Of a DNA stretch of 64,000 nt, positions 1 through 64,000 are shown piece by piece. A model generated the notes under the pieces. It did no database searches. It saw nothing but the letters and a program-made list of their open reading frames with translations, and had not been told where the DNA came from. The position numbers were made by a program, and so were the translations under genes. The first letter of the stretch is position 1; each line of letters begins with the position of its first letter. The DNA comes from Novakomyces olei (Eukaryota; Ascomycota; Novakomycetes; Novakomycetales; Novakomycetaceae). The stretch covers positions 1,169,001 through 1,233,000 of the forward strand of contig JADEYG010000009.1 of assembly GCA_016906335.1 (NCBI GenBank). Reading direction: 5' to 3'.

Positions 1-263
1 AACATAGAAGCTCAATCAACACATAGCAGCTTAACGATGAGACTTAAAAAACTATAATAACAGTAATATGGTAAGAGCTTCAACACAATTAATCATCAAC
101 ATTGTTTTTAAATAATCTTGAGACTAGTTGTTCACAATGAGGGTGTATGTCTTTAATGGAAATGAGTATCTCTACTCATTTAACCACCATAAAGATTGGT
201 TTAATGATTTAGCTAATAAACCTTATTGCCAATCGTACTCGTCTTTTTAAAATTGGTAAGTTG
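1..263. other. AT-rich DNA, nothing recognised
   Basis: I see no coding region, RNA gene or clear repeat here. The sequence is AT-rich intergenic or decayed element DNA. Confidence 0.5.
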
Positions 264-373
264 TGTAGAAATTTAATTTGGCTTGTTGTAGAGAATAGTG
301 TTGTATCTCCTTTTAGCTGTAGCCAGCCTTCCTGTTCTTTTTCTGTGACGTCCAAGCTTGACATATTCCTATA
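264..373 (-). repeat. Short solo LTR of Copia family A, lacking the minisatellite
   Basis: This 110-bp stretch matches both ends of the family A LTR in inverted orientation, with the whole 9-bp minisatellite and its flanks absent. It is bracketed by the 5-bp target duplication AGTTG at 259-263 and 374-378, so it is a complete insertion remnant and not a chance fragment. It shows the lower size limit of this LTR family. Confidence 0.8.
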
Positions 374-378
374 AGTTG

Positions 379-802
379 CTGCGCTTTATTTTCTAAGCCT
401 ACTAAGCTTCATTCGCGAGCAAAATTGACATAAGAGGGGTTAGAGTGGAATTTCTCTTGCTGAAGATCAGATAGGCATGGTTCTTGAGAAACCCCGATAG
501 ATTTTAATTTAACAGACGCCTTCTGCGCGCTTGAGTCTAGAGAAGCTTCTCTCTAATTTTCAAGGTTAAGAGCGCTTTTCTCCTTTAGACTTGTGGAATA
601 TTTATTTTTTTTTGATTATTCCAATGAAGTTGTGTACATGTTTGGGCAAACGATATTTTATACATGAGTTTATTTCGACCTTAATTATTTCATTCTTTTT
701 GGCAATACAGCGGTTTTGTGTCTACTGACTCTAATAAAATGACCTCTTTTTTTATATACATATTTAAACATAGTTGTATATATTCACAATGACAAGTATA
801 AT
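379..802. other. AT-rich DNA without recognised genes
   Basis: No supported coding region. It lies between the solo LTR and Copia A1 and may be decayed element or intergenic sequence. Confidence 0.45.
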
Positions 803-1208
803 TATAGGAATATGTCAAGCTTGGACGTCACAGAAAAAGAACAGCAAGGCTGGCTACAGAAAAGAGGAGGAATGGCTGGAGTGGCTGGAGTGGCTGGAGT
901 GGCTGGAGTGGCTGGAGTGGCTGGAGTGGCTGGAGTGGCTGGAGTGGCTGGAGTGGCTGGAGTGGCTGGAGTGGCTGGAGTGGCTGGAGTGGCTGGAGTG
1001 GCTGGAGTGGCTGGAGTGGCTGGAGTGGCTGGAGTGGCTGGAGTGGCTGGAGTGGCTGAAACTGAGTACAAAGAGGCTTGCGCTACCAAAGTGTAACTCG
1101 GTGGCTGGAACCAAAGAAACTATATAGTACAGCGTCAGTAGACTTAGAAAAGTAGCTAAAAGGAGATACAACACTATTCTTTACAACAAGCCAAATTAAA
1201 TTTCTACA
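803..1208 (+). repeat. 5' LTR of Copia A1
   Basis: The LTR begins TATAGGAA and ends TTCTACA, a non-canonical TA...CA border shared with the other family A and B copies. It contains the 9-bp minisatellite at 872-1059 and is followed directly by the primer-binding site. Several reading frames inside it are only translations of the minisatellite. Confidence 0.85.
872..1059 (+). repeat. 9-bp minisatellite, about 20 copies, inside the LTR
   Basis: Near-perfect tandem copies of GCTGGAGTG fill about 187 bp. Because 9 is a multiple of three, every frame stays open (Ala-Gly-Val, Glu-Trp-Leu and so on). Copy number differs widely between LTRs of this family in the window, from none at 264-373 to about 20 here. 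Confidence 0.95.
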
Positions 1209-1220
1209 GATTAAGAGTCT
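1209..1220 (+). promoter_or_regulatory. Primer-binding site, tRNA-Lys(CUU) anticodon-arm type
   Basis: GATTAAGAGTCT directly follows the LTR and is the reverse complement of AGACTCTTAATC, the conserved anticodon arm of eukaryotic tRNA-Lys(CUU) as I remember it. Priming from the 3' end of a 5' half-tRNA is known for Drosophila copia (initiator Met). The same site is seen in the family B and C elements here. Confidence 0.75.
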
Positions 1221-1233
1221 GAGTTCAGTCAAT

Positions 1234-2241
1234 ATGAGCAAACTCGGGATATTACTCAAGCTCCACGGGCAGGCAGACCTGCCGTACCTCGCAATTCCGC
1301 GATTGGGGAATTTAATCGAGTTTCCCCAATGGAAACAGAAATTGTCGGAGGTGTTGACCACGTACGGGCTTCAGCACGTCATGCCCGATTACAAGGGAGA
1401 AAAAGCTGCGACCGAGGATGTGGCTTACCAGTCAACGATGGCCATACTTCTGCTTACACTAAAGGAAGCTATCTCTGTGCCAGTACTTGACGGACGACCT
1501 GTGCCAAAAGGCGCCAAATCCGGAAATTCTGTTGGCAAATGTCAGCAACGCATTTCAGGAACGAAAATACCGCCTTTTAGTCCAAGTCAGTAGCGAGCTG
1601 TATGGACTAAAAGCACAGAGCTTGGGGGAGGTGGCAGGACTCCACACAAAATTTAATAGTCTGGTCACCAGCTTGGGAGAGCTGCGAAACGACCTTTGTC
1701 AAGAGGAAGTTCTCCAAATTTATCTCAACATGATACGAAATTGCAACTCTTTGAATTCGGAAATTCGTGTTTGGGAACGAGCAAAAAAAGTCCTTCTGAA
1801 GGATATACAAGAAATTGTCGTTGAAGCTACGCAAAGCCACGGCGAAAGCGCCGAAACTGCGCTGACAACGTTCCGCGCCTCTACTTGTCATTACTGCAAA
1901 AAAAGAGGCCATACAGAGGAACGCTGCAGACTTAAAAATAATACTTGTTTTGTCTGTGGAGCAAAGGGCCATTTTAAAAATAATTGTCCTAAAGCAACAA
2001 AACAGATGAATAGTAATAAACTCGGTGAACAATTTTATCAGGATGCCTTTATTAATGCCGTTACACCAAACACCATTAATAAAAATTGGATTCTCGATTG
2101 TGGTGCGTCGCAACACATGACTTATAATAAAACCGACTCAACCAATTTTAAAAAATACAATAGCCATGAAAATCATTTTGTCATAGCTGCCGGAAAAGAA
2201 AAGTTGAGAGTACTGGGCAGTGGGGATATTTCACTTACGAC
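1234..2241 (+). pseudogene. Copia A1 gag and protease start (fossil)
   Basis: The frame encodes a Copia Gag starting MSKLGILLKLHG, with the UBN2-like capsid region and two CCHC knuckles (CHYCKKRGHTEERC and CFVCGAKGHFKNNC). The retropepsin motif LDCGASQHM follows. Gag would form the particle core and bind element RNA; protease would mature Gag-Pol. The frame stops where Copia B1 inserted. The A2 copy at 33470-34057 is the close relative used for comparison. It is a broken fossil. Confidence 0.8.
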
Positions 2242-2423
2242 TGTTGAATCTATAATTTCGAACGTGTTAATTTGAAACGTGTTGTATTCAATTTCGTTAG
2301 CCAACATAGTTCTATCTAGATCTATTTATAGTCTTCTCAATGACAGTCACAATTACCAGGGTAAACTTCATTTTTTTTTTCTAAGTAATCAGCTGCTGCA
2401 CAAGCTTGATATACTTTCCTATA
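2242..2423 (-). repeat. 3' LTR of Copia B1
   Basis: In element sense the LTR starts TATAGGAAAG and ends GATTCAACA, a TA...CA border. The adjacent purine-rich run (CTCCCTCTC on the + strand) is the polypurine tract for plus-strand DNA synthesis. Confidence 0.9.
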
Positions 2424-2430
2424 CTCCCTC

Positions 2431-5400
2431 TCAAGCTTGTAATGATTCAATTCTAGAGTCCCCTTTCACCAGTTTTTGTCGCAAATGTATAAAAATCTTT
2501 TTACACAAAGGCTTTGTTAAAATATCCGCAAGCTGTTCTTTTGTAGATATATAATCAACAATTACTGTGCCGTTTTCCGTTAAATTGCGCAAAAACATAT
2601 ATCGTACATCAAGGTGCTTTAGTCGTCTCATTGGGCTTGTTTTATGCGCAATACAAATTGCGCTTTTGTTGTCGGAGCAAACACGAATTGGAGACTCAAT
2701 TTTTAAAAGCTCCTTGGCCAGGTTGTAGAGACCTAATGTATGCACAATCGCCGTACAAGCACTTATATATTCAGCCTCGCATGTCGATAACGCAACAACT
2801 TTTTGTTTTGTTGACATCCAATGAATTAATGAATTACCCAGAAACAATGCCATTCCCGAAGTGGATTTCCTTTCGTCTCTATCACTTGCGTAGTCGGCAT
2901 CGCAATAAACTTTCATGACTGGTTCAACCGAATTGCTTTGATATTCCAGTCCCTTGTCTTTTGTATCCCTTAAATAAGCCGTGATACATTGAACCAGTTC
3001 GAGACATTCATCTGTAGGCTTTTCTTGATATCTTGCTGCGTGGGATACAGCGAAGGATATATCTGGCCGAGTGCATCTGCTTATCCAAAGTAGCATGCCA
3101 ATCCATTTGCGGTACTTTTCATTGTTTATAGGTTTCCCATTCAATTCCACGTAATTCCTTATGGGAATTCGTTTTTTAGGCAAGTCGTAGCAATCGAATT
3201 CTTTAATTATTTTTGTAATTGCTGCCTTCTGACTTATTTTCAAATTTCCAATTTTCTGATCATAACAAAATTCCATCCCAAGAAATTGATGAATCTCACC
3301 CAAATCTTTGACCTTAAATGCTCTTTGTAATTTTTCCTTTGTTCGTTTCATTTCATTTAAATTCTCGCCCATAATAATAATGTCATCAACATAAATAAGC
3401 AAAAATAAATTACCTTGGGAGCTGTATAGTATACAGTCTTCGACCTTCGATTCCATAAATCCAATTTCCATTAACACTGTAAAAAGCTTTTTGTACCAAC
3501 ATCTAGGGGCCTGTTTTAAACCGTAGAGCGATCTTTTCAATTTGCATACTTTTCCTGTTCCGTCGTCGAATCCTTCTGGTTGTTTCATATAAACGCATTC
3601 TTCTAATTCGCCGTTTAAGAATGCAGTTGTAACATCCATCTGATGAATATTCCATTTTTGCATTGCTCCATAAGCCAGTAAAGTGCGAAATGATTCTAAG
3701 GACATGGTCGGGGCGTATGTCGCTTGATAATCTACTCCCTCACGCTGACCAAATCCCTTTGCAACCAATCGTGCTCGGTAACGTCCAACTTCCCCATCAA
3801 CATTTGCTTTAGCTTTAAAGACCCATCGATTTCCAATGACATTAGCTCCCTCTGGCGCGCTCACTAGTACCCAAGCGTCATTTTCTTTCATTGCGTCCAA
3901 TTCTGTCTTCATCGCTAATTCCCATTCTGATGCTTGCACGCTTTCTCTAGCTTGTTTCGTATTTGTAGGCTCAATTATACTGTCAATACTAATATGCGCA
4001 TGATCGTATGGTCCTGGCAAACTACGTATTCGGGTTGAGCGTCTTTTACCATCGTCGGTCCATTTAGTTCCAAGCTCCTCCGTTTGCAATTCGGATAATT
4101 CAGAATTGTCATTAATTTTTGGACTCATATTTTCTAGAGTATCTTCAAAACTTTGTTCCGATGCGTCCGAATAATTTTCAATTTCCTCGTCAATTTGCTC
4201 GTCAATTTGCTCGTCATTTTGCTCGTCATTTTGCTCGTTATTTTCCTCGTTATTTTCCTCGTTATTTTCAATTTGTATACCCTGCTGAAATTCAGACACA
4301 TTTGACTGTTGCAAATTATTGACAGTAGAAATATCATTTCCAAGTGCTGGAATAAATGTTGTATTTTCAGAGCTGTTGATGGATTTATTTTCCACAGTTT
4401 CATAAAATTCTGTTTCTTTAAATATTACATCCCTTGAAACAACAATTTTGTTCCTTGACGTATTCCAAAGTCGATAAGCTTTAGCATTGGATTGATACCC
4501 TACAAAGATATGGGGTTCACTTCTAGCATCCAATTTTCTTATATCGTTATGTTTGTTCAGGACATATGCAATGCATCCAAACACTCTCAAATGATCTAAT
4601 AACGGAGGCTTTCCAAATATCATCTCATATGGTGTTTTATTAATTATTCTGCTTGGGCTCCGATTTTTCAAATACACACAGGCATTGACCGCCTCATCCC
4701 ATAGCTTTTGTGGAGTCTTCCTTTGAATCATTGTAGACCTGACCCTGTCAAGAATTGTTCTATTCGCCCTTTCTGCAACTCCATTTTGCTGCGGCGTATA
4801 AGGTGCGGATTTTTCATGAACAATGCCATTTTCGTTTGTAAACTTTTCGAAAGATTTATTAATATACTCGCCTCCATTGTCACTCCGAAATCTTTTGACC
4901 TTAATTCCAAATTGCGTGTAAATCATTTTGATCAAATTCTGAAAACAATCATTCACTTCGAATTTATAATTGATTGTGTTGACAAAAGTGTACCCACTGT
5001 TATCATCAATAAAAGTGACAAAATAACGATGACCAAGCGCTGATACTGGAAACGGCCCACAAACATCACTGTGCAATAATTCAAATTTGTCGGTTGCTCT
5101 CATTCGTCCTTCTGGGAATGGCTGGCGCGCCATTTTTCCTTCAATGCAACTTTCACAACCAACATTTAAGTTGCTTCTATTAACTTCGTGTTGTATTTTC
5201 CCAGCACCAAGTCCTTTGGCGAGTTCAACCATATATCTCTCATTTAAATGCATTAATCGTTCATGCCAAAGATTTTGTCTGTCCTTTTTTGTAGCATATA
5301 GTGCAAGCATCTTTTTTTTAGGGGCATGGTCAACAGTTTTTGTATCAACAGGATACAAATTATTTTCTTTATCAAAGTCTCCAAGCTTTCTTCCAGTTGT

Positions 5401-6552
5401 GTCATAAAGTACAGCTTTGCCTTCTGTGAAATAAACCGATATATGCTCATTATCGAGTGCGCCAAGTGAGATTAAATTGAAACCAAGCGATGGTACCCAC
5501 AAGACATTTTTCAATAAAACTTGGTTATCCTCAGACAAATTTAAACTTATATTTCCGTATCCCAATGCTCTTAATTTTTCTTTTCCCGCAGCAAGTACAA
5601 AATGATGTTCATCACTATTATAACGTTTTAGATTGGTGAAGGCCAATTTATTGTCCGTCATGTGCTGCGATGCTCCACAGTCAAGAATCCATTTTGTGCT
5701 GATACTTTTGGAAATACTTGAAGACTTTATAAATGCCACACGATAGTAATGTTCAGACAATTTATTACTATCAGTTCTTCTCAAATTTTTGTCACAGTCC
5801 GCTCTGAAATGACCTTTCTCACCACAAATAAAACAGCTGCGATTTTTGAATCTGCAGTTAGTTTCGGTATGACCCTTTTTCTTGCAATATTTGCATATCG
5901 CAACACGAGAGGCTGCCAACGCCATTTCCGAGCTTAAGTTATCTCCATTATCTCCTAGCATTGCTTCAAGTACAATTTCTTGTACTTCTTTGAGATTAAT
6001 ATTCTTCGAACGCTCCCAGATACGTATCTCACTTTTGAGCGACTCGCAACCTTTTATCATATTTAGGTATATTTGACAAACTTCTTCAGCATGTAGGTCC
6101 TTTCGCAACTCGCGTAAACTCAGGATGAGACTGTTAAATCGTGTATTCAGTTCCGCAATTTGTCCCAAACCTTGTGTATGCAGTCCATACAGTTCGCCTG
6201 TAACTTGAACGATTAAGCGGTATCTTCTATCCAAGAAGACGGCATCAATGCTGGAGAGCAGTGATTTCGGTGTCAATGCCTTTTGACAAACATCGTCAAG
6301 GACTGGAACCGAAATTATCTCCTTAAGAGTAAGGAGAAGCATAGCCGACGTAGATTTGTAGCCGATATCGTCGGTAAAATTCCCTTCAACTGAGGCATTT
6401 GGCATCACGTGTGCCAGTCCGTAAGTCTCAAGAATTCCGCCCAATTTCGATTTCCACTGAGGATACTCGATCAAGTTAGTCAACCTTGGAATAACCAGGA
6501 ACGGCAAATCTCCATTTCCATGAGGTTTGAAAACCACTCCCGTGCTGCTCAT
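2431..6552 (-). CDS. Copia B1 Gag-Pol polyprotein (1373 aa)
   Basis: A single frame starting MSSTGVVFKPHG carries all Copia parts in order. These are the Gag capsid region (1-210), two CCHC zinc knuckles (about 218-255), retropepsin LDCGAS (about 290), and the HHCC and DDE integrase (about 420-650). An acidic Asn/Glu linker follows (about 760-830), then reverse transcriptase with YVDD (about 1050) and RNase H (about 1200-1330). The stop lies just before the polypurine tract. Gag-Pol in one frame is usual for Copia. No break is visible, so this copy looks whole. It is 99% or so alike, by eye, to B2 at 10616-15096. Confidence 0.93.
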   Translation of the reverse strand: MSSTGVVFKPHGNGDLPFLVIPRLTNLIEYPQWKSKLGGILETYGLAHVMPNASVEGNFTDDIGYKSTSAMLLLTLKEIISVPVLDDVCQKALTPKSLLSSIDAVFLDRRYRLIVQVTGELYGLHTQGLGQIAELNTRFNSLILSLRELRKDLHAEEVCQIYLNMIKGCESLKSEIRIWERSKNINLKEVQEIVLEAMLGDNGDNLSSEMALAASRVAICKYCKKKGHTETNCRFKNRSCFICGEKGHFRADCDKNLRRTDSNKLSEHYYRVAFIKSSSISKSISTKWILDCGASQHMTDNKLAFTNLKRYNSDEHHFVLAAGKEKLRALGYGNISLNLSEDNQVLLKNVLWVPSLGFNLISLGALDNEHISVYFTEGKAVLYDTTGRKLGDFDKENNLYPVDTKTVDHAPKKKMLALYATKKDRQNLWHERLMHLNERYMVELAKGLGAGKIQHEVNRSNLNVGCESCIEGKMARQPFPEGRMRATDKFELLHSDVCGPFPVSALGHRYFVTFIDDNSGYTFVNTINYKFEVNDCFQNLIKMIYTQFGIKVKRFRSDNGGEYINKSFEKFTNENGIVHEKSAPYTPQQNGVAERANRTILDRVRSTMIQRKTPQKLWDEAVNACVYLKNRSPSRIINKTPYEMIFGKPPLLDHLRVFGCIAYVLNKHNDIRKLDARSEPHIFVGYQSNAKAYRLWNTSRNKIVVSRDVIFKETEFYETVENKSINSSENTTFIPALGNDISTVNNLQQSNVSEFQQGIQIENNEENNEENNEQNDEQNDEQIDEQIDEEIENYSDASEQSFEDTLENMSPKINDNSELSELQTEELGTKWTDDGKRRSTRIRSLPGPYDHAHISIDSIIEPTNTKQARESVQASEWELAMKTELDAMKENDAWVLVSAPEGANVIGNRWVFKAKANVDGEVGRYRARLVAKGFGQREGVDYQATYAPTMSLESFRTLLAYGAMQKWNIHQMDVTTAFLNGELEECVYMKQPEGFDDGTGKVCKLKRSLYGLKQAPRCWYKKLFTVLMEIGFMESKVEDCILYSSQGNLFLLIYVDDIIIMGENLNEMKRTKEKLQRAFKVKDLGEIHQFLGMEFCYDQKIGNLKISQKAAITKIIKEFDCYDLPKKRIPIRNYVELNGKPINNEKYRKWIGMLLWISRCTRPDISFAVSHAARYQEKPTDECLELVQCITAYLRDTKDKGLEYQSNSVEPVMKVYCDADYASDRDERKSTSGMALFLGNSLIHWMSTKQKVVALSTCEAEYISACTAIVHTLGLYNLAKELLKIESPIRVCSDNKSAICIAHKTSPMRRLKHLDVRYMFLRNLTENGTVIVDYISTKEQLADILTKPLCKKIFIHLRQKLVKGDSRIESLQA
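4170..4275 (-). repeat. 12-bp tandem repeat in the B1 integrase-RT linker
   Basis: Repeats of the type GCTCGTCAATTT/GCTCGTCATTTT encode an Asn/Asp-Glu-Gln-rich acidic run between integrase and reverse transcriptase. Copy B2 (12548-12615) has fewer units, so the linker length differs between two otherwise near-identical copies. The unit is a multiple of three, so the frame is kept. Confidence 0.85.
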
Positions 6553-6557
6553 GTTTC

Positions 6558-6569
6558 AGACTCTTAATC
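6558..6569 (-). promoter_or_regulatory. Primer-binding site of Copia B1, tRNA-Lys(CUU) type
   Basis: In element sense the LTR end TCAACA is followed at once by GATTAAGAGTCT, the same half-tRNA site as in Copia A and C. Confidence 0.75.
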
Positions 6570-6750
6570 TGTTGAATCTATAATTTCGAACGTGTTAATT
6601 TGAAACGTGTTGTATTCAATTTCGTTAGCCAACATAGTTCTATCTAGATCTATTTATAGTCTTCTCAATGACAGTCACAATTACCAGGGTAAACTTCATT
6701 TTTTTTTCTAAGTAATCAGCTGCTGCACAAGCTTGATATACTTTCCTATA
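6570..6750 (-). repeat. 5' LTR of Copia B1
   Basis: 181 bp, matching the 3' LTR except for the length of a T run. It is followed on the right by the target duplication ACGAC and the continuation of Copia A1. Confidence 0.9.
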
Positions 6751-6755
6751 ACGAC

Positions 6756-7348
6756 GTCCCAAAACAAACAATTTATTTTGAAAAATGTGCTGTGGGTTCC
6801 CCAACTGGGGTACAATTTAATTTCACTTGGCGCATTAGACACAGAATTAATTTCTGTCACATTTGATAATGGAAAAGCTACACTGTTTAAGACACAGAAT
6901 AAAGAAGTGCTTGAAACATTTGAGAAAGAAAATAACCTTTATCCCCTTCGGACAAAACAAATTGGTTATATTGCAGAAAACAAAGCTCTTGCGATAAGTG
7001 TTCCTGAGAAACAAAAATTATGGCACGACCGCTTAATGCACTTGAACGAAAATTATATGATAAAACTCGCTAAAGGCCTTGGAGCAGGAAAAATACAACA
7101 AGACCTTGACAAGACAAATATAAAAGTTAAATGCGAAAGTTGTATCAAAGGAAAAATGGCACGCCAACCATTTCCAGAAGGACGCCTAAGAGCAGAAACA
7201 AAGTTTGAATTACTGCACAGTGATGTATGTGGACCATTTCCAGTTTCAGCTTCAGGGAAATGTTACTTTGTTACGTTGATTGATGATTTAACCGGATATA
7301 CATTTTTATTCACAATCGCCAATAAATTTGACGTTAACAATTGCATAC
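6756..7348 (+). pseudogene. Copia A1 integrase N-terminal part (fossil)
   Basis: The frame continues A1 beyond B1. It shows the protease-integrase spacer (LWVPQLGYNLISLGAL), the HHCC zinc region (WHDRLMHLNE and CESCIKGKMA) and the beginning of the integrase core with HSDVCGPFPVSA. The sequence then passes into family C LTR debris at about 7349. Confidence 0.8.
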
Positions 7349-7923
7349 AAAATATTTATAGACATTTTCCCCACTGTTGGTTTTGTGTGTTCATTAGAGT
7401 TGCTTTGAAATGTGTCAAGAGTAGAAAACAAAATTGAGCAGGTTTGCAGTCAATCAGAAAACACACTACAACAAATCCACCTGAAAAGGCAAATTGCTTT
7501 ATAACAGATGGGTTTAAAAAATCAAGACCAAAACAGAAGACACCATCGACAGATACAGATCATGATTGGTTGCAAGAGGTTTTAGTCAACAGGAAGGGAT
7601 GTAGTTGTGAGCAATTTATGATTGTTAATATTGTTAATTAATTTGTTGCTCGACTATTTATTTATATACGTTTCCCCCTCTGTGGCTTAGATGTATTTAT
7701 CAGAGTATTTTGAGAATGTACCAAGAGTAGTTTGGGAATGTGCCAAGAGTGCGATAAGAAAATTGAGTAGGTTGGCACCCAATCAGAAAACACGTTACAA
7801 CACATAGTTGGTGCGTATGTATCGACAAAGTCAATTCCTTCCCGTTGACTAAAGCCTCGCGCAACCAATCGTGCTCTGTATCTTTCAATGGTTCCGTCTG
7901 TCTTGGTCTTAATTTTATAAACC
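7349..7923. repeat. Scrambled family C LTRs and two opposed Copia RT pieces
   Basis: In order: a partial family C LTR (7349-7482), a + strand Copia reverse transcriptase start (about 7483-7599), a family C LTR (7600-7802), and the same RT start on the minus strand (about 7805-7918, with LVARGFSQREG and YAPTM). The two RT pieces form an imperfect inverted repeat of about 110 bp around the LTR. The minus-strand piece belongs to the large Copia C; the + strand piece has an unknown origin. No target duplication was seen for the 7600-7802 LTR. Confidence 0.7.
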
Positions 7924-8283
7924 TGTTATAACTGTGGAAATTACTCACTGTTATAACTTTTAGATTAATTAAATCTACCCTTAAACTATGGAAAACCTTG
8001 TCCTTTTATAGACTTCAAGGCTCAGCTCTTATCTTCGTAATTTGCCAAGAGATAGGATCAAGACTTTCCTATCAATTAGTAATCAGATAGGATCAGAAGT
8101 AACCGATCAATTAGTAATCACCTTATCATTGATAAGATACAGATACCCGATCAGTGGCTTGATTTAATGATTAGTAATTAAATATTCCTCCAAATCGGTT
8201 AAATTCCGTATTTGGAGTGAATTAATTTAATTTAATTATGTCATTTCTAATTTTATTTTTACTATCTACACTATGGCCTAACA
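7924..8283 (-). repeat. Solo LTR, family E
   Basis: 360 bp with TG...CA ends and the target duplication AAACC at 7919-7923 and 8284-8288, inserted in Copia C reverse transcriptase. A TATAAAAG box read on the minus strand sets the orientation. Another family E solo LTR lies at 35039-35363. Confidence 0.9.
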
Positions 8284-8288
8284 AAACC

Positions 8289-10610
8289 CGTCTGTTATCA
8301 ACCACATTTGCTTTTTTAGGAGGAACTACCAGTTCCCAGGTGTTATTTTCTTTCATTGCATTTAATTCTTCTTTCATTGCATTTTCCCATTCGGACGCAT
8401 TTATGCTCAATCTTGCTTTTTCGGGCGTGAGTGGTTCAGACATTTCTGGTACAGTGTTAAGTGCGTGCAAATTATGCACGCCATCATATATTCCTGGTTT
8501 GTTTCGAATTCGCGTAGACCGTCTGCCACTTTCTGTAGTGGTACCAAGCGGTTCTTCAACGGTTTGCACATCTGGCTCAATTTCATTGATATTATTATTA
8601 TTTGACACGACTGTTTCTTCATCGCAGCTGGCGAATTCTTCGGGTACGCTTTCATCATAAATGTCAGAAACGCTGGAGCTCTGTGTTGAATCCAATGTTT
8701 CTGTAGGAGGAATTTCGTTATTGTCGCTGTTAAATTTGTTTTCATTTTCGTTTTCGTTATCAGTATGATTTTCGATAAATCCATCATCACGAACAGTATT
8801 ATGTTCATTGTATTTCAAATTTCGTGACGGTAATAAAATCCCTCCACTAGACAACAAACTCCCTCTTTTATCATCATGTGTGGAATATTGTCTTAATTCT
8901 TCCAATGAGAAATATTCATTTTCAAAGAATTTAACATCCCTGGAGATAATCATTTTGTTAGTCACAGGATTTCATAATCGAAAGAATTTTGCATTCGACT
9001 GATAACCGACCATAGCATATTTTTCTCCCCTGACAATTAATTTGTTTGACCTGTCGGGCTTGGGTTTCGAATAAACATTTCAACCAAAAACTCTCAACTG
9101 ATTCACTTGTGGTACTTTTCCGTAAACCATCTCGTAAGGAGTGCGTCCGTGAATTCGCGTTGGAACACGATTTTTCATGTAAACACTTGTGCGAACTGCT
9201 TCAGGCCAAAGGCATTCTGGAAGATTACTGCCGATAAGAGCGGTTCTGGCCTTGTCTAAAATTGTTCTGTTTGCGCGTTCAGCAACACCGTTTTGCTGAG
9301 GTGTATGCGGAACAGTTGTCTCAGCATTAATGCCTTTGTCTGTATAAAATTGTTTGAGCTCGTTATTGACAAATTCACCGCCATTGTCAGTTCGAATAAT
9401 TTTTACTCGCTTGTTAAATTATGTTTCAATTAAATTGACAACCGTTTTCACGAGTTGACACACTTCGCTTTTATTTATTATTTAGAATAAAATATACGAA
9501 CGTATAACCCGAGTAATTGTAGATAAGAGTCAAGAAATACCGCAATTTCTTTTGTGAACTCACGCGAACTTCACACACATCGCTGTGAATTCGTTCGAAT
9601 AAACTTGTTGTGCGGTCCTGTCGTTTTTCAAATTGTAGACGCGTAAATTTTCCCTGTGCGCATTTGTGACATGAAAATGTCGCCGGAATTTTAAGGTCAT
9701 TCAATTTTCCATTCGCACATCCGTTAATTAATTCTGATAAATAATTCAGGTTGACATGCATAAACCGATAATGCCATTGTTCAGCACTGTTTTCTGGTGT
9801 TGTAATTAAGGCACTTTGATAATCATTATTTTTATTGTCTCTTACAACCGTGTAAAGACCTCGTTTAATTTTTCCAGTCGTAATAATACTTCCGTTTGCT
9901 CTATCAATTATTTTAACTGAATCTTCGGCGGTAAAACAGACATAAATTTTTTCTCGACCTAGTTTTCTTATCGATAGCAAATTAAATTCAAGCTCAGGAA
10001 CCCACAGTGTTTCTTTCAAGTCAAGAACGATATTTGGCCCCAGTTGAATACTCACCGTTCCAAATGCTTTAGCAAGCGTTGTATCTCCAGCAGCGGTTTT
10101 TATATTAATGTTGCATGGATGCAGAGTACCTTTAAACATTGCTTTATTAAATGTCATGTGTGCTGTTGCTCCGCTGTCTAGTATCCATTCATTGGATTTA
10201 ATATTATCGATATTCATAAGAAGCGCACTAAAGTATGGTTGAACAATATTATTATTATTAAACTCCTTTTTGTTGCATGTTGCAACACGATGACTAGGCT
10301 TCCCACATCTGAGGCATTTATTCTGTTTTTTCCAGCACACGTCTTCCGTATGTCCAGATTTATTACAGAACTTGCAATTCATATTGGACGTCGCAACGTT
10401 TGCAGTTGTCTTAACACATTTTCGCGCAAATGACCGGACCCAAAATATTGCTTCTGCCAAACTCATCTTTATACATTTCTCTGGGGAACGTTGAGAGACA
10501 AAAGACTCGATTCCAGCACAATTCTCAATCGCATTAAAATATGCTGTGACAAAAAACTTTTCCAATTTTCCATAGTCGCGTGACATGGAATCAAACGTAA
10601 GGGGAAGTTG
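8289..10610 (-). pseudogene. Copia C gag end, protease, integrase and linker (fossil)
   Basis: Reading leftward from 10610, the parts are the Gag C-terminus and two CCHC knuckles (CKFCNKSGHTEDVC, CLRCGKPSHRVATC). Retropepsin LDSGATAHM and the integrase zinc region (WHYRFMHVNLNY, CHKCAQGKF) follow. Weaker remains of the integrase core come next, then an acidic linker ending in the sequence before reverse transcriptase (WELVVPPKKANV). It is a diverged relative of families A and B. Broken, with several breaks. Confidence 0.8.
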
Positions 10611-10615
10611 GTCGG

Positions 10616-10795
10616 TGTTGAATCTATAATTTCGAACGTGTTAATTTGAAACGTGTTGTATTCAATTTCGTTGGCCAACATAGTTCTATCTAGATCTATT
10701 TATAGTCTTCTCAATGACAGTCACAATTACCAGGGTAAACTTCATTTTTTTTCTAAGTAATCAGCTGCTGCACAAGCTTGATATACTTTCCTATA
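10616..10795 (-). repeat. 3' LTR of Copia B2
   Basis: 180 bp, family B ends, next to a polypurine tract at about 10796-10805. Confidence 0.88.
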
Positions 10796-10802
10796 CTCCC
10801 TC

Positions 10803-13800
10803 TCAAGCTTGTAATGATTCAATTCTAGAGTCCCCTTTCACCAGTTTTTGTCGCAAATGTATAAAAATCTTTTTACACAAAGGCTTTGTTAAAATATCCG
10901 CAAGCTGTTCTTTTGTAGATATATAATCAACAATTACTGTGCCGTTTTCCGTTAAATTGCGCAAAACATATATCGTACATCAAGGTGCTTTAGTCGTCTC
11001 ATTGGGCTTGTTTTATGCGCAATACAAATTGCGCTTTTGTTGTCGGAGCAAACACGAATTGGAGACTCAATTTTTAAAAGCTCCTTGGCCAGGTTGTAGA
11101 GACCTAATGTATGCACAATCGCCGTACAAGCACTTATATATTCAGCCTCGCATGTCGATAACGCAACAACTTTTTGTTTTGTTGACATCCAATGAATTAA
11201 TGAATTACCCAGAAACAATGCCATTCCCGAAGTGGATTTCCTTTCGTCTCTATCACTTGCGTAGTCGGCATCGCAATAAACTTTCATGACTGGTTCAACC
11301 GAATTGCTTTGATATTCCAGTCCCTTGTCTTTTGTATCCCTTAAATAAGCCGTGATACATTGAACCAGTTCGAGACATTCATCTGTAGGCTTTTCTTGAT
11401 ATCTTGCTGCGTGGGATACAGCGAAGGATATATCTGGCCGAGTGCATCTGCTTATCCAAAGTAGCATGCCAATCCATTTGCGGTACTTTTCATTGTTTAT
11501 AGGTTTCCCATTCAATTCCACGTAATTCCTTATGGGAATTCGTTTTTTAGGCAAGTCGTAGCAATCGAATTCTTTAATTATTTTTGTAATTGCTGCCTTC
11601 TGACTTATTTTCAAATTTCCAATTTTCTGATCATAACAAAATTCCATCCCAAGAAATTGATGAATCTTACCCAAATCTTTGACCTTAAATGCTCTTTGTA
11701 ATTTTTCCTTTGTTCGTTTCATTTCATTTAAATTCTCGCCCATAATAATAATGTCATCAACATAAATAAGCAAAAATAAATTACCTTGGGAGCTGTATAG
11801 TATACAGTCTTCGACCTTCGATTCCAAAATCCAATTTCCATTAACACTGTAAAAAGCTTTTTGTACCAACATCTAGGGGCCTGTTTTAAACCGTAGAGCG
11901 ATCTTTTCAATTTGCATACTTTTCCTGTTCCGTCGTCGAATCCTTCTGGTTGTTTCATATAAACGCATTCTTCTAATTCGCCGTTTAAGAATGCAGTTGT
12001 AACATCCATCTGATGAATATTCCATTTTTGCATTGCTCCATAAGCCAGTAAAGTGCGAAATGATTCTAAGGACATGGTCGGGGCGTATGTCGCTTGATAA
12101 TCTACTCCCTCACGCTGACCAAATCCCTTTGCAACCAATCGTGCTCGGTAACGTCCAACTTCCCCATCAACATTTGCTTTAGCTTTAAAGACCCATCGAT
12201 TTCCAATGACATTAGCTCCCTCTGGCGCGTTCACTAGTACCCAAGCGTCATTTTCTTTCATTGCGTCCAATTCTGTCTTCATCGCTAATTCCCATTCTGA
12301 TGCTTGCACGCTTTCTCTAGCTTGTTTCGTATTGGTAGGCTCAATTATACTGTCAATACTAATATGCGCATGATCGTATGGTCCTGGCAAACTACGTATT
12401 CGGGTTGAGCGTCTTTTACCATCGTCGGTCCATTTAGTTCCAAGCTCCTCCGTTTGCAATTCGGATAATTCAGAATTGTCATTAATTTTTGGACTCATAT
12501 TTTCTAGAGTATCTTCAAAACTTTGTTCCGATGCGTCCGAATAATTTTCAATTTGCTCGTCAATTTGCTCGTCATTTTGCTCGTCATTTTCCTCGTTATT
12601 TTCCTCGTTATTTTCAATTTGTATACCCTGCTGAAATTCAGACACATTTGACTGTTGCAAATTATTGACAGTAGAAATATCATTTCCAAGTGCTGGAATA
12701 AATGTTGTATTTTCAGAGCTGTTGATGGATTTATTTTCCACAGTTTCATAAAATTCTATTTCTTTAAATATTACATCCCTTGAAACAACAATTTTGTTCC
12801 TTGACATATTCCAAAGTCGATATGCTTTAGCATTGGATTGATACCCTACAAAGATATGGGGTTCACTTCTAGCATCCAATTTTCTTATATCGTTATGTTT
12901 GTTCAGGACATATGCAATGCATCCAAACACTCTCAAATGATCTAATAACGGAGGCTTTCCAAATATCATCTCATATGGTGTTTTATTAATTATTCTGCTT
13001 GGGCTCCGATTTTTCAAATACACACAGGCATTGACCGCCTCATCCCATAGCTTTTGTGGAGTCTTCCTTTGAATCATTGTAGACCTGACCCTGTCAAGAA
13101 TTGTTCTATTCGCCCTTTCTGCAACTCCATTTTGCTGCGGCGTATAAGGTGCGGATTTTTCATGAACAATGCCATTTTCGTTTGTAAACTTTTCGAAAGA
13201 TTTATTAATATACTCGCCTCCATTGTCACTCCGAAATCTTTTGACCTTAATTCCAAATTGCGTATAAATCATTTTGATCAAGTTCTGAAAACAATCATTC
13301 ACTTCGAATTTATTATTGATTGTGTTGACAAAAGTGTACCCACTGTTATCATCAATAAAAGTGATAAAATAACGATGACCAAGCGCTGATACTGGAAACG
13401 GCCCACAAACATCACTGTGCAATAATTCAAATTTGTCGGTTGCTCTCATTCGTCCTTCTGGGAATGGCTGGCGCGCCATTTTTCCTTCAATGCAATTTTC
13501 ACAACCAACATTTAAGTTGCTTCTATTAACTTCGTGTTGTATTTTCCCAGCACCAAGTCCTTTGGCGAGTTCAACCATATATCTCTCGTTTAAGTGCATT
13601 AATCGTTCATGCCAAAGATTTTGTCTGTCCTTTTTTGTAGCATATAGTGCAAGCATTTTTTTTTTAGGGGCATGGTCAACAATTTTTGTATCAACAGGAT
13701 ACAAATTATTTTCTTTATCAAAGTCTCCAAGCTTTCTTCCAGTTGTGTCATAAAGTACAGCTTTGCCTTTTGTGAAATAAACCGATATATGCTCATTATC

Positions 13801-14898
13801 GAGTGCGCCAAGTGAGATTAAATTGAAACCAAGCGATGGTACCCACAAGACATTTTTCAATAAAACTTGGTTATCCTCAGACAAATTTAAACTTATATTT
13901 CCGTATCCCAATGCTCTTAATTTTTCTTTTCCCGCAGCAAGTACAAAATGATGTTCATCACTATTATAACGTTTTAGATTGGTGAAGGCCAATTCATTGT
14001 CCGTCATGTGCTGCGATGCTCCACAGTCAAGAATCCATTTTGTGCTGATACTTTTGGAAATACTTGAAGACTTTATAAATGCCACACGATAGTAATGTTC
14101 AGACAATTTATTACTATCAGTTCTTCTCAAATTTTTGTCACAGTCCGCTCTGAAATGACCTTTCTCACCACAAATAAAACAGCTGCGATTTTTGAATCTG
14201 CAGTTAGTTTCGGTATGACCCTTTTTCTTGCAATATTTGCATATCGCAACACGAGAGGCTGCCAACGCCATTTCCGAGCTTAAGTTATCTCCATTATCTC
14301 CTAGCATTGCTTCAAGTACAATTTCTTGTACTTCTTTGAGATTAATATTCTTCGAACGCTCCCAGATACGTATCTCACTTTTGAGCGACTCGCAACCTTT
14401 TATCATATTTAGGTATATTTGACAAACTTCTTCAGCATGTAGGTCCTTTCGCAACTCGCGTAAACTCAGGATGAGACAGTTAAATCGTGTATTCAGTTCC
14501 GCAATTTGTCCCAAACCTTGTGTATGCAGTCCATACAGTTCGCCCGTAACTTGAACGATTAAGCGGTATCTTCTATCCAAGAAGACGGCATCAATGCTGG
14601 AGAGCAGTGATTTCGGTGTCAATGCCTTTTGACAAACATCGTCAAGGACTGGAACCGAAATTACCTCCTTAAGAGTAAGGAGAAGCATAGCCGACGTAGA
14701 TTTGTAGCCGATATCGTCGGTAAAATTCCCTTCAACTGAGGCATTTGGCATCACGTGTGCCAGTCCGTAAGTCTCAAGAATTCCGCCCAATTTCGATTTC
14801 CACTGAGGATACTCGATCAAGTTAGTTAACCTTGGAATAACCAGGAACGGCAAATCTCCATTTCCATGAGGTTTGAAAACCACTCCCGTGCTGCTCAT
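10803..14898 (-). pseudogene. Copia B2 Gag-Pol (fossil, about one break)
   Basis: Same domain order as B1: Gag, two CCHC knuckles, retropepsin, integrase, acidic linker, reverse transcriptase with YVDD, RNase H. It starts at the same MSSTGVVFKPHG. Apart from about one break the copy is B1-like throughout, so the two share a very recent source. Confidence 0.88.
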
Positions 14899-14903
14899 GT
14901 TTT

Positions 14904-14915
14904 AGACTCTTAATC
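14904..14915 (-). promoter_or_regulatory. Primer-binding site of Copia B2
   Basis: Same 12 bases as in B1, complementary to the tRNA-Lys(CUU) anticodon arm, directly inside the 5' LTR. Confidence 0.75.
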
Positions 14916-15096
14916 TGTTGAATCTATAATTTCGAACGTGTTAATTTGAAACGTGTTGTATTCAATTTCGTTGGCCAACATGGTTCTATCTAGATCTATT
15001 TTTAGTCTTCTCAATGACAGTCACAATTACCAGGGTAAACTTCATTTTTTTTTCTAAGTAATCAGCTGCAGCACAAGCTTGATATACTTTCCTATA
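14916..15096 (-). repeat. 5' LTR of Copia B2
   Basis: 181 bp; a few base differences from its 3' partner indicate slightly more age than B1. Confidence 0.88.
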
Positions 15097-15101
15097 GTCG
15101 G

Positions 15102-15439
15102 AACTTAGCATTTTTGTGTGAAACGACATAAAGCAATTGGCCAAATTTGTAAAGTTATTGTTGAAAGTGGTGATGTTTTTGGGATCTTCCAGCTTTAATG
15201 AGGCTAACTCGGCCGCTGTTTGAAAGACATAAGATGCAATATCTTTCTCAATAACCACTTCGATCTCCCGGAGAAGCTCTGTAGGACTGCGATATGCGCT
15301 ATTGACGTAAGGCAAGTATTCCTCCGTGGCGTTCCAAAGTTCGTCTTGCAGGATGACAAGAAATACTTTCGTTTCTTCGTTACCGGCGATTTCGAGGTTT
15401 TCGGGCTTTTCTTTGAATGGCACAACTTTCGACAAATGC
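15102..15439 (-). pseudogene. Copia C gag piece (fossil)
   Basis: The frame encodes part of a Copia Gag (EEYLPYVNSAYRSPTELL and FNNNFTNLANCF). It lies between Copia B2 and solo LTR H and belongs to Copia C. A similar decayed stretch occurs at about 38740-38886. Confidence 0.7.
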
Positions 15440-15444
15440 CAACG

Positions 15445-16076
15445 TGTAAGACGGTCCTTACAACTACAACCGCTGGAGGCCGGTCGTGTATAGTCTAAAT
15501 AGAAGTAAAGGAATTACAGAAACCAAGGGAACAGAAAGCGATTATTGTAAGGCTTACCAGGAGTAATATAATATATTACTCCCACTTTGAGATAATCAAC
15601 CCGTGAAGGGCGAGAGGCCTTCACGGGCAACTATAAACTAAACTAAGTTGCGGAGGAGCGGATGCTCCTTCGCATTCTAAACTACTCTTCCCAAGCTAAC
15701 TTATGCGAAGGTCGCACAAGTTAGAGAGGGAAGCTCTCAGCCTAAACTAGTCTATGGAAATAACTATGAATGTTCTCGCGCTAGCAGAGTGCGAAGGGTC
15801 GCACTCGCTAGCGTGCGAGAATGAGAACGGGAAGCGAGGTCCGTGCACATTGTGCATGGAGCCCCTCGCTCCCGTGGGCCAAGCTGGCTTAGTGCGCGTA
15901 CCTACATGCGCACTAAGACAACTTCTACGTCCCAAGACCATCGCGTTACGCGCCGACTGGTCTTGGGCCGCGTTGGCGAAGCTTGCGACGCGCGGACATC
16001 CCAAGTCCGACTACAGGCGTCGCCCCTCGCTTCCCAACCCGGTTGTCAGGAACTCGCCAAGGCGAGGATCATGACA
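15445..16076 (-). repeat. Solo LTR of the G3 Gypsy family (family H), inverted
   Basis: 632 bp with TG...CA ends and the target duplication CAACG at 15440-15444 and 16077-16081. It matches the two LTRs of Gypsy G3 (51071-51701, 57069-57699) with scattered differences, so it is an older insertion. Open frames on both strands here are by-products of its GC-rich sequence. Confidence 0.92.
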
Positions 16077-16081
16077 CAACG

Positions 16082-16222
16082 GTTTAAAAGGCGGTACAAT
16101 TCTTCACTCCAAGATGGATAGTAAATCAACCCTTCGAGCTGGGGAATTTTGATTATTGGTTGCTCTCTGGAGTTAATGACTTTCATTTTGTTCTCCGCCG
16201 GATTTTCAACTTGTTCCATTTC
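16082..16222 (-). pseudogene. Copia C gag start (fossil)
   Basis: The frame starts MEQVENPAENK at the inner edge of the primer-binding site and encodes the Gag N-terminus up to the LTR H insertion. A related gag start lies at about 39880-40023. Confidence 0.7.
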
Positions 16223-16234
16223 AGACTCTTAATC
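16223..16234 (-). promoter_or_regulatory. Primer-binding site of Copia C
   Basis: Same tRNA-Lys(CUU)-type 12-mer as in Copia A and B, between gag and LTR C. Confidence 0.7.
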
Positions 16235-16360
16235 TGTAGTTGTGAGCAATTTATGATTATTACTATTGTTAATTAATTTGTTGTTTGACTATTTATTAAT
16301 AGACGTTTCCCCCACTGTGGCTTAGATGTATTTATCAGAGTAGTTTGAGAATGTGCCAAG
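16235..16360 (-). repeat. Copia C 5' LTR, inner part
   Basis: Inner part of the family C LTR, cut by Copia A2; the outer part continues at 34341-34434. The last five bases, CCAAG, are the target duplication of A2. Confidence 0.8.
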
Positions 16361-16746
16361 TGTAGAAATTTAATTTGGCTTGTTGTAGAGAATAGTGTTG
16401 TATCTCCTTTTAGCTACTTTTGTAAGTCTACTGACGCTGTACTATATAGTTTTTTTGTTTTTTGGTTCCAGCCACCGAGTTACACTTTGGTAGCGCAAGC
16501 CTCTTTGTACTCAGTTCCAGCCACTCCAGCCACTCCAGCCACTCCAGCCACTCCAGCCACTCCAGCCACTCCAGCCACTCCAGCCACTCCAGCCACTCCA
16601 GCCACTCCAGCCACTCCAGCCACTCCAGCCACTCCAGCCACTCCAGCCATTCCAGCCACTCCAGCCACTCCAGCCTTTCCTCCTCTTTTCTGTAGCCAGC
16701 CTTCCTGTTCTTTTTCTGTGACGTCCAAGCTTGACATATTCCTATA
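16361..16746 (-). repeat. 3' LTR of Copia A2 with about 17 minisatellite copies
   Basis: 386 bp. The 9-bp minisatellite fills about 16519-16670. The 5' LTR of the same element has only about 4 copies. The pol frame runs from the RNase H end straight into this LTR. Confidence 0.9.
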
Positions 16747-18174
16747 CTCCCTCTCAAGCTTGTTGTCGTCACTTTCACGTGTTTCGCCTTTAAGTATCTT
16801 TTGTTGTAGGTAGTTAAATATTTTTTTGCACAAGGGCTTTGTAAGTATATCCGCCACTTGTTCTTTTGTGGAAATATAGTCCATAATAGTTCTGCCCTTC
16901 TCAGTAAGGTCCCGTAAAAACATGAAGCGCACATCCAGGTGCTTTAAGCGTCTCATAGGGCTCGCTTTGTGTGATACGTAAATTGCGCTGTTATTGTCCG
17001 AGCACACTCTTAGGGGGTGGTCCAGATTAAGTATTTCTTTGACCAGATTTTTTATTCCCAGTCCCGTTACAATTGCAGAGCACGCACTGACATATTCTGC
17101 TTCGCATGTTGATAATGCAATAATTTTTTGTTTTGAGGAACTCCAGTGAATTAGCGATGTTCCTAAAAACATTGCCATTCCTGATGTGGAGTGTCTGTCA
17201 GATGCTTCGCTAGCGTAATCGGCGTCACAGTAAATCGTAAGGGTGCAAGGGACAGTGTTGCTTTGGTATTCGATTCCAAGTTCCTTCGTGTCTCTTAAGT
17301 AAGTTGTAATTTGTTTAATTAGTTCCAGACATTCGGTAGTTGGGTTTTCTTGAAATCTTGCAGCGTGGGATACGGCAAATGCTATGTCTGGTCTTGTGCA
17401 TCTGCTTATCCATAGTAGCATTCCAACGCATTTTCGGTATTCCGTCTGCTCAATCGGTTTTCCATTTAACACAACGTAATTTTTAATTGGCGTCTTTTTT
17501 CTTGGTGTATCTTGACAGTTAATTTCTTTTACTGCCTTTGAAATGGCAGCTTTTTGGGTAATTTTCATGTTGCCGATTTTTCTGTCATAACTGAATTCCA
17601 TACCAAGGAATTGGTGAATTTGTCCAAGGTCTTTAATTTTAAAAGCCTGCCCGAGTTTTGTTTTCGTGTTATCGATTTCGTACATTTCTTCACCAATAAT
17701 AATTATATCGTCAACATAAATTAACAAAAACAAATTTCGTTTTGCATTGTGTAAAATGCAGTTTTCTGTTGTGGATTCCAAAAATCCTAAAGCTGATAAT
17801 GTTGCAAATAATTTTTTGTACCAGCATCTCGGGGCCTGCTTTAGTCCATAAAGTGACCGTAGTAGTTTGCAGGCTCTTCCGGTTCCATCATCAAAGCCTT
17901 CGGGCTGTCTCATAAAGACACATTCTTCCAGGTCTCCATTTAGAAACGCCGTTGTTACGTCCATTTGATGGATATGCCATTTCTTTGAAACGGCAAAGGC
18001 AAGAAGTGTGCGTAGTGATTCAAGGGCCATAGTTGGTGCGTAAGTTGCCTGATAATCAATACCCTCGCGTTGCGAAAATCCCTTTGCAACCAGCCTTGCT
18101 CTATATCGTTCAACTTCTCCTTGATTATTGGCTTTCGCTTGAAAAACCCACCGGTTTCCAATTATATTAGCTCC
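16480..18174 (-). CDS. Copia A2 reverse transcriptase-RNase H with LTR-encoded tail (element fossil)
   Basis: The frame holds reverse transcriptase (MDVTTAFLNGDLEE, LIYVDDIIII) and RNase H (YCDADYASEASDRHSTSG, RVCSDNNSAIYVSHK, ADILTKPLCKK). It has no stop before the polypurine tract. It continues through it into the LTR, across the minisatellite in the Ala-Gly-Val frame, and stops at 16480. The same read-in is seen in A5 (45466-46114), whereas family B stops before its LTR. Whether the tail is made is unknown. The N-terminal part of pol lies beyond the G1 insertion. Confidence 0.85.
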   Translation of the reverse strand, partial: GANIIGNRWVFQAKANNQGEVERYRARLVAKGFSQREGIDYQATYAPTMALESLRTLLAFAVSKKWHIHQMDVTTAFLNGDLEECVFMRQPEGFDDGTGRACKLLRSLYGLKQAPRCWYKKLFATLSALGFLESTTENCILHNAKRNLFLLIYVDDIIIIGEEMYEIDNTKTKLGQAFKIKDLGQIHQFLGMEFSYDRKIGNMKITQKAAISKAVKEINCQDTPRKKTPIKNYVVLNGKPIEQTEYRKCVGMLLWISRCTRPDIAFAVSHAARFQENPTTECLELIKQITTYLRDTKELGIEYQSNTVPCTLTIYCDADYASEASDRHSTSGMAMFLGTSLIHWSSSKQKIIALSTCEAEYVSACSAIVTGLGIKNLVKEILNLDHPLRVCSDNNSAIYVSHKASPMRRLKHLDVRFMFLRDLTEKGRTIMDYISTKEQVADILTKPLCKKIFNYLQQKILKGETRESDDNKLEREYRNMSSLDVTEKEQEGWLQKRGGKAGVAGVAGMAGVAGVAGVAGVAGVAGVAGVAGVAGVAGVAGVAGVAGVAGVAGTEYKEACATKV

Positions 18175-18179
18175 CTCTG

Positions 18180-18579
18180 TGTTATGGTTGTAGAAGGCGA
18201 AAGCCTAAAGGAGAACCCAATTGCCGGATTTCACGCCGGCTCTGGGACTATGAGAAAATTAAGAGATAGAACTGGGTTTAAAAGATTGGGTCTCCCCAAA
18301 GTTCGATTACACGTAGCGAGGAAAGTAGAAGCAGGACCTCTATTTATATCCTCGCTACGTAGAATATTCTAGAAACACTAACTACTTAAACGATTAAACA
18401 AACTAACAAGTAAAAGCAGTCAGAACAATAATAGTCAATAAATAATAAATAATAAGTAAATATTTAAATAAATATTCAATATTAAATAAAGACAACAAAC
18501 AAATAATAATATAGCGCTTCAATAGCGTCGGTGCTATCGAAGACGCAATAACAATATAGAAATAAATTAAATCGTAACA
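18180..18579 (-). repeat. 3' LTR of Gypsy G1
   Basis: 400 bp, identical by eye to 31011-31410. The stop codon of the JmjC ORF abuts its edge at 18580. It contains the TATA box and the self-primer partner ATTACACGT (+ strand, 18306-18314). Confidence 0.93.
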
Positions 18580-18600
18580 CTACTCTCCCCTCCCGAGGCG
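18580..18600 (-). promoter_or_regulatory. Polypurine tract of G1, overlapping the JmjC stop
   Basis: In element sense a run like CGGGAGGGGAGAGTAG ends exactly at the LTR. It encodes the last residues Gly-Arg-Gly-Glu and the stop of the JmjC protein. The copy at 46279-46295 has the same arrangement. Confidence 0.85.
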
Positions 18601-19617
18601 TAACACCTGTAAGCCCGAATAAATAAACTTCTTTTTCGCGTTGTAATAAGCAGGAAGAGTGGCTCGGTAAACTTCAATTGCTTCCTGGTGCTCGTTCTCA
18701 ACTTGAAGTTCCAAATCCGTTCCTTTTGCACTCTCAGCATCCCACATGGCTAGACGCTTGAGACGCGAATGGGTGTATGCAAACGAGTACCCAGTGATAA
18801 TAGAGTTCTCGAGGGTCATTACCGCATGTAACGTCCCCGGTTCCATTGTCATTGCTTTCCCGGCTGTCAAGAATGTTAACTTGAGGCCGCACAGAGAGCG
18901 AATCGCTAGTGGTAAGAATAGATCCCCGTGGCGACGGTGTCTGGGTCCAAACAGACGTAAGTTCTCATCCGTCGGGGGCCAGGTAAAAACAAGTTTCTTG
19001 CCAGAGAGACACATAATTGTGTTGGCCAAGAGAATGTTGTCGGCATGAACATCGGTTATAAGAGGCGCTGGCGATGCAGCAGACAGCCAAAGAGAAGCTA
19101 GATTCTGATGCTGTTTTAAAGGCGTGAGCAGCCTCATCGTATCCCCACTCGGGACAATGTTGTACGCCGCAACTCCATCGGTCTTTGATGTAAAGAATTG
19201 TAGTACAAAGTTAGACACATGGACTTCGTTGTCCAATTCGCGAACGTTCGTCTTTGCAAAGCTGCACGAGCTTCCGTGTAGAAGATCTTTGATAACGTTT
19301 TCGGCAAACTTTTCGTTATCATGCGTCTCTGGTTGGCATATCTGTGGCTTCTTTTGGGTAGCCCTTTGCAGTATCGAGATGCCCAAGTCGTAGTTTGTGG
19401 CATTTTCTGCATTCTTTTTCCATAACTGTAAACTTTCTTTTAGCACCTTGTTGTGCGTGTGCTCATGTCTCGAAAGTTCGCTGGCGCGATAAAATCGTGC
19501 GTCGCAAAGATCGCAGGGGATCGGTCCCATGCCTTTGCGTCGTCGCTTACCTCCCCCCTGAACTGGTGAGGTCTCCGAGGCGTCAAAATATTGTGTTGGG
19601 GACGAGGCGTTTGACAT
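18580..19617 (-). CDS. C2H2 zinc finger plus JmjC-domain protein carried by Gypsy G1 (345 aa)
   Basis: The frame encodes a basic N-terminus (GGGKRRRKG), one C2H2 finger (C35, C38, H51, H55) and a JmjC-like domain at about 140-285. The iron-binding pattern H191-x-D193 with a distal His264 in PGTLHAV is visible, with KLVFTWPP between. JmjC proteins are Fe(II)/2-oxoglutarate hydroxylases, many of them histone demethylases; the substrate here is unknown. It lies 190 bp after pol in the same sense. Its last codons and TAG stop form the polypurine tract, so it is part of the element. A second copy of the tail is at 46115-46295. Capture of a host gene by a chromovirus is the likely origin. Function is inferred. 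Confidence 0.85.
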   Translation of the reverse strand: MSNASSPTQYFDASETSPVQGGGKRRRKGMGPIPCDLCDARFYRASELSRHEHTHNKVLKESLQLWKKNAENATNYDLGISILQRATQKKPQICQPETHDNEKFAENVIKDLLHGSSCSFAKTNVRELDNEVHVSNFVLQFFTSKTDGVAAYNIVPSGDTMRLLTPLKQHQNLASLWLSAASPAPLITDVHADNILLANTIMCLSGKKLVFTWPPTDENLRLFGPRHRRHGDLFLPLAIRSLCGLKLTFLTAGKAMTMEPGTLHAVMTLENSIITGYSFAYTHSRLKRLAMWDAESAKGTDLELQVENEHQEAIEVYRATLPAYYNAKKKFIYSGLQVLRLGRGE

Positions 19618-19761
19618 TGCGGCTGTGCTTCGTTTCCGCTAAGAGTGAAATAATTTTCCTCGTCCTTAAATAAAAATAAATTATTGGTAAGTAATCCAAT
19701 ATATAAGTAACCGACAATAATAATATTGCAGGTAATAATCAAAATAAAATATCAATGCTGA

Positions 19762-19772
19762 CTTTATATATA
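19762..19772 (-). promoter_or_regulatory. TATA-like box upstream of the JmjC ORF
   Basis: In JmjC sense the sequence TATATATAAAG lies about 145 bp before the start codon, between the pol stop and JmjC. It could drive a subgenomic transcript. A second AT-rich TATA-like run is at about 19695-19705. Confidence 0.45.
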
Positions 19773-19807
19773 GCGTCAGTGTTAGCACGCACGCTAACTC
19801 AAGTAAT

Positions 19808-22800
19808 TCAATATAGCGTAAGAGAAAGTGAAGACGCTAAATTCTTCCTTTTAGTATGATATTCGGCAACAGCCTCTTGTGCATGACTTAAATTGCTGTA
19901 TGGCTCCCAAGTGCAATCGTCTGGTCCATACCCTTTCCAGTGCACTAAATATCGTATTCCGCGACCGCGCCCTTTGTGTTGCACAATATGATCCACTTCA
20001 TATTCATTTGTTTCTTCCAATATATCCGGTACAACAAGATCTGTCGGGTCTCGATTAAAACGGTCTGGCTTGTGTGGTTCCAACATTGTTTCGTTAAATA
20101 CATCATGTACTTTTATATGTGCTGGTAGTTCCACTCGATAAGCACTCCTCCCAATTCGTTCAATAACTTTGAAGGGTCCGATGTGTATGTGATCAAATTT
20201 TTCACTTGGTCTTTCACTTCGTATATGCGTTTTACGAATCCAGACAAGGTCTCCTGGTTCATAAACCGGTCCTGGTCGTACTTTTCTGTCGTAAAACCTC
20301 TTCATTCGCGTGGCGTTGTCATTCAATAATTCATTGATTTTCTCAAAATGATGACTCCAATTCGTGGCAGTCTCATTTGCCGTAGGATTTTCTGTTTCCT
20401 GTCCATTTAAAGATAATCTCGGGTGATATCCATAACAAATAAAATAAGGCGATTGCTGTGTAGCGCTGCTAACTGAGTTATTCATAGCAATCTCTGCAAA
20501 CGGTAGCAAAGTTATCCAGTTCGTCTGGTAATAGTTCACATAGCATCTCAAGTATTGCTCCAATGTTTGATTCATCTTCTCAGTCTGACCATCAGTCTGT
20601 GGATGATGACTGGTCGACTTATTCAACGTAATTCCCAATTGTTTCGCTAAACAGGTCCAAAATTTACTCACGAATTTAGGATCTCTGTCTGAAATGATTT
20701 CGTCAGGAAGCCCATGTAAGCGTACAATCTCTGAAATAAACTTTGTCGCTAACTCTTGAGCTGTGACAGCTTCTTTAATCGGAATAAAATGCACCATTTT
20801 AGAAAATCTGTCCACCACAACCCATATAGAGTCAAATCCTCCCGCTTGTGGTAATTTAACAATAAAATCCATAGATATAGATTTCCATGGTCTGGTCGGA
20901 CTTGGTAGTGGATTTAGTAATCCCGTTCTTTTGTGGCGCGTTGTCTTGTTTCTCATACATGTTGTACAAGCTTGAACATAATCTGTAGCATCCTTTGTAA
21001 GGCCTGGCCATGTAAAATGTCTTTTCAGCAGTGCGATTGTTTTTGCTGTCCCAAAATGACCTGCTAGGGGATGGTCATGAGCCTGTGACAATACTTTAAT
21101 TCGATCCTTCTCATCGACAAATAATTTAGTTGGCATAGCGATTGCTGTTTCTGCCTGCTCTTGAGAATCTCCTGTGGTTTGATCAGTTGTAATAGCATTT
21201 GCAAACAATTCTGGTGCTAGCAATATGCGCTGTTGGTTGTCCATATAATTGCTTTTCTTTAATTCATTTAACTCGGTACGTCGACTTAGAGCATCAGCAC
21301 CTCCATTTGCTGATCCCTTTCGGTACGTGATTACAAAATTATACTCTGATAAGACTTCGGCCCATCTCGCCTGTCTTCTAGAGAGCGGTTTCGTCGTTGT
21401 AAATGTCTGTAAGTTGCGATGGTCTGTGTAGACAATAATTGGTATAGCATGACCTTGCAAATACGTTCTCCAAACTTTGAAAGCCCAAACTATAGCTAAC
21501 AACTCTTTATCATGTATGTCGTAGTTAGTCTCTGCTGGTGTAAGCTTTCGGCTTATAAATGCAACTGGTCGTCTGCCTTTTTCTGGCCCTTGCGTCAACA
21601 CTGCTCCGAGTGCAAAATCAGACGCATCCGTTTCGATAATACATTGTTGATCTGGGTCATAGTGTTGTAGCATCACATCGCTAACGAAACATTTTTTCAA
21701 TTTAGCAAAGCTTTCCTGCTGCTCTGTCTCCCATATAAACTTTTCATTTTTCTTTAGCGTTCGTGTTATCGGCAACGCTATCTTCGCAAAATCTTTTATA
21801 AATCTCCTGTAGTAGTTGCAAAAACCAAGGAAGACTTGAACATCGTGCACAGATCTTGGTGGCTCCCATTGCAAAATAGGTTCCCTTTTATCTGCGCACA
21901 TCGACACTCCATTCGTCGATAAGTTGTAACCAAGAAATTCGACGCTTTCTTTGTGAAATGCGCATTTCTCGTCCTTAGCATAAAGATTATTCTCTCTCAA
22001 TCTTCTTAATACTTCTTTCACATCGTTCACATGCGATTCCCTATCGCGTGAAAATACCAAAATGTCGTCCAGATAGATTAACACTTTGTAATCTAATAAA
22101 TCTCGAAACACATCATTCATCAAGTTTTGGAACGTGGCGGGTGCATTGGTAAGACCAAAAGGCATGACCAAATATTCGAAATGCCCGTACCTTGTTCGAA
22201 AGGCAGTCTTCCATTCATCCCCTTCTTTTATCCTGATAAGATTGTATGCTCCTCTGAGATCGATTTTTGACATAATCTTAACTCCAGTAAGTTTGTCAAT
22301 AAGGTCATCGATACGTGGGATTGGGTACTTGTTCTTGATAGTAATCGAATTCAATCCACGATAATCGACACACAATCGTAATTCTCCATTTTTCTTTGGT
22401 ACAAATAGAACTGGCGCTCCTGCAGGCGACTTGGAACGACGTATAAATCCCTTAGCCAAGTTCTCTTCCAAATAATCCAATAAATACTTCTGTTCCTTTG
22501 GGTTGACACTGTAGACTGGCCCGAAAGGTACAACAGAATCCTTTGTTAGTTCGATCTCGTGATCGTAACTTCTGTGTGGAGGCAATGTTTCCACGTTCTT
22601 TTCTTCAAACACATCTTTAAAGTCAGTATACTCTGGTGGTATTGTATTTGTAACCATCTCTTCATCCGTGGTAATACTGCTCAACTGTATATTCAAAATT
22701 TCGTCTTTCACCGTAGGAGTACTTGCATTGCGAGGCTTTATAGTTCCATTAATCCAATCAATATCTGGATTGTGCTTCTGAAACCATGGTAACCCAAGGA

Positions 22801-23206
22801 TGGCGTCGTTCTTGCCAATATTGGTAACAAGGAATGATTCTTCAGATACAAAACCTTGTACATCGACATGTAGATCCTTCGTCTTTATGGGTACTCCACC
22901 TCGTGCAATATGCTTTCCATTTGCAACTCTGACAAATATAGGTGTTTTCAGACGTTCGGTCTCGGCCTTAAGTGCCAAAACAGTTCTTGGATTAATAAAA
23001 TTAGTGTCTGACCCACTGTCTAGTAGCACTTTAATTCTCTTGCCGTTTACAACACACGACAACTCAAACCTCCCATAAGGTTTATCGTCTGGTGGCTTTT
23101 TCTGTGCCATCACCCCTAGAGACACCACCGTCGGCTCTAGGCTTGGCCTTTTAAATTCTTCGAATCCTCTGCTCTCACATCTCTCGCAGGATATGGTGCA
23201 GGACAA
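19808..23206 (-). CDS. Gypsy G1 Pol with C-terminal chromodomain
   Basis: About 1130 residues. Retropepsin DSGSD (63-67), reverse transcriptase with LCVDYRGLN and YLDD (about 377-381), and RNase H (TDASDFALG, TDHRNLQTF) come first. The HHCC and DDE integrase follows (CTTCMRNK; MDFIVKLP; HHPQTDGQTEKMNQ). A GPF motif and a chromodomain (YLVHWKGYGPDDCTWEP, about 1060-1105) close the protein. The chromodomain places it among chromoviruses, whose integrases read histone marks, often H3K9me. It overlaps gag at 23137-23206, as expected for gag-pol frameshifting or re-initiation. No break seen. Confidence 0.92.
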   Translation of the reverse strand: MSCTISCERCESRGFEEFKRPSLEPTVVSLGVMAQKKPPDDKPYGRFELSCVVNGKRIKVLLDSGSDTNFINPRTVLALKAETERLKTPIFVRVANGKHIARGGVPIKTKDLHVDVQGFVSEESFLVTNIGKNDAILGLPWFQKHNPDIDWINGTIKPRNASTPTVKDEILNIQLSSITTDEEMVTNTIPPEYTDFKDVFEEKNVETLPPHRSYDHEIELTKDSVVPFGPVYSVNPKEQKYLLDYLEENLAKGFIRRSKSPAGAPVLFVPKKNGELRLCVDYRGLNSITIKNKYPIPRIDDLIDKLTGVKIMSKIDLRGAYNLIRIKEGDEWKTAFRTRYGHFEYLVMPFGLTNAPATFQNLMNDVFRDLLDYKVLIYLDDILVFSRDRESHVNDVKEVLRRLRENNLYAKDEKCAFHKESVEFLGYNLSTNGVSMCADKREPILQWEPPRSVHDVQVFLGFCNYYRRFIKDFAKIALPITRTLKKNEKFIWETEQQESFAKLKKCFVSDVMLQHYDPDQQCIIETDASDFALGAVLTQGPEKGRRPVAFISRKLTPAETNYDIHDKELLAIVWAFKVWRTYLQGHAIPIIVYTDHRNLQTFTTTKPLSRRQARWAEVLSEYNFVITYRKGSANGGADALSRRTELNELKKSNYMDNQQRILLAPELFANAITTDQTTGDSQEQAETAIAMPTKLFVDEKDRIKVLSQAHDHPLAGHFGTAKTIALLKRHFTWPGLTKDATDYVQACTTCMRNKTTRHKRTGLLNPLPSPTRPWKSISMDFIVKLPQAGGFDSIWVVVDRFSKMVHFIPIKEAVTAQELATKFISEIVRLHGLPDEIISDRDPKFVSKFWTCLAKQLGITLNKSTSHHPQTDGQTEKMNQTLEQYLRCYVNYYQTNWITLLPFAEIAMNNSVSSATQQSPYFICYGYHPRLSLNGQETENPTANETATNWSHHFEKINELLNDNATRMKRFYDRKVRPGPVYEPGDLVWIRKTHIRSERPSEKFDHIHIGPFKVIERIGRSAYRVELPAHIKVHDVFNETMLEPHKPDRFNRDPTDLVVPDILEETNEYEVDHIVQHKGRGRGIRYLVHWKGYGPDDCTWEPYSNLSHAQEAVAEYHTKRKNLASSLSLTLY

Positions 23207-23793
23207 TACTTCGAAACATGTCCTTCTTCATTGCAACGATAACATTTGACCTTAAAGCCAACATGCTTCGGTTTAGCGTTCCTGTTAGCACGGACGCTAT
23301 CTTTCAAACTTGCTCTTGTCTCCAAAAAGTCAACTTCCATAGGTGTATAACCAGCCGAGCCCACTCCACGGTACTCCGGTATTCTCTTCACCGTTCTGGT
23401 TCTAGCCTTGCTTCGTTCAAACAAGCGAGTATCAATCTTAACGCATTCTTCAATGAGCTTCTCAAGCTCTTCTGGCGGATCGCGACGAGCCAATTCGTCT
23501 TTGATATCCTCTTTAAGTCCTTCGTAGAACTGCGCAACGAGCGCATCGTTGTTCCACGTAAGCCACGACTTAACACGCTCAAACTCTGTGGCATAATGCG
23601 ACACGGATCCCTTCTGTCTCAATAAGCGGATCTGTCTTTCAGCCGTTCTGCGGACGTCCCTGTCCCCGAACATTTTCTCCAAGGTTTGGCAAAAATTGTT
23701 AAAATCGTCAAGTATGGCGCCATTGTCGCTACGGACATGTGGCTCAAACCATTTAAAAGCAACTCCCCTAAGGTAGGAGGCTGCAAACATAAC
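23137..23793 (-). CDS. Gypsy G1 Gag, C-terminal part
   Basis: The frame holds the retrotransposon Gag core (FAASYLRGVAFKWFEPH, SHYATEFERVKSWLTWN) and one CCHC knuckle (CYRCNEEGHVSKYC). Its N-terminal part lies across the G2 insertion at 30708-30957. The target duplication ACGCT marks the cut. Confidence 0.85.
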   Translation of the reverse strand, partial: VMFAASYLRGVAFKWFEPHVRSDNGAILDDFNNFCQTLEKMFGDRDVRRTAERQIRLLRQKGSVSHYATEFERVKSWLTWNNDALVAQFYEGLKEDIKDELARRDPPEELEKLIEECVKIDTRLFERSKARTRTVKRIPEYRGVGSAGYTPMEVDFLETRASLKDSVRANRNAKPKHVGFKVKCYRCNEEGHVSKYCPAPYPARDVRAEDSKNLKGQA

Positions 23794-23798
23794 ACGCT

Positions 23799-24504
23799 TG
23801 TGAGGTGGCCCTTAGAGGGGAGCACCGCGGTGTAAACTCGCGTGTCGCTACAGGCGAACACGGACTGTCCTTTGCGAGACCGCTCGACAAAGGAAGTTCA
23901 ATCGGGTACCGCGCGAAGCGAGTACCGAGAAACGGGAACGTAGACTTGCGCCCGGCGCAAGAACTAAGGAAAAAGAAAAGGACGTTGTCCTTGAAAAGGC
24001 GACGGCGCTTCTCTAAAGCTTACCTGCTACAAGGCTATGTAGCAACTTTGAGATTATAAGCCCGTGGAGAGAGTTCTCTCCATGGGCGACTATGTAGACT
24101 ATCCTATGAGGCTTAGCGGCTCGCTTAGCCACTTCGCGGCCTAAGCCTCATCCCACCACGATCTCAATGCGATGGTCCCAGACCATCCGCATTGGGAAAG
24201 CGGTGGCGAGCTATGAACTCTATGGATCGATCTATCTAGCTTCGTAGCGATGCGCGATCGCTACTACTACTGTCATGCGCCGCGACGTGCCTACGTCGCG
24301 CGGGCATGGACGTGGACCTGCTTCGCGCGAGCCAGGTCCAACCTGCTCGCGAGCTAGGCCACTTACGCGCTTCGCGCGAGTAATGTCCAACATTACCTCG
24401 CGCGAGCTATTTAGATCTATCTAGCCTGAAGTCATCGCCTTTGGCGCTACAGGACTTCAGGCGTCGTTCGCTGTCGTGGTTCACGCGAGGCGGGGATCAT
24501 GACA
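23799..24504 (-). repeat. 3' LTR of Gypsy G2 (family K)
   Basis: 706 bp, TG...CA, GC-rich with many short inverted repeats. A solo copy is at 59901-60557. The polypurine tract (AGAAAGGGGGGATAG in element sense) borders it at about 24505-24519. Confidence 0.92.
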
Positions 24505-24567
24505 CTATCCCCCCTTTCTAGGGCGAGGTCTCCGCGCCTATGAAAACCACGTTAGCTACTAGACTGC

Positions 24568-24575
24568 TATATAAG
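24568..24575 (+). promoter_or_regulatory. TATA box for the antisense ORF of G2
   Basis: TATATAAG lies 49 bp before the first ATG (24624) of the antisense ORF, outside the LTR. It suggests that this gene has its own promoter reading into the element against pol. Confidence 0.55.
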
Positions 24576-24623
24576 TGCGCTTTCGGCAATAAAACTATCT
24601 AAGTAATATAAAGTAATTCGCGG

Positions 24624-25124
24624 ATGCAAAACAAGAATTTTCGCTCTGCGTTCCGGATCAACAACAACATGTCGCTTGTTCATGTCAGAGATGCTATCGT
24701 GCCCTGCGAGTATTGCGTGGCAAACTCTTTGCCGTGCCGCTTCGTTCTCGGCACTGCACCGTTTGTGCGTCGCTGTATGGTCTGCGCGGCACGTCGCACC
24801 CGTTGCGAAGGAGGCCGTTTTCTTCATGACAATGAGGAGAACGAGCGCCTTGTTGCCGCGCGTGAAGAACAGCGTGTGAGAGAGCGCGAGGAGCTGCAGC
24901 GTCGCCGCGAAAGACGTCGCGCGCGACAGCGAGCGCAGGAGGAAAGACGTCAGGCACCATTCGAGGTGCATGTAATTGCCGATGACGGTCCTCCGTCAAC
25001 AAATTCGATCGTCGGTTCGGTTTCGAGTGCGCTGGCCCAGCGCGATGCGACTATCGCTCGCCTCGAGCGCCGCAACCGTGCGTTGGAGCGCGAGATTCTT
25101 TCGCTCCGTGCCGCTCGTCCGTAA
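24624..25124 (+). CDS. Zn2Cys6-like, coiled-coil protein encoded antisense in Gypsy G2 (166 aa)
   Basis: The six cysteines C28-x2-C31-x6-C38-x12-C51-x2-C54-x6-C61 follow the spacing of the fungal Zn(II)2Cys6 cluster. The basic residues sit in the second half (CAARRTRC) and not the first, so it is not a classical Gal4-type domain. An Arg/Glu-rich coiled coil (about 72-112) and a second heptad-like stretch (about 138-163) suggest dimerisation. It points opposite to pol, between pol and the 3' LTR, behind its own TATA box. M16 (24669) is an alternative start. Relatives with the same pattern are at 47940-48356 and 39459-39806. A DNA- or RNA-binding regulator of the element is a guess. Confidence 0.75.
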   Translation: MQNKNFRSAFRINNNMSLVHVRDAIVPCEYCVANSLPCRFVLGTAPFVRRCMVCAARRTRCEGGRFLHDNEENERLVAAREEQRVREREELQRRRERRRARQRAQEERRQAPFEVHVIADDGPPSTNSIVGSVSSALAQRDATIARLERRNRALEREILSLRAARP

Positions 25125-25351
25125 TTGTGTGCGTGACTCAACAGCCATTCCTCCTTGCGTTGTCCCATATTATTTGTTCGACAAGTAATTGAATATGTTT
25201 TTGTATAATTTTCTCGTAATAATTTAAACAATAATAATCGCGGTATAATCAATAAATCAATAAATCACTTTAAGAGTTGAGTCTTAGTTTCGCGTGGGTG
25301 ACGAAAGTTGAAGGTCGTCGCCCGAATAGGGAGCTCGCTTAGCATTCCCAT
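25125..25351. other. Spacer between the antisense ORF and pol of G2
   Basis: AT-rich spacer between two convergent frames. No terminator could be defined. Confidence 0.5.
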
Positions 25352-28300
25352 TTAAGAACCAGGTTTGTTCGGGTGTGCACGGTGGAATTCGTTTACCAAA
25401 TCCATGCAGTTGTGTAAATGTTTCGCAGGCTCCCACGTGCGGTCGGAGGCGTCGTAGCCTTTCCAATGCACATAATATTGAAGTTGCTTGCGTCGGATGC
25501 GCGAGTCTAGAACTTGCTCGACTTCCCATTCCGGGTTAGCATCCAATATAACTGGCGGTGGTGGCGCGATCTGTTCTCGCGCGATCTGCGACACTGCGTT
25601 ATGTCGCTCTAGCAATGAAGCGTGGAAGACAGGATGTATACGCATTGCCTTCGGTAGTTCCAAGCGATATGCACGCAAACCAACGCGTGCGATAATCCTA
25701 AACGGTCCCAGCTTCTTGGCATCCAGCTTATCGCATGGCCGCGTAGTGCTAATATTTTTTCGCACTAGCCAGACTTGATCGCCAATAGCAAAACTTTTGT
25801 CGACGCGATGCTCATTTGCAAAGCGCGCCTGGTCGCTGAGGGACTTTTCGATTTCGACTTTCAATAAGCGATGTAGATTCCGTAGGTATTCGATACGTTC
25901 ATCCGCCGATGGGCATTGTCGCGAAGATGAAATCGTAAAGCGACATTTCGGGTTGTAGCCGTAAAAAGCGTAAAACGGTGTTGTCTTTGTAGACGACTGC
26001 TCTGAATTGTTGTACGCGAATTGAGCAAAAGGTAACAAATTGACCCAATTGCTTTGCTGATAGTTGCTGTAGATCCTCAGATATTGCTCTAAGATCTGGT
26101 TAAGCCTCTCTGTTTGGCCGTCGCTCTGTGGGTGGTACGCGGTAGACAACTTCTGCTGTATATCGCATTGCGAAAGCAAGTGTCGTGTAAACTGCGATAC
26201 AAATACCGAACCCCTGTCAGAGACTATTTCGTCTGGTAGGCCATAGTTGGCAAATACGCGATGGGCGTAAATCAAAGCTAGCTCAGTAGCCTTAATAGAT
26301 TCGCGTATTGGTATAAATATTCCGATTTTCGTAAATCGACAGGTGATTACCCATATGGAGTCGTAGGTTTTTTGTGTAATCGCATCGCGCGACTCCGGTA
26401 ATTTCACAATGAAGTCCATTGAGATACTTTCCCAGGGTCTCGCTGGTACTCTCAGTGGGTGTAGTAGTCCATACGGTGCATGTCGCGAAGGCTTGTTTCG
26501 CGCACAAGTATCGCACGACTCGACGTAGCTAAATATCTCTTTTCGCATGCGTGGCCAATAGTAGTTTCGCATGACTAAGTCCAACGTTTTGGCCTGGCCA
26601 GGGTGACCCGCGACATGCGAATCATGGCATGTCTGTAGTATAGCTAATCGCAAACGATTGTCGTTTGGGATGTATAGCAAACCCGAAAACGTTAGAAGAC
26701 CCTTTTCGTTTATACTGTAGTTTCGCAGATGTTCCGACACTGGCTGCTTGCCGAGGTCCTCCATGACAACCTTGCAAGTCTTGTCTTTACCGTAACATTG
26801 TTTAATCTGATCATCAATGCCTGTATCTTCTGCGGTCGCGAACAGGAAGTGCGATCTGTCCAATAGTGCCATAGTTCGCTCTGGTTTCTCCTGTTCCTTA
26901 TCGCCGACATAATCGCTTCGCCTAGACAAGGCATCCGCTTTGTGATTTAGCTTTCCAGCACGGTATTCAATAACGAAATCATAGGAAGCGATCAATTGCG
27001 ACCATCGCATCTGTCTACGGCTAAGTACTCTTGCTGTAAGAAAGTACATGAGATTGCGGTGATCCGTATAAATTGTAGTGCGATGTAACGGACTCTCCAG
27101 GTAAACTCGCCATTCGCGAAGACATGCGACAATAGCTAACAGCTCTTTGTCGTAGATATCATAGTTTACTTCCGCGCTAGTCATTTTTCGCGAGTAGAAC
27201 GCGATGGGTCTCATTTCGTCGCTGTTGTCTTTCTGCGAGAGAATCCCACCGATCGCGAAGTCCGATGCGTCGGTTTCCAAATAACTTGGCTTCTGCGGGT
27301 CGAAATGCGCAAGGATCGGCGCACCCAGAAAAGCGTTCTTCAGAGTTTGGAAAGAGTCAATGCACTCCTTGGAGAAATTAAACTGCGCATCCTTCTTCAG
27401 TAAGCGGGTGAGAGGGATGGTAATTTTGCTGTAGTTTGCAATAAATCTGCGATAGTAATTTGATAGGCCTAAGAACGACATAACGTCTTTCGCGTTCTTG
27501 GGTTCAGGCCATGTCTCAATAGAATCAACTTTCGCTTTCTCCATAGACACTCCTTTCGTAGAGACAACAAAGCCTAGGAACTCTGTCGTGTCTGTGTGGA
27601 ACTCGCATTTCTCTAGTTTCACAAATAAGTTTGCTTTGCGAAGTCGTTTCAGTACTTCGCGAACATGCGTCACATGCTCCTCCTCGGTGTCCGAATAGAT
27701 CAAGATGTCGTCCAAGTATACAACAGCAAAGCGATCCAGACAATCGCGTAATGTGTCGTTCGCAAGAGCTTGGAAAGATGCCGGGGCGTTCGTGAGCCCG
27801 AAAGGCATAACCTGATATTCGTAATGTCCATAACGCGTACGGAAGGCGGTTTTCCACTCGTCGCCTTCGCGTATACGGACAAGATTATACGCGCCACGGA
27901 GATCTAATCGCGTAAATATCGTCGACTGACGAATGCGATCCAATAGCTCCGATATGAGCGGCAGCGCATAGCGATTTTTGACAGTTACCGCGTTTAGCCC
28001 GCGATAATCTACGCACAGTCTCAGCGAACCGTCCTTCTTTTTCACAAAAAGAATTGGAGCCCCCGCGGGCGATGAAGACGGCCTAATGAATCCCTTCGCT
28101 AGATTGTCTTTAATGTAGTCGCGTAGTGTTTGTAGCTCGCGTTCGGCCAGAGGATATATAGGCCCGAACGGCGGCTTCGCGCCTTCTGTCAACGGTATTG
28201 CGTGATCCCACGCCTGATGCTGTGGTAGAATGTCTGCATTTCTTTTCTCAAAAAGATCGCGAAAGTCTGCATACTCGGGAGGTATAGCGACGTTTTTGTC

Positions 28301-28834
28301 CTCGCTTTTAGCGTCGGTCGCGTATACGCACAGCAATCCCGAGTCGTTGCCTCGCGATAGCTTAGCAAATTCCGTCGCACTGATTTGCGATGGTTCGTCT
28401 TGTGCCTCGGGCTTCTTGAGGCAGTTTGCTAAGCAATAGGAAGACTCGAATTCGACTTTTGCACGTCTCCATGCAATCCTTGGCTCATGTTTGTCGAGCC
28501 ATGGCTTTCCTAAAATAACGTCGTGTCCAGAGAGCGGTATCACGTTAAACATCATAGTCTCGCGATGTTCGCCTATGGTGACCTCCATGTTTTCAGTCTG
28601 GAAGCGAACACCTCCGGTGCGAATCGCTCTTCCATCCACAACTCGTAGTGGCTCAATCTTCGCCTTCTTCGTTATATCGATTATGCTTCTCGTAGCAAGG
28701 CTCTGGCTGATAAAATTCGACGTCGCGCCTGAGTCGATCAGCGCCTTCGCGTCCAGCTGGCCCTTGCTAGTTCTCAAATTTGCAGTAACTGTGAGATGTA
28801 TTCCTCTGTCAGGTTCGGGTACCACTGACATCAC
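25352..28834 (-). CDS. Gypsy G2 Pol with C-terminal chromodomain
   Basis: 1160 residues. They show retropepsin (IDSGATSNF), reverse transcriptase ([24 protein letters not shown] near 372) and RNase H ([20 protein letters not shown]). An HHCC/DDE integrase follows (CDTCARNKPSRH, MDFIVKLP, YHPQSDGQTERLNQ), then GPF (KLGPFRIIARVG) and a chromodomain (YYVHWKGYDASDRTWEP, about 1105-1145). It sits just after gag. No break seen. It is closest to G3. Confidence 0.92.
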   Translation of the reverse strand: MMSVVPEPDRGIHLTVTANLRTSKGQLDAKALIDSGATSNFISQSLATRSIIDITKKAKIEPLRVVDGRAIRTGGVRFQTENMEVTIGEHRETMMFNVIPLSGHDVILGKPWLDKHEPRIAWRRAKVEFESSYCLANCLKKPEAQDEPSQISATEFAKLSRGNDSGLLCVYATDAKSEDKNVAIPPEYADFRDLFEKRNADILPQHQAWDHAIPLTEGAKPPFGPIYPLAERELQTLRDYIKDNLAKGFIRPSSSPAGAPILFVKKKDGSLRLCVDYRGLNAVTVKNRYALPLISELLDRIRQSTIFTRLDLRGAYNLVRIREGDEWKTAFRTRYGHYEYQVMPFGLTNAPASFQALANDTLRDCLDRFAVVYLDDILIYSDTEEEHVTHVREVLKRLRKANLFVKLEKCEFHTDTTEFLGFVVSTKGVSMEKAKVDSIETWPEPKNAKDVMSFLGLSNYYRRFIANYSKITIPLTRLLKKDAQFNFSKECIDSFQTLKNAFLGAPILAHFDPQKPSYLETDASDFAIGGILSQKDNSDEMRPIAFYSRKMTSAEVNYDIYDKELLAIVACLREWRVYLESPLHRTTIYTDHRNLMYFLTARVLSRRQMRWSQLIASYDFVIEYRAGKLNHKADALSRRSDYVGDKEQEKPERTMALLDRSHFLFATAEDTGIDDQIKQCYGKDKTCKVVMEDLGKQPVSEHLRNYSINEKGLLTFSGLLYIPNDNRLRLAILQTCHDSHVAGHPGQAKTLDLVMRNYYWPRMRKEIFSYVESCDTCARNKPSRHAPYGLLHPLRVPARPWESISMDFIVKLPESRDAITQKTYDSIWVITCRFTKIGIFIPIRESIKATELALIYAHRVFANYGLPDEIVSDRGSVFVSQFTRHLLSQCDIQQKLSTAYHPQSDGQTERLNQILEQYLRIYSNYQQSNWVNLLPFAQFAYNNSEQSSTKTTPFYAFYGYNPKCRFTISSSRQCPSADERIEYLRNLHRLLKVEIEKSLSDQARFANEHRVDKSFAIGDQVWLVRKNISTTRPCDKLDAKKLGPFRIIARVGLRAYRLELPKAMRIHPVFHASLLERHNAVSQIAREQIAPPPPVILDANPEWEVEQVLDSRIRRKQLQYYVHWKGYDASDRTWEPAKHLHNCMDLVNEFHRAHPNKPGS

Positions 28835-28878
28835 CTCCGAAAGCCTCGTGTCATTAACGCCCAGATCAGGCCTTTCTT

Positions 28879-29826
28879 TTAGACCTGGGCTCTCGCTTTT
28901 CCCGGTTCCGTGATACTGTCCATAACCACCGAGATGCGTTGCTCATAATTGCGTTGCTTCTGTTTGCAATCACGTGCGCGATGACCTTCGCGTCCGCACG
29001 TAAAACATCTGTTCTCTTTCTTTCGACGCTGGCGTTCGTCGCTGGTAATGCTCTTCTTTTCGTAACTGGTAGCATCTACCTCCATGGGAGTGTATCCTTT
29101 GTTCGCGATCGTCGCGCCCCTATAGCCTGAAGCGCCCTTGGCGTTCGTACGGCTAGCGCTTTCGTAGTAACGATCCGACAACCTTTCGTCCACGCGTACA
29201 GACTTCTCAATTAAGTCTGACAATGTACGCGATTTTTCCAACCGAGATAATTCGTCCTTAATTCGATCTTTCAATCCTTGATAATATTCGTAGCGTAAAC
29301 TGTGATCGCTAAAATCCAAGTGCGAAGTGATCTGCTGAAAACGCGAAGTATACTCAGCAACAGATCCTCGCTGTTTGAGCAATGCTAGCTCCCGCTCAGC
29401 CTGACTAATGCGGTCGACGCTCCCAAATGTCGTGGAGAGCTCGTCGCAAAACAGGGCAAAGTCACTGGTAATTAGGCTTTCATCGTGGTCGCGCAAGTGG
29501 GGTTCAAACCACGCAAAAGCGGCACCGCGCAGATAAGATACCGCAAACAGGACCTTCGCTTCGTCGTTGCGAAACTCATGTGGCTTGAGTCTCACGTATA
29601 AGCGAACCTGTGCAAGGAAAGTATCCACCGATCTGCGATCGCCTCTGAATGTATCCGGCTTCGAAATGCTTGGCCCTTCGCTGACTCCTGATCGTCGAGA
29701 TCCCCGGGATCCCATTTCCTGGCGAAGGCCTTCAATAACCGATTTGTCCTTAACGCGCTCCTCTTGGAGCGACGCGATCTGCGCCTGCAGCGTCTGCAGA
29801 AACGCGTTCAAGTCCTCTTGACTCAT
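28879..29826 (-). CDS. Gypsy G2 Gag (315 aa)
   Basis: Starts MSQEDLNAFLQTLQ with an N-terminal coiled coil. The retrotransposon Gag core follows (FAVSYLRGAAFAWFEPHL, YYQGLKDRIKDELS), and one CCHC knuckle (CFTCGREGHRARDC) near the end. It would build the particle and bind RNA. The G3 Gag at 52038-52970 is clearly homologous. Confidence 0.92.
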   Translation of the reverse strand: MSQEDLNAFLQTLQAQIASLQEERVKDKSVIEGLRQEMGSRGSRRSGVSEGPSISKPDTFRGDRRSVDTFLAQVRLYVRLKPHEFRNDEAKVLFAVSYLRGAAFAWFEPHLRDHDESLITSDFALFCDELSTTFGSVDRISQAERELALLKQRGSVAEYTSRFQQITSHLDFSDHSLRYEYYQGLKDRIKDELSRLEKSRTLSDLIEKSVRVDERLSDRYYESASRTNAKGASGYRGATIANKGYTPMEVDATSYEKKSITSDERQRRKKENRCFTCGREGHRARDCKQKQRNYEQRISVVMDSITEPGKARAQV

Positions 29827-29981
29827 CGTAATTCAATAATTCGTTTGTGCTGCTAAACCGTAGCAAAGCACCCTTCGTCGCAACAACTTAGTGCGAAATA
29901 AAACTTGTAAATCGAAATCTGTGTACGCCTCCGTGCGTGACACCTTTCAACGCCGTGTAAATCTGTAGCTTAGACGAGCTG

Positions 29982-29994
29982 ACGGGCTTATAAT
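29982..29994 (-). promoter_or_regulatory. Self-primer binding site of Gypsy G2
   Basis: In element sense ATTATAAGCCCGT lies 2 nt inside the 5' LTR. It is the exact 13-nt reverse complement of ACGGGCTTATAAT in the LTR (+ strand 30251-30263). That partner starts 31 nt after a TATA-like CTACATAG. This is the Tf1/sushi self-priming layout, in which the 5' end of the RNA primes minus-strand synthesis. Confidence 0.85.
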
Positions 29995-29996
29995 AG

Positions 29997-30702
29997 TGTA
30001 AGGTGGCCCTTAGAGGGGAGCACCGCGGTGTAAACTCGCGTGTCGCTACAGGCGAACACGGACTGTCCTTTGCGAGACCGCTCGACAAAGGAAGTTCAAT
30101 CGGGTACCGCGCGAAGCGAGTACCGAGAAACGGGAACGTAGACTTGCGCCCGGCGCAAGAACTAAGGAAAAAGAAAAGGACGTTGTCCTTGAAAAGGCGA
30201 CGGCGCTTCTCTAAAGCTTACCTGCTACAAGGCTATGTAGCAACTTTGAGATTATAAGCCCGTGGAGAGAGTTCTCTCCATGGGCGACTATGTAGACTAT
30301 CCTATGAGGCTTAGCGGCTCGCTTAGCCACTTCGCGGCCTAAGCCTCATCCCACCACGATCTCAATGCGATGGTCCCAGACCATCCGCATTGGGAAAGCG
30401 GTGGCGAGCTATGAACTCTATGGATCGATCTATCTAGCTTCGTAGCGATGCGCGATCGCTACTACTACTGTCATGCGCCGCGACGTGCCTACGTCGCGCG
30501 GGCATGGACGTGGACCTGCTTCGCGCGAGCCAGGTCCAACCTGCTCGCGAGCTAGGCCACTTACGCGCTTCGCGCGAGTAATGTCCAACATTACCTCGCG
30601 CGAGCTATTTAGATCTATCTAGCCTGAAGTCATCGCCTTTGGCGCTACAGGACTTCAGGCGTCGTTCGCTGTCGTGGTTCACGCGAGGCGGGGATCATGA
30701 CA
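29997..30702 (-). repeat. 5' LTR of Gypsy G2
   Basis: 706 bp, differing from the 3' LTR at one base that I can see. It contains the self-primer partner at 30251-30263. Confidence 0.92.
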
Positions 30703-30707
30703 ACGCT

Positions 30708-30957
30708 GCCGATCCGTGCTGTATCGTTCCGGTTGTCCCGCGATGACCATCTGGACATGGGTCAGAAAATCCCCCGTTTGCGAACGATCGCCCGAAAAGT
30801 ACGGCGGAGGAGCAAGCTTAGGCTCCTTGGTGCGCGTGTTGGACACGATTCCATTAGCGGCGCGAAGTCGCTCACTAAGGCTCTGGTTTTCCGTTTCGAG
30901 TCTCTCGAGGCGAGCCGTCGTTTGCTCAAGAAACGATTGTAGCTGCTGATAATCCAT
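30708..30957 (-). CDS. Gypsy G1 Gag, N-terminal part
   Basis: Starts MDYQQLQSFLEQ with a heptad-rich coiled coil and then the beginning of the Gag core (YFSGDRSQTGDFLTHVQM). It is cut by G2, beyond which Gag continues at 23793. Confidence 0.85.
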
Positions 30958-30999
30958 CGTAAAAAGCTCGAAGAAAACGTCACAGTCCCCGAATCGTGG

Positions 31000-31008
31000 A
31001 CGTGTAAT
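31000..31008 (-). promoter_or_regulatory. Self-primer binding site of Gypsy G1
   Basis: In element sense ATTACACGT lies 2 nt inside the 5' LTR and pairs over 9 nt with ACGTGTAAT in the LTR (+ strand 31137-31145). The partner begins 35 nt after the start of the TATA box TATAAATA (31173-31180). Same geometry as G2 and G3, with an unrelated sequence. Confidence 0.75.
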
Positions 31009-31010
31009 AC

Positions 31011-31410
31011 TGTTATGGTTGTAGAAGGCGAAAGCCTAAAGGAGAACCCAATTGCCGGATTTCACGCCGGCTCTGGGACTATGAGAAAATTAAGAGATAG
31101 AACTGGGTTTAAAAGATTGGGTCTCCCCAAAGTTCGATTACACGTAGCGAGGAAAGTAGAAGCAGGACCTCTATTTATATCCTCGCTACGTAGAATATTC
31201 TAGAAACACTAACTACTTAAACGATTAAACAAACTAACAAGTAAAAGCAGTCAGAACAATAATAGTCAATAAATAATAAATAATAAGTAAATATTTAAAT
31301 AAATATTCAATATTAAATAAAGACAACAAACAAATAATAATATAGCGCTTCAATAGCGTCGGTGCTATCGAAGACGCAATAACAATATAGAAATAAATTA
31401 AATCGTAACA
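31011..31410 (-). repeat. 5' LTR of Gypsy G1
   Basis: 400 bp, TG...CA, identical by eye to its partner at 18180-18579. Confidence 0.93.
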
Positions 31411-31415
31411 CTCTG

Positions 31416-34057
31416 GAGCATGTACCAATTTCCACGCATTGTTTTCCTTCATTGCATTTAATTCAGTCTCCATAGCCTCTTCCCATTCCCGAGCGTGCAA
31501 ACTGTTGCGCGCCTGCTTTGTATTGTTTGGCTCTATAATTTCATTTATTGCCACATGCGCTCTATCATAAATTCCTGGAGCATGACGAATTCTGGTTGAG
31601 CGTCTGATTCCGTCGTTTGAAATGGTTGTTCCTAATTCTTGTGTATCATTCTGCTGCTGTGTTTCGTGATTGTCCTGATTTTCGTCCTCTAGTATATCGT
31701 CATTAACATTAATTGAGTCAGTCGTGTCTTGAAAAAATTGCTCCGAGTCTTCTGACGTGCCATCTGATGAGGTGATACATTCTTCCTCATTTTCATCAGA
31801 ATTAGAAGAATATTCGGGTGTTTGTTCAGTTTGTAAATTTTCTGAGACAAATATATTTCCTCCTCCCATAGTGAAAGGCATTTCTCTTCTCTCTAAATTC
31901 TTTTCTTGTTTGTTTGCGTCATAAAATTCAGATTCATTAAATACCACATCACGCGAAATAACCACTTTTCTCGTCAAAGGGTTCCATAGTCGATAAGCCT
32001 TGGCATTTGTTTGGTAGCCAACAAATACATGTGGTTCACTACGAGTGTCGAGTTTTTTAATTCCTCCTTGTTTTTTCAAGACAAAGGCTTTGCATCCAAA
32101 CACCCTTAAATGGTCTAGTATCGGAGCCTTGTCAAATACCATTTCGTAGGGCGTGTAGTCGTTAATTCTCGTCGGGCTACGATTTTTAATGTATACACAA
32201 GCGTTTACTGCTTCGTCCCACAAGTATTCGGGGACGTTTCTTTCACTCATTGTAGCCCTGACTCTGTTGAGTATTGTTCTGTTTGCCCTTTCTGCAACAC
32301 CATTTTGTTGTGGAGTGTAGGGCGCAGTCAGTTCGTGAATAATTCCCTTTTCTTGCATGTAGGATTTAAGAGCTTGATTAACAAATTCTCCCCCGTTGTC
32401 GCTTCGAATTCTTTTGACAGATATTCCAAACTGAGTTTTAATCAAATTAACCAAATTTTGTATGCAATTGTTAACGTCAAATTTATTGGCGATTGTGAAT
32501 AAAAATGTATATCCGGTTAAATCATCAATCAACGTAACAAAGTAACATTTCCCTGAAGCTGAAACTGGAAATGGTCCACATACATCACTGTGCAGTAATT
32601 CAAACTTTGTTTCTGCTCTTAGGCGTCCTTCTGGAAATGGTTGGCGTGCCATTTTTCCTTTGATACAACTTTCGCATTTAACTTTTATATTTGTCTTGTC
32701 AAGGTCTTGTTGTATTTTTCCTGCTCCAAGGCCTTTAGCGAGTTTTATCATATAATTTTCGTTCAAGTGCATTAAGCGGTCGTGCCATAATTTTTGTTTC
32801 TCAGGAACACTTATCGCAAGAGCTTTGTTTTCTGCAATATAACCAATTTGTTTTGTCCGAAGGGGATAAAGGTTATTTTCTTTCTCAAATGTTTCAAGCA
32901 CTTCTTTATTCTGTGTCTTAAACAGTGTAGCTTTTCCATTATCAAATGTGACAGAAATTAATTCTGTGTCTAATGCGCCAAGTGAAATTAAATTGTACCC
33001 CAGTTGGGGAACCCACAGCACATTTTTCAAAATAAGTTGTTTGTTTTGGGACGTCGTAAGTGAAATATCCCCACTGCCCAGTACTCTCAACTTTTCTTTT
33101 CCGGCAGCTATGACAAAATGATTTTCATGGCTATTGTATTTTTTAAAATTGGTTAAGCCGGTTTTATTATAAGTCATGTGTTGCGACGCACCACAATCGA
33201 GAATCCAATTTTTATTAATGGTGTTTGGTGTAATGGCATTAATAAAGGCATCCTGATAAAATTGTTCACCGAGTTTATTACTATTCATCTGGTTTGTTGT
33301 TTTAGGACAATTATTTTTAAAATGGCCCTTTGCTCCACAGACAAAACAAGTATTATTTTTAAGTCTGCAGCGTTCCTCTGTATGGCCTCTTTTTTTGCAG
33401 TAATGACAAGTAGAGGCGCGGAACGTTGTCAGCGCAGTTTCGGCGCTTTCGCCGTGGCTTTGCGTAGCTTCAACGACAATTTCTTGTATATCCTTCAGAA
33501 GGACTTTTTTTTGCTTGTTCCCAAACACGAATTTCCGAATTCAAAGAGTTGCAATTTCGTATCATGTTGAGATAAATTTGGAGACTTTCCTCTTGACAAA
33601 GGTCGTTTCGCAGCTCTCCCAAGCTGGTGACCAGACTATTAAATTTTGTGTGGAGTCCTGCCACCTCCCCCAAGCTCTGTGCTTTTAGTCCATACAGCTC
33701 GCTACTGACTTGGACTAAAAGGCGGTATTTTCGTTCCTGAAATGCGTTGCTGACATTTGCCAACAGAATTTCCGGATTTGGCGCCTTTTGGCACAGGTCG
33801 TCAAGTACTGGCACGGAGATAGCTTCCTTTAGTGTAAGCAGAAGTATGGCCATCGTTGACTGGTAAGCCACATCCTCGGTCGCAGCTTTTTCTCCCTTGT
33901 AATCGGGCATGACGTGCTGAAGCCCGTACGTGGTCAACACCTTCGACAATTTCTGTTTCCATTGGGGAAACTCGATTAAATTCCCCAATCGCGGAATTGC
34001 GAGGTACGGCAGGTCTGCCTGCCCGTGGAGCTTGAGTGATATCCCGAGTTTGCTCAT
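31416..34057 (-). pseudogene. Copia A2 Gag, protease, integrase and linker (fossil)
   Basis: From 34057 leftward: Gag starting MSKLGISLKLHG, two CCHC knuckles, and retropepsin LDCGASQHM. The integrase zinc region and DDE core follow (IDDLTGYTFLF, RSDNGGEFVNQ, PQQNGVAERANR). An acidic linker ends at the G1 insertion near LVHAPE. This is the best family A copy in the window for the 5' half. About one break, apart from G1. Confidence 0.88.
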
Positions 34058-34070
34058 ATTGACTGAACTC

Positions 34071-34082
34071 AGACTCTTAATC
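34071..34082 (-). promoter_or_regulatory. Primer-binding site of Copia A2
   Basis: tRNA-Lys(CUU)-type site directly inside the 5' LTR. Confidence 0.75.
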
Positions 34083-34335
34083 TGTAGTAATTTAATTTGG
34101 CTTGTTGTAGAGAATAGTGTTGTATCTCCTTTTAGCTACTTTTCTAAGTCTACTGACGCTGTACTATATAGTTTCTTTGGTTCCAGCCACCGAGTTACAC
34201 TTTGGTAGCGCAAGCCTCTTTGTACTCAGTTCCAGCCACTCCAGCCACTCCAGCCACTCCAGCCATTCCTCCTCTTTTCTGTAGCCAGCCTTCCTGTTCT
34301 TTTTCTGTGACGTCCAAGCTTGACATATTCCTATA
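34083..34335 (-). repeat. 5' LTR of Copia A2 with about 4 minisatellite copies
   Basis: 253 bp. Same sequence as the 3' LTR apart from a short minisatellite (about 34231-34267). Followed by the target duplication CCAAG and the outer part of the Copia C LTR. Confidence 0.92.
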
Positions 34336-34340
34336 CCAAG

Positions 34341-34434
34341 AATAGTTTGGGAATGTGCCAAGAGTAGTTTGGGAATGTGCCAAGAGTGCGATAAGAAAAT
34401 TGAGTAGGTTGGCAGCCAATCAGAAAACACTTTA
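34341..34434 (-). repeat. Copia C 5' LTR, outer part
   Basis: Continues the LTR broken at 16360. It contains the typical tandem AGTTTGGGAATGTGCCAAG motifs and ends near the family C terminus, whose exact border is blurred. Confidence 0.75.
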
Positions 34435-34488
34435 CGTGAGTTTATTCCACAATTTAACATCTTTTTTCATTGTTTACATTGTGCAAAA

Positions 34489-34726
34489 TGAGGATTACTC
34501 ACTGCTATAACTTAGTAAATTAAAATAGATAGAAAAAACTATATCCTGAACTATGGGAAACCGTGGTTTTTTACAAACTCTTGTATTGGATTAATAATCC
34601 ATTGTCCGAAAGTCCGCTATGGCGTGATTAATTATTAATCAAATGCCGAGGTTTAGACCAGTTCGTACAAGTTTAGATTAATCTTCAATATGTTTTTAAT
34701 TATTTTTACTATCTACACTCCTAACA
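34489..34726 (-). repeat. LTR of family F
   Basis: A TG...CA LTR similar to 49211-49508, 59539-59813 and 61135-61423. I see no target duplication, so it may be truncated or rearranged. Confidence 0.7.
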
Positions 34727-34789
34727 GTGATCGCACTTTGTTGACTTCACTTACCCCAGAAAACGCTCTATCGGGCTCGGAAGCTTATA

Positions 34790-34935
34790 AAAAATTACTG
34801 AATAATAATCGAGCAAAACCACATGTACGGAAACGAGTTCTGGGCTGCTCGTCAAACCTGGCCTTTGCAGCCTCAAACCTGACTTTTTCAGCCTGAACCT
34901 CTTTGGCCTTTTCAGCCTAAAACCTGGAGTAGGAC
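34790..34935 (-). pseudogene. Lys/Ala/Glu-rich coiled-coil coding fragment
   Basis: Read on the minus strand, a frame of the type AEKAKEVQAEKVRFEAAKAR resembles the heptad-rich part of the coding fragment at 36440-37289. It is short, lies beside an LTR of family L as that one does, and has no start. It is probably a second remnant of the same gene family. Confidence 0.4.
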
Positions 34936-34941
34936 TAGGCT

Positions 34942-35651
34942 TGTTACGGTGCGCTGTATGAGACGCTAGCTAGCGCTGAAGATGGCGCTTTTACATTCTT
35001 TAATTTGTTTTTTTTAACTTTAATTTTGTGTTACGACTTGTTAGACAGCAGAATTGGACTCACTGTTGTAACTTTTTGTTATTAAAATCTACCCTTAAAC
35101 TATGGAAAACCTTGTTCTTTTATAGACTTCAAGGCTCAGCTCTTATCTATGTATTTGCCAAGAGATAGCATCAAGACTTTCCTATCAATTAGTAATCACT
35201 TTATCATTGATAGGATACAGAGTATCCGATCAGTGGCGTAATTTTAATGATTAGTAATTAAATATTCCTCCAAATTGGTTAGATTCCGTATTTGGAGTGA
35301 ATTAATTTAATTTAATTATGTCATCTTTAATTTTAATTTTAGTATCTACACTATGGCCTAACACGACTTCTATTTTAATTAGTTTCTATTTTTGACTATC
35401 GGCTTCTATTTTTAAATAGCAACTTAGTTTAGTTTGATTAGTTTCTCGGGTTAAGCCCCACGGAGCGTCATAAGAATGGGACACTCCCCTCTTATGTTCG
35501 CTAGGTGTAATCAAATCTTGGTGTGCAATATTTGTGTATTCAATTTCTAGGTTCCCTAATTTCCACGTATTCTCAACAGAGCCAGCGTGAGATCTGGCAT
35601 CATTACCTTATTGCACCTTTACGACCTATTGGAAGTAAAGCCCCTATAACA
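34942..35651 (+). repeat. Solo LTR of family L with a solo LTR E inside
   Basis: Starts TGTTACGG and ends ATAACA, flanked by AGGCT (34937-34941) and AGGCC (35652-35656), a target duplication with one mismatch. Family E LTR 35039-35363 is nested in it. A second, undisturbed family L LTR is at 36556-36947. Orientation is not certain. Confidence 0.85.
35039..35363 (-). repeat. Solo LTR, family E, nested in LTR L
   Basis: 325 bp, target duplication CGACT at 35034-35038 and 35364-35368, TG...CA ends. About 85-90% alike by eye to 7924-8283. Confidence 0.88.
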
Positions 35652-35656
35652 AGGCC

Positions 35657-35880
35657 CGACTGAGCAATCCAGCCACTGCTTGGTTGTTTATCTACAGCCA
35701 CGCGACAGTCTCGCCTAAAGTCTAAAAGAGTTTTCGCTTACGCAACTCGCATTTCACGTAAATCTTATTGGACCATACTCGCTTTTCAAAGTGGCATTTA
35801 GTTGCTGCTAAACTTACAAACTTTTGGGGTAGGGTAAGGGCGTAAGGCGGTTATTATTATTATTATTCATTTTTTTATTT
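35657..35880. other. Unannotated DNA with a short TAT repeat
   Basis: No gene seen. A (TAT)n microsatellite lies at about 35849-35867. Confidence 0.5.
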
Positions 35881-36430
35881 TTATTGAAATTGATTCAGTT
35901 GATAAAGGTAATTATTAAATTTAATCCCCTTCAATTGCTTTGTCAGGCCGTCAGTCTTCATTTGTCTGGTGTCACACCAGTGTATTATTATAATTCCTTG
36001 TTCCACGCTTTCTTTTATTTTGTAGAACTTTACTTCGTAATGCTTTGTACCACGAGCAACGCCTGTGTTTTTGGTGAGTTTCACACATGCACTGTTGTCA
36101 CAATAAATGTGCATTGACATAGGTAAATACTCGAATTCTTAAAACTTGTTTTAGTGCCGCAAATAGAGCCATGTATTCAGCATCCATGGTGCTGATGGCT
36201 ACCAAACATTGCTGCTTCGATGACCAAGCTATAGGTGAACTTTCTTCTCCTATCCCTATGGTGGACCCAGTACAGGATTTTAGAGTAGCAAGGTCCATAG
36301 CAAAATCAAAATCACTAAAAATATGTAATTACAATGGCTCACGAATAAACTTCAATCCCCTTTCTTATGTTTCCAGGACATATGAAATAATAAACTGCAG
36401 ACCACGAATGCTAATTTGAGTCGGGACTGA
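35881..36430 (-). pseudogene. Copia RNase H fragment (fossil)
   Basis: Minus-strand frames match the end of Copia pol: WSSKQQCLVAISTMDAEYMA, YCDNSACVKLTKN and QMKTDGLTKQL. The fragment belongs to a Copia family other than A, B or C and resembles Copia J at 59096-62700. Its left and right borders are open. Broken, with several breaks. Confidence 0.7.
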
Positions 36431-36439
36431 ACTGAACTT

Positions 36440-37289
36440 GCTTATCAATCTCATAGAAGCCTCCTTTGCCCTAGCAGCCTCTTTTGCCCTGGCGACCTCC
36501 TTCGCCAGGGCAGCCTTTGCAATACCTATGGCCTTTGCAGCCTCTTCGACCTTTGTGTTACGGTGCGCTATATGAGGCGCTAGCTAGCGCTGAAGATAGC
36601 GCTTTTACATCCTTTAATTTGTCTTGTTTCACTTTATTTTGTGTTACGACTTCTATTTTTAATTAGTTCTATTTATAACTCTTAGCTTCTATTTTTAGAT
36701 AGCAACTTAGTTAGTTTAATTAGTTTAGCTTGATTAGTTTCTCGGGTTAAGCCCCACGGAGCGTCATAAGAATGGGACACTCCCCTCTTATGTTCGCTAC
36801 GTGTAATCAAACCTTGGTGTGCAATATTTTGGTTTTCTATTACTAGGTTCCCTACTTTCCACGTATCCTCAACAGAGCCAGCGTGAGATCTGGCATATTT
36901 ACCTTATTGCACCTTTACGACTTTTTGGAAGTAAAGCCCCCATAACACTTTGCAACCTCGATTTTCGCCTTTGCAATTTCAGCCTCTAATAGGCTAAACT
37001 CGGCGATCGATTTTCGCTCGGCGAAACGATCAAGCTCTTGGACTTCCTTGTATACCCGCAATGCAGTCGTATCAAAAGACTTGCCAACGTAAATTAAAAT
37101 CAAAATCAAAAGCAAGAAGACAAAAGCCTTTAATTGGCAACCGTAGCAAAACATCTTTTTTCGTAGAAAGCTTTTTACAGAATCAGCGCGGATCTTTACA
37201 CCTGTGTTTGGTTTCCTGTGGGAGCGCTTTAGGGGAGAGGGCAACGCCTTTTCATCATGAAGCTTTTTGTCATGGTTCGTACCTGACAT
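36440..37289 (-). pseudogene. Single-pass membrane, coiled-coil protein linked to LTR family P (fossil)
   Basis: The frame starts MSGTNHDKKLHDEK at 37289. A basic stretch (SPLKRSHRKPN, FLRKKMFCYG) is followed by one clear membrane helix (KAFVFLLLILILIYVG). Next comes a Lys/Glu/Ala heptad region (FSLLEAEIAKAKIEVAK), so it would be a small membrane protein with a coiled coil behind the membrane. A family L solo LTR (36556-36947) splits it; Ala/Lys/Glu-rich coding sequence is seen on both sides. Its leader is shared with the LTR P copy at 40264-40631, including the first codons, so it seems to be carried by family P. Identity unknown; I do not assign it to envelope proteins. Confidence 0.55.
36556..36947 (+). 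repeat. Solo LTR of family L
   Basis: 392 bp with target duplication CTTTG at 36551-36555 and 36948-36952, TG...CA-type ends, sitting inside the membrane/coiled-coil frame. Confidence 0.9.
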
Positions 37290-37351
37290 GGTGCAAGTAT
37301 AATAGTGCAACTTGCACAGAACTTGTACCGAGTAAAGCAATTTAGCTTACT

Positions 37352-37444
37352 TGTTGAGGCTAAGCCTCAACAAATATTACTACGAGCAGTTAAAAGTTTA
37401 CGCCTGAATCTACCTAAGCAAGCGTGCTGGGTAGCAACATAACA
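37352..37444 (-). repeat. LTR family P, shortened copy
   Basis: In minus-strand sense it begins TGTTATGTTGCTAC and ends in the hairpin GAGGCTTAGCCTC followed by AACA. It matches both ends of the 283-bp copy at 40264-40546 but lacks the middle. The leader of the coiled-coil frame follows at 37290-37351. Confidence 0.65.
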
Positions 37445-37625
37445 CTTGCGGCCTCCTTCATTGCGGCCTCCTTCCTTGCGGCCTCGTCGTGCTCTTGGTT
37501 CCAATTAAGCTTTGCTTTTTTTATCAGAAGTGCATAAAGGGGAGCTGCCTTGTTGCTGAACATTTCGATGAACTGTCGATAAAAATTTAATGAAATCTAA
37601 AAAAGACTTGACCTGTCTTACTGTC
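37445..37625 (-). pseudogene. Gypsy pol scrap (RT-RNase H junction)
   Basis: Minus-strand similarity to the G4 region 57740-57920, corresponding to the segment between reverse transcriptase and RNase H. A short expansion of GAGGCCGCAA units lies at its inner end (about 37448-37485). Confidence 0.55.
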
Positions 37626-37639
37626 ATTGGTCAGTAAAT

Positions 37640-38130
37640 CTGTCCGGAGACAGCCGACGGCCTCGCATTGTTTACCCTGAGACATTTGAAAACCTTTTGA
37701 AACAGGCAAAAACCGATCCAAAGGTTGCTGTCTCGGCTGGCTCTATCCGCCAAAGAAATACACCTAAGGATAAGGATAAAACTTTTGTGTCTGGACCTAC
37801 CGACCAAAGTGCCCACTCAGAGGAAAATAAGTCGAATTATCAATTGAATAAGCGAAAGAAGAGAAACGCTCACCAATCGCAGGCATTCAAAGAGCGCAAA
37901 CTGAGCGGTCGAATTCTAGGCAGCCTGAATCAATACCTGCTATTAAAGCAAAAGGCTCAATAAATATCCACGGCCAGCGCCGAGACTTGGTCCCAATCTA
38001 GCTCCTACAGCTTCTCCAGGTTTTCATGATATTATTTCTGTCACGACTCCTTGCTTGCCTCTATTAGAGGAAAAAGTTTTTCGAATGCAAGCACACTGGA
38101 CAAGCAAAACAGCGGCCAATCTACGTTACG
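37640..38130 (+). pseudogene. Unrecognised coding fragment, Lys/Ser/Gln-rich
   Basis: A + strand frame (to the stop at 37963) encodes about 100 residues, rich in Lys, Ser, Gln and Asp, starting near RRPRIVYPETFENLLKQA. A further open stretch follows to about 38130. I do not recognise it. Position among element debris suggests a gag-like or other element protein. Confidence 0.35.
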
Positions 38131-38138
38131 AAAAAACA

Positions 38139-38726
38139 TGTTAGATGTGTAGATAGTAAAAATAATTAAAAACATATTGAATTACTTAGAGTAATCTAAA
38201 CTTGTACGGCGTAATAAATCCTTTAGGGTTAGTTAGGGTTAGGAACATAGATATAGTTTAGGGCTATGGTTAGGGTTTACTTAACCAAGGATCCTACCTG
38301 GGATCTCTGCCTAGGATCCCTTCCTAGGATCCCCTTTTCATTACTTACCTTTTCCCCTCTTTATTTCTTCTCTACACTTCCGCGCGTTTATTTATTTTGC
38401 GCTATTTATTTGTTTACTTCTTTCCGTTCCCGGCGCAGCCCCTTTTAAGCGTGCTGCGCCTTCCGCCTCCGTCCGTAGCTTATAAATAGCACCGTGGTGA
38501 GCCCAGCTTTCCACGAATTAATCTAATTTATCTAATTCTATTGAGTTTTCTAAATTGTCTTTTTAGTTTCTTTCCCTTCAGACGCCTACGTTTTGCTCCG
38601 CTTTTCTTTCTTCATTCCCCCTCCTCACATACGGATTGGTCTTGAAGTCTATAAAAAACAGAATTTTCCATAGTTTAAGAGTAGGTTTTAATAATCAAAA
38701 GAATATAACATTAAGTTAATTTCACA
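38139..38726 (-). repeat. LTR of the E/F group, split by solo LTR I
   Basis: Left part 38139-38204 and right part 38635-38726 match the two ends of the E/F type LTR in inverted orientation. Family I solo LTR sits between them. Confidence 0.65.
38210..38629 (+). repeat. Solo LTR of family I with TTAGGG-like strings
   Basis: 420 bp with target duplication TACGG at 38205-38209 and 38630-38634. Near its 5' end are telomere-like GGTTAG/TTAGGG units, then palindromic CCTAGGATCC repeats, then a TATAAATAG box. Other copies are at 48462-48904, 58404-58858 and a decayed one at about 38890-39262. Confidence 0.85.
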
Positions 38727-38739
38727 GTTTCACAAAATC

Positions 38740-38886
38740 TAACGTAATTGGAAGCTGGTCGGAACTTAGCCATTTAGTATAAAACGACATAAAGCAATTA
38801 ATCAAGTAATTGTTGAAAGTGGTGATGTTCTCGAGGTTTTCAAGCATTGATGAGGCTAAATCGGCCGTTGTTTGAAAGACATAATC
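38740..38886 (-). pseudogene. Copia C-type gag scrap (fossil)
   Basis: Matches the Copia C gag piece at 15102-15240 with many differences. Old. Confidence 0.6.
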
Positions 38887-39262
38887 GTAATGAATATATT
38901 AGGGTTAGATACATAATTATTTTTTAGGGTTATAATTAGGGCTTACCCAATCTAGGATTCCCTTTTTATTACTTCTCATTTTTCTTTGTTTTATTCCTTG
39001 CATCTTAACGCGTTTATTTATTTCGCGCTATTTATTTGTTTACTTCCCTCTATTTCGGCGCAGCCTCTTCCCAACCTGCTGCGCCTTCCCCCTTCGTCTG
39101 TAGCATATTAATAGCGTCGTGGTGAGCCCAGTTTCCTACGGCTTATTTTATTTTAATTTATCCCAATTTTATTCGTTCAATTTGTTTTATTTTATTTTAT
39201 TGATTAATTTAGTTTTCTAATTAATCGACATTCCTTTTTACATTTTTAGACGCCTACGTTTT
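38887..39262 (+). repeat. Decayed LTR of family I
   Basis: Same order of parts as 38210-38629 (TTAGGG-like start, TATA region, GACGCCTACGTTTTGCTC near the end) but more diverged. Confidence 0.65.
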
Positions 39263-39471
39263 GCTCTGTAGTTGTTTAATTAGTAAGCAATTTATGATTG
39301 TTAATATTGTTGATTAAATTGTCGGTCAGCTACTCTATTTATATACGTTTCCCCCAATGTGGCTTAGATGTATTCATCAAATGGCTTTAAAATGTGTAAA
39401 GAATACAAAATTTAATTTAATTTAATTGTGATTTTAATTTTATCATCTACACTATGGCCTAACAGGAGCCT
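39263..39471 (+). repeat. Composite of a C-type LTR and the end of an E-type LTR
   Basis: 39263-39400 resembles the family C LTR; 39410-39471 ends CTACACTATGGCCTAACA as family E does. Borders are blurred. Confidence 0.55.
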
Positions 39472-39806
39472 TTAAGGTCCTCATGGACTCGGGCGAAGCT
39501 ACTAAGGAAGACCTGGCAAGGGTCATTGGAGATGGCAACTTCCGGGCGAGCCCACTTAGGCGACGTGACGGCACTAAGACTTACCGATTGACGAGCAAGC
39601 ACTCGATCGTGCTCGCGTCGGAGGCGCTGAAATTGTTTGGCCATTATCTCGAAATTGAAAGGAGAGCCACCGAAGCAGTGGACCTTCCGATTCGAGCAGT
39701 TGTTGCATTTCGGCAACCCACGGGAGCCCTGTGACGGTACCGCCCTAAGGCATTCACGGCCATACTGAGCGCAAGTCCCACAGGATTGAGCGGCAGAAGA
39801 AGACAT
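39459..39806 (-). pseudogene. Zn2Cys6-like, coiled-coil ORF, third relative (fossil)
   Basis: 115 codons with C9-x2-C12-x6-C19-x14-C34-x2-C37-x6-C44, followed by a short Arg/Gln/Leu-rich helix (about 55-72). It has the same pattern and the same Gly-Gly after the last cysteine as the antisense ORF of G2. Its end runs into an E-type LTR, so it is probably a remnant. The parent element is not identifiable. Confidence 0.55.
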
Positions 39807-39879
39807 GGTGATTTCTAAAGGAGGAAGGCCCGAAGTTAAAGGGTCCTCATATTACTTCCCCAGGGCCATATAACTGCAA

Positions 39880-40236
39880 ACGATTCAAGAGGCGATAGAG
39901 TTCTCCCTTCCACAATAGATAGTTAAATCAACCCTTTGACGTAGAAGATTTTAATAATTGATTGCTCTCTCGAGCTAATGACTTTCGTTTTGTTTTTAGC
40001 GCGGATTTCAACTTGTTCCATTTTCAGACTCTTTATCTGTAATTGCTTCTTTGGTAAGCAATTTATAATTAATAATATTGTAAATTAAATTGTCGGTCAG
40101 CTATTCTCAGCTATTTTCTCTATATACGTTTCTCCGACTGCGGCTTAGATGTATTCATCAGGGTGGCTTGGGAATGTCTCAAGAACAGAAAAGAAATCAG
40201 AAAAGTTGGCAGCCAATCAGAAAACACACTACAACA
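39880..40236 (-). mobile_element. Copia C-family remnant: gag start, primer site and 5' LTR
   Basis: On the minus strand: LTR 40038-40236, a tRNA-Lys-type primer site (40026-40037, one mismatch) and the first codons of gag (about 40023 to 39880) resembling MEQVE of Copia C. Old, broken. Confidence 0.75.
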
Positions 40237-40263
40237 AATAATAGTAACGAAACTTTAACCGAT

Positions 40264-40631
40264 GTTATGTTGCTACTTAGCACTTTTGCTCAGGTAGATG
40301 TAAACGTAGAACTCTTGACTGCTCGTAGTAATAAATGCTTTTATTACTATAAGCTTTTGCCAGTCGTACGCGGCTGGTTACAGCAGGGGACTCCAGATGG
40401 AAGTTATCTCTTCCAGCAAAGTTGATTAACCGCAAAGTCATAAAGGAGAAAAGATTCTTTATATTCTTTACGTACTACGTACTCACTAATCTCTCTAACT
40501 CTAAAATAACTTAAAAACTATCTCGAACAGGAACTAAGAGGCTAAGCCTCAACAAGTAAGCTAAACTACTTTACTCGGTGTAAGTTCTGTGCAAGTTGCA
40601 GTGTACTTGCACCATGTCAGGTGCGAGCCAT
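40264..40631 (+). repeat. LTR family P (283 bp) and its leader
   Basis: LTR 40264-40546 begins TGTTATGTTGC and ends GCCTCAACA. The leader 40547-40610 and the first codons of the coiled-coil frame (ATGTCAGG at about 40614) follow before the sequence breaks into a family A LTR. This is the longer of two family P copies. Confidence 0.6.
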
Positions 40632-40793
40632 GACATTACACTTTGATAGCGCAAGCCTCTTGTACTCAGTTCTTGTCATTTCAGCCACTCCAGCCATTTT
40701 GGCTGTTCTAGCTATTCCAGCCTTTCATCCTCTTTTCTGTAGCCAGCCATCTTGTTCTCTTTTTGTGACGTCAAAACTTGACATATTCCTATA
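40632..40793 (-). repeat. Family A-like LTR remnant, inverted
   Basis: Carries the conserved TTACACTTTG start and the CTTGACATATTCCTATA end with a degenerate short minisatellite. Confidence 0.7.
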
Positions 40794-40796
40794 GTC

Positions 40797-41134
40797 TGAA
40801 GCATCTAGATGTTCAATACATTTTTTTGCGAAATTCTGCTAAAAATGGAACGGTAATCATTGAATACATACCGACGAAGAACCAGCTTGCTGAAATTTTA
40901 ACAAAACCTTGATTTAAAAAGATGTTAACGCATTTACAGCAAAAGCTGATCAAAGTAGCTTCAAGAGTTAAAAATTACAAGCTTGGGAGGGTATTTAGGA
41001 AAGTGGGTCAAGCTTGTAGTGTGGAAAATTACCAATAATATAATCGAAACTTTAACCGAGGCATAAAAAGTAGATTAAAATCTTAATGATAAATTTGTCT
41101 AGATAGAACAATATAAGTTAAGGAGATCTGAACA
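40797..41134 (+). pseudogene. Copia B-like RNase H tail, polypurine tract and LTR start (fossil)
   Basis: A + strand piece encodes the end of Copia RNase H (HLDVQYIFLRN, YIPTKNQLAEILTKP). A purine tract (about 40980-40993) and a diverged family B LTR start follow. Old, several breaks. Confidence 0.65.
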
Positions 41135-41370
41135 TGTTGAATCTTGTAAATTTGTTTCGAACGAGTTAAATGGAATAAATGTTGTATTCAATTTTCGTTG
41201 ATTATAGTGATTCTAGCTAAGTCTGTTTATAGTCTGCCGGTTTGCCATCGCATTTCTCACGGTAAAATTTATCCCACTTCTCACGGTAAAATTTATCCCA
41301 CTTCTCACGGTAAATTATATTTCTATAATTAGTAATTAGCCGCTGCACAAGCTTGATTTACTTTCCTATA
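41135..41370 (-). repeat. Family B-like LTR with internal tandem repeat, inverted
   Basis: Starts TGTTGAATC and ends TTTCCTATA like family B, but is longer (236 bp). A 24-bp unit around TTCTCACGGTAAAATTTATC is repeated about 2.5 times at 41255-41327. The related LTR at 47575-47761 has one unit. Confidence 0.7.
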
Positions 41371-41546
41371 ACACAGCATTTATCTTCACAAACACGTTCA
41401 ACAAAATTCTACTAGTTCAATGCCTCATTCATTGCGTTTCCCCATTCGGCCGCAGCTATGCTCAATCATTTCTCAGGTCTGAGTCGCTCAGACATTTCCG
41501 GTACATTGTTTTGTGCAATGCAAATTATGCACGCCGCCATATATGT
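41371..41546 (-). pseudogene. Copia C-like linker scrap (fossil)
   Basis: Matches the Copia C sequence at about 8340-8490, in front of reverse transcriptase. Heavily decayed. Confidence 0.55.
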
Positions 41547-41780
41547 AGGAATATGCCAAGCTTGGACGTCACAAAAAGAGACAAGATGGTTGGCTACCAA
41601 GAGAAGAGGAGGAAAGGCTGGAAAGGCTGGAATTACAGGAACTGAGTACAAGAGGCTTGCGCTATCAAAGTGTAATTTGGTTGCTAGAATTAAAGATACT
41701 ATATAGTACAGCGTTCGTAGACGTAGAAAAGTAGCAAAAAGATATAACATTTTTTCTCTAAAACAGGCCAATAAAAGGCT
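41547..41780 (+). repeat. Diverged family A LTR
   Basis: Starts TAGGAATATGCCAAGCTTGGACGTC and has only two or three degenerate minisatellite units (about 41610-41632). Confidence 0.7.
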
Positions 41781-41842
41781 TTTACAATTTATAATTGTCA
41801 ATATTGTTAATTATGTTAGACTAATTTATTTATAGATGTTTT

Positions 41843-42043
41843 GTAGTTGTGAGCAATTTATGAGTCTTAATATTGTTAATTAAATTACTGGTCAGCTACT
41901 CTATTCATATATGTTTTCCCCACTGTGGCTTAGATGTATCCATCAGAGAGGCTTGGGAGTGTGCCAAGAGTAGCTTGGAAATATGTCAAGAACGGAAAAT
42001 AAAATTGAGAAGGTTGACAGCCAATCAGAAAACACACTATAAC
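41843..42043 (+). repeat. Family C LTR
   Basis: TAGTTGTGAGCAATTTATGA start and AGAAAACACACTATAACG end; about 200 bp. Probably a solo LTR. Confidence 0.7.
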
Positions 42044-42884
42044 GATTAAAAGTTACTACATTAGCCATTTGTTCTGTTGTCTTTTTGTGACGTTTCCGTA
42101 GGATGATACCTTTTTTTAACCGCTCATTTGTAATTTTAATTTACAAAATTCAATTGTTATTTCAATGCGCAAGAAAATTACAGATAACTAACTATGTTTA
42201 AATTCTACCCATTTCTGCATACATCAATTAATTTGTTCTTTATAAAACAATTTGATGACGAAACATAGTTTAACTATTGTAGCAATATTAAAGGACAAAG
42301 TAGTTGTGCACGATGTTGTTGCTAGTTGCTTTTTTTTCTATTACTCTTTTGATGATTCCCGGTTTGATTGTTTTGCTACTCGTTGCCGTTATTGCGTGGC
42401 TGCAGGCGTTCACACTGAATTGTATGTCCTTTTTTGAATTAATTACAGCTTAAAATATTAATTTTTATAAGTTATTTGAAATAAAAAATATTTTGAAGGG
42501 CTGACAAAATAAACAAATTAAATTATTTGTTTTCATATTTAGAAACCTTAACTAATTTACTATAAATGTCTAATATTTTATTCACAAAATTGTGGATATG
42601 TGGAATTATACAAAAGTCTTTGTTTTAAATGGTATTAAAATTCGACCCATTTTCGTCTTACTTGCATATAAAAAACGCAAATTATTCATTTATTTTTGGC
42701 GAGGAAGAAAGATAAATTTTGGTTGAGTATTGCATTCTATGTTCGAGCATAATATAGCATAGTAACGCATAGTGTTTCAATGCGCTTATGCTTTTTGAAT
42801 AATTTATATCACTCACATTGTAAAAGTCCGAACTGGTCAGCGGTGTATAAAATCAAAGGGAATTACTTTTGTACTCCTTGTATC
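42044..42884. other. AT-rich DNA, nothing recognised
   Basis: Strongly AT-rich. I see no supported gene or known element; possibly the least disturbed ancestral intergenic DNA in the window. Confidence 0.5.
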
Positions 42885-43139
42885 TATAGGAATATATCAA
42901 GCTTGGACGCCACAGAAGGAGAGAAAGAAGACTGGCTACAGAAAATAGGACAAAAGGCTGGAATGTCTGTAATGGCTGGAATTGCTGTAACAAAGGAACT
43001 GAGTACAAGAGGCTTGCGTTATCAAAGTGTAATTCAGGGGCTGAAATTAAAGAAACTATATAGTACACCATTGATAGCCTTGAAAAAGTAGCTAAAAACA
43101 GATACAGCATTTTTTCTACGCAACAAGCCAATTTCTACA
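42885..43139 (+). repeat. Diverged family A solo LTR
   Basis: 255 bp, TATAGGAATAT start, TTTCTACA end, minisatellite reduced to a few degenerate units. Flanked by GTATC and ATATC, a target duplication with one mismatch. Confidence 0.75.
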
Positions 43140-43261
43140 ATATCACTACTGAAATTCAAAATATTTGATCTTACGCTGCTGAATCATGATGGTAAGCGAT
43201 ATTTATAAGTACCTACACCGAAATAAATAGTTTTCTCCTACAATAGACTTTTTCGAGTATT

Positions 43262-43450
43262 AAGGGCCTTCTGTGTTTTCTTATTGATTGGCTGCAAACC
43301 TACTCAATTTTTATTTCTGTTCTTGAGACATTTCCAAGCTATTCTGGTGAATTTATTTCGGGCACAGTGGGGGAAACGTCTATGAATAGAGTAGTCGAAC
43401 AACAAATTAATTAACAACATTGACAATTATTAAATTGCTCACCAAATAAA
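43262..43450 (-). repeat. Family C LTR remnant, inverted
   Basis: Contains the inverted CACAGTGGGGGAAACG block and the AATTAATTAACAACATTG end typical of family C. Confidence 0.65.
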
Positions 43451-43825
43451 AAATGAAGTTTTGATGTCATATATTAAATGTATGCCAGTTTCTCTTTAAT
43501 ATCAATGGAGAGCTATGGCAGTGCGGGGATAGTAAAATGCAACAATTTTATGGCTAACGTCTGTTATTTCAGAAAAATTAGATACACAAAATTTACCATT
43601 GATATAAGAAAATTTCACGTGATGATAGCAACATATCGATCAAACTTTTTTAAATAAATTCATGAGTTGATGGAATTTGTTTATTAGCCGTAAGCAGTCG
43701 GATGGTGCTAGTCGTCAAATAAATTTACTGCATGCTGAAAATGTTTGGGGTTTGGGCACAAGCTTGGACTGATTGTAGGTGAACTTTAGCAAAATCTAAG
43801 TACACTTTTTATTTAAAATTAATAG
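43451..43825. other. AT-rich DNA without recognised genes
   Basis: Nothing supported here. Confidence 0.45.
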
Positions 43826-44038
43826 TGTTGAAACATTGATATGAATGGTATTTAGCTCGTAGAATTGCGTTCATCGTGTTTATTTGAATAAATATTGTAT
43901 TAAGTTTGCGTTAACTATCTATGTTCTATCTAGGTGTATTGATGATTAAGATTCTAACCGACTGTTTGTGCCTCAGTTGAAATTTTGTTTCTATTATTAG
44001 TAATTTCCCGCACTTTAAGCTTGACCCACTTTCCTACA
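43826..44038 (-). repeat. Family B-like LTR, inverted, old
   Basis: Begins TGTTGAAACATTG and ends ACTTTCCTACA; the order of blocks matches family B with many changes. Confidence 0.6.
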
Positions 44039-44374
44039 AATAGTTGTATTGAAATAATGTTGAAGAAGTGTATACCTTTAATAAGATGTTCAAGTTTGTT
44101 TGATTAGCTGTTATATGGAGTGATTTTATAGTTTCATTTCTTAGCCTTTTTTCCAAAAACACTAAGCCGCATTATCGAGCTAAGTCTTATCGTGTAATTG
44201 GTTAGTTGCTGTATCTCGTTACGAAGCCTCGTTCTCCTGCAACGCTAACAAGAGTTATTTTGTTGACTTATCGAATGGAAAATGTTCTGGCAAATTCAGA
44301 ATTAAAACACAGATGTATATGATGCCCGTACGATCTGGAATTTATCAAACGTCATAAAACAGCCATTTCCTACA
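44039..44374. other. Unannotated DNA
   Basis: No gene or clear repeat seen. Confidence 0.45.
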
Positions 44375-44617
44375 GATAGTATGGGAACAATTAATCGGCT
44401 TGTTTAGAGAAAAAAAATCGTATCTCTTAGCTACTGTTCTAAGTCTACCAGCGCTGGATTATATAATTTCTTAAATATCAGCCACTAAAGCACATATTGA
44501 TAGTGTATTACTCTTTTACTCAACATTTCACGTCTTTTCTTGATAACCAGCGATTTTGCTCCTTTTCTTTTTTGACATCCAATATGACATCAAAGATTGA
44601 CACATTCTTACACATGG
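44375..44617 (-). repeat. Very diverged family A LTR, inverted
   Basis: Retains CGGCTTGTTTAGAG, TCTAAGTCTACCAGCGCTG and GACATC blocks in family A order. Minisatellite not visible. Confidence 0.5.
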
Positions 44618-45170
44618 TGGCTCAAGACCAGACAACATGTTTGGTGTCTTTTACATAGAGAAATTTCTCGACCGATAATTTAAAGTTTGAATTTATTTTT
44701 TAATTAGTTTTTACGTTCGCCGAAGATTTGTCCGGATATATTAGATAAAGAATAAAAGCGAAATTAAATATAATATTAATATATTTAAAAGGAGAGATAC
44801 AATTGAATGGGCTAGAACATTGTAATTGCGCTACAGTTTCATGGTTTTAAATCCCATTATTTCATATTAACTAGTATGTTCCTAATATCTTTTCTAGACA
44901 TTTTCATCAAAACCCAATTTTTAATAAGGTCAATATTTCTACGAACTAATAATGGGCTTGAATTTTGTTTATCCAGTAATATCATAGCCTATTAAAAAAC
45001 TAGGAATAATCCGGAAACGTCAATCACGTTACACCACAACTACTGAAAAAGCCAATATAATGGTAGTTTCTAAAGCTCGTGCATTATTCTAGTATCGAAA
45101 TTGGATTTCAGGGAGGTGTTATGTGCACAATTCGTTATCTTAAAAATTGTTGTAGTGCGTTTCTGAATTG
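44618..45170. other. AT-rich DNA without recognised genes
   Basis: Nothing supported here. Confidence 0.45.
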
Positions 45171-45324
45171 CTACGAGCTAACTCAATGCTCCTTTCTATA
45201 TTTGACATATTATCAAGCCATTCTGATGAATACATCTAAGCCACAGTGGGGAAAACGTATATGAGTAGCTAACCGACAATTTAATTAACGATATTAACAA
45301 TCATAAATTACTCACAACTACAAA
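45171..45324 (-). repeat. Family C LTR remnant, inverted
   Basis: Shows the CTAAGCCACAGTGGGGAAAACG block and ends AATTACTCACAACTACA. Confidence 0.65.
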
Positions 45325-45383
45325 ACGTCTAGAAATAAATTAGTCCGACAACAAATCAATTAGTAATATTGACAATTATAAAT

Positions 45384-46114
45384 TATAGAAATCTTTTATT
45401 GGCTTTTTTTGGAGAAAAAATGTTGTATCTCTTTTTGCTTCTTTCCGAAGTCTACGAACGCTGTACTATATAGTATCTTTAATTCTAGCAACCAAATTAC
45501 ACTTTGATAGCGCAAGCCTCTTGTACTCAGTTCCAGCCACTCCAGCCACTCCAGCCACTCCAGCCACTCCAGCCACTCCAGCCGCTCCAGCCACTCCAGC
45601 CACTCCAGCCATTTTGACTATTCCAGCTATTCCAGCCTTTCCTCCTCTTTTCTGTAGCCAGCCTTCCTGTTCTTTTTCTGTGACGTCCAAGCTTGACATA
45701 TTCCTATACTCCCTCTCAAGCTTGTTGTCGTCACTTTCACGTGTTTCGCCTTTAAGTATCTTTTGTTGTAGGTAGTTAAATATTTTTTTGCACAAGGGCT
45801 TTGTAAGTATATCCGCCACTTGTTCTTTTGTGGAAATATAGTCCATAATAATTCTGCCCTTCTCAGTAAGGTCCCGTAAAAACATGAAGCGCACATCCAG
45901 GTGTTTTAAGCGTCTCATAGGGCTCGCTTTGTGTGATACGTAAATTGCGCTGTTATTGTCCGAGCACACTCTTAGGGGGTGGTCCAAGTTAAGTATTTCT
46001 TTGACCAGATTTTTTATTCCCAGTCCCGTTACAATTGCAGAGCACGCAATGACATATTCTGCTTCGCATGTTGATAATGCAATAATTTTTTGTTTTGAGG
46101 AACTCCAGTGAATT
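45384..46114 (-). mobile_element. Copia A5 remnant: RNase H end and 3' LTR
   Basis: The LTR (about 45384-45708, about 9 minisatellite units with variants) is preceded in element sense by RNase H. As in A2, the pol frame runs through the polypurine tract into the Ala-Gly-Val minisatellite and ends in the LTR at about 45466. It is cut off at 46114 by the G1-like fragment. Broken. Confidence 0.8.
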
Positions 46115-46730
46115 AGCTCAAAGACATGAAACGCATTCCTTGGTAGCGTCTAGCTGTGAAGTATGCACAGATTGCGAAACGAGCACGGAGAAGGAAATTG
46201 CTATATACAGAACACTCAACCGACGTATTACGAAGCGAAAAAGGAATTTTATTTATTCAGGCTTACAGGTGTTACGCCTCGGGAGGGGAGAGTAGTGTTA
46301 CGATTGAATTTATTTTTATATTGTTATTGCGTCTTCGATAGCACCGACGCTATTGAAGCGCTAGTCTATTATTTGTTTGTTGTCTTTATTTAATATTTAA
46401 TATTTAATATTTATTTATTTATTATTTATTATTTATTATTTATTATTTATTTATTTATTATTTATTATTTATTGACTATTATTGTTCTGACTGCTTTTAC
46501 TTGTTAGTTTGTTTAATCGTTTAAGTAGTTAGTGTTTCTAGAATATTCTACGTAGCGAGGATATAAATAGAGGTCCTGCTTCTACTATTCTCGCTACGTG
46601 TAATCGAACTTTGGGGAGACCCAATCTTTTAAACCCAGTTCTATCTCTTAATTTTCTCATAGTCCCAGAGCCGGCGTGAAATCCGGCAATTGGGTTCTCC
46701 TTTAGGCTTTCGCCTTCTACAACCATAACA
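46115..46730 (+). mobile_element. Truncated second copy of Gypsy G1: JmjC tail and 3' LTR
   Basis: Codes for the last 60 or so residues of the JmjC protein (ending FIYSGLQVLRLGRGE at 46295) and continues directly into a G1-family 3' LTR (46296-46730). The LTR is 435 bp because a TATTTATT microsatellite (about 46389-46468) is expanded. The match outside the final 25 residues is weak, so this copy is an older or different subfamily. It lies between two Copia A pieces. Confidence 0.8.
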
Positions 46731-47574
46731 AAAGGCTGGAGTGGCTGGAACTGAGTACAAAGAGGCTTGCGCTATCAAAGTGTAACTCGGTGGCTGGAAC
46801 CAAAGAAACTATATAGTACAGCGTCAGTAGACTTAGAAAAGTAGCTAAAAGGAGATACAACACTATTCTTTACAACAAGCCAAATTAAATTTCTACAGAT
46901 TAAGAGTCTGAGTTCAGTCAATATGAGCAAACTCGGGATATTACTCAAGCTCCACGGGCAGGCAGACCTGCCGTACCTCGCAATTCCGCGATTGGGGAAT
47001 TTAATCGAGTTTCCCCAATGGAAACAGAAATTGTCGGAGATGTTGACCACGTACGGGCTTCAGCACGTCATGCCCGATTACAAGGGAGAAAAAGCTGCGA
47101 CCGAGGATGTGGCTTACCAGTCAACAATGGCCATACTTCTGCTTACACTAAAGGAAGCTATCTTTGTGCCAGTACTTGACGACCTGTGCCAAAAGGCGCC
47201 AAATCCGGAAATTCTGTTGGCAAATGTCAGCAACGCATTTCAGGAACGAAAATACCGCCTTTTAATCCAAGTCAGTAGCGAGCTGTATGGACTAAAAGCA
47301 CAGAGCTTGGGGGAGAGGGCAGGACTCCACACAAAATTTAATAGTCTGGTCACCAGCTTGGGAGAGCTGCGAAACGACCTTTGTCAAGAGGAAGTTCTCC
47401 AAATTTATCTCAACATGATACGAAATTGCAACTCTTTGAATTCGGAGATTCGTGTTTGGGAACGAGCAAAAAATGTCCTTCTGAAGGATATACAAGAAAT
47501 TGTCGTTGAAGCTACGCAAAGCTACGGCGAAAGCGCCGAAACTGCGCTGGCAACGTTCCGCGCCTCTAGTTGTT
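46731..47574 (+). mobile_element. Copia A4 remnant: partial LTR, primer site and gag
   Basis: Partial 5' LTR (46731-46897, two minisatellite units left), tRNA-Lys-type primer site (46898-46909) and Gag from 46923 (MSKLGILLKLHG) to about 47574. There a family B-like LTR cuts it. The gag frame is open up to that point. Confidence 0.85.
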
Positions 47575-47761
47575 ATAGGAAAGTAAATCAAGCTTGTGCA
47601 GCGGCTAATTACTAATTATAGAAATATAATTTACCGTGAGAAATGCGATGGCAAACCGGCAGACTATAAATAGACTTAGCAAGAATCACTATAATCAACG
47701 AAAATTGAATACAACATTTATTCTATTAAACACGTTCGAAACAAGTTTACATGATTCAACA
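47575..47761 (+). repeat. Family B-like solo LTR
   Basis: Begins TATAGGAAAGTAAATCAAGC and ends ATGATTCAACA; 187 bp, a subfamily of B shared with 41135-41370. Confidence 0.8.
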
Positions 47762-47897
47762 GTTATCATTAAACATAAAGAACAATGATCAAAAGGGAAC
47801 AAAGACAAGGAGCAAGAAACTATGAAAGTATTGTCTATTTAGGAAACTAAACTAATATTACCTTAGTTGGAAACCATTTTTTGGGGGGATTCTTACA
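47762..47897 (-). repeat. Partial LTR of family O, inverted
   Basis: Matches the first half of the family O LTR at 50808-51038. In minus sense its edge is preceded by AGAAGGGCAGGA, like the purine-rich flank of the other copy. Confidence 0.7.
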
Positions 47898-47939
47898 TCC
47901 TGCCCTTCTTATTTTTAGAACCAAAACCAAAAAAAAACC

Positions 47940-48356
47940 CTATTCTTGGGTCGCCGGTTCCGATTCCGATGGCGGGGCCTCACTCTCAACGGGCTCCTCC
48001 ACCTCGTGCTCCTCCTCAAGCTTTTGCAGCATTTCAAACGCTCTCAAACGCGCATTAGCCGACACGAGCTCCTCTTGAGCCGATTTCAGAGCCACACGCA
48101 ATTCCAACACATACTGCGTGATCGCCTCTAGGGGGTCCTCTCGATCGCGCTTAACCTCGTGGGCCCCCCATAAGCGTTGCTGCATATCACTAAGCTCGAA
48201 CGGGTACTCGCCGTCACACGGCTTTCCCGCATTCGCACAACGTAAACATTTAGGCTTTTGGCGCCCCGTTCGACGCACCCACACACAATCGTGGGGTTTG
48301 CCAAACGCAGTACACCTCGAGCACGGACCAGAAACATTTTTCTTCTGCTCTTCCAT
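47940..48356 (-). CDS. Zn2Cys6-like, coiled-coil protein next to LTRs O and I (138 aa)
   Basis: Open frame starting MEEQKKNVSG. Cysteines C12-x2-C15-x8-C24-x12-C37-x2-C40-x6-C47 resemble the Zn(II)2Cys6 spacing; CDGEYPF follows. A coiled coil (about 78-118) and an acidic Pro/Glu tail come next. It is related in layout to the antisense ORF of Gypsy G2. It lies 105 bp from LTR I (48462) and 42 bp from LTR O (47897), so it could be antisense in an I-type element or the last sense ORF of an O-type element. A weak TATA-like AATAAAAGG precedes the ATG by about 45 bp. Element cargo is inferred. Confidence 0.65.
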   Translation of the reverse strand: MEEQKKNVSGPCSRCTAFGKPHDCVWVRRTGRQKPKCLRCANAGKPCDGEYPFELSDMQQRLWGAHEVKRDREDPLEAITQYVLELRVALKSAQEELVSANARLRAFEMLQKLEEEHEVEEPVESEAPPSESEPATQE

Positions 48357-48461
48357 TTTGGATGGATCAAATTTTTTTTTCTCACCCTCCTTTTATTCAG
48401 TATTTGCCGCTACATTACTTATTTGCCCTCACAGGAGTTCGCGCCTCCGAGGGAGGTATCG

Positions 48462-48904
48462 TGTAATGAATCTCTTAGGGTTGGTTAGGGTTAGGGTCAT
48501 AGATGTAGTTCAGGGTTATGGTCAGGGTTTACCTAACCAAGGACCCCTACCTAGGATCCCTACCTAGGATCCCCTCTTTATTACTTACCTTTTTCCCCTC
48601 TTTTATTTCGTCTATACACTTCCGCGCGTTTATTTACTTTGCGCTATTTATTTGTTTACTTCTTTCCGTTTCCGGCGCAGCCCCTTCGCAGCGTGCTGCG
48701 CCTTCCGCCTCCGTCCGTAGTTTATAAATAGCGCCGTGGTGAGCCCAGCCTTCCACGGGTTAATCTAATTTCTATCTATTTATTTTCTATTCTATTCAAT
48801 TTCTCTATTTAATTTTCTAATATATTTTCTAATATATTTTTTTTTACTTTCAGACGCCTACGTTTCGCTCCGCCTTTCTTCCCTCCTTTCCCCCTTTCCC
48901 CACA
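48462..48904 (+). repeat. LTR of family I
   Basis: Starts TGTAATGAATC with TTAGGG-like units, has CCTAGGATCC repeats, a TATAAATAG box near 48721 and ends CCCCACA. No target duplication found, so it may be one LTR of a broken element. Confidence 0.8.
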
Positions 48905-49084
48905 GTTCGGGGCGTTACAACAACCAAGATTCCGCTTAATATAAGTGTCTTGAGATTAGTTATTCTATCTGCCTACCCTTTGCTACTTCCTGTCAAGGCC
49001 AACATGTGATCTTGGTCGACTTAAGATTCTTTGTATTGAGTCACCCCTTAACATACTGCGTTGTCTCTTTGAATTTTTGAGGTT

Positions 49085-49884
49085 GTATTTAATCAAAGTA
49101 GAGTGAAGTTCATTATTCCATGATTTTGACAGTATTTTGTTCTTTTCCCTTTAGGATTTTTGAAACAATCATTCGCCCTGTGTCCAATTCGTCCACAAAA
49201 AGAGCATTTGTATGAGGTTATGGAAAATAATTCACCGTTATAACCTTGTAAATTAAATAATAAAAAACAAAGATAGAAAAACTGTGTCCTAAACTATGGG
49301 AAACCGTGTCCTTTTATAGACTCTTGTATTGGATTAATAATCCATTGTCCGAAAGTCCGAAATGGCGTGATAGATTATGAGTCAGCTTTCGCTATGGCGT
49401 GATTAATTATTAATCAAATGCCAAGGTCAACCGAGGTTTGGACCAATTCGTACAGTTTAAAGTAATTCAATATAATTTTAATTCGTTTTACTATCTACAC
49501 TCCTAACAATTTGGGTGTGGAGTTGACCGATTTCCTATTTGGGAGTGTAATCCTTTTTTGATAATAGTCGCTGGTTTTTGATTTTGGATTTTCAAATCCA
49601 TCGACATGATTGACAGAGTGTTTATTATTAAGCTCATCATTTCCATAAAAGGCGAGCTCGTTTGAGACTAGATCCAAAAGATCAAACACTTGTAGTTTAG
49701 CAGTAGTTTTAGAGCTAACATTGTGGCAAATGTTCGCAATTTCTTTTGGTAATACCGATGAAATCCCACAGTAAGTAAAATACGTGAGCTCCGTAAATCC
49801 TAGTCGTACGAGACGGATCACGATGTTTCTGTAATCGTTCATAAATTTTTTAGGGTCTCCTCCCCACAATTTCTGAGGAGCCAT
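49085..49884 (-). pseudogene. Gag fragment with a zinc knuckle, split by LTR F (fossil)
   Basis: Minus-strand Gag-like frame (WGGDPKKFMNDYRNIVIRL, AKLQVFDLLDLVSNELAFYG) to 49514. Beyond the solo LTR F comes a CCHC knuckle (CSFCGRIGHRANDC, about 49160-49201). Its family is not A, B or C; it could be the gag of the Copia J type. Confidence 0.6.
49211..49508 (-). repeat. Solo LTR, family F
   Basis: 298 bp with target duplication ATTTG at 49206-49210 and 49509-49513. Confidence 0.88.
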
Positions 49885-49911
49885 GAATTTAGTGGCGACA
49901 GCTTCAATGAC

Positions 49912-50025
49912 TATAGGAATATGTCAAGCCTGGACGTCACAGAAAAAGAACAGGAAGGCTGGCTACAGAAAAGAGGAGGAAAGGCTGGAATAGCTGGAAT
50001 AGTCAAAGTGGCTGGAGTGGCTGGA
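49912..50025 (+). repeat. Family A LTR start, cut by an H-type LTR
   Basis: TATAGGAATATGTCAAGC start up to a short, degenerate minisatellite, where the family H LTR begins. Confidence 0.8.
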
Positions 50026-50485
50026 TGTCATGATCTTCGCCTTTGCGAGTCCCTGACAGCTGCGTTGGGAAGCGAGGGGCGACACCTGTAGTCGGACTTG
50101 GGTTGTCCGCGCGTCGCAAGCTTCGCCAACGCGGCCCAAGACCAGTCGGCGCGTAACGCGATGGTCTTGGGATGTAGAAGTTGTCTTAGTGCGCATGTAG
50201 GTACGTGCACTAAGCCAGCTTGGCCCACGGGAGCGAGGGGCTCCATGCACAATGTGCACGGACCTCGCTTCCCGTTCTCATTCTCGCACGCTAGCGGAGT
50301 GCGAACCTTCGCACTCCGCTAGCGCGAGAACATTCATAGTTATTTCCATAGACTAGTTTAGGCTGAGAGCTTCCGTCTCTAATTTGTGCGACCTTCGCAT
50401 AAGTTAGCTTGGGAAGAGTAGTTTAGAGTGCGAAGGAGCATCCGCTCCTCCGCAGCTTAGTTTAGTTTATAGTTGCCCGTGAAAG
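50026..50485 (+). repeat. Partial LTR of family H
   Basis: Matches the first 460 bp of the G3 LTR with scattered differences and stops near the self-primer partner. Its 3' end is missing. Confidence 0.85.
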
Positions 50486-50807
50486 GCGTCTGCAGCGTTC
50501 CTCTGTATGGCCTCTTTTTTTGCATTAATAAAAAAATGGGAAGGGCCGGATGTACGTACTCTTACCGGCGCACCGTACTCTTACGAGCAACCACCAATTG
50601 TGATAAGCGAACAACGGGGAAGTAAACTGGTTAAATTTCCAGTAGAGGCTCCTATTTGGTTAACTGACAAAGCGCTGGGAGGATACAACTTACCTCACTT
50701 GCGCCCGATCGATTAGTACCCGAAATATAGAACCGAAACGAAAATAAAAAAAAATGTGTGCCTGATTGACCGTTATTCGAAAGAAAAAAAAAATGGGAAG
50801 GGCAGGA
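50486..50807 (+). other. Copia A scrap, then an unrecognised coding stretch
   Basis: 50489-50528 matches Copia A gag on the minus strand. 50507-50716 is a + strand frame whose later part (YSYEQPPIVISEQRGSKLV, IWLTDKALGGYNLPHLRP) looks like real coding sequence but is not recognised. The motif AAAATGGGAAGGGCMGGATGTA occurs twice (about 50532 and 50793), the second time at the edge of LTR O. Confidence 0.4.
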
Positions 50808-51038
50808 TGTAAGGATCCCTCCAAATAATGGTTTCCAATTAAGGTAATATTAGTTTAGTTTCCTAAATAGGCGATACTTTCATAGTTCCTTGCTCCTTGT
50901 CTTTGTTCCCTTTGTTCATTGTTCTTTATGTTTAATGCTATAAAAGAGCGGCCTTGCGCCCTCTTTAAAGGGCAGAGTTATTAATTGTTTGTCTACGAGT
51001 GTTTGTTACGGCGCCCTGGAGGCCGCCTTCACGTTACA
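50808..51038 (+). repeat. LTR of family O
   Basis: 231 bp, TGTAAGGATCC start, CACGTTACA end, TATAAAAG at about 50940. Preceded by a purine-rich tract. Gypsy G3 inserted 32 bp downstream. Confidence 0.75.
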
Positions 51039-51070
51039 GCAGTACTATAAACCCAGCTATATTGAGAAAT

Positions 51071-51701
51071 TGTCATGATCCTCGCCTTGACGAGTTCCTG
51101 ACAACCGCGTTGGGAAGCGAGGGGCGACGCCTGTAGTCGGACTTGGGATGTCCGCGCGTCGCAAGCTTCGCCAACGCGGCCCAAGACCAGTCGGCGCGTA
51201 ACGCGATGGTCTTGGGACGTAGAAGTTGTCTTAGTGTGCATGTAGGTACGCGCACTAAGCCAGCTTGGCCCACGGGAGCGAGGGGCTCCATGCACAATGT
51301 GCACGGACCTCGCTTCCCGTTCTCATCCTCGCACGCTAGCGAGTGCGACCCTTCGCACTCCGCTAGCGCGAGAACATTCATAGTTATTTCCATAGACTAG
51401 TTTAGGCTGAGAGCTTCCCTCTCTAACTTGTGCGACCTTCGCATAAGTTAGCTTGGGAAGAGTAGTTTAGAATGCGAAGGAGCATCCGCTCCTCCGCAAC
51501 TTAGTTTAGTTTATAGTTGCCCGTGAAGGCCTCTCGCCCTTCACGGGTTGATTATCTCAAAGTGGGAGTAATACATTATATTACTCCTGGTAAGCTTTAC
51601 AGTAATCGCTTTCTGCTTTCCTGGTCTTTCTTATTCCTTTACTTTATTTAAACTATACACGGCCGGCCTCCAGCGATTGTAGCTGTAAGGACCGCCTTAC
51701 A
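51071..51701 (+). repeat. 5' LTR of Gypsy G3 (family H)
   Basis: 631 bp, TGTCATGATCC...CGCCTTACA. TATA-like TTATAG at 51511-51516; the self-primer partner ACGGGTTGATTAT is at 51543-51555, 32 nt downstream. Confidence 0.94.
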
Positions 51702-51703
51702 CT

Positions 51704-51716
51704 ATAATCAACCCGT
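51704..51716 (+). promoter_or_regulatory. Self-primer binding site of Gypsy G3
   Basis: ATAATCAACCCGT, 2 nt inside the LTR, is the exact reverse complement of 51543-51555. Compared with G2, three bases differ in this site and the same three pair partners differ in the LTR. Confidence 0.85.
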
Positions 51717-52037
51717 CCCGGTCGTTGAAGTTTGAAGTTTTTTGGAATTGTTTGTGTTTTATTTCCTTCGGATTCGAGAGAGTTTCGGACGTCGAGTCAA
51801 AGACGCGGTTCGGTACTTATTTTTACGGATTTTTACGGAAGTTAAAACGGTTAAAGCGTCGAGTGAAGGACGTGGATTCGAGTTTGAGAATTTTGAGTTA
51901 TCGAGTGTTCCGGTGAAACACAGTTATTTTGAGTTATTGAGTATCGGCTTGGATAGTCGACGATTGAGTGAACAATTTACGAAGAACGGTTCTGGAAGAA
52001 CGATTACGATTACGAGTTTTGCGGTACGAGGGACAAG

Positions 52038-52970
52038 ATGTCGCAAGAGGAACTCAACACCTTTTTGCAATCCCTGCAAACTCAGATTGCCGAGTTGAAG
52101 GCAGAGAACGAGAAAGGGCGATCGCACATTGCGCATCTGACCCAGGAGATCGGTTCGCGAGCTAAGAGAGCTCCGACGAGTGACGGACCAGCGGTGATGA
52201 AGCCCGACGCGTTTCGTGGGGACCGCAGAATGGTCGAGAATTTTTTGGCGCAGCTTCGCCTTTACATCATGTTGAAACCGCACGAGTTTCGCGACGAGCG
52301 TTCGAAGGTTTTGTTCGCAGCTTCGTATTTGCGGGACGCCGCATTTGCGTGGTTCGAACCACACCTTCGCAACAACGACTTCGCTTCGGTAGTACCTACT
52401 TTTGAAGCCTTTTGCGAAGCGTTGGCCGCGAATTTCGGCAAAGTCGACAGGGTGAGTCAGGCGCAAAGAGAGTTAGCCGCCTTGAGACAACGTGGATCAG
52501 CAGCATCTTATGCGAGCATTTTTCAAAGAATTGCTTCGTATTTGGATTTCAATGACAGTGCGCTGACGTTCATGTATTATCAGGGGCTGAAGGATCGCAT
52601 CAAGGATGAGCTTTCCAGGATGGACAGACCCCGCACTTTGAATGAAATGATTGAGATTTCAGTTCGCGTGGATGGAAGAATATCCGACAGGCACATCGAG
52701 AGTGCAAGCCGCGGTTCCGTGAAATATTCCAACAACCGCCCGGCTGCAAACGCGAGTACAAGTTTTACTCCTATGGATGTGGACGCGATTAGTTTGGAAA
52801 AGGAGGATAACAACCATCGCAAAAGCAACATCAAATGCTTTAACTGTGGACGCGTGGGTCATCGAGCAAGAGAATGCAAGCAGAAGAAGAAGACGTACAA
52901 TCAGCAACACGTCGCTGCATTCACGCACGAATTTTCCGATTTGGGAAAAGCGAACGCCCAGGTCCAATGA
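52038..52970 (+). CDS. Gypsy G3 Gag (310 aa)
   Basis: Starts MSQEELNTFLQSLQ. N-terminal coiled coil, Gag core (FAASYLRDAAFAWFEPHL, YYQGLKDRIKDELS) and a CCHC knuckle (CFNCGRVGHRAREC). The 336-bp leader from 51702 separates it from the LTR. The gag frame is open. Confidence 0.9.
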   Translation: MSQEELNTFLQSLQTQIAELKAENEKGRSHIAHLTQEIGSRAKRAPTSDGPAVMKPDAFRGDRRMVENFLAQLRLYIMLKPHEFRDERSKVLFAASYLRDAAFAWFEPHLRNNDFASVVPTFEAFCEALAANFGKVDRVSQAQRELAALRQRGSAASYASIFQRIASYLDFNDSALTFMYYQGLKDRIKDELSRMDRPRTLNEMIEISVRVDGRISDRHIESASRGSVKYSNNRPAANASTSFTPMDVDAISLEKEDNNHRKSNIKCFNCGRVGHRARECKQKKKTYNQQHVAAFTHEFSDLGKANAQVQ

Positions 52971-55900
52971 AAAGGCCTGATCTGGGCAAACAACAATTTA
53001 GGCCACCAGAAGTTATGACAGTTTTTACGGAACCGGACAAAGCAAAGCATCTGACTGTCGTCGTGAAAGTCAAGACAGAGGATGGAGAGTTGAACGCGAG
53101 AGCCCTGATTGACTCAGGAGCTACCTCTAATTTTATCAGCGAGAACTCGCATCGCATGCTTTTATTAAGCTTACGGAGAAGAGCGAGACCGAGCCCATCA
53201 GAGTCGTTGATGGAAGGACAATCAAGTCAGGAGGTATTCGCTTTCACACCAGCGAGATGGATATATCAATTGGCGAACATCGAGAAAGGATGACCTTCAA
53301 TGTCATACCTCTTCGTGGATACGATGCTATCTTGGGCAAGCCATGGTTGGACAAGCATGAGCCTACGATCGGATGGAGTCGCGCAAACGTCGAGTTTAAG
53401 TCGAACTACTGTTTGGCGAACTGTTTGAAGTGCAGTACATTATCCGAATCCATGCAAGTCAGCGCAACCGAATTTGCAAGATTGGCTCGTAATGGAGAAT
53501 CAGGTATTTTATGTGTGTACGCAACGGACGAGCAAGATATCAAGCCTCGCGTTACATTGCCTGGGTTCTACGAGGGATATCGCGACCTATTTGAGAAGAA
53601 GAACGCGGACGTTTTGCCGAAACATCAACCTTGGGATCATGCGATATTCTTGGTCGAAAATGCGAAGCCGCCTTTTGGTCCGATCTACCCGCTCGCCGAA
53701 CGCGAATTGCAAACGCTGAGAGATTATATCAAGGAAACCTCGCTAAAGGTTTTATACGACCGTCGTCGTCGCCCGCGGGGGCGCCGATCTTATTTGTCAA
53801 AAAGAAAGATGGATCGCTTAGATTATGCGTTGACTATCGCGGTCTGAACGCAATCACTGTCAAAAACAGAAATGCATTACCGCTTATATCCGAACTTCTA
53901 GATCGCATTCGCCAAGCAACTATTTTTACGCGATTGGATCTTCGCGGTGCATATAATTTGGTTAGGACACGAAAAGGCGACGAATGGAAAACGGCCTTTC
54001 GTACAAGGTACGGCCACTACGAGTACCAAGTCATGCCGTTTGGGCTTACGAATGCCCCGGCTTCGTTTCAAGCACTCGCCAACGACACTTTGCGAGATTG
54101 CCTGGATCGATATGTTGTCGTTTACTTGGACGATATACTGATTTACTCAAATACAGAGGAAGAACACGTGGAGCACGTGCGCGGAGTATTGGAGAGACTT
54201 CGCAAGGCAAATTTGTTTGTCAAATTGGAGAAATGCGAATTCCATACCGACACAACGGAGTTTCTAGGCTTCGTAATTTCAACGAAAGGCGTGTCGATGG
54301 AAAATACGAAGGTCAAATCGATTGAAACATGGCCCGAGCCAAAGAATGTTAAGGAGGTTATGTCGTTCCTGGGACTGGCGAACTATTACCGAAGATTCAT
54401 CGCCAACTACAGCAAGATTACGGTACCTCTTACTCGGCTCTTGAAGAAGGATACAAAGTTCGTGTTTAGCGATGAATGCAAGGAGTCATTCAATGCGTTG
54501 AAGAATGCATTCTTAGGCGCACCTATTCTTGTGCACTTTGATCCACAAAAGCCGAGCTTCTTGGAAACGGACGCCTCAGATTTTGCGATAGGCGGGATCC
54601 TTTCGCAAAAGGATGAAAACGGCGACATGAGACCAATCGCATTTTACTCGCGCAAGATGACAAGCGCAGAGACGAACTACGACATTCACGACAAGGAGCT
54701 ATTAGCTATTGTTGTATGTCTTCGGGAATGGAGGGTATACTTGGAGAGTCCCCTTCACAAAACCACGATATACACGGATCATCGCAATCTTGTGTACTTT
54801 TGGACCGCGCGTGTCCTGAATAGACGGCAAATGCGCTGGTCGCAGTTACTTGCGTCTTACGATTTTGTGATCGTGTATCGTGCGGGAAAGTTTAACCACA
54901 AGGCTGACTCCTTATCGCGAAGAAGCGATTACGTTAGCAGCGAAGAGGAGGAAAAGCCAGAACGAACATGGTGCTTTTGGACAAATCGCAATTTGTGTTT
55001 GCGATTGAGGACAACAAAACGCTAGCACAGGATGTTAAGAAATGCTACGAGAAGGACAGCATTTGCAAAAATATTATTGAGGAGTTAAAGAGCAAGCCCG
55101 ATGCTGCTCATTTGGAGAATTATACAATGGACAAGGAAGGTCTTTTAATGTTCTCGGGTTTGATTTACATACCCAGAGACAACGATTTGCGATTATCAAT
55201 CATGCAAGAATGTCATGATTCGCAGACTTCAGGTCACCCCGGACAGGCTAAGACGCTAGAGCTTGTGACAAGGAACTATTACTGGCCAAGGATGCGAAAG
55301 GACGTATTTAACTATGTGGACTCATGCGACACTTGCGCACGAAGTAAACCATCGCGTCATGCTCCTTATGGTCTACTACATTCGTTGCGAGTGCCTACAA
55401 AGCCTTGGGAAAGCATTGCTATGGACTTCATTGTGAAGCTCCCGGTGTCAAGAGATGTCATCACAGGCAAAGACTACGACTCAATTTGGGTTATAGTATG
55501 TCGCTTTACGAAGATAGGCATCTTTGTACCAATATGCGAGACCATGAGCGCGAAAGAACTAGCATTGCTATACGCTCACAGAGTATTTGCTAACTTTGGA
55601 CTGCCAGAAGAAATTATCTCAGATCGTGGATCAGTTTTCGTATCACATTTTACAAAGCATTTACTCGCACATTGTGATATCAAGCAAAGGTTATCAACTG
55701 CGTACCATCCCAGAGCGATGGACAAACGGAAAGGCTTAATCAGAGCCTCGAGCAATATTTGAGAATTTACAGCAATTACCAACAAACGAATTGGGTAAAC
55801 TTGCTACCTTTTGCACAGTTCGCATATAACAATACTGAGCAATCATCAATAAAAGCGACCCCTAGTTACGCTTTATATGGGTATCACCCCAAATGCCGTT

Positions 55901-56486
55901 TTACGATAGCAACAGCACGGCAGTGTCCATCGGCGGACAATCGGATTGATTTCTTGCGAACGCTACATCGCCTTTTACAGATCGAAATCAAGCACGCCAT
56001 TAGCGATCAAGCACGGTTTGCTAATACGCACCGTGTCGACAAGAATTTTGAAGTCGGTCAGAAGTATGGCTAGTGAGAAAGAACATCAGTACCACTAGGC
56101 CAAGCGACAAGTTGGATTACAGGAAGATTGGACCCTTTGCAATCTTGGAACGTATCGGTTTACGTGCATACAAGTTGGATTTACCGAACACGATGAGAAT
56201 ACACCCAGTATTCCATGCTTCTTTATTGGAATCGTACAAGTCTACGTCTACGATTGTGCGACAGCAGACAGCACCACCACCACCAATAATAATTGAGAAT
56301 ACACCAGAGTGGGAGGTAGAGGAAGTGTTGGACTCAAGGAAGCGAAGAAACAAATTGGAATACTTCGTACACTGGAAGGGATACGATAGTGCTAATCGCA
56401 CTTGGGAGCCGGCAGGCAATTTGACAAATTGCGACGATTTAGTGAAAGAATTTCACAGATTACACCCGGCTAAGCCGAAGCTATGA
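52971..56486 (+). pseudogene. Gypsy G3 Pol with chromodomain (fossil, about four breaks)
   Basis: Parts seen in order: retropepsin (LIDSGATSNF), reverse transcriptase (YLDDILIYS) and RNase H ([20 protein letters not shown]). Integrase follows (CDTCARSKPSRH, MDFIVKLP), then the GPF motif (KIGPFAILERIG) and a chromodomain (YFVHWKGYDSANRTWEP) near the end. Most alike to G2 pol. Confidence 0.9.
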
Positions 56487-57068
56487 TGTTTACGTTAATC
56501 GCGATACAGGTTACGTATTCAACTCACGTAATCTTACGCAATCGCGAGACTCAACTCTTGATTTTTGTTTACGACTGCGATATAATACACAATTCGCACT
56601 AGTTATTTATCGCTATTTGGAAAAAACGTTTTTGAAAATCATGCAAAAAAAAAATTATTAAACTGAAGCTAACACCGCTTTAATTATTCACGGCGTTGAC
56701 AAAACGAACGCGACTATTATTTATCTTATCGCACGACATACACGCTTTATACGGACGAGCAATGAGAACACCGAGCAGAGATACGACTTGGTCCGCAGTT
56801 GAAAGACAGTATGGTCTACATGTGTTCGTGTCGCATTTGAATTTTCTTTCCTTACGCAAAGCAATGCGAACATTTATTTGATTGAGTTGATTTACCCATG
56901 CTATTTCATTGGAACGAGACTATGGAAGAGTTGCAATTTTTTATGCTTGGAGTGCCTTATTATATTGAAAGCTGGGAAGTCTGTTGTTTTTATTTTCGCC
57001 TTACTATTGTTTTGGGATATTTTATGTTTTGCGGGCGCGGGGACCTCGCCCAAGGGAGGGGGGGATAC
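56487..57068 (+). other. 3' untranslated region and polypurine tract of G3
   Basis: About 580 bp without a convincing gene. The run AAGGGAGGGGGGGATAC just before the LTR is the polypurine tract. In the sister G2 this region is longer and contains the antisense ORF. Confidence 0.75.
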
Positions 57069-57699
57069 TGTCATGATCCTCGCCTTGACGAGTTCCTGAC
57101 AACCGCGTTGGGAAGCGAGGGGCGACGCCTGTAGTCGGACTTGGGATGTCCGCGCGTCGCAAGCTTCGCCAACGCGGCCCAAGACCAGTCGGCGCGTAAC
57201 GCGATGGTCTTGGGACGTAGAAGTTGTCTTAGTGTGCATGTAGGTACGCGCACTAAGCCAGCTTGGCCCACGGGAGCGAGGGGCTCCATGCACAATGTGC
57301 ACGGACCTCGCTTCCCGTTCTCATCCTCGCACGCTAGCGAGTGCGACCCTTCGCACTCCGCTAGCGCGAGAACATTCATAGTTATTTCCATAGACTAGTT
57401 TAGGCTGAGAGCTTCCCTCTCTAACTTGTGCGACCTTCGCATAAGTTAGCTTGGGAAGAGTAGTTTAGAATGCGAAGGAGCATCCGCTCCTCCGCAACTT
57501 AGTTTAGTTTATAGTTGCCCGTGAAGGCCTCTCGCCCTTCACGGGTTGATTATCTCAAAGTGGGAGTAATACATTATATTACTCCTGGTAAGCTTTACAG
57601 TAATCGCTTTCTGCTTTCCTGGTCTTTCTTATTCCTTTACTTTATTTAAACTATACACGGCCGGCCTCCAGCGATTGTAGCTGTAAGGACCGCCTTACA
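57069..57699 (+). repeat. 3' LTR of Gypsy G3
   Basis: Identical by eye to 51071-51701, including the self-primer partner at 57541-57553. Confidence 0.94.
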
Positions 57700-57704
57700 G
57701 AAAT

Positions 57705-58403
57705 ACTCTAGAGTGCGATAGGCCAACTTGACCACTAACAAATAATAACTCTCCTTGAGCTGCGAAAATGCATCCTCGTGCTCCTTTGTCCAATCGTACT
57801 TTGCCCCTTTACCGAAAGAGCATAGAGGGGCGCTGTTTTGTCGGTAAACCTCTTGATAAATAGGCGATAGAAATTGATAAATCCTAAAAAGGACTGTAAC
57901 TATTTTACTGTCACCGGCCGCCTCCATTCGGTAATGGCTATTAGCTTTGATTTAGTCATCCCGACTTTTCCTGGGGAGACCTCGAATTCCAAAATCTCCA
58001 ATTTTTCTTAACTGAAGAGGCTTTTCTCTGGGTTAACATAGAGATGGTGTTCCTGCAATCGTTCGAGCACTTGTTTGACATGGCTCGGGTGTTCCTGTGT
58101 TGAATTTGAATATATTAGGATGTCGTCTAAGTATGCTATTACAAATTCGTCCGTTATACCTCTGAGTACATGATTTATCATTCGCTGGAAAGTGGATGGA
58201 GCGTTCATTAATCCGAAGGGCATCACTAGATATTCGAATAGCCCATATCGCGTTCGAAATGCCGTTTTCCATTCGTCACCTTCAGCGATTCGTACCTGAT
58301 AGTACGCGGATCTAAGGTCAAGGAGGGTGAATATTGTCGCCTCTCTTAAACGGTCTAGAAGTTCGCCTATTAATGGTAAGGACAATTTGTCTTTCGTGTC
58401 ATT
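57705..58403 (-). pseudogene. Gypsy G4 reverse transcriptase fragment (fossil)
   Basis: Minus-strand reverse transcriptase ([45 protein letters not shown]) and the following connection to RNase H (YDWTKEHEDAFSQLKESY). Its right end is cut by LTR I and its left end by G3. A scrap of the same kind lies at 37445-37625. Broken, several breaks. Confidence 0.85.
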
Positions 58404-58858
58404 TGTGAAGAAAGGGGGAAAGGAAGGAAGAAAGGCGGAGCGAAACGTAGGCGTCTGAAGATAACAAAATATATATTAGAAAATATAGATAGAAAATTGA
58501 ATAGAAAACTGAATAGAAAAATATATAGAAAATGAATAGATAGAAATTAGAATAGATTAACCCGTGGGGAGCTGGGCTCACCACGGCGCTATTTATAAGC
58601 TACGGAGGGAGGAGAAAGGCGCAGCACGCTGCGAAGGGGCTGCGCCGGAAACGGAAAGAAGTAAACAAATAAATAGCGCAAAGTAAATAAACGCGCGGAA
58701 GTGTATAGACGAAATAAAAGAGGGGAAAAAGGTAAGTAATGAAGAGGGGATCCTAGGAAGGGATCCTAGGTAGAATCCTTGGTTGGGTAAACCCTAACCA
58801 TAACCCTAAACTATATCTATGACCCTAACCCTAACTAACCCTAAGTGGTTTATTACAC
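58404..58858 (-). repeat. LTR of family I, inverted
   Basis: 455 bp in inverted orientation, with CCCTAA-type strings at about 58795-58848 and the CCTAGGATCC repeats at about 58748-58770. No target duplication found. Confidence 0.85.
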
Positions 58859-59089
58859 GAACCCAGTAGAAGAACTCCTCTTCTTATACTTGGGCTCGGC
58901 TCGTTACTTGCCGAAGATCCCACTCTACGAAACTACCAAAGTAACTAACTTATTGCAGAAGTGCTAGAGTCTGCGCTCCAAGCGCTACTCTAAGAAACTT
59001 CCTACAATACTACTAACTAAACTAACTAAACTAAAATACGAAGTTGCTTACTCAAGTGCTCTCAGCACCTTTTTAAGCAACCCCTGACA
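58859..59089. repeat. LTR-like remnant ending TGACA
   Basis: Contains a hairpin-forming pair near 58861-58900 and repeated ACTAACTAAACTAACTAAACT, then ends CCCCTGACA directly before Copia J. It is probably an LTR piece of an unrecognised family. Confidence 0.4.
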
Positions 59090-59095
59090 CAGTAT

Positions 59096-59538
59096 ATTTT
59101 AATGATAAAATTATTCTTACAATATATGTGGATGGTCTTTTAATAATTGGAAAAGTTTCTGGAGAAAGAGATGAGTTTGAGCAATATCTCAAACCTCATT
59201 ATTCCATTAAATCTTTAGGAAGAATCAAAAAATATTTAGGAATGGACATTACATACGATCAAGACCTGGGAATTCTACAACTATCTCAGGCTTCTTACGC
59301 TGAATATATTGTTCAAACTTTTACCGATTCAAATCTTCGACCATTATCGCAACCGATCGTAAACATTAAAGCGTTATATCATCCCGCGGATGACAAAAAT
59401 AATAGCTTGGAAATATACGCTACGATAGTCGGAAAATTAATTTATCTTACAGAATGGACAAGACCAGATTTGCGATATGCAGAAAGTATGCTCAGTAAAC
59501 ATACAAAGTTTCAGAACGAAGAGCACCTACTGGCATTG
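59096..59538 (+). pseudogene. Copia J reverse transcriptase part (fossil)
   Basis: Encodes the region from the catalytic YVDG-like strand through GRIKKYLGMDITYDQ and YIVQTFTDSN to RPDLRYAESML. Family differs from A-C. Confidence 0.75.
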
Positions 59539-59813
59539 TGTTAGGAGTGTAGATAATAAATAATTAAACATTGAATTACTTAAAGGGTCCTAAACGTGTA
59601 CGGATTAAATCTGGAACCTCGGCATTTGATTGATAATTAATCACGCCATAGCGGAAGCTGACTCATAATTAATCACGCCATTTCGGGCTTTCGGACAATG
59701 GATTATTAATCCATTACAGGAGTCTATAAAAAGGACACGGTTTCCCATAGTTTAGAACATAGTTTTTTCTATCTTTTAATTTATTTGTTACAACAGTGAG
59801 TTACCCTCACACA
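59539..59813 (+). repeat. Solo LTR, family F
   Basis: 275 bp, TGTTAGGAGTG...CCCTCACA, target duplication CATTG at 59534-59538 and 59814-59818. Confidence 0.92.
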
Positions 59814-59900
59814 TTGAACCATACAATAAGATATTTGAATTCAACAATCGAATTTAATATATCATATAATCGATTACCCAAAACGGAAATACTCGCGTGG

Positions 59901-60557
59901 TGTAAGGTGGCCCTTAGAGGGGAGCACCGTGGTGTAAACTCGCGTGTCGCTACAGGCGAACACGGACCGTCCTTTGCGAGACCGCTCGACAAAAGAAGTT
60001 CAATCGGGTACCGCGCGAAGCGAGTACCGAGAAACGGGAACGTAGATTTGCGCCCAGCGCAAGAACTAAGGAAAAGGAAAAGGGCGTTGTCCTTGAAAAG
60101 GCGACGGCGCTTCTCTAAAGCTTACCTGCTACAAGGCTATGTAGCAACTTTGAGATTATAAGCCTGTGGAGAGAGTTCTCTCTATGGGCGACGATGTAGA
60201 CTATCCTATGAGGCTTAGCGGCTCGCTTAGCCACTTCGCGGCCTAAGCCTCATCCCACCACGATCTCAATGCGATGGTCCCAGACCATCCGCATTGGGAA
60301 AGCGGTGGCGAGCTATGTACTCTATAGATCGATCTATCTAGCCTCGTAGCGATGCGCGATCGCTACTACTACTGTCATGCGCCGCGACGTGCCTACGTCG
60401 CGCGGGCATGGACGTGGACCTGCTTCGCGCGAGCCAGGTCCAACATTACCTCGCGCGAGCTATTTAGATCTATCTAGCCTGAAGTCATCGCCTTTGGCGC
60501 TACAGGACTTCAGGCGTCGTTCGCTGTCGTGGTTCGCGCGAGGCGGGGATCATGACA
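59901..60557 (-). repeat. Solo LTR of the G2 family (family K)
   Basis: 657 bp, target duplication CGTGG at 59896-59900 and 60558-60562. It matches the G2 LTRs with a number of changes and one shortened stretch, so it is older. It retains the self-primer partner (about 60150-60162). Confidence 0.92.
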
Positions 60558-60562
60558 CGTGG

Positions 60563-60850
60563 GCTGACTCTGACTTTGCAATAGACACTACTGATCGCAA
60601 GTCAAGATCAGGATATGTTTGTTCAATTGGCAACAACAATTGACCGATCGCATGGAACTCAAGAAAGCAAAAAATAGTAACATCAAGTACTATGATGGCT
60701 GAATTTGAAGCGCTCAAGATAACAATCAACCAAGCGCTCTATTTCAAATGTTTATTACAAGAGATCAATGTTAAGGAAAATTATACACCAATTATTAACT
60801 GCCACAACAAGGTGTGTATACTTCTAGCAACAGGAGGAAACTATCTGTTA
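60563..60850 (+). pseudogene. Copia J RNase H part (fossil)
   Basis: Shows ADSDFAIDTTDRKSRSGYV, TSSTMMAEFEALK and LLQEINVKENYTP, typical of Copia RNase H. Confidence 0.75.
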
Positions 60851-61134
60851 GCGGTCGAAATTACTCTCGCGCTCTGTAGTAATAAAACCAATAAATTAAC
60901 TTAAGAACAAGGCTGCCTCAAGGGAGCCTGACGATAGATAGTAACTAGACAATGACAAACAATTGTAAAACACAGTAAAACAGTTGAAAGCCCTGTCCAG
61001 CAGGGCCAAGGCCAAGGGCGCCTTATATACTAACTAAAACAAAGAAAATTACCTATTTAGTCTACAAGGGAGATTAAGATAGGTCTTAATCCTTAACTAT
61101 CAAGGCTCTAAACATTTAAGTAATACAAGCTACT

Positions 61135-61423
61135 TGTGAGGATTACTCACTGTTGTAACTTATTAAATTAAAATTGAGATAGAAAAACTATGGGAAACCG
61201 TGTCCTTTTATAGACTCCTGTATTGGATTAATAATCCATTGTCCAAAATTCCGAAATGGCGTGATAAATTATGAGTCATCCATGACTAATTATGAGTCAG
61301 CTTCCGCTATGGCGTGATTAATTATCAATCAAATGCCGAGGTTTAGACCAATCCGTACAAGTTTAGATTACTCTAAGTAATTCAATATGTTTTTAATTGT
61401 TTTTACTGTCTACACTCCTAACA
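61135..61423 (-). repeat. Solo LTR, family F
   Basis: 289 bp, flanked by CTACT (61130-61134) and CTATT (61424-61428), a target duplication with one mismatch. Confidence 0.85.
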
Positions 61424-61505
61424 CTATTATGTGATGTGTGAAGTTCGAACAGTTGATATTAACTATTTAACTGTAGAAAAGAATGTTAAAGGTCCCCCAA
61501 GGTGT

Positions 61506-61923
61506 CATGAAATGACATAGTACAGCAGTTGGCGTTGTCGACGCTGTCTGCTGAGAGTTCGTTGTTTGAAGTTTTGTATTTGTTTTATAGTGTAAGAGTC
61601 TCTATCAGAGGCTTGAGCACTAAGTTCGTACTTTTTGTTAGTTTAGTGTTTTAGTGTGCTTGACTCTTTTAGAGTCATATGCACTCTATAGTGTTTCAGC
61701 CCACTTATACTCAACTACAAGAAGGCTTAGTTAGTTTAGGATCACGCCACTATTGCGTGATCGGAAGGACTATATAGAGGACCCAACTCCTCTTAGTCCT
61801 TCGTGCGATATATTATTATTATTCATTAATTAATTAATTTACGTATTAACACTATTCTATTAGTGAGCGTTTAGTACCACTAAGTTTTCCTGGCGACCCC
61901 CTGCTGGAAGGTCAGCGTGCTTA
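61506..61923 (+). repeat. Probable LTR, family M
   Basis: TG...CA borders, palindromic TGTCATGAAATGACA start, internal TATATAG box. Only one copy here, so the borders are not confirmed. Confidence 0.45.
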
Positions 61924-62525
61924 CAGACCGCAGTGGCACTGAACCGGACACAGAGGTTGTGTCAAAGCCCGGAAAGGAGGACTTCAACACTACCCGTCCC
62001 CCTTCCTTAACAAAAGGCTCAGAGGTGTTAAGAGTTACATGTTATGGGTCACAGTTTGTGCTGACTGAGTTGGCTTGTAAGTCTGAAGGGGTTTGGCCAG
62101 TAACGCGATGGCCGTGGCAGGGAGTCGGAGTAGGAGAAAGCAATAGACTCAGAACTCAATAAACTCAATTAAACTCGTAACTTAAATAACCGTCAAGTCT
62201 CAATAGGCGGCGTTGAAGGGCCTATTTATAGACTTGACTACTAACTAAACTAACAAGTACTATAGAACACTATAGAACTTTCTACGAACCGTAAGCTCAA
62301 GTTAACGGAAATACCGCAACTGAACTCTATTAGCGTTTGAGAACGCTAATTAATGTCATGCATATGACAAGAGGCGCTGTCAGGGATATATATATATTAT
62401 TCAATAATAGATCTGGTAAAGACAGAATGTAGAAATTAGAGGAGATTTCAGAAAGTAAAGTAGAGAGTGAATTATTCATGTAAAGACAGTGATTTTTTAA
62501 AATAATAGAGTTAAATATAAAATAT

Positions 62526-62690
62526 AGAGTCAACTTCTCAACATGATGGATTACATTAAACAAGGACTAGTCAAATTACAAAGATGTCCTACAGAGAAGA
62601 TGAGAGCAGACGGATTAACAAAAAATTTAATCGGAAATAAGTTTAGGAAATTTGTTCAACTTTTATTTTATGGCTCGTGAATTCTATTAT
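62526..62690 (+). pseudogene. Copia J C-terminal RNase H (fossil)
   Basis: Encodes YIKQGLVKLQRCPTEKMRAD and GLTKNLIGNKFRKF, the conserved end of Copia pol. Confidence 0.75.
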
Positions 62691-62745
62691 TTAATTTAAT
62701 TGTGTGATCGATACTGATTTTATAAGTTCTAAGAGTCTTGGGGAG

Positions 62746-63005
62746 TGTTGAAATATGGACTCGGTCAACTTATAAATTTACTTTTCTAAATACTCTCGTT
62801 CCTTTAGCCAAATTTGAAACTAATACGATCTGCCTTTACCCCGTATTTACTTACCTACTTTCTGGATATGAATATATATATCCATGGATGAATCCCTTTG
62901 ACTTGGGGGAATTTCACTGTCTTTACTGTAGCAAGATTATCAATATTAACCGTTCGAACAACCTATCCAACAATATTTACATCAATAATTTTAACATTTA
63001 CAACA
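62746..63005 (+). repeat. 3' LTR of Copia J (end approximate)
   Basis: Starts TGTTGAAATATGG after the purine run CTTGGGGAG. The end is placed at the last TTTACAACA but is not confirmed by a second copy. It ends only about 135 bp before the RAI1 start codon. Confidence 0.6.
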
Positions 63006-63140
63006 CTAACTCTTTGTCATTAATGTGATCTAGAAGCAGATATTAACCTTAATCGTTTAGAGACAAGAAAATTGGCCCTAATACTAGATTGTGATAATCT
63101 ATATTCGGATTACCATGATAGGTATCCTATCTTATATCGA
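63006..63140 (+). promoter_or_regulatory. Short upstream region of RAI1
   Basis: Only about 135 bp lie between the Copia J LTR and the start codon. The promoter is therefore either very compact or overlaps element DNA. No TATA box is evident. Confidence 0.4.
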
Positions 63141-64000
63141 ATGGCGTTGAAAAGGCGATTCTGCGATGAAGAGGGCGACAGTGAAGGCCCAAGAGCCGTA
63201 CCAATGAGTCGAGTGCCATTGGCTTCGATATCAACTCAGCAAGTTCTTTTTCGTCAACCAGCTCAGGTTGCATGTTTCAGTTTGGATGGAGACAAACGGC
63301 AATCCCTGGACGCTTCGCAATTGGTACAATTTCTAGCCCATTACCTATTTTTGCTAATGCAACTGCAGCGTTATTATCGTGCCCCTTCATTGCCAGCCGA
63401 TTTGAATATTGGATTTCCCGACCAGTATATCAAGGCAGACGATGCTGCTGACGGTCAACTATCGCCCTTACTCTTCGCCTTGCGGAGCGCTGAGGCTATT
63501 ATACAGGCTGAATTTGTTACTTGGCGGGGTCTGTTCACGAAATTGATGTGCACGATATCGCATCCAGCAGACGCATGGGAATTAAAAGCTACGCGCCGCG
63601 ATGTACGCCTCTTTCTCTTTGGACTTTTGTTACTTTGTTTCATTTTGCGAGATATTGATCTTTATGAAGGGTGTCATATACATCGAGGAAGAAAAAGAAG
63701 TTCTTAAGAATAATAGATTTCCTGGGAGTGAGCGTATGACGTATTGGGGATATAAGTTTGAAAATTTAGCGACATTTCCAAGACAATCCTCAGCTAGACG
63801 CGCTCACGCGCCGGTGAACACGAATGAGCAGTATTGCTCTATAATACGTACACGCGTTGGAACACATCGCGTCATTTTGGGTGGTGAGGTCGACTGTGTG
63901 TTGGGTATGTCTGATTCATTCATTCCCTTCTAATATATATAGAGGAAACTACAACTCCTGAAGGAACTGCCAGCAAGGGCTACGTAGAGCTCAAGACGTC
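63141..64000 (+). CDS. RAI1: RAI1/DXO-family decapping nuclease, 5' part (host gene)
   Basis: Host gene running off the window. Exons 63141-63323, 63369-63602, 63670-63904 and 63943-64000+. The encoded protein shows QPAQVACFSLDG, SQLRYYRAPSLPADLN, FVTWRGLFTKLM, MTYWGYKFENLAT, NTNEQYCSIIRT and GGEVDC, and the window ends in YVELKT. GEVDC and ELK are the metal-binding motifs of the Rai1/Dom3Z/DXO fold. RAI1 removes incomplete 5' caps and, in yeast, binds the exonuclease Rat1 in the nucleus. The start at 63141 (MALKRRFCDEEG) is preferred over an in-frame ATG at 63072, whose extra residues look like non-coding sequence. The C-terminus lies beyond the window. No break seen. Confidence 0.88.
63324..63368 (+). 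other. RAI1 intron 1 (45 bp)
   Basis: GTACAATTT...GCTAAT...CTGCAG. Its length is a multiple of three and it has no stop, so it hides inside one frame. Removing it restores the conserved SQL-RYY junction of the family. Confidence 0.8.
63603..63669 (+). other. RAI1 intron 2 (67 bp)
   Basis: GTACGCC...TATGAAG, phase 0. It joins ATRRD to GVIYIEEE, as the family alignment demands. Confidence 0.82.
63905..63942 (+). other. RAI1 intron 3 (38 bp)
   Basis: GTATGTCTGA...TTCTAATATATATAG with a CTAAT branch-like motif 7 nt before the acceptor. It is phase 1 and separates GEVDCVL from the exon with YVELKT. Very short, near the lower limit for fungal introns. Confidence 0.78.

Follow-up and report, generated by a model that had tools for sequence, protein, structure and literature searches.

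The window, a stretch of 64,000 nucleotides of contig JADEYG010000009.1 from Novakomyces olei, contains a Gypsy-type retrotransposon, G1, which lies on the reverse strand. Its 3' LTR (18180..18579, minus strand, TGTTACG...CATAACA) and its 5' LTR (31011..31410, minus strand) are identical at 400 of 400 bp, and the target-site duplication CTCTG is present on both sides (18175..18179 and 31411..31415). G1 is inserted in a copia element, the halves of which flank it to the left and right. The pol gene (19808..23206, minus strand) encodes protease, reverse transcriptase, RNase H, integrase and, at its C-terminus, a chromodomain (19850..20002, minus strand); it gives the Pfam matches expected of a chromovirus, namely RVT_1 (E 6e-39), RT_RNaseH (1e-38), Integrase_H2C2 (2e-20), rve (2e-8) and Chromo (1.2e-15).

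Between pol and the 3' LTR, in sense with the element, lies an ORF of 345 aa (18580..19617, minus strand), the stop codon of which abuts the LTR. The encoded protein carries a C2H2 zinc finger at residues 35-55 (19453..19515, minus strand), with the pattern C35-x2-C38-x12-H51-x3-H55, and a JmjC core at residues 177-282 (18772..19089, minus strand) that contains T188 and the ligands H191-x-D193 ... K208 ... H264. These features agree with a first-pass annotation, which had described a chromodomain Gypsy element with identical LTRs and a sense ORF combining a C2H2 finger and a JmjC-like H-x-D...H motif. Its description of gag-pol as complete was mistaken for the copy in the window, in which a second chromovirus, G2 (23799..30702, minus strand), splits gag. 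The larger 3' part of gag is at 23137..23798 (minus strand; ORF 23137-23790), while the leader and gag start are at 30703..30998 (minus strand; 98% identical to copy L010). G2 has its own target duplication, ACGCT, and LTRs identical at 705 of 706 positions; it is nested inside G1 and is the younger of the two. Between its pol and 3' LTR, G2 bears an antisense accessory ORF of 166 aa (24624-25124, plus strand).

The window contains further repeat material. An older remnant at 46170-46730 comprises a G1 gene tail and LTR (89%), and a lone LTR remnant of a related family, family B, is found at 36556-36947 (98%). In a copia-like region, an array of approximately 18 copies of a 9-bp unit (TCCAGCCAC) at 16516-16677 overlaps two ORFs, 168 and 516 aa in length.

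Recurrence of the JmjC gene and its place in the element

A search of the source genome (14.34 Mb, 15 contigs) revealed at least 49 matches to the JmjC gene. By sequence they make up seven or more families, here called A, B, C, D, F, G and H; identity to P0001 is 30-40% for members of families B to H. Flanks were inspected in 20 stretches of about 10 kb and four smaller ones, and the remaining places were judged by coordinates. In all seven families a sense pol with a chromodomain lies upstream of the gene. Subtracting three host matches (one in a Clr4-like protein, the others within a single frame of 1408 aa) from the 81 Chromo matches leaves 78 chromodomains, 26 of which are followed by a sense JmjC gene within 1.5 kb downstream and one by an antisense copy. 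Eighteen have an antisense Zn2Cys6-like gene behind them instead, and 33 have neither accessory gene, the latter including lineage K (described below), other pol lineages, at least one family C copy (C7:9041) from which a nested insertion seems to have displaced the gene, and possibly two more host genes. Viewed from the gene, 28 of the at least 49 matches are so placed behind a chromodomain, the other 21 being mostly short pieces.

Two findings that the first-pass annotation had named as evidence against an element-borne gene, homologs occurring only as single-copy host genes and G1 copies in which pol joins the LTR cleanly with no ORF between, were not encountered. Among the matches listed that exceed 850 bp, 22 of 24 lie behind a chromodomain, and this also rules out a host gene caught accidentally beside one LTR. 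Two near-full-length copies are exceptions: C1:1015002 is closely preceded by fragments of a pol RT, and at C9:1643364 the 5 kb examined gave no match to pol. All six chromodomain-retaining copies of the G1 family keep the gene: the copy in the window, C2:57971, C7:1737787 and C7:4783, and two older ones, C2:26250 and C1:1004862. Besides the window copy, three G1 copies of about 6.3 kb have paired LTRs and the gene in place, and lack the G2 insert (C2:53474-59793, C7:1733288-1739609 and C7:285-6605). Paired LTRs also enclose the gene in three family B elements (C2:1071368-1077833, C2:1082411-1088873 and C3:1727823-1734287), each with LTRs 100% identical to the query, in one family D element (C3:1422142-1428846) and in three family H elements (C9:7687-14211, C1:1057244-1063770 and C1:8785-15318). 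Identical or near-identical LTRs indicate recent insertion. The anatomy of the element and its recurrence within this genome are, in sum, strongly supported.

The JmjC-bearing elements live in nested-repeat islands. Forty-two of the at least 49 gene places occupy 22 bins of 100 kb, compared with approximately 36 bins expected for a uniform distribution, and for 18 of these 42 a contig end is no more than 60 kb away, as counted with the lengths of all contigs but two. Clusters are found, for example, at C1:1.00-1.08 Mb, C3:1.35-1.44 Mb, C7:1.72-1.74 Mb, C9:1.19-1.23 Mb and at contig ends.

Related chromoviruses differ in what follows pol. Lineage K is represented by three copies with a pol about 56% identical to that of G1 (C2:1682392-1685595, C3:1719370-1722396 and L029:3713-4873 with L041-L043), and the seven-family profile found no JmjC gene in the 1.1-2.1 kb downstream of these pol genes (best E 0.92), which disfavours a general need for the gene. 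Low-complexity repeats were observed downstream of lineage K pol. The accessory ORF of G2 gave 21 matches in the genome, 11 at 97-100% identity, seven in a second family at 34% and three pieces; 18 of the 21 lie behind a chromodomain, always in antisense, and the JmjC gene accompanies this gene at none of the 78 chromodomains. A cysteine pattern, C-x2-C-x6-C-x12-C-x2-C-x6-C, is kept in the one member inspected from each of the two families (relatives include L047:288-719, minus strand), and its spacing is that of fungal Zn2Cys6 regulators; Pfam Zn_clus matched the G2 ORF at E 0.65 only. The predicted product likely contains a coiled coil besides the cysteine motif. Judged by these patterns, a sister clade of the JmjC-bearing chromoviruses carries a conserved antisense, putatively Zn2Cys6-like gene in the same slot.

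LTR junction, selection and descent

Nothing separates the TAG stop codon of the G1 JmjC gene from the 3' LTR. In families A, D and H, for which the boundary was set by paired LTRs, the LTR likewise starts right after the stop, and in family B, by the same measure, its first base is 11 nt beyond the stop. In families C and F the LTR also begins at the stop as judged from the terminal motif TGTYA...TAACA alone, and in family G a search with this motif gave no clear LTR start. The last codons of the gene in G1 form a purine run, GGGAGGGGAGAG (18583..18594, minus strand), and in families A, C, D, F and H such a run occupies the place expected of the plus-strand primer site, which by this position it likely is. 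Given the contact between stop and LTR and the terminal purine run, the gene and the end of the element are fitted to each other. Upstream of the gene start, branch-point-like motifs occur in an inconsistent pattern, as concerns the question of splicing or an internal promoter.

An alignment with one member per family shows 31 of 345 residues to be invariant across the seven families, among them C35, C38, H51, H55, H191, D193, H264, K208 and T188. The probability that the eight named ligands (without T188) would all fall among the invariant residues is 1.7e-9 by the hypergeometric test. In 37 profile hits, a set that includes overlapping loci and broken copies, the ligands never vary among the rows that reach their positions (25 to 31 rows per position). 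Within families, dN/dS is 0.19 in A, 0.18 in D and 0.28 in H (Fisher P 1e-5, 3e-5 and 5e-7, respectively), and a second, partial pair from family D gave approximately 0.22. The A pair and the H pair each include one broken copy, a bias that runs against the result, and the ratios were calculated within families only, as synonymous sites are saturated between them (A/B and F/G undefined; C/D dS 2.7). The JmjC gene is under purifying selection. A chance ORF or motif is ruled out by the ligand invariance across seven families and by the within-family dN/dS values.

A tree of the gene and a tree of a 217-aa integrase piece recover the same pairs, A+B, C+D and F+G, the deeper branches of both being weakly supported. 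The integrase tree allows a single change between presence and absence of the gene (support 20/39) and is compatible with one gain by a chromovirus clade.

No relative of the gene was found outside this genome at E 1e-3, either with the single sequence (1363 candidates) or with the seven-family alignment (5263 candidates), and 24 pattern matches in viral contigs included none. For G1 pol, the same database contains at least 7946 relatives among the best 8000 candidates at E 1e-20, with 38-55% identity among the 120 matches listed. Close species may simply be absent from the database, and restriction of the gene to one genome does not follow.

Predicted identity of the C2H2-JmjC protein

With the 345-aa sequence alone, Pfam reported the finger only, at E 0.0022 and below its cut-off, and gave no JmjC match, while phmmer against the PDB reached a KDM7 homologue at E 0.16 and KDM2A at E 0.26; the single sequence speaks weakly for a JmjC identity. 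The seven-family profile, by comparison, found KDM2A in the PDB at a significant E of 6.5e-6, its best match apart from fingers, and in the alignment the HxD...H triad and the lysine fall on the same residues of KDM2A. In such domains the triad binds Fe(II), and the lysine, here K208, binds 2-oxoglutarate. In both proteins the lysine follows the first iron ligand by 17 residues, and the second histidine follows it by 73 in the G1 protein and by 72 in KDM2A. Pfam searches with the seven members matched 11 families at E up to 1, with PF02373 (JmjC) not among them; weak matches were to cupins. A C2H2 finger but no CXXC or F-box was found in these members, and the PHD model matched one of the seven at E 0.029, with no PHD above noise. 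Lacking these domains above noise, the protein was not filed as KDM2 or KDM7.

Structure prediction gave a model with pLDDT 81 and pTM 0.81, two of the five models being near 61. With this predicted fold, Foldseek placed KDM2/7 first, before KDM6, JMJD6, FIH and TYW5, at low TM-scores of 0.39-0.49. In the VIA fold ranking, PHF2 and KDM7 stood level with or slightly above KDM2A, differences in Z of less than 1 counting as ties. The predicted double-stranded beta-helix is closest to that of KDM2/7, a group near which Epe1 of fission yeast, an anti-silencing JmjC protein, also lies.

Of the host's own JmjC genes, a KDM2-like gene at C9:624004 was the best match of the seven-family profile (hhalign E 3e-9). 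Four others gave E 7e-5, 0.0014, 0.25 and 0.56, against 0.41 for an Argonaute control; targets were single sequences, the two weakest aligned outside the JmjC part, and the comparison covered five of the six PF02373 places, the sixth (C3:988694) being a match of 28 positions that contains a stop. The match to C9:624004 supports the JmjC type of the element's protein rather than descent from that gene.

A possible role against host silencing, and known systems

RNA polymerase II subunit 2 of the host reaches 1945 bits with PDB 3h0g/5u0s, from fission yeast, compared with 1699, 1649 and 1398 bits for the groups that come next; the host would thus be a fungus close to Schizosaccharomyces, probably in the Taphrinomycotina. 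The host genome has one Pre-SET place, which encodes a protein with a chromodomain, Pre-SET and SET and with Clr4 as its best PDB match (approximately 3e-82), and a Piwi search found one Argonaute. These two proteins make it probable that the host has both H3K9-type silencing and RNA interference. In addition to three long RNA polymerase subunit genes, the genome has three short Rpb2-like pieces at C12:1275135-1275607, two of which contain a stop; they may be what is left of a polymerase gene of foreign or plasmid type.

A KDM2/7-type JmjC domain with intact ligands, encountered in a host with a Clr4-type H3K9 methyltransferase, makes the anti-silencing role proposed in the first-pass annotation plausible, and the gene most likely encodes a demethylase-type anti-silencing factor of the element. 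The main reading, to which we assign a probability of roughly 55%, is that a chromovirus clade gained a C2H2-JmjC gene between pol and the 3' LTR and kept it as an anti-silencing demethylase. The gene would have been acquired, most simply once, and retained while at least seven families diverged. Its protein would be made from the element, enter the nucleus and be recruited to chromatin by the finger and the basic N-terminus, or by the integrase complex of the element. There it would strip lysines of repressive methylation, most probably that placed on H3K9 by the Clr4-type enzyme, and heterochromatic copies would be kept transcribable while the integrase chromodomain steers insertion into the same chromatin. 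A single finger is rarely enough for sequence-specific DNA binding, which counts against the proposal. H3K9 is favoured as the substrate by the presence of the host writer, by the reported targeting of integration to heterochromatin by chromodomains of this element class, as cited in PMC9289625, and by the removal of H3K9me2 by KDM7-type enzymes (PMC4687429).

Other roles must be weighed against demethylation of H3K9. JmjC and cupin folds serve many substrates, and C2H2 fingers can bind RNA too, both of which would suit a 2-oxoglutarate oxygenase with another job, such as capsid, ribosomal or RNA-linked hydroxylation or the guidance of integration. The weak cupin matches point the same way, as does the RNA-demethylating ALKBH5-type oxygenase of an orchid Gypsy element (PMC9289625). 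However, the profile finds KDM2/7 by sequence and the fold search ranks KDM2/7 first, and another oxygenase function is considered unlikely, though it is the alternative to be taken most seriously. The protein might instead oppose silencing mainly by non-catalytic means, through occupancy or disruption of heterochromatin complexes, and would then resemble Epe1 in part: the N-terminal portion of Epe1 prevents ectopic H3K9 methylation independently of JmjC, and the demethylase activity of Epe1 had gone undetected in vitro (PMC6576747, PMC4687429). A purely structural domain would have no need of iron and 2-oxoglutarate residues, yet all are invariant, so that this explanation, too, is improbable and ranks next.

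Demethylation of H3K36, with an effect on transcription or targeting rather than on H3K9 silencing, is suggested by KDM2A, the top PDB match outside fingers and an enzyme that acts on H3K36 (PMC4687429). The level or slightly higher fold rank of PHF2 and KDM7 speaks against this substrate, but these are ties that decide little, and an H3K36 target is regarded as quite improbable. Least credible, to the point of being nearly dismissed, is a passenger, a captured host fragment functionless in the element. The absence of the gene from lineage K and the many fragmentary or broken matches would fit a passenger, but purifying selection, seven families, invariant ligands and pairings that match pol do not.

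A broader proposal extends the anti-silencing reading to both clades. In the chromoviruses of this fungus, the pol-3' LTR junction may be a dedicated slot for chromatin regulators, filled by a sense H3K9-erasing KDM2/7-type demethylase or, in the sister clade, by an antisense Zn2Cys6-type protein, with targeting and anti-silencing coupled; this is tentative, and its chances are put at slightly under even. How LTR retrotransposons living in heterochromatin are transcribed is an open question, to which a chromodomain integrase and a histone-demethylase-like gene in one element would, if the reading is true, be a direct answer. The presence of the gene suggests that a mobile element can supply a tool of its own to counter chromatin silencing by the host. 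Such an element would also make the question testable with one gene in fission yeast, the Clr4 silencing pathway of which the host appears to have as well, and it offers a small JmjC protein that is itself under selection.

Judged by title and the opening of the abstract, none of the open-licence papers found in literature searches reports an LTR element with a JmjC gene, and the terms jmjc and jumonji are absent from the accessible text of the papers closest in subject (PMC6338049, PMC5890265, PMC7264820, PMC5408684, PMC9289625 and PMC6431247). A histone-demethylase-type gene in a chromovirus appears to be new, whereas enzymes captured by LTR elements (DNA methyltransferase, ALKBH5-like) and anti-silencing encoded by transposable elements (VANC) are already known. 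G1 has in common with other chromoviruses the LTRs, a target duplication of 5 bp, gag, and a pol that combines RT, RNase H, integrase and chromodomain; it differs in the extra sense C2H2-JmjC gene at its 3' end, with terminal codons that form a purine run beside the LTR. With KDM2/KDM7 (JHDM1) its protein shares the predicted fold and T-x-x-H-x-D; it differs in being short (345 aa) and element-borne, and in having a C2H2 finger and, above noise, no PHD, CXXC or F-box.

VANC, encoded by Arabidopsis VANDAL DNA transposons, undoes host silencing and causes loss of DNA methylation through binding of a repeated motif (PMC5735166, in the available text of which jmjc and jumonji do not occur). Anti-silencing was shown there and is proposed for the G1 gene, and the class of element differs. 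Retrotransposons of dinoflagellates and charophytes have, like G1, acquired a DNA- or chromatin-modifying enzyme, but theirs is a DNMT that adds cytosine methylation (PMC5890265, from the available text of which the word demethylase is also absent). The orchid Gypsy element is alike in that an extra ORF encodes an Fe(II)/2-oxoglutarate enzyme which the element has captured, with RNA demethylation demonstrated in vitro (PMC9289625); it is a plant element, and its enzyme belongs to the AlkB family, not to JmjC, and acts on RNA m6A. If the proposed role is correct, histone demethylation would join this short list of modifying enzymes captured by retroelements.
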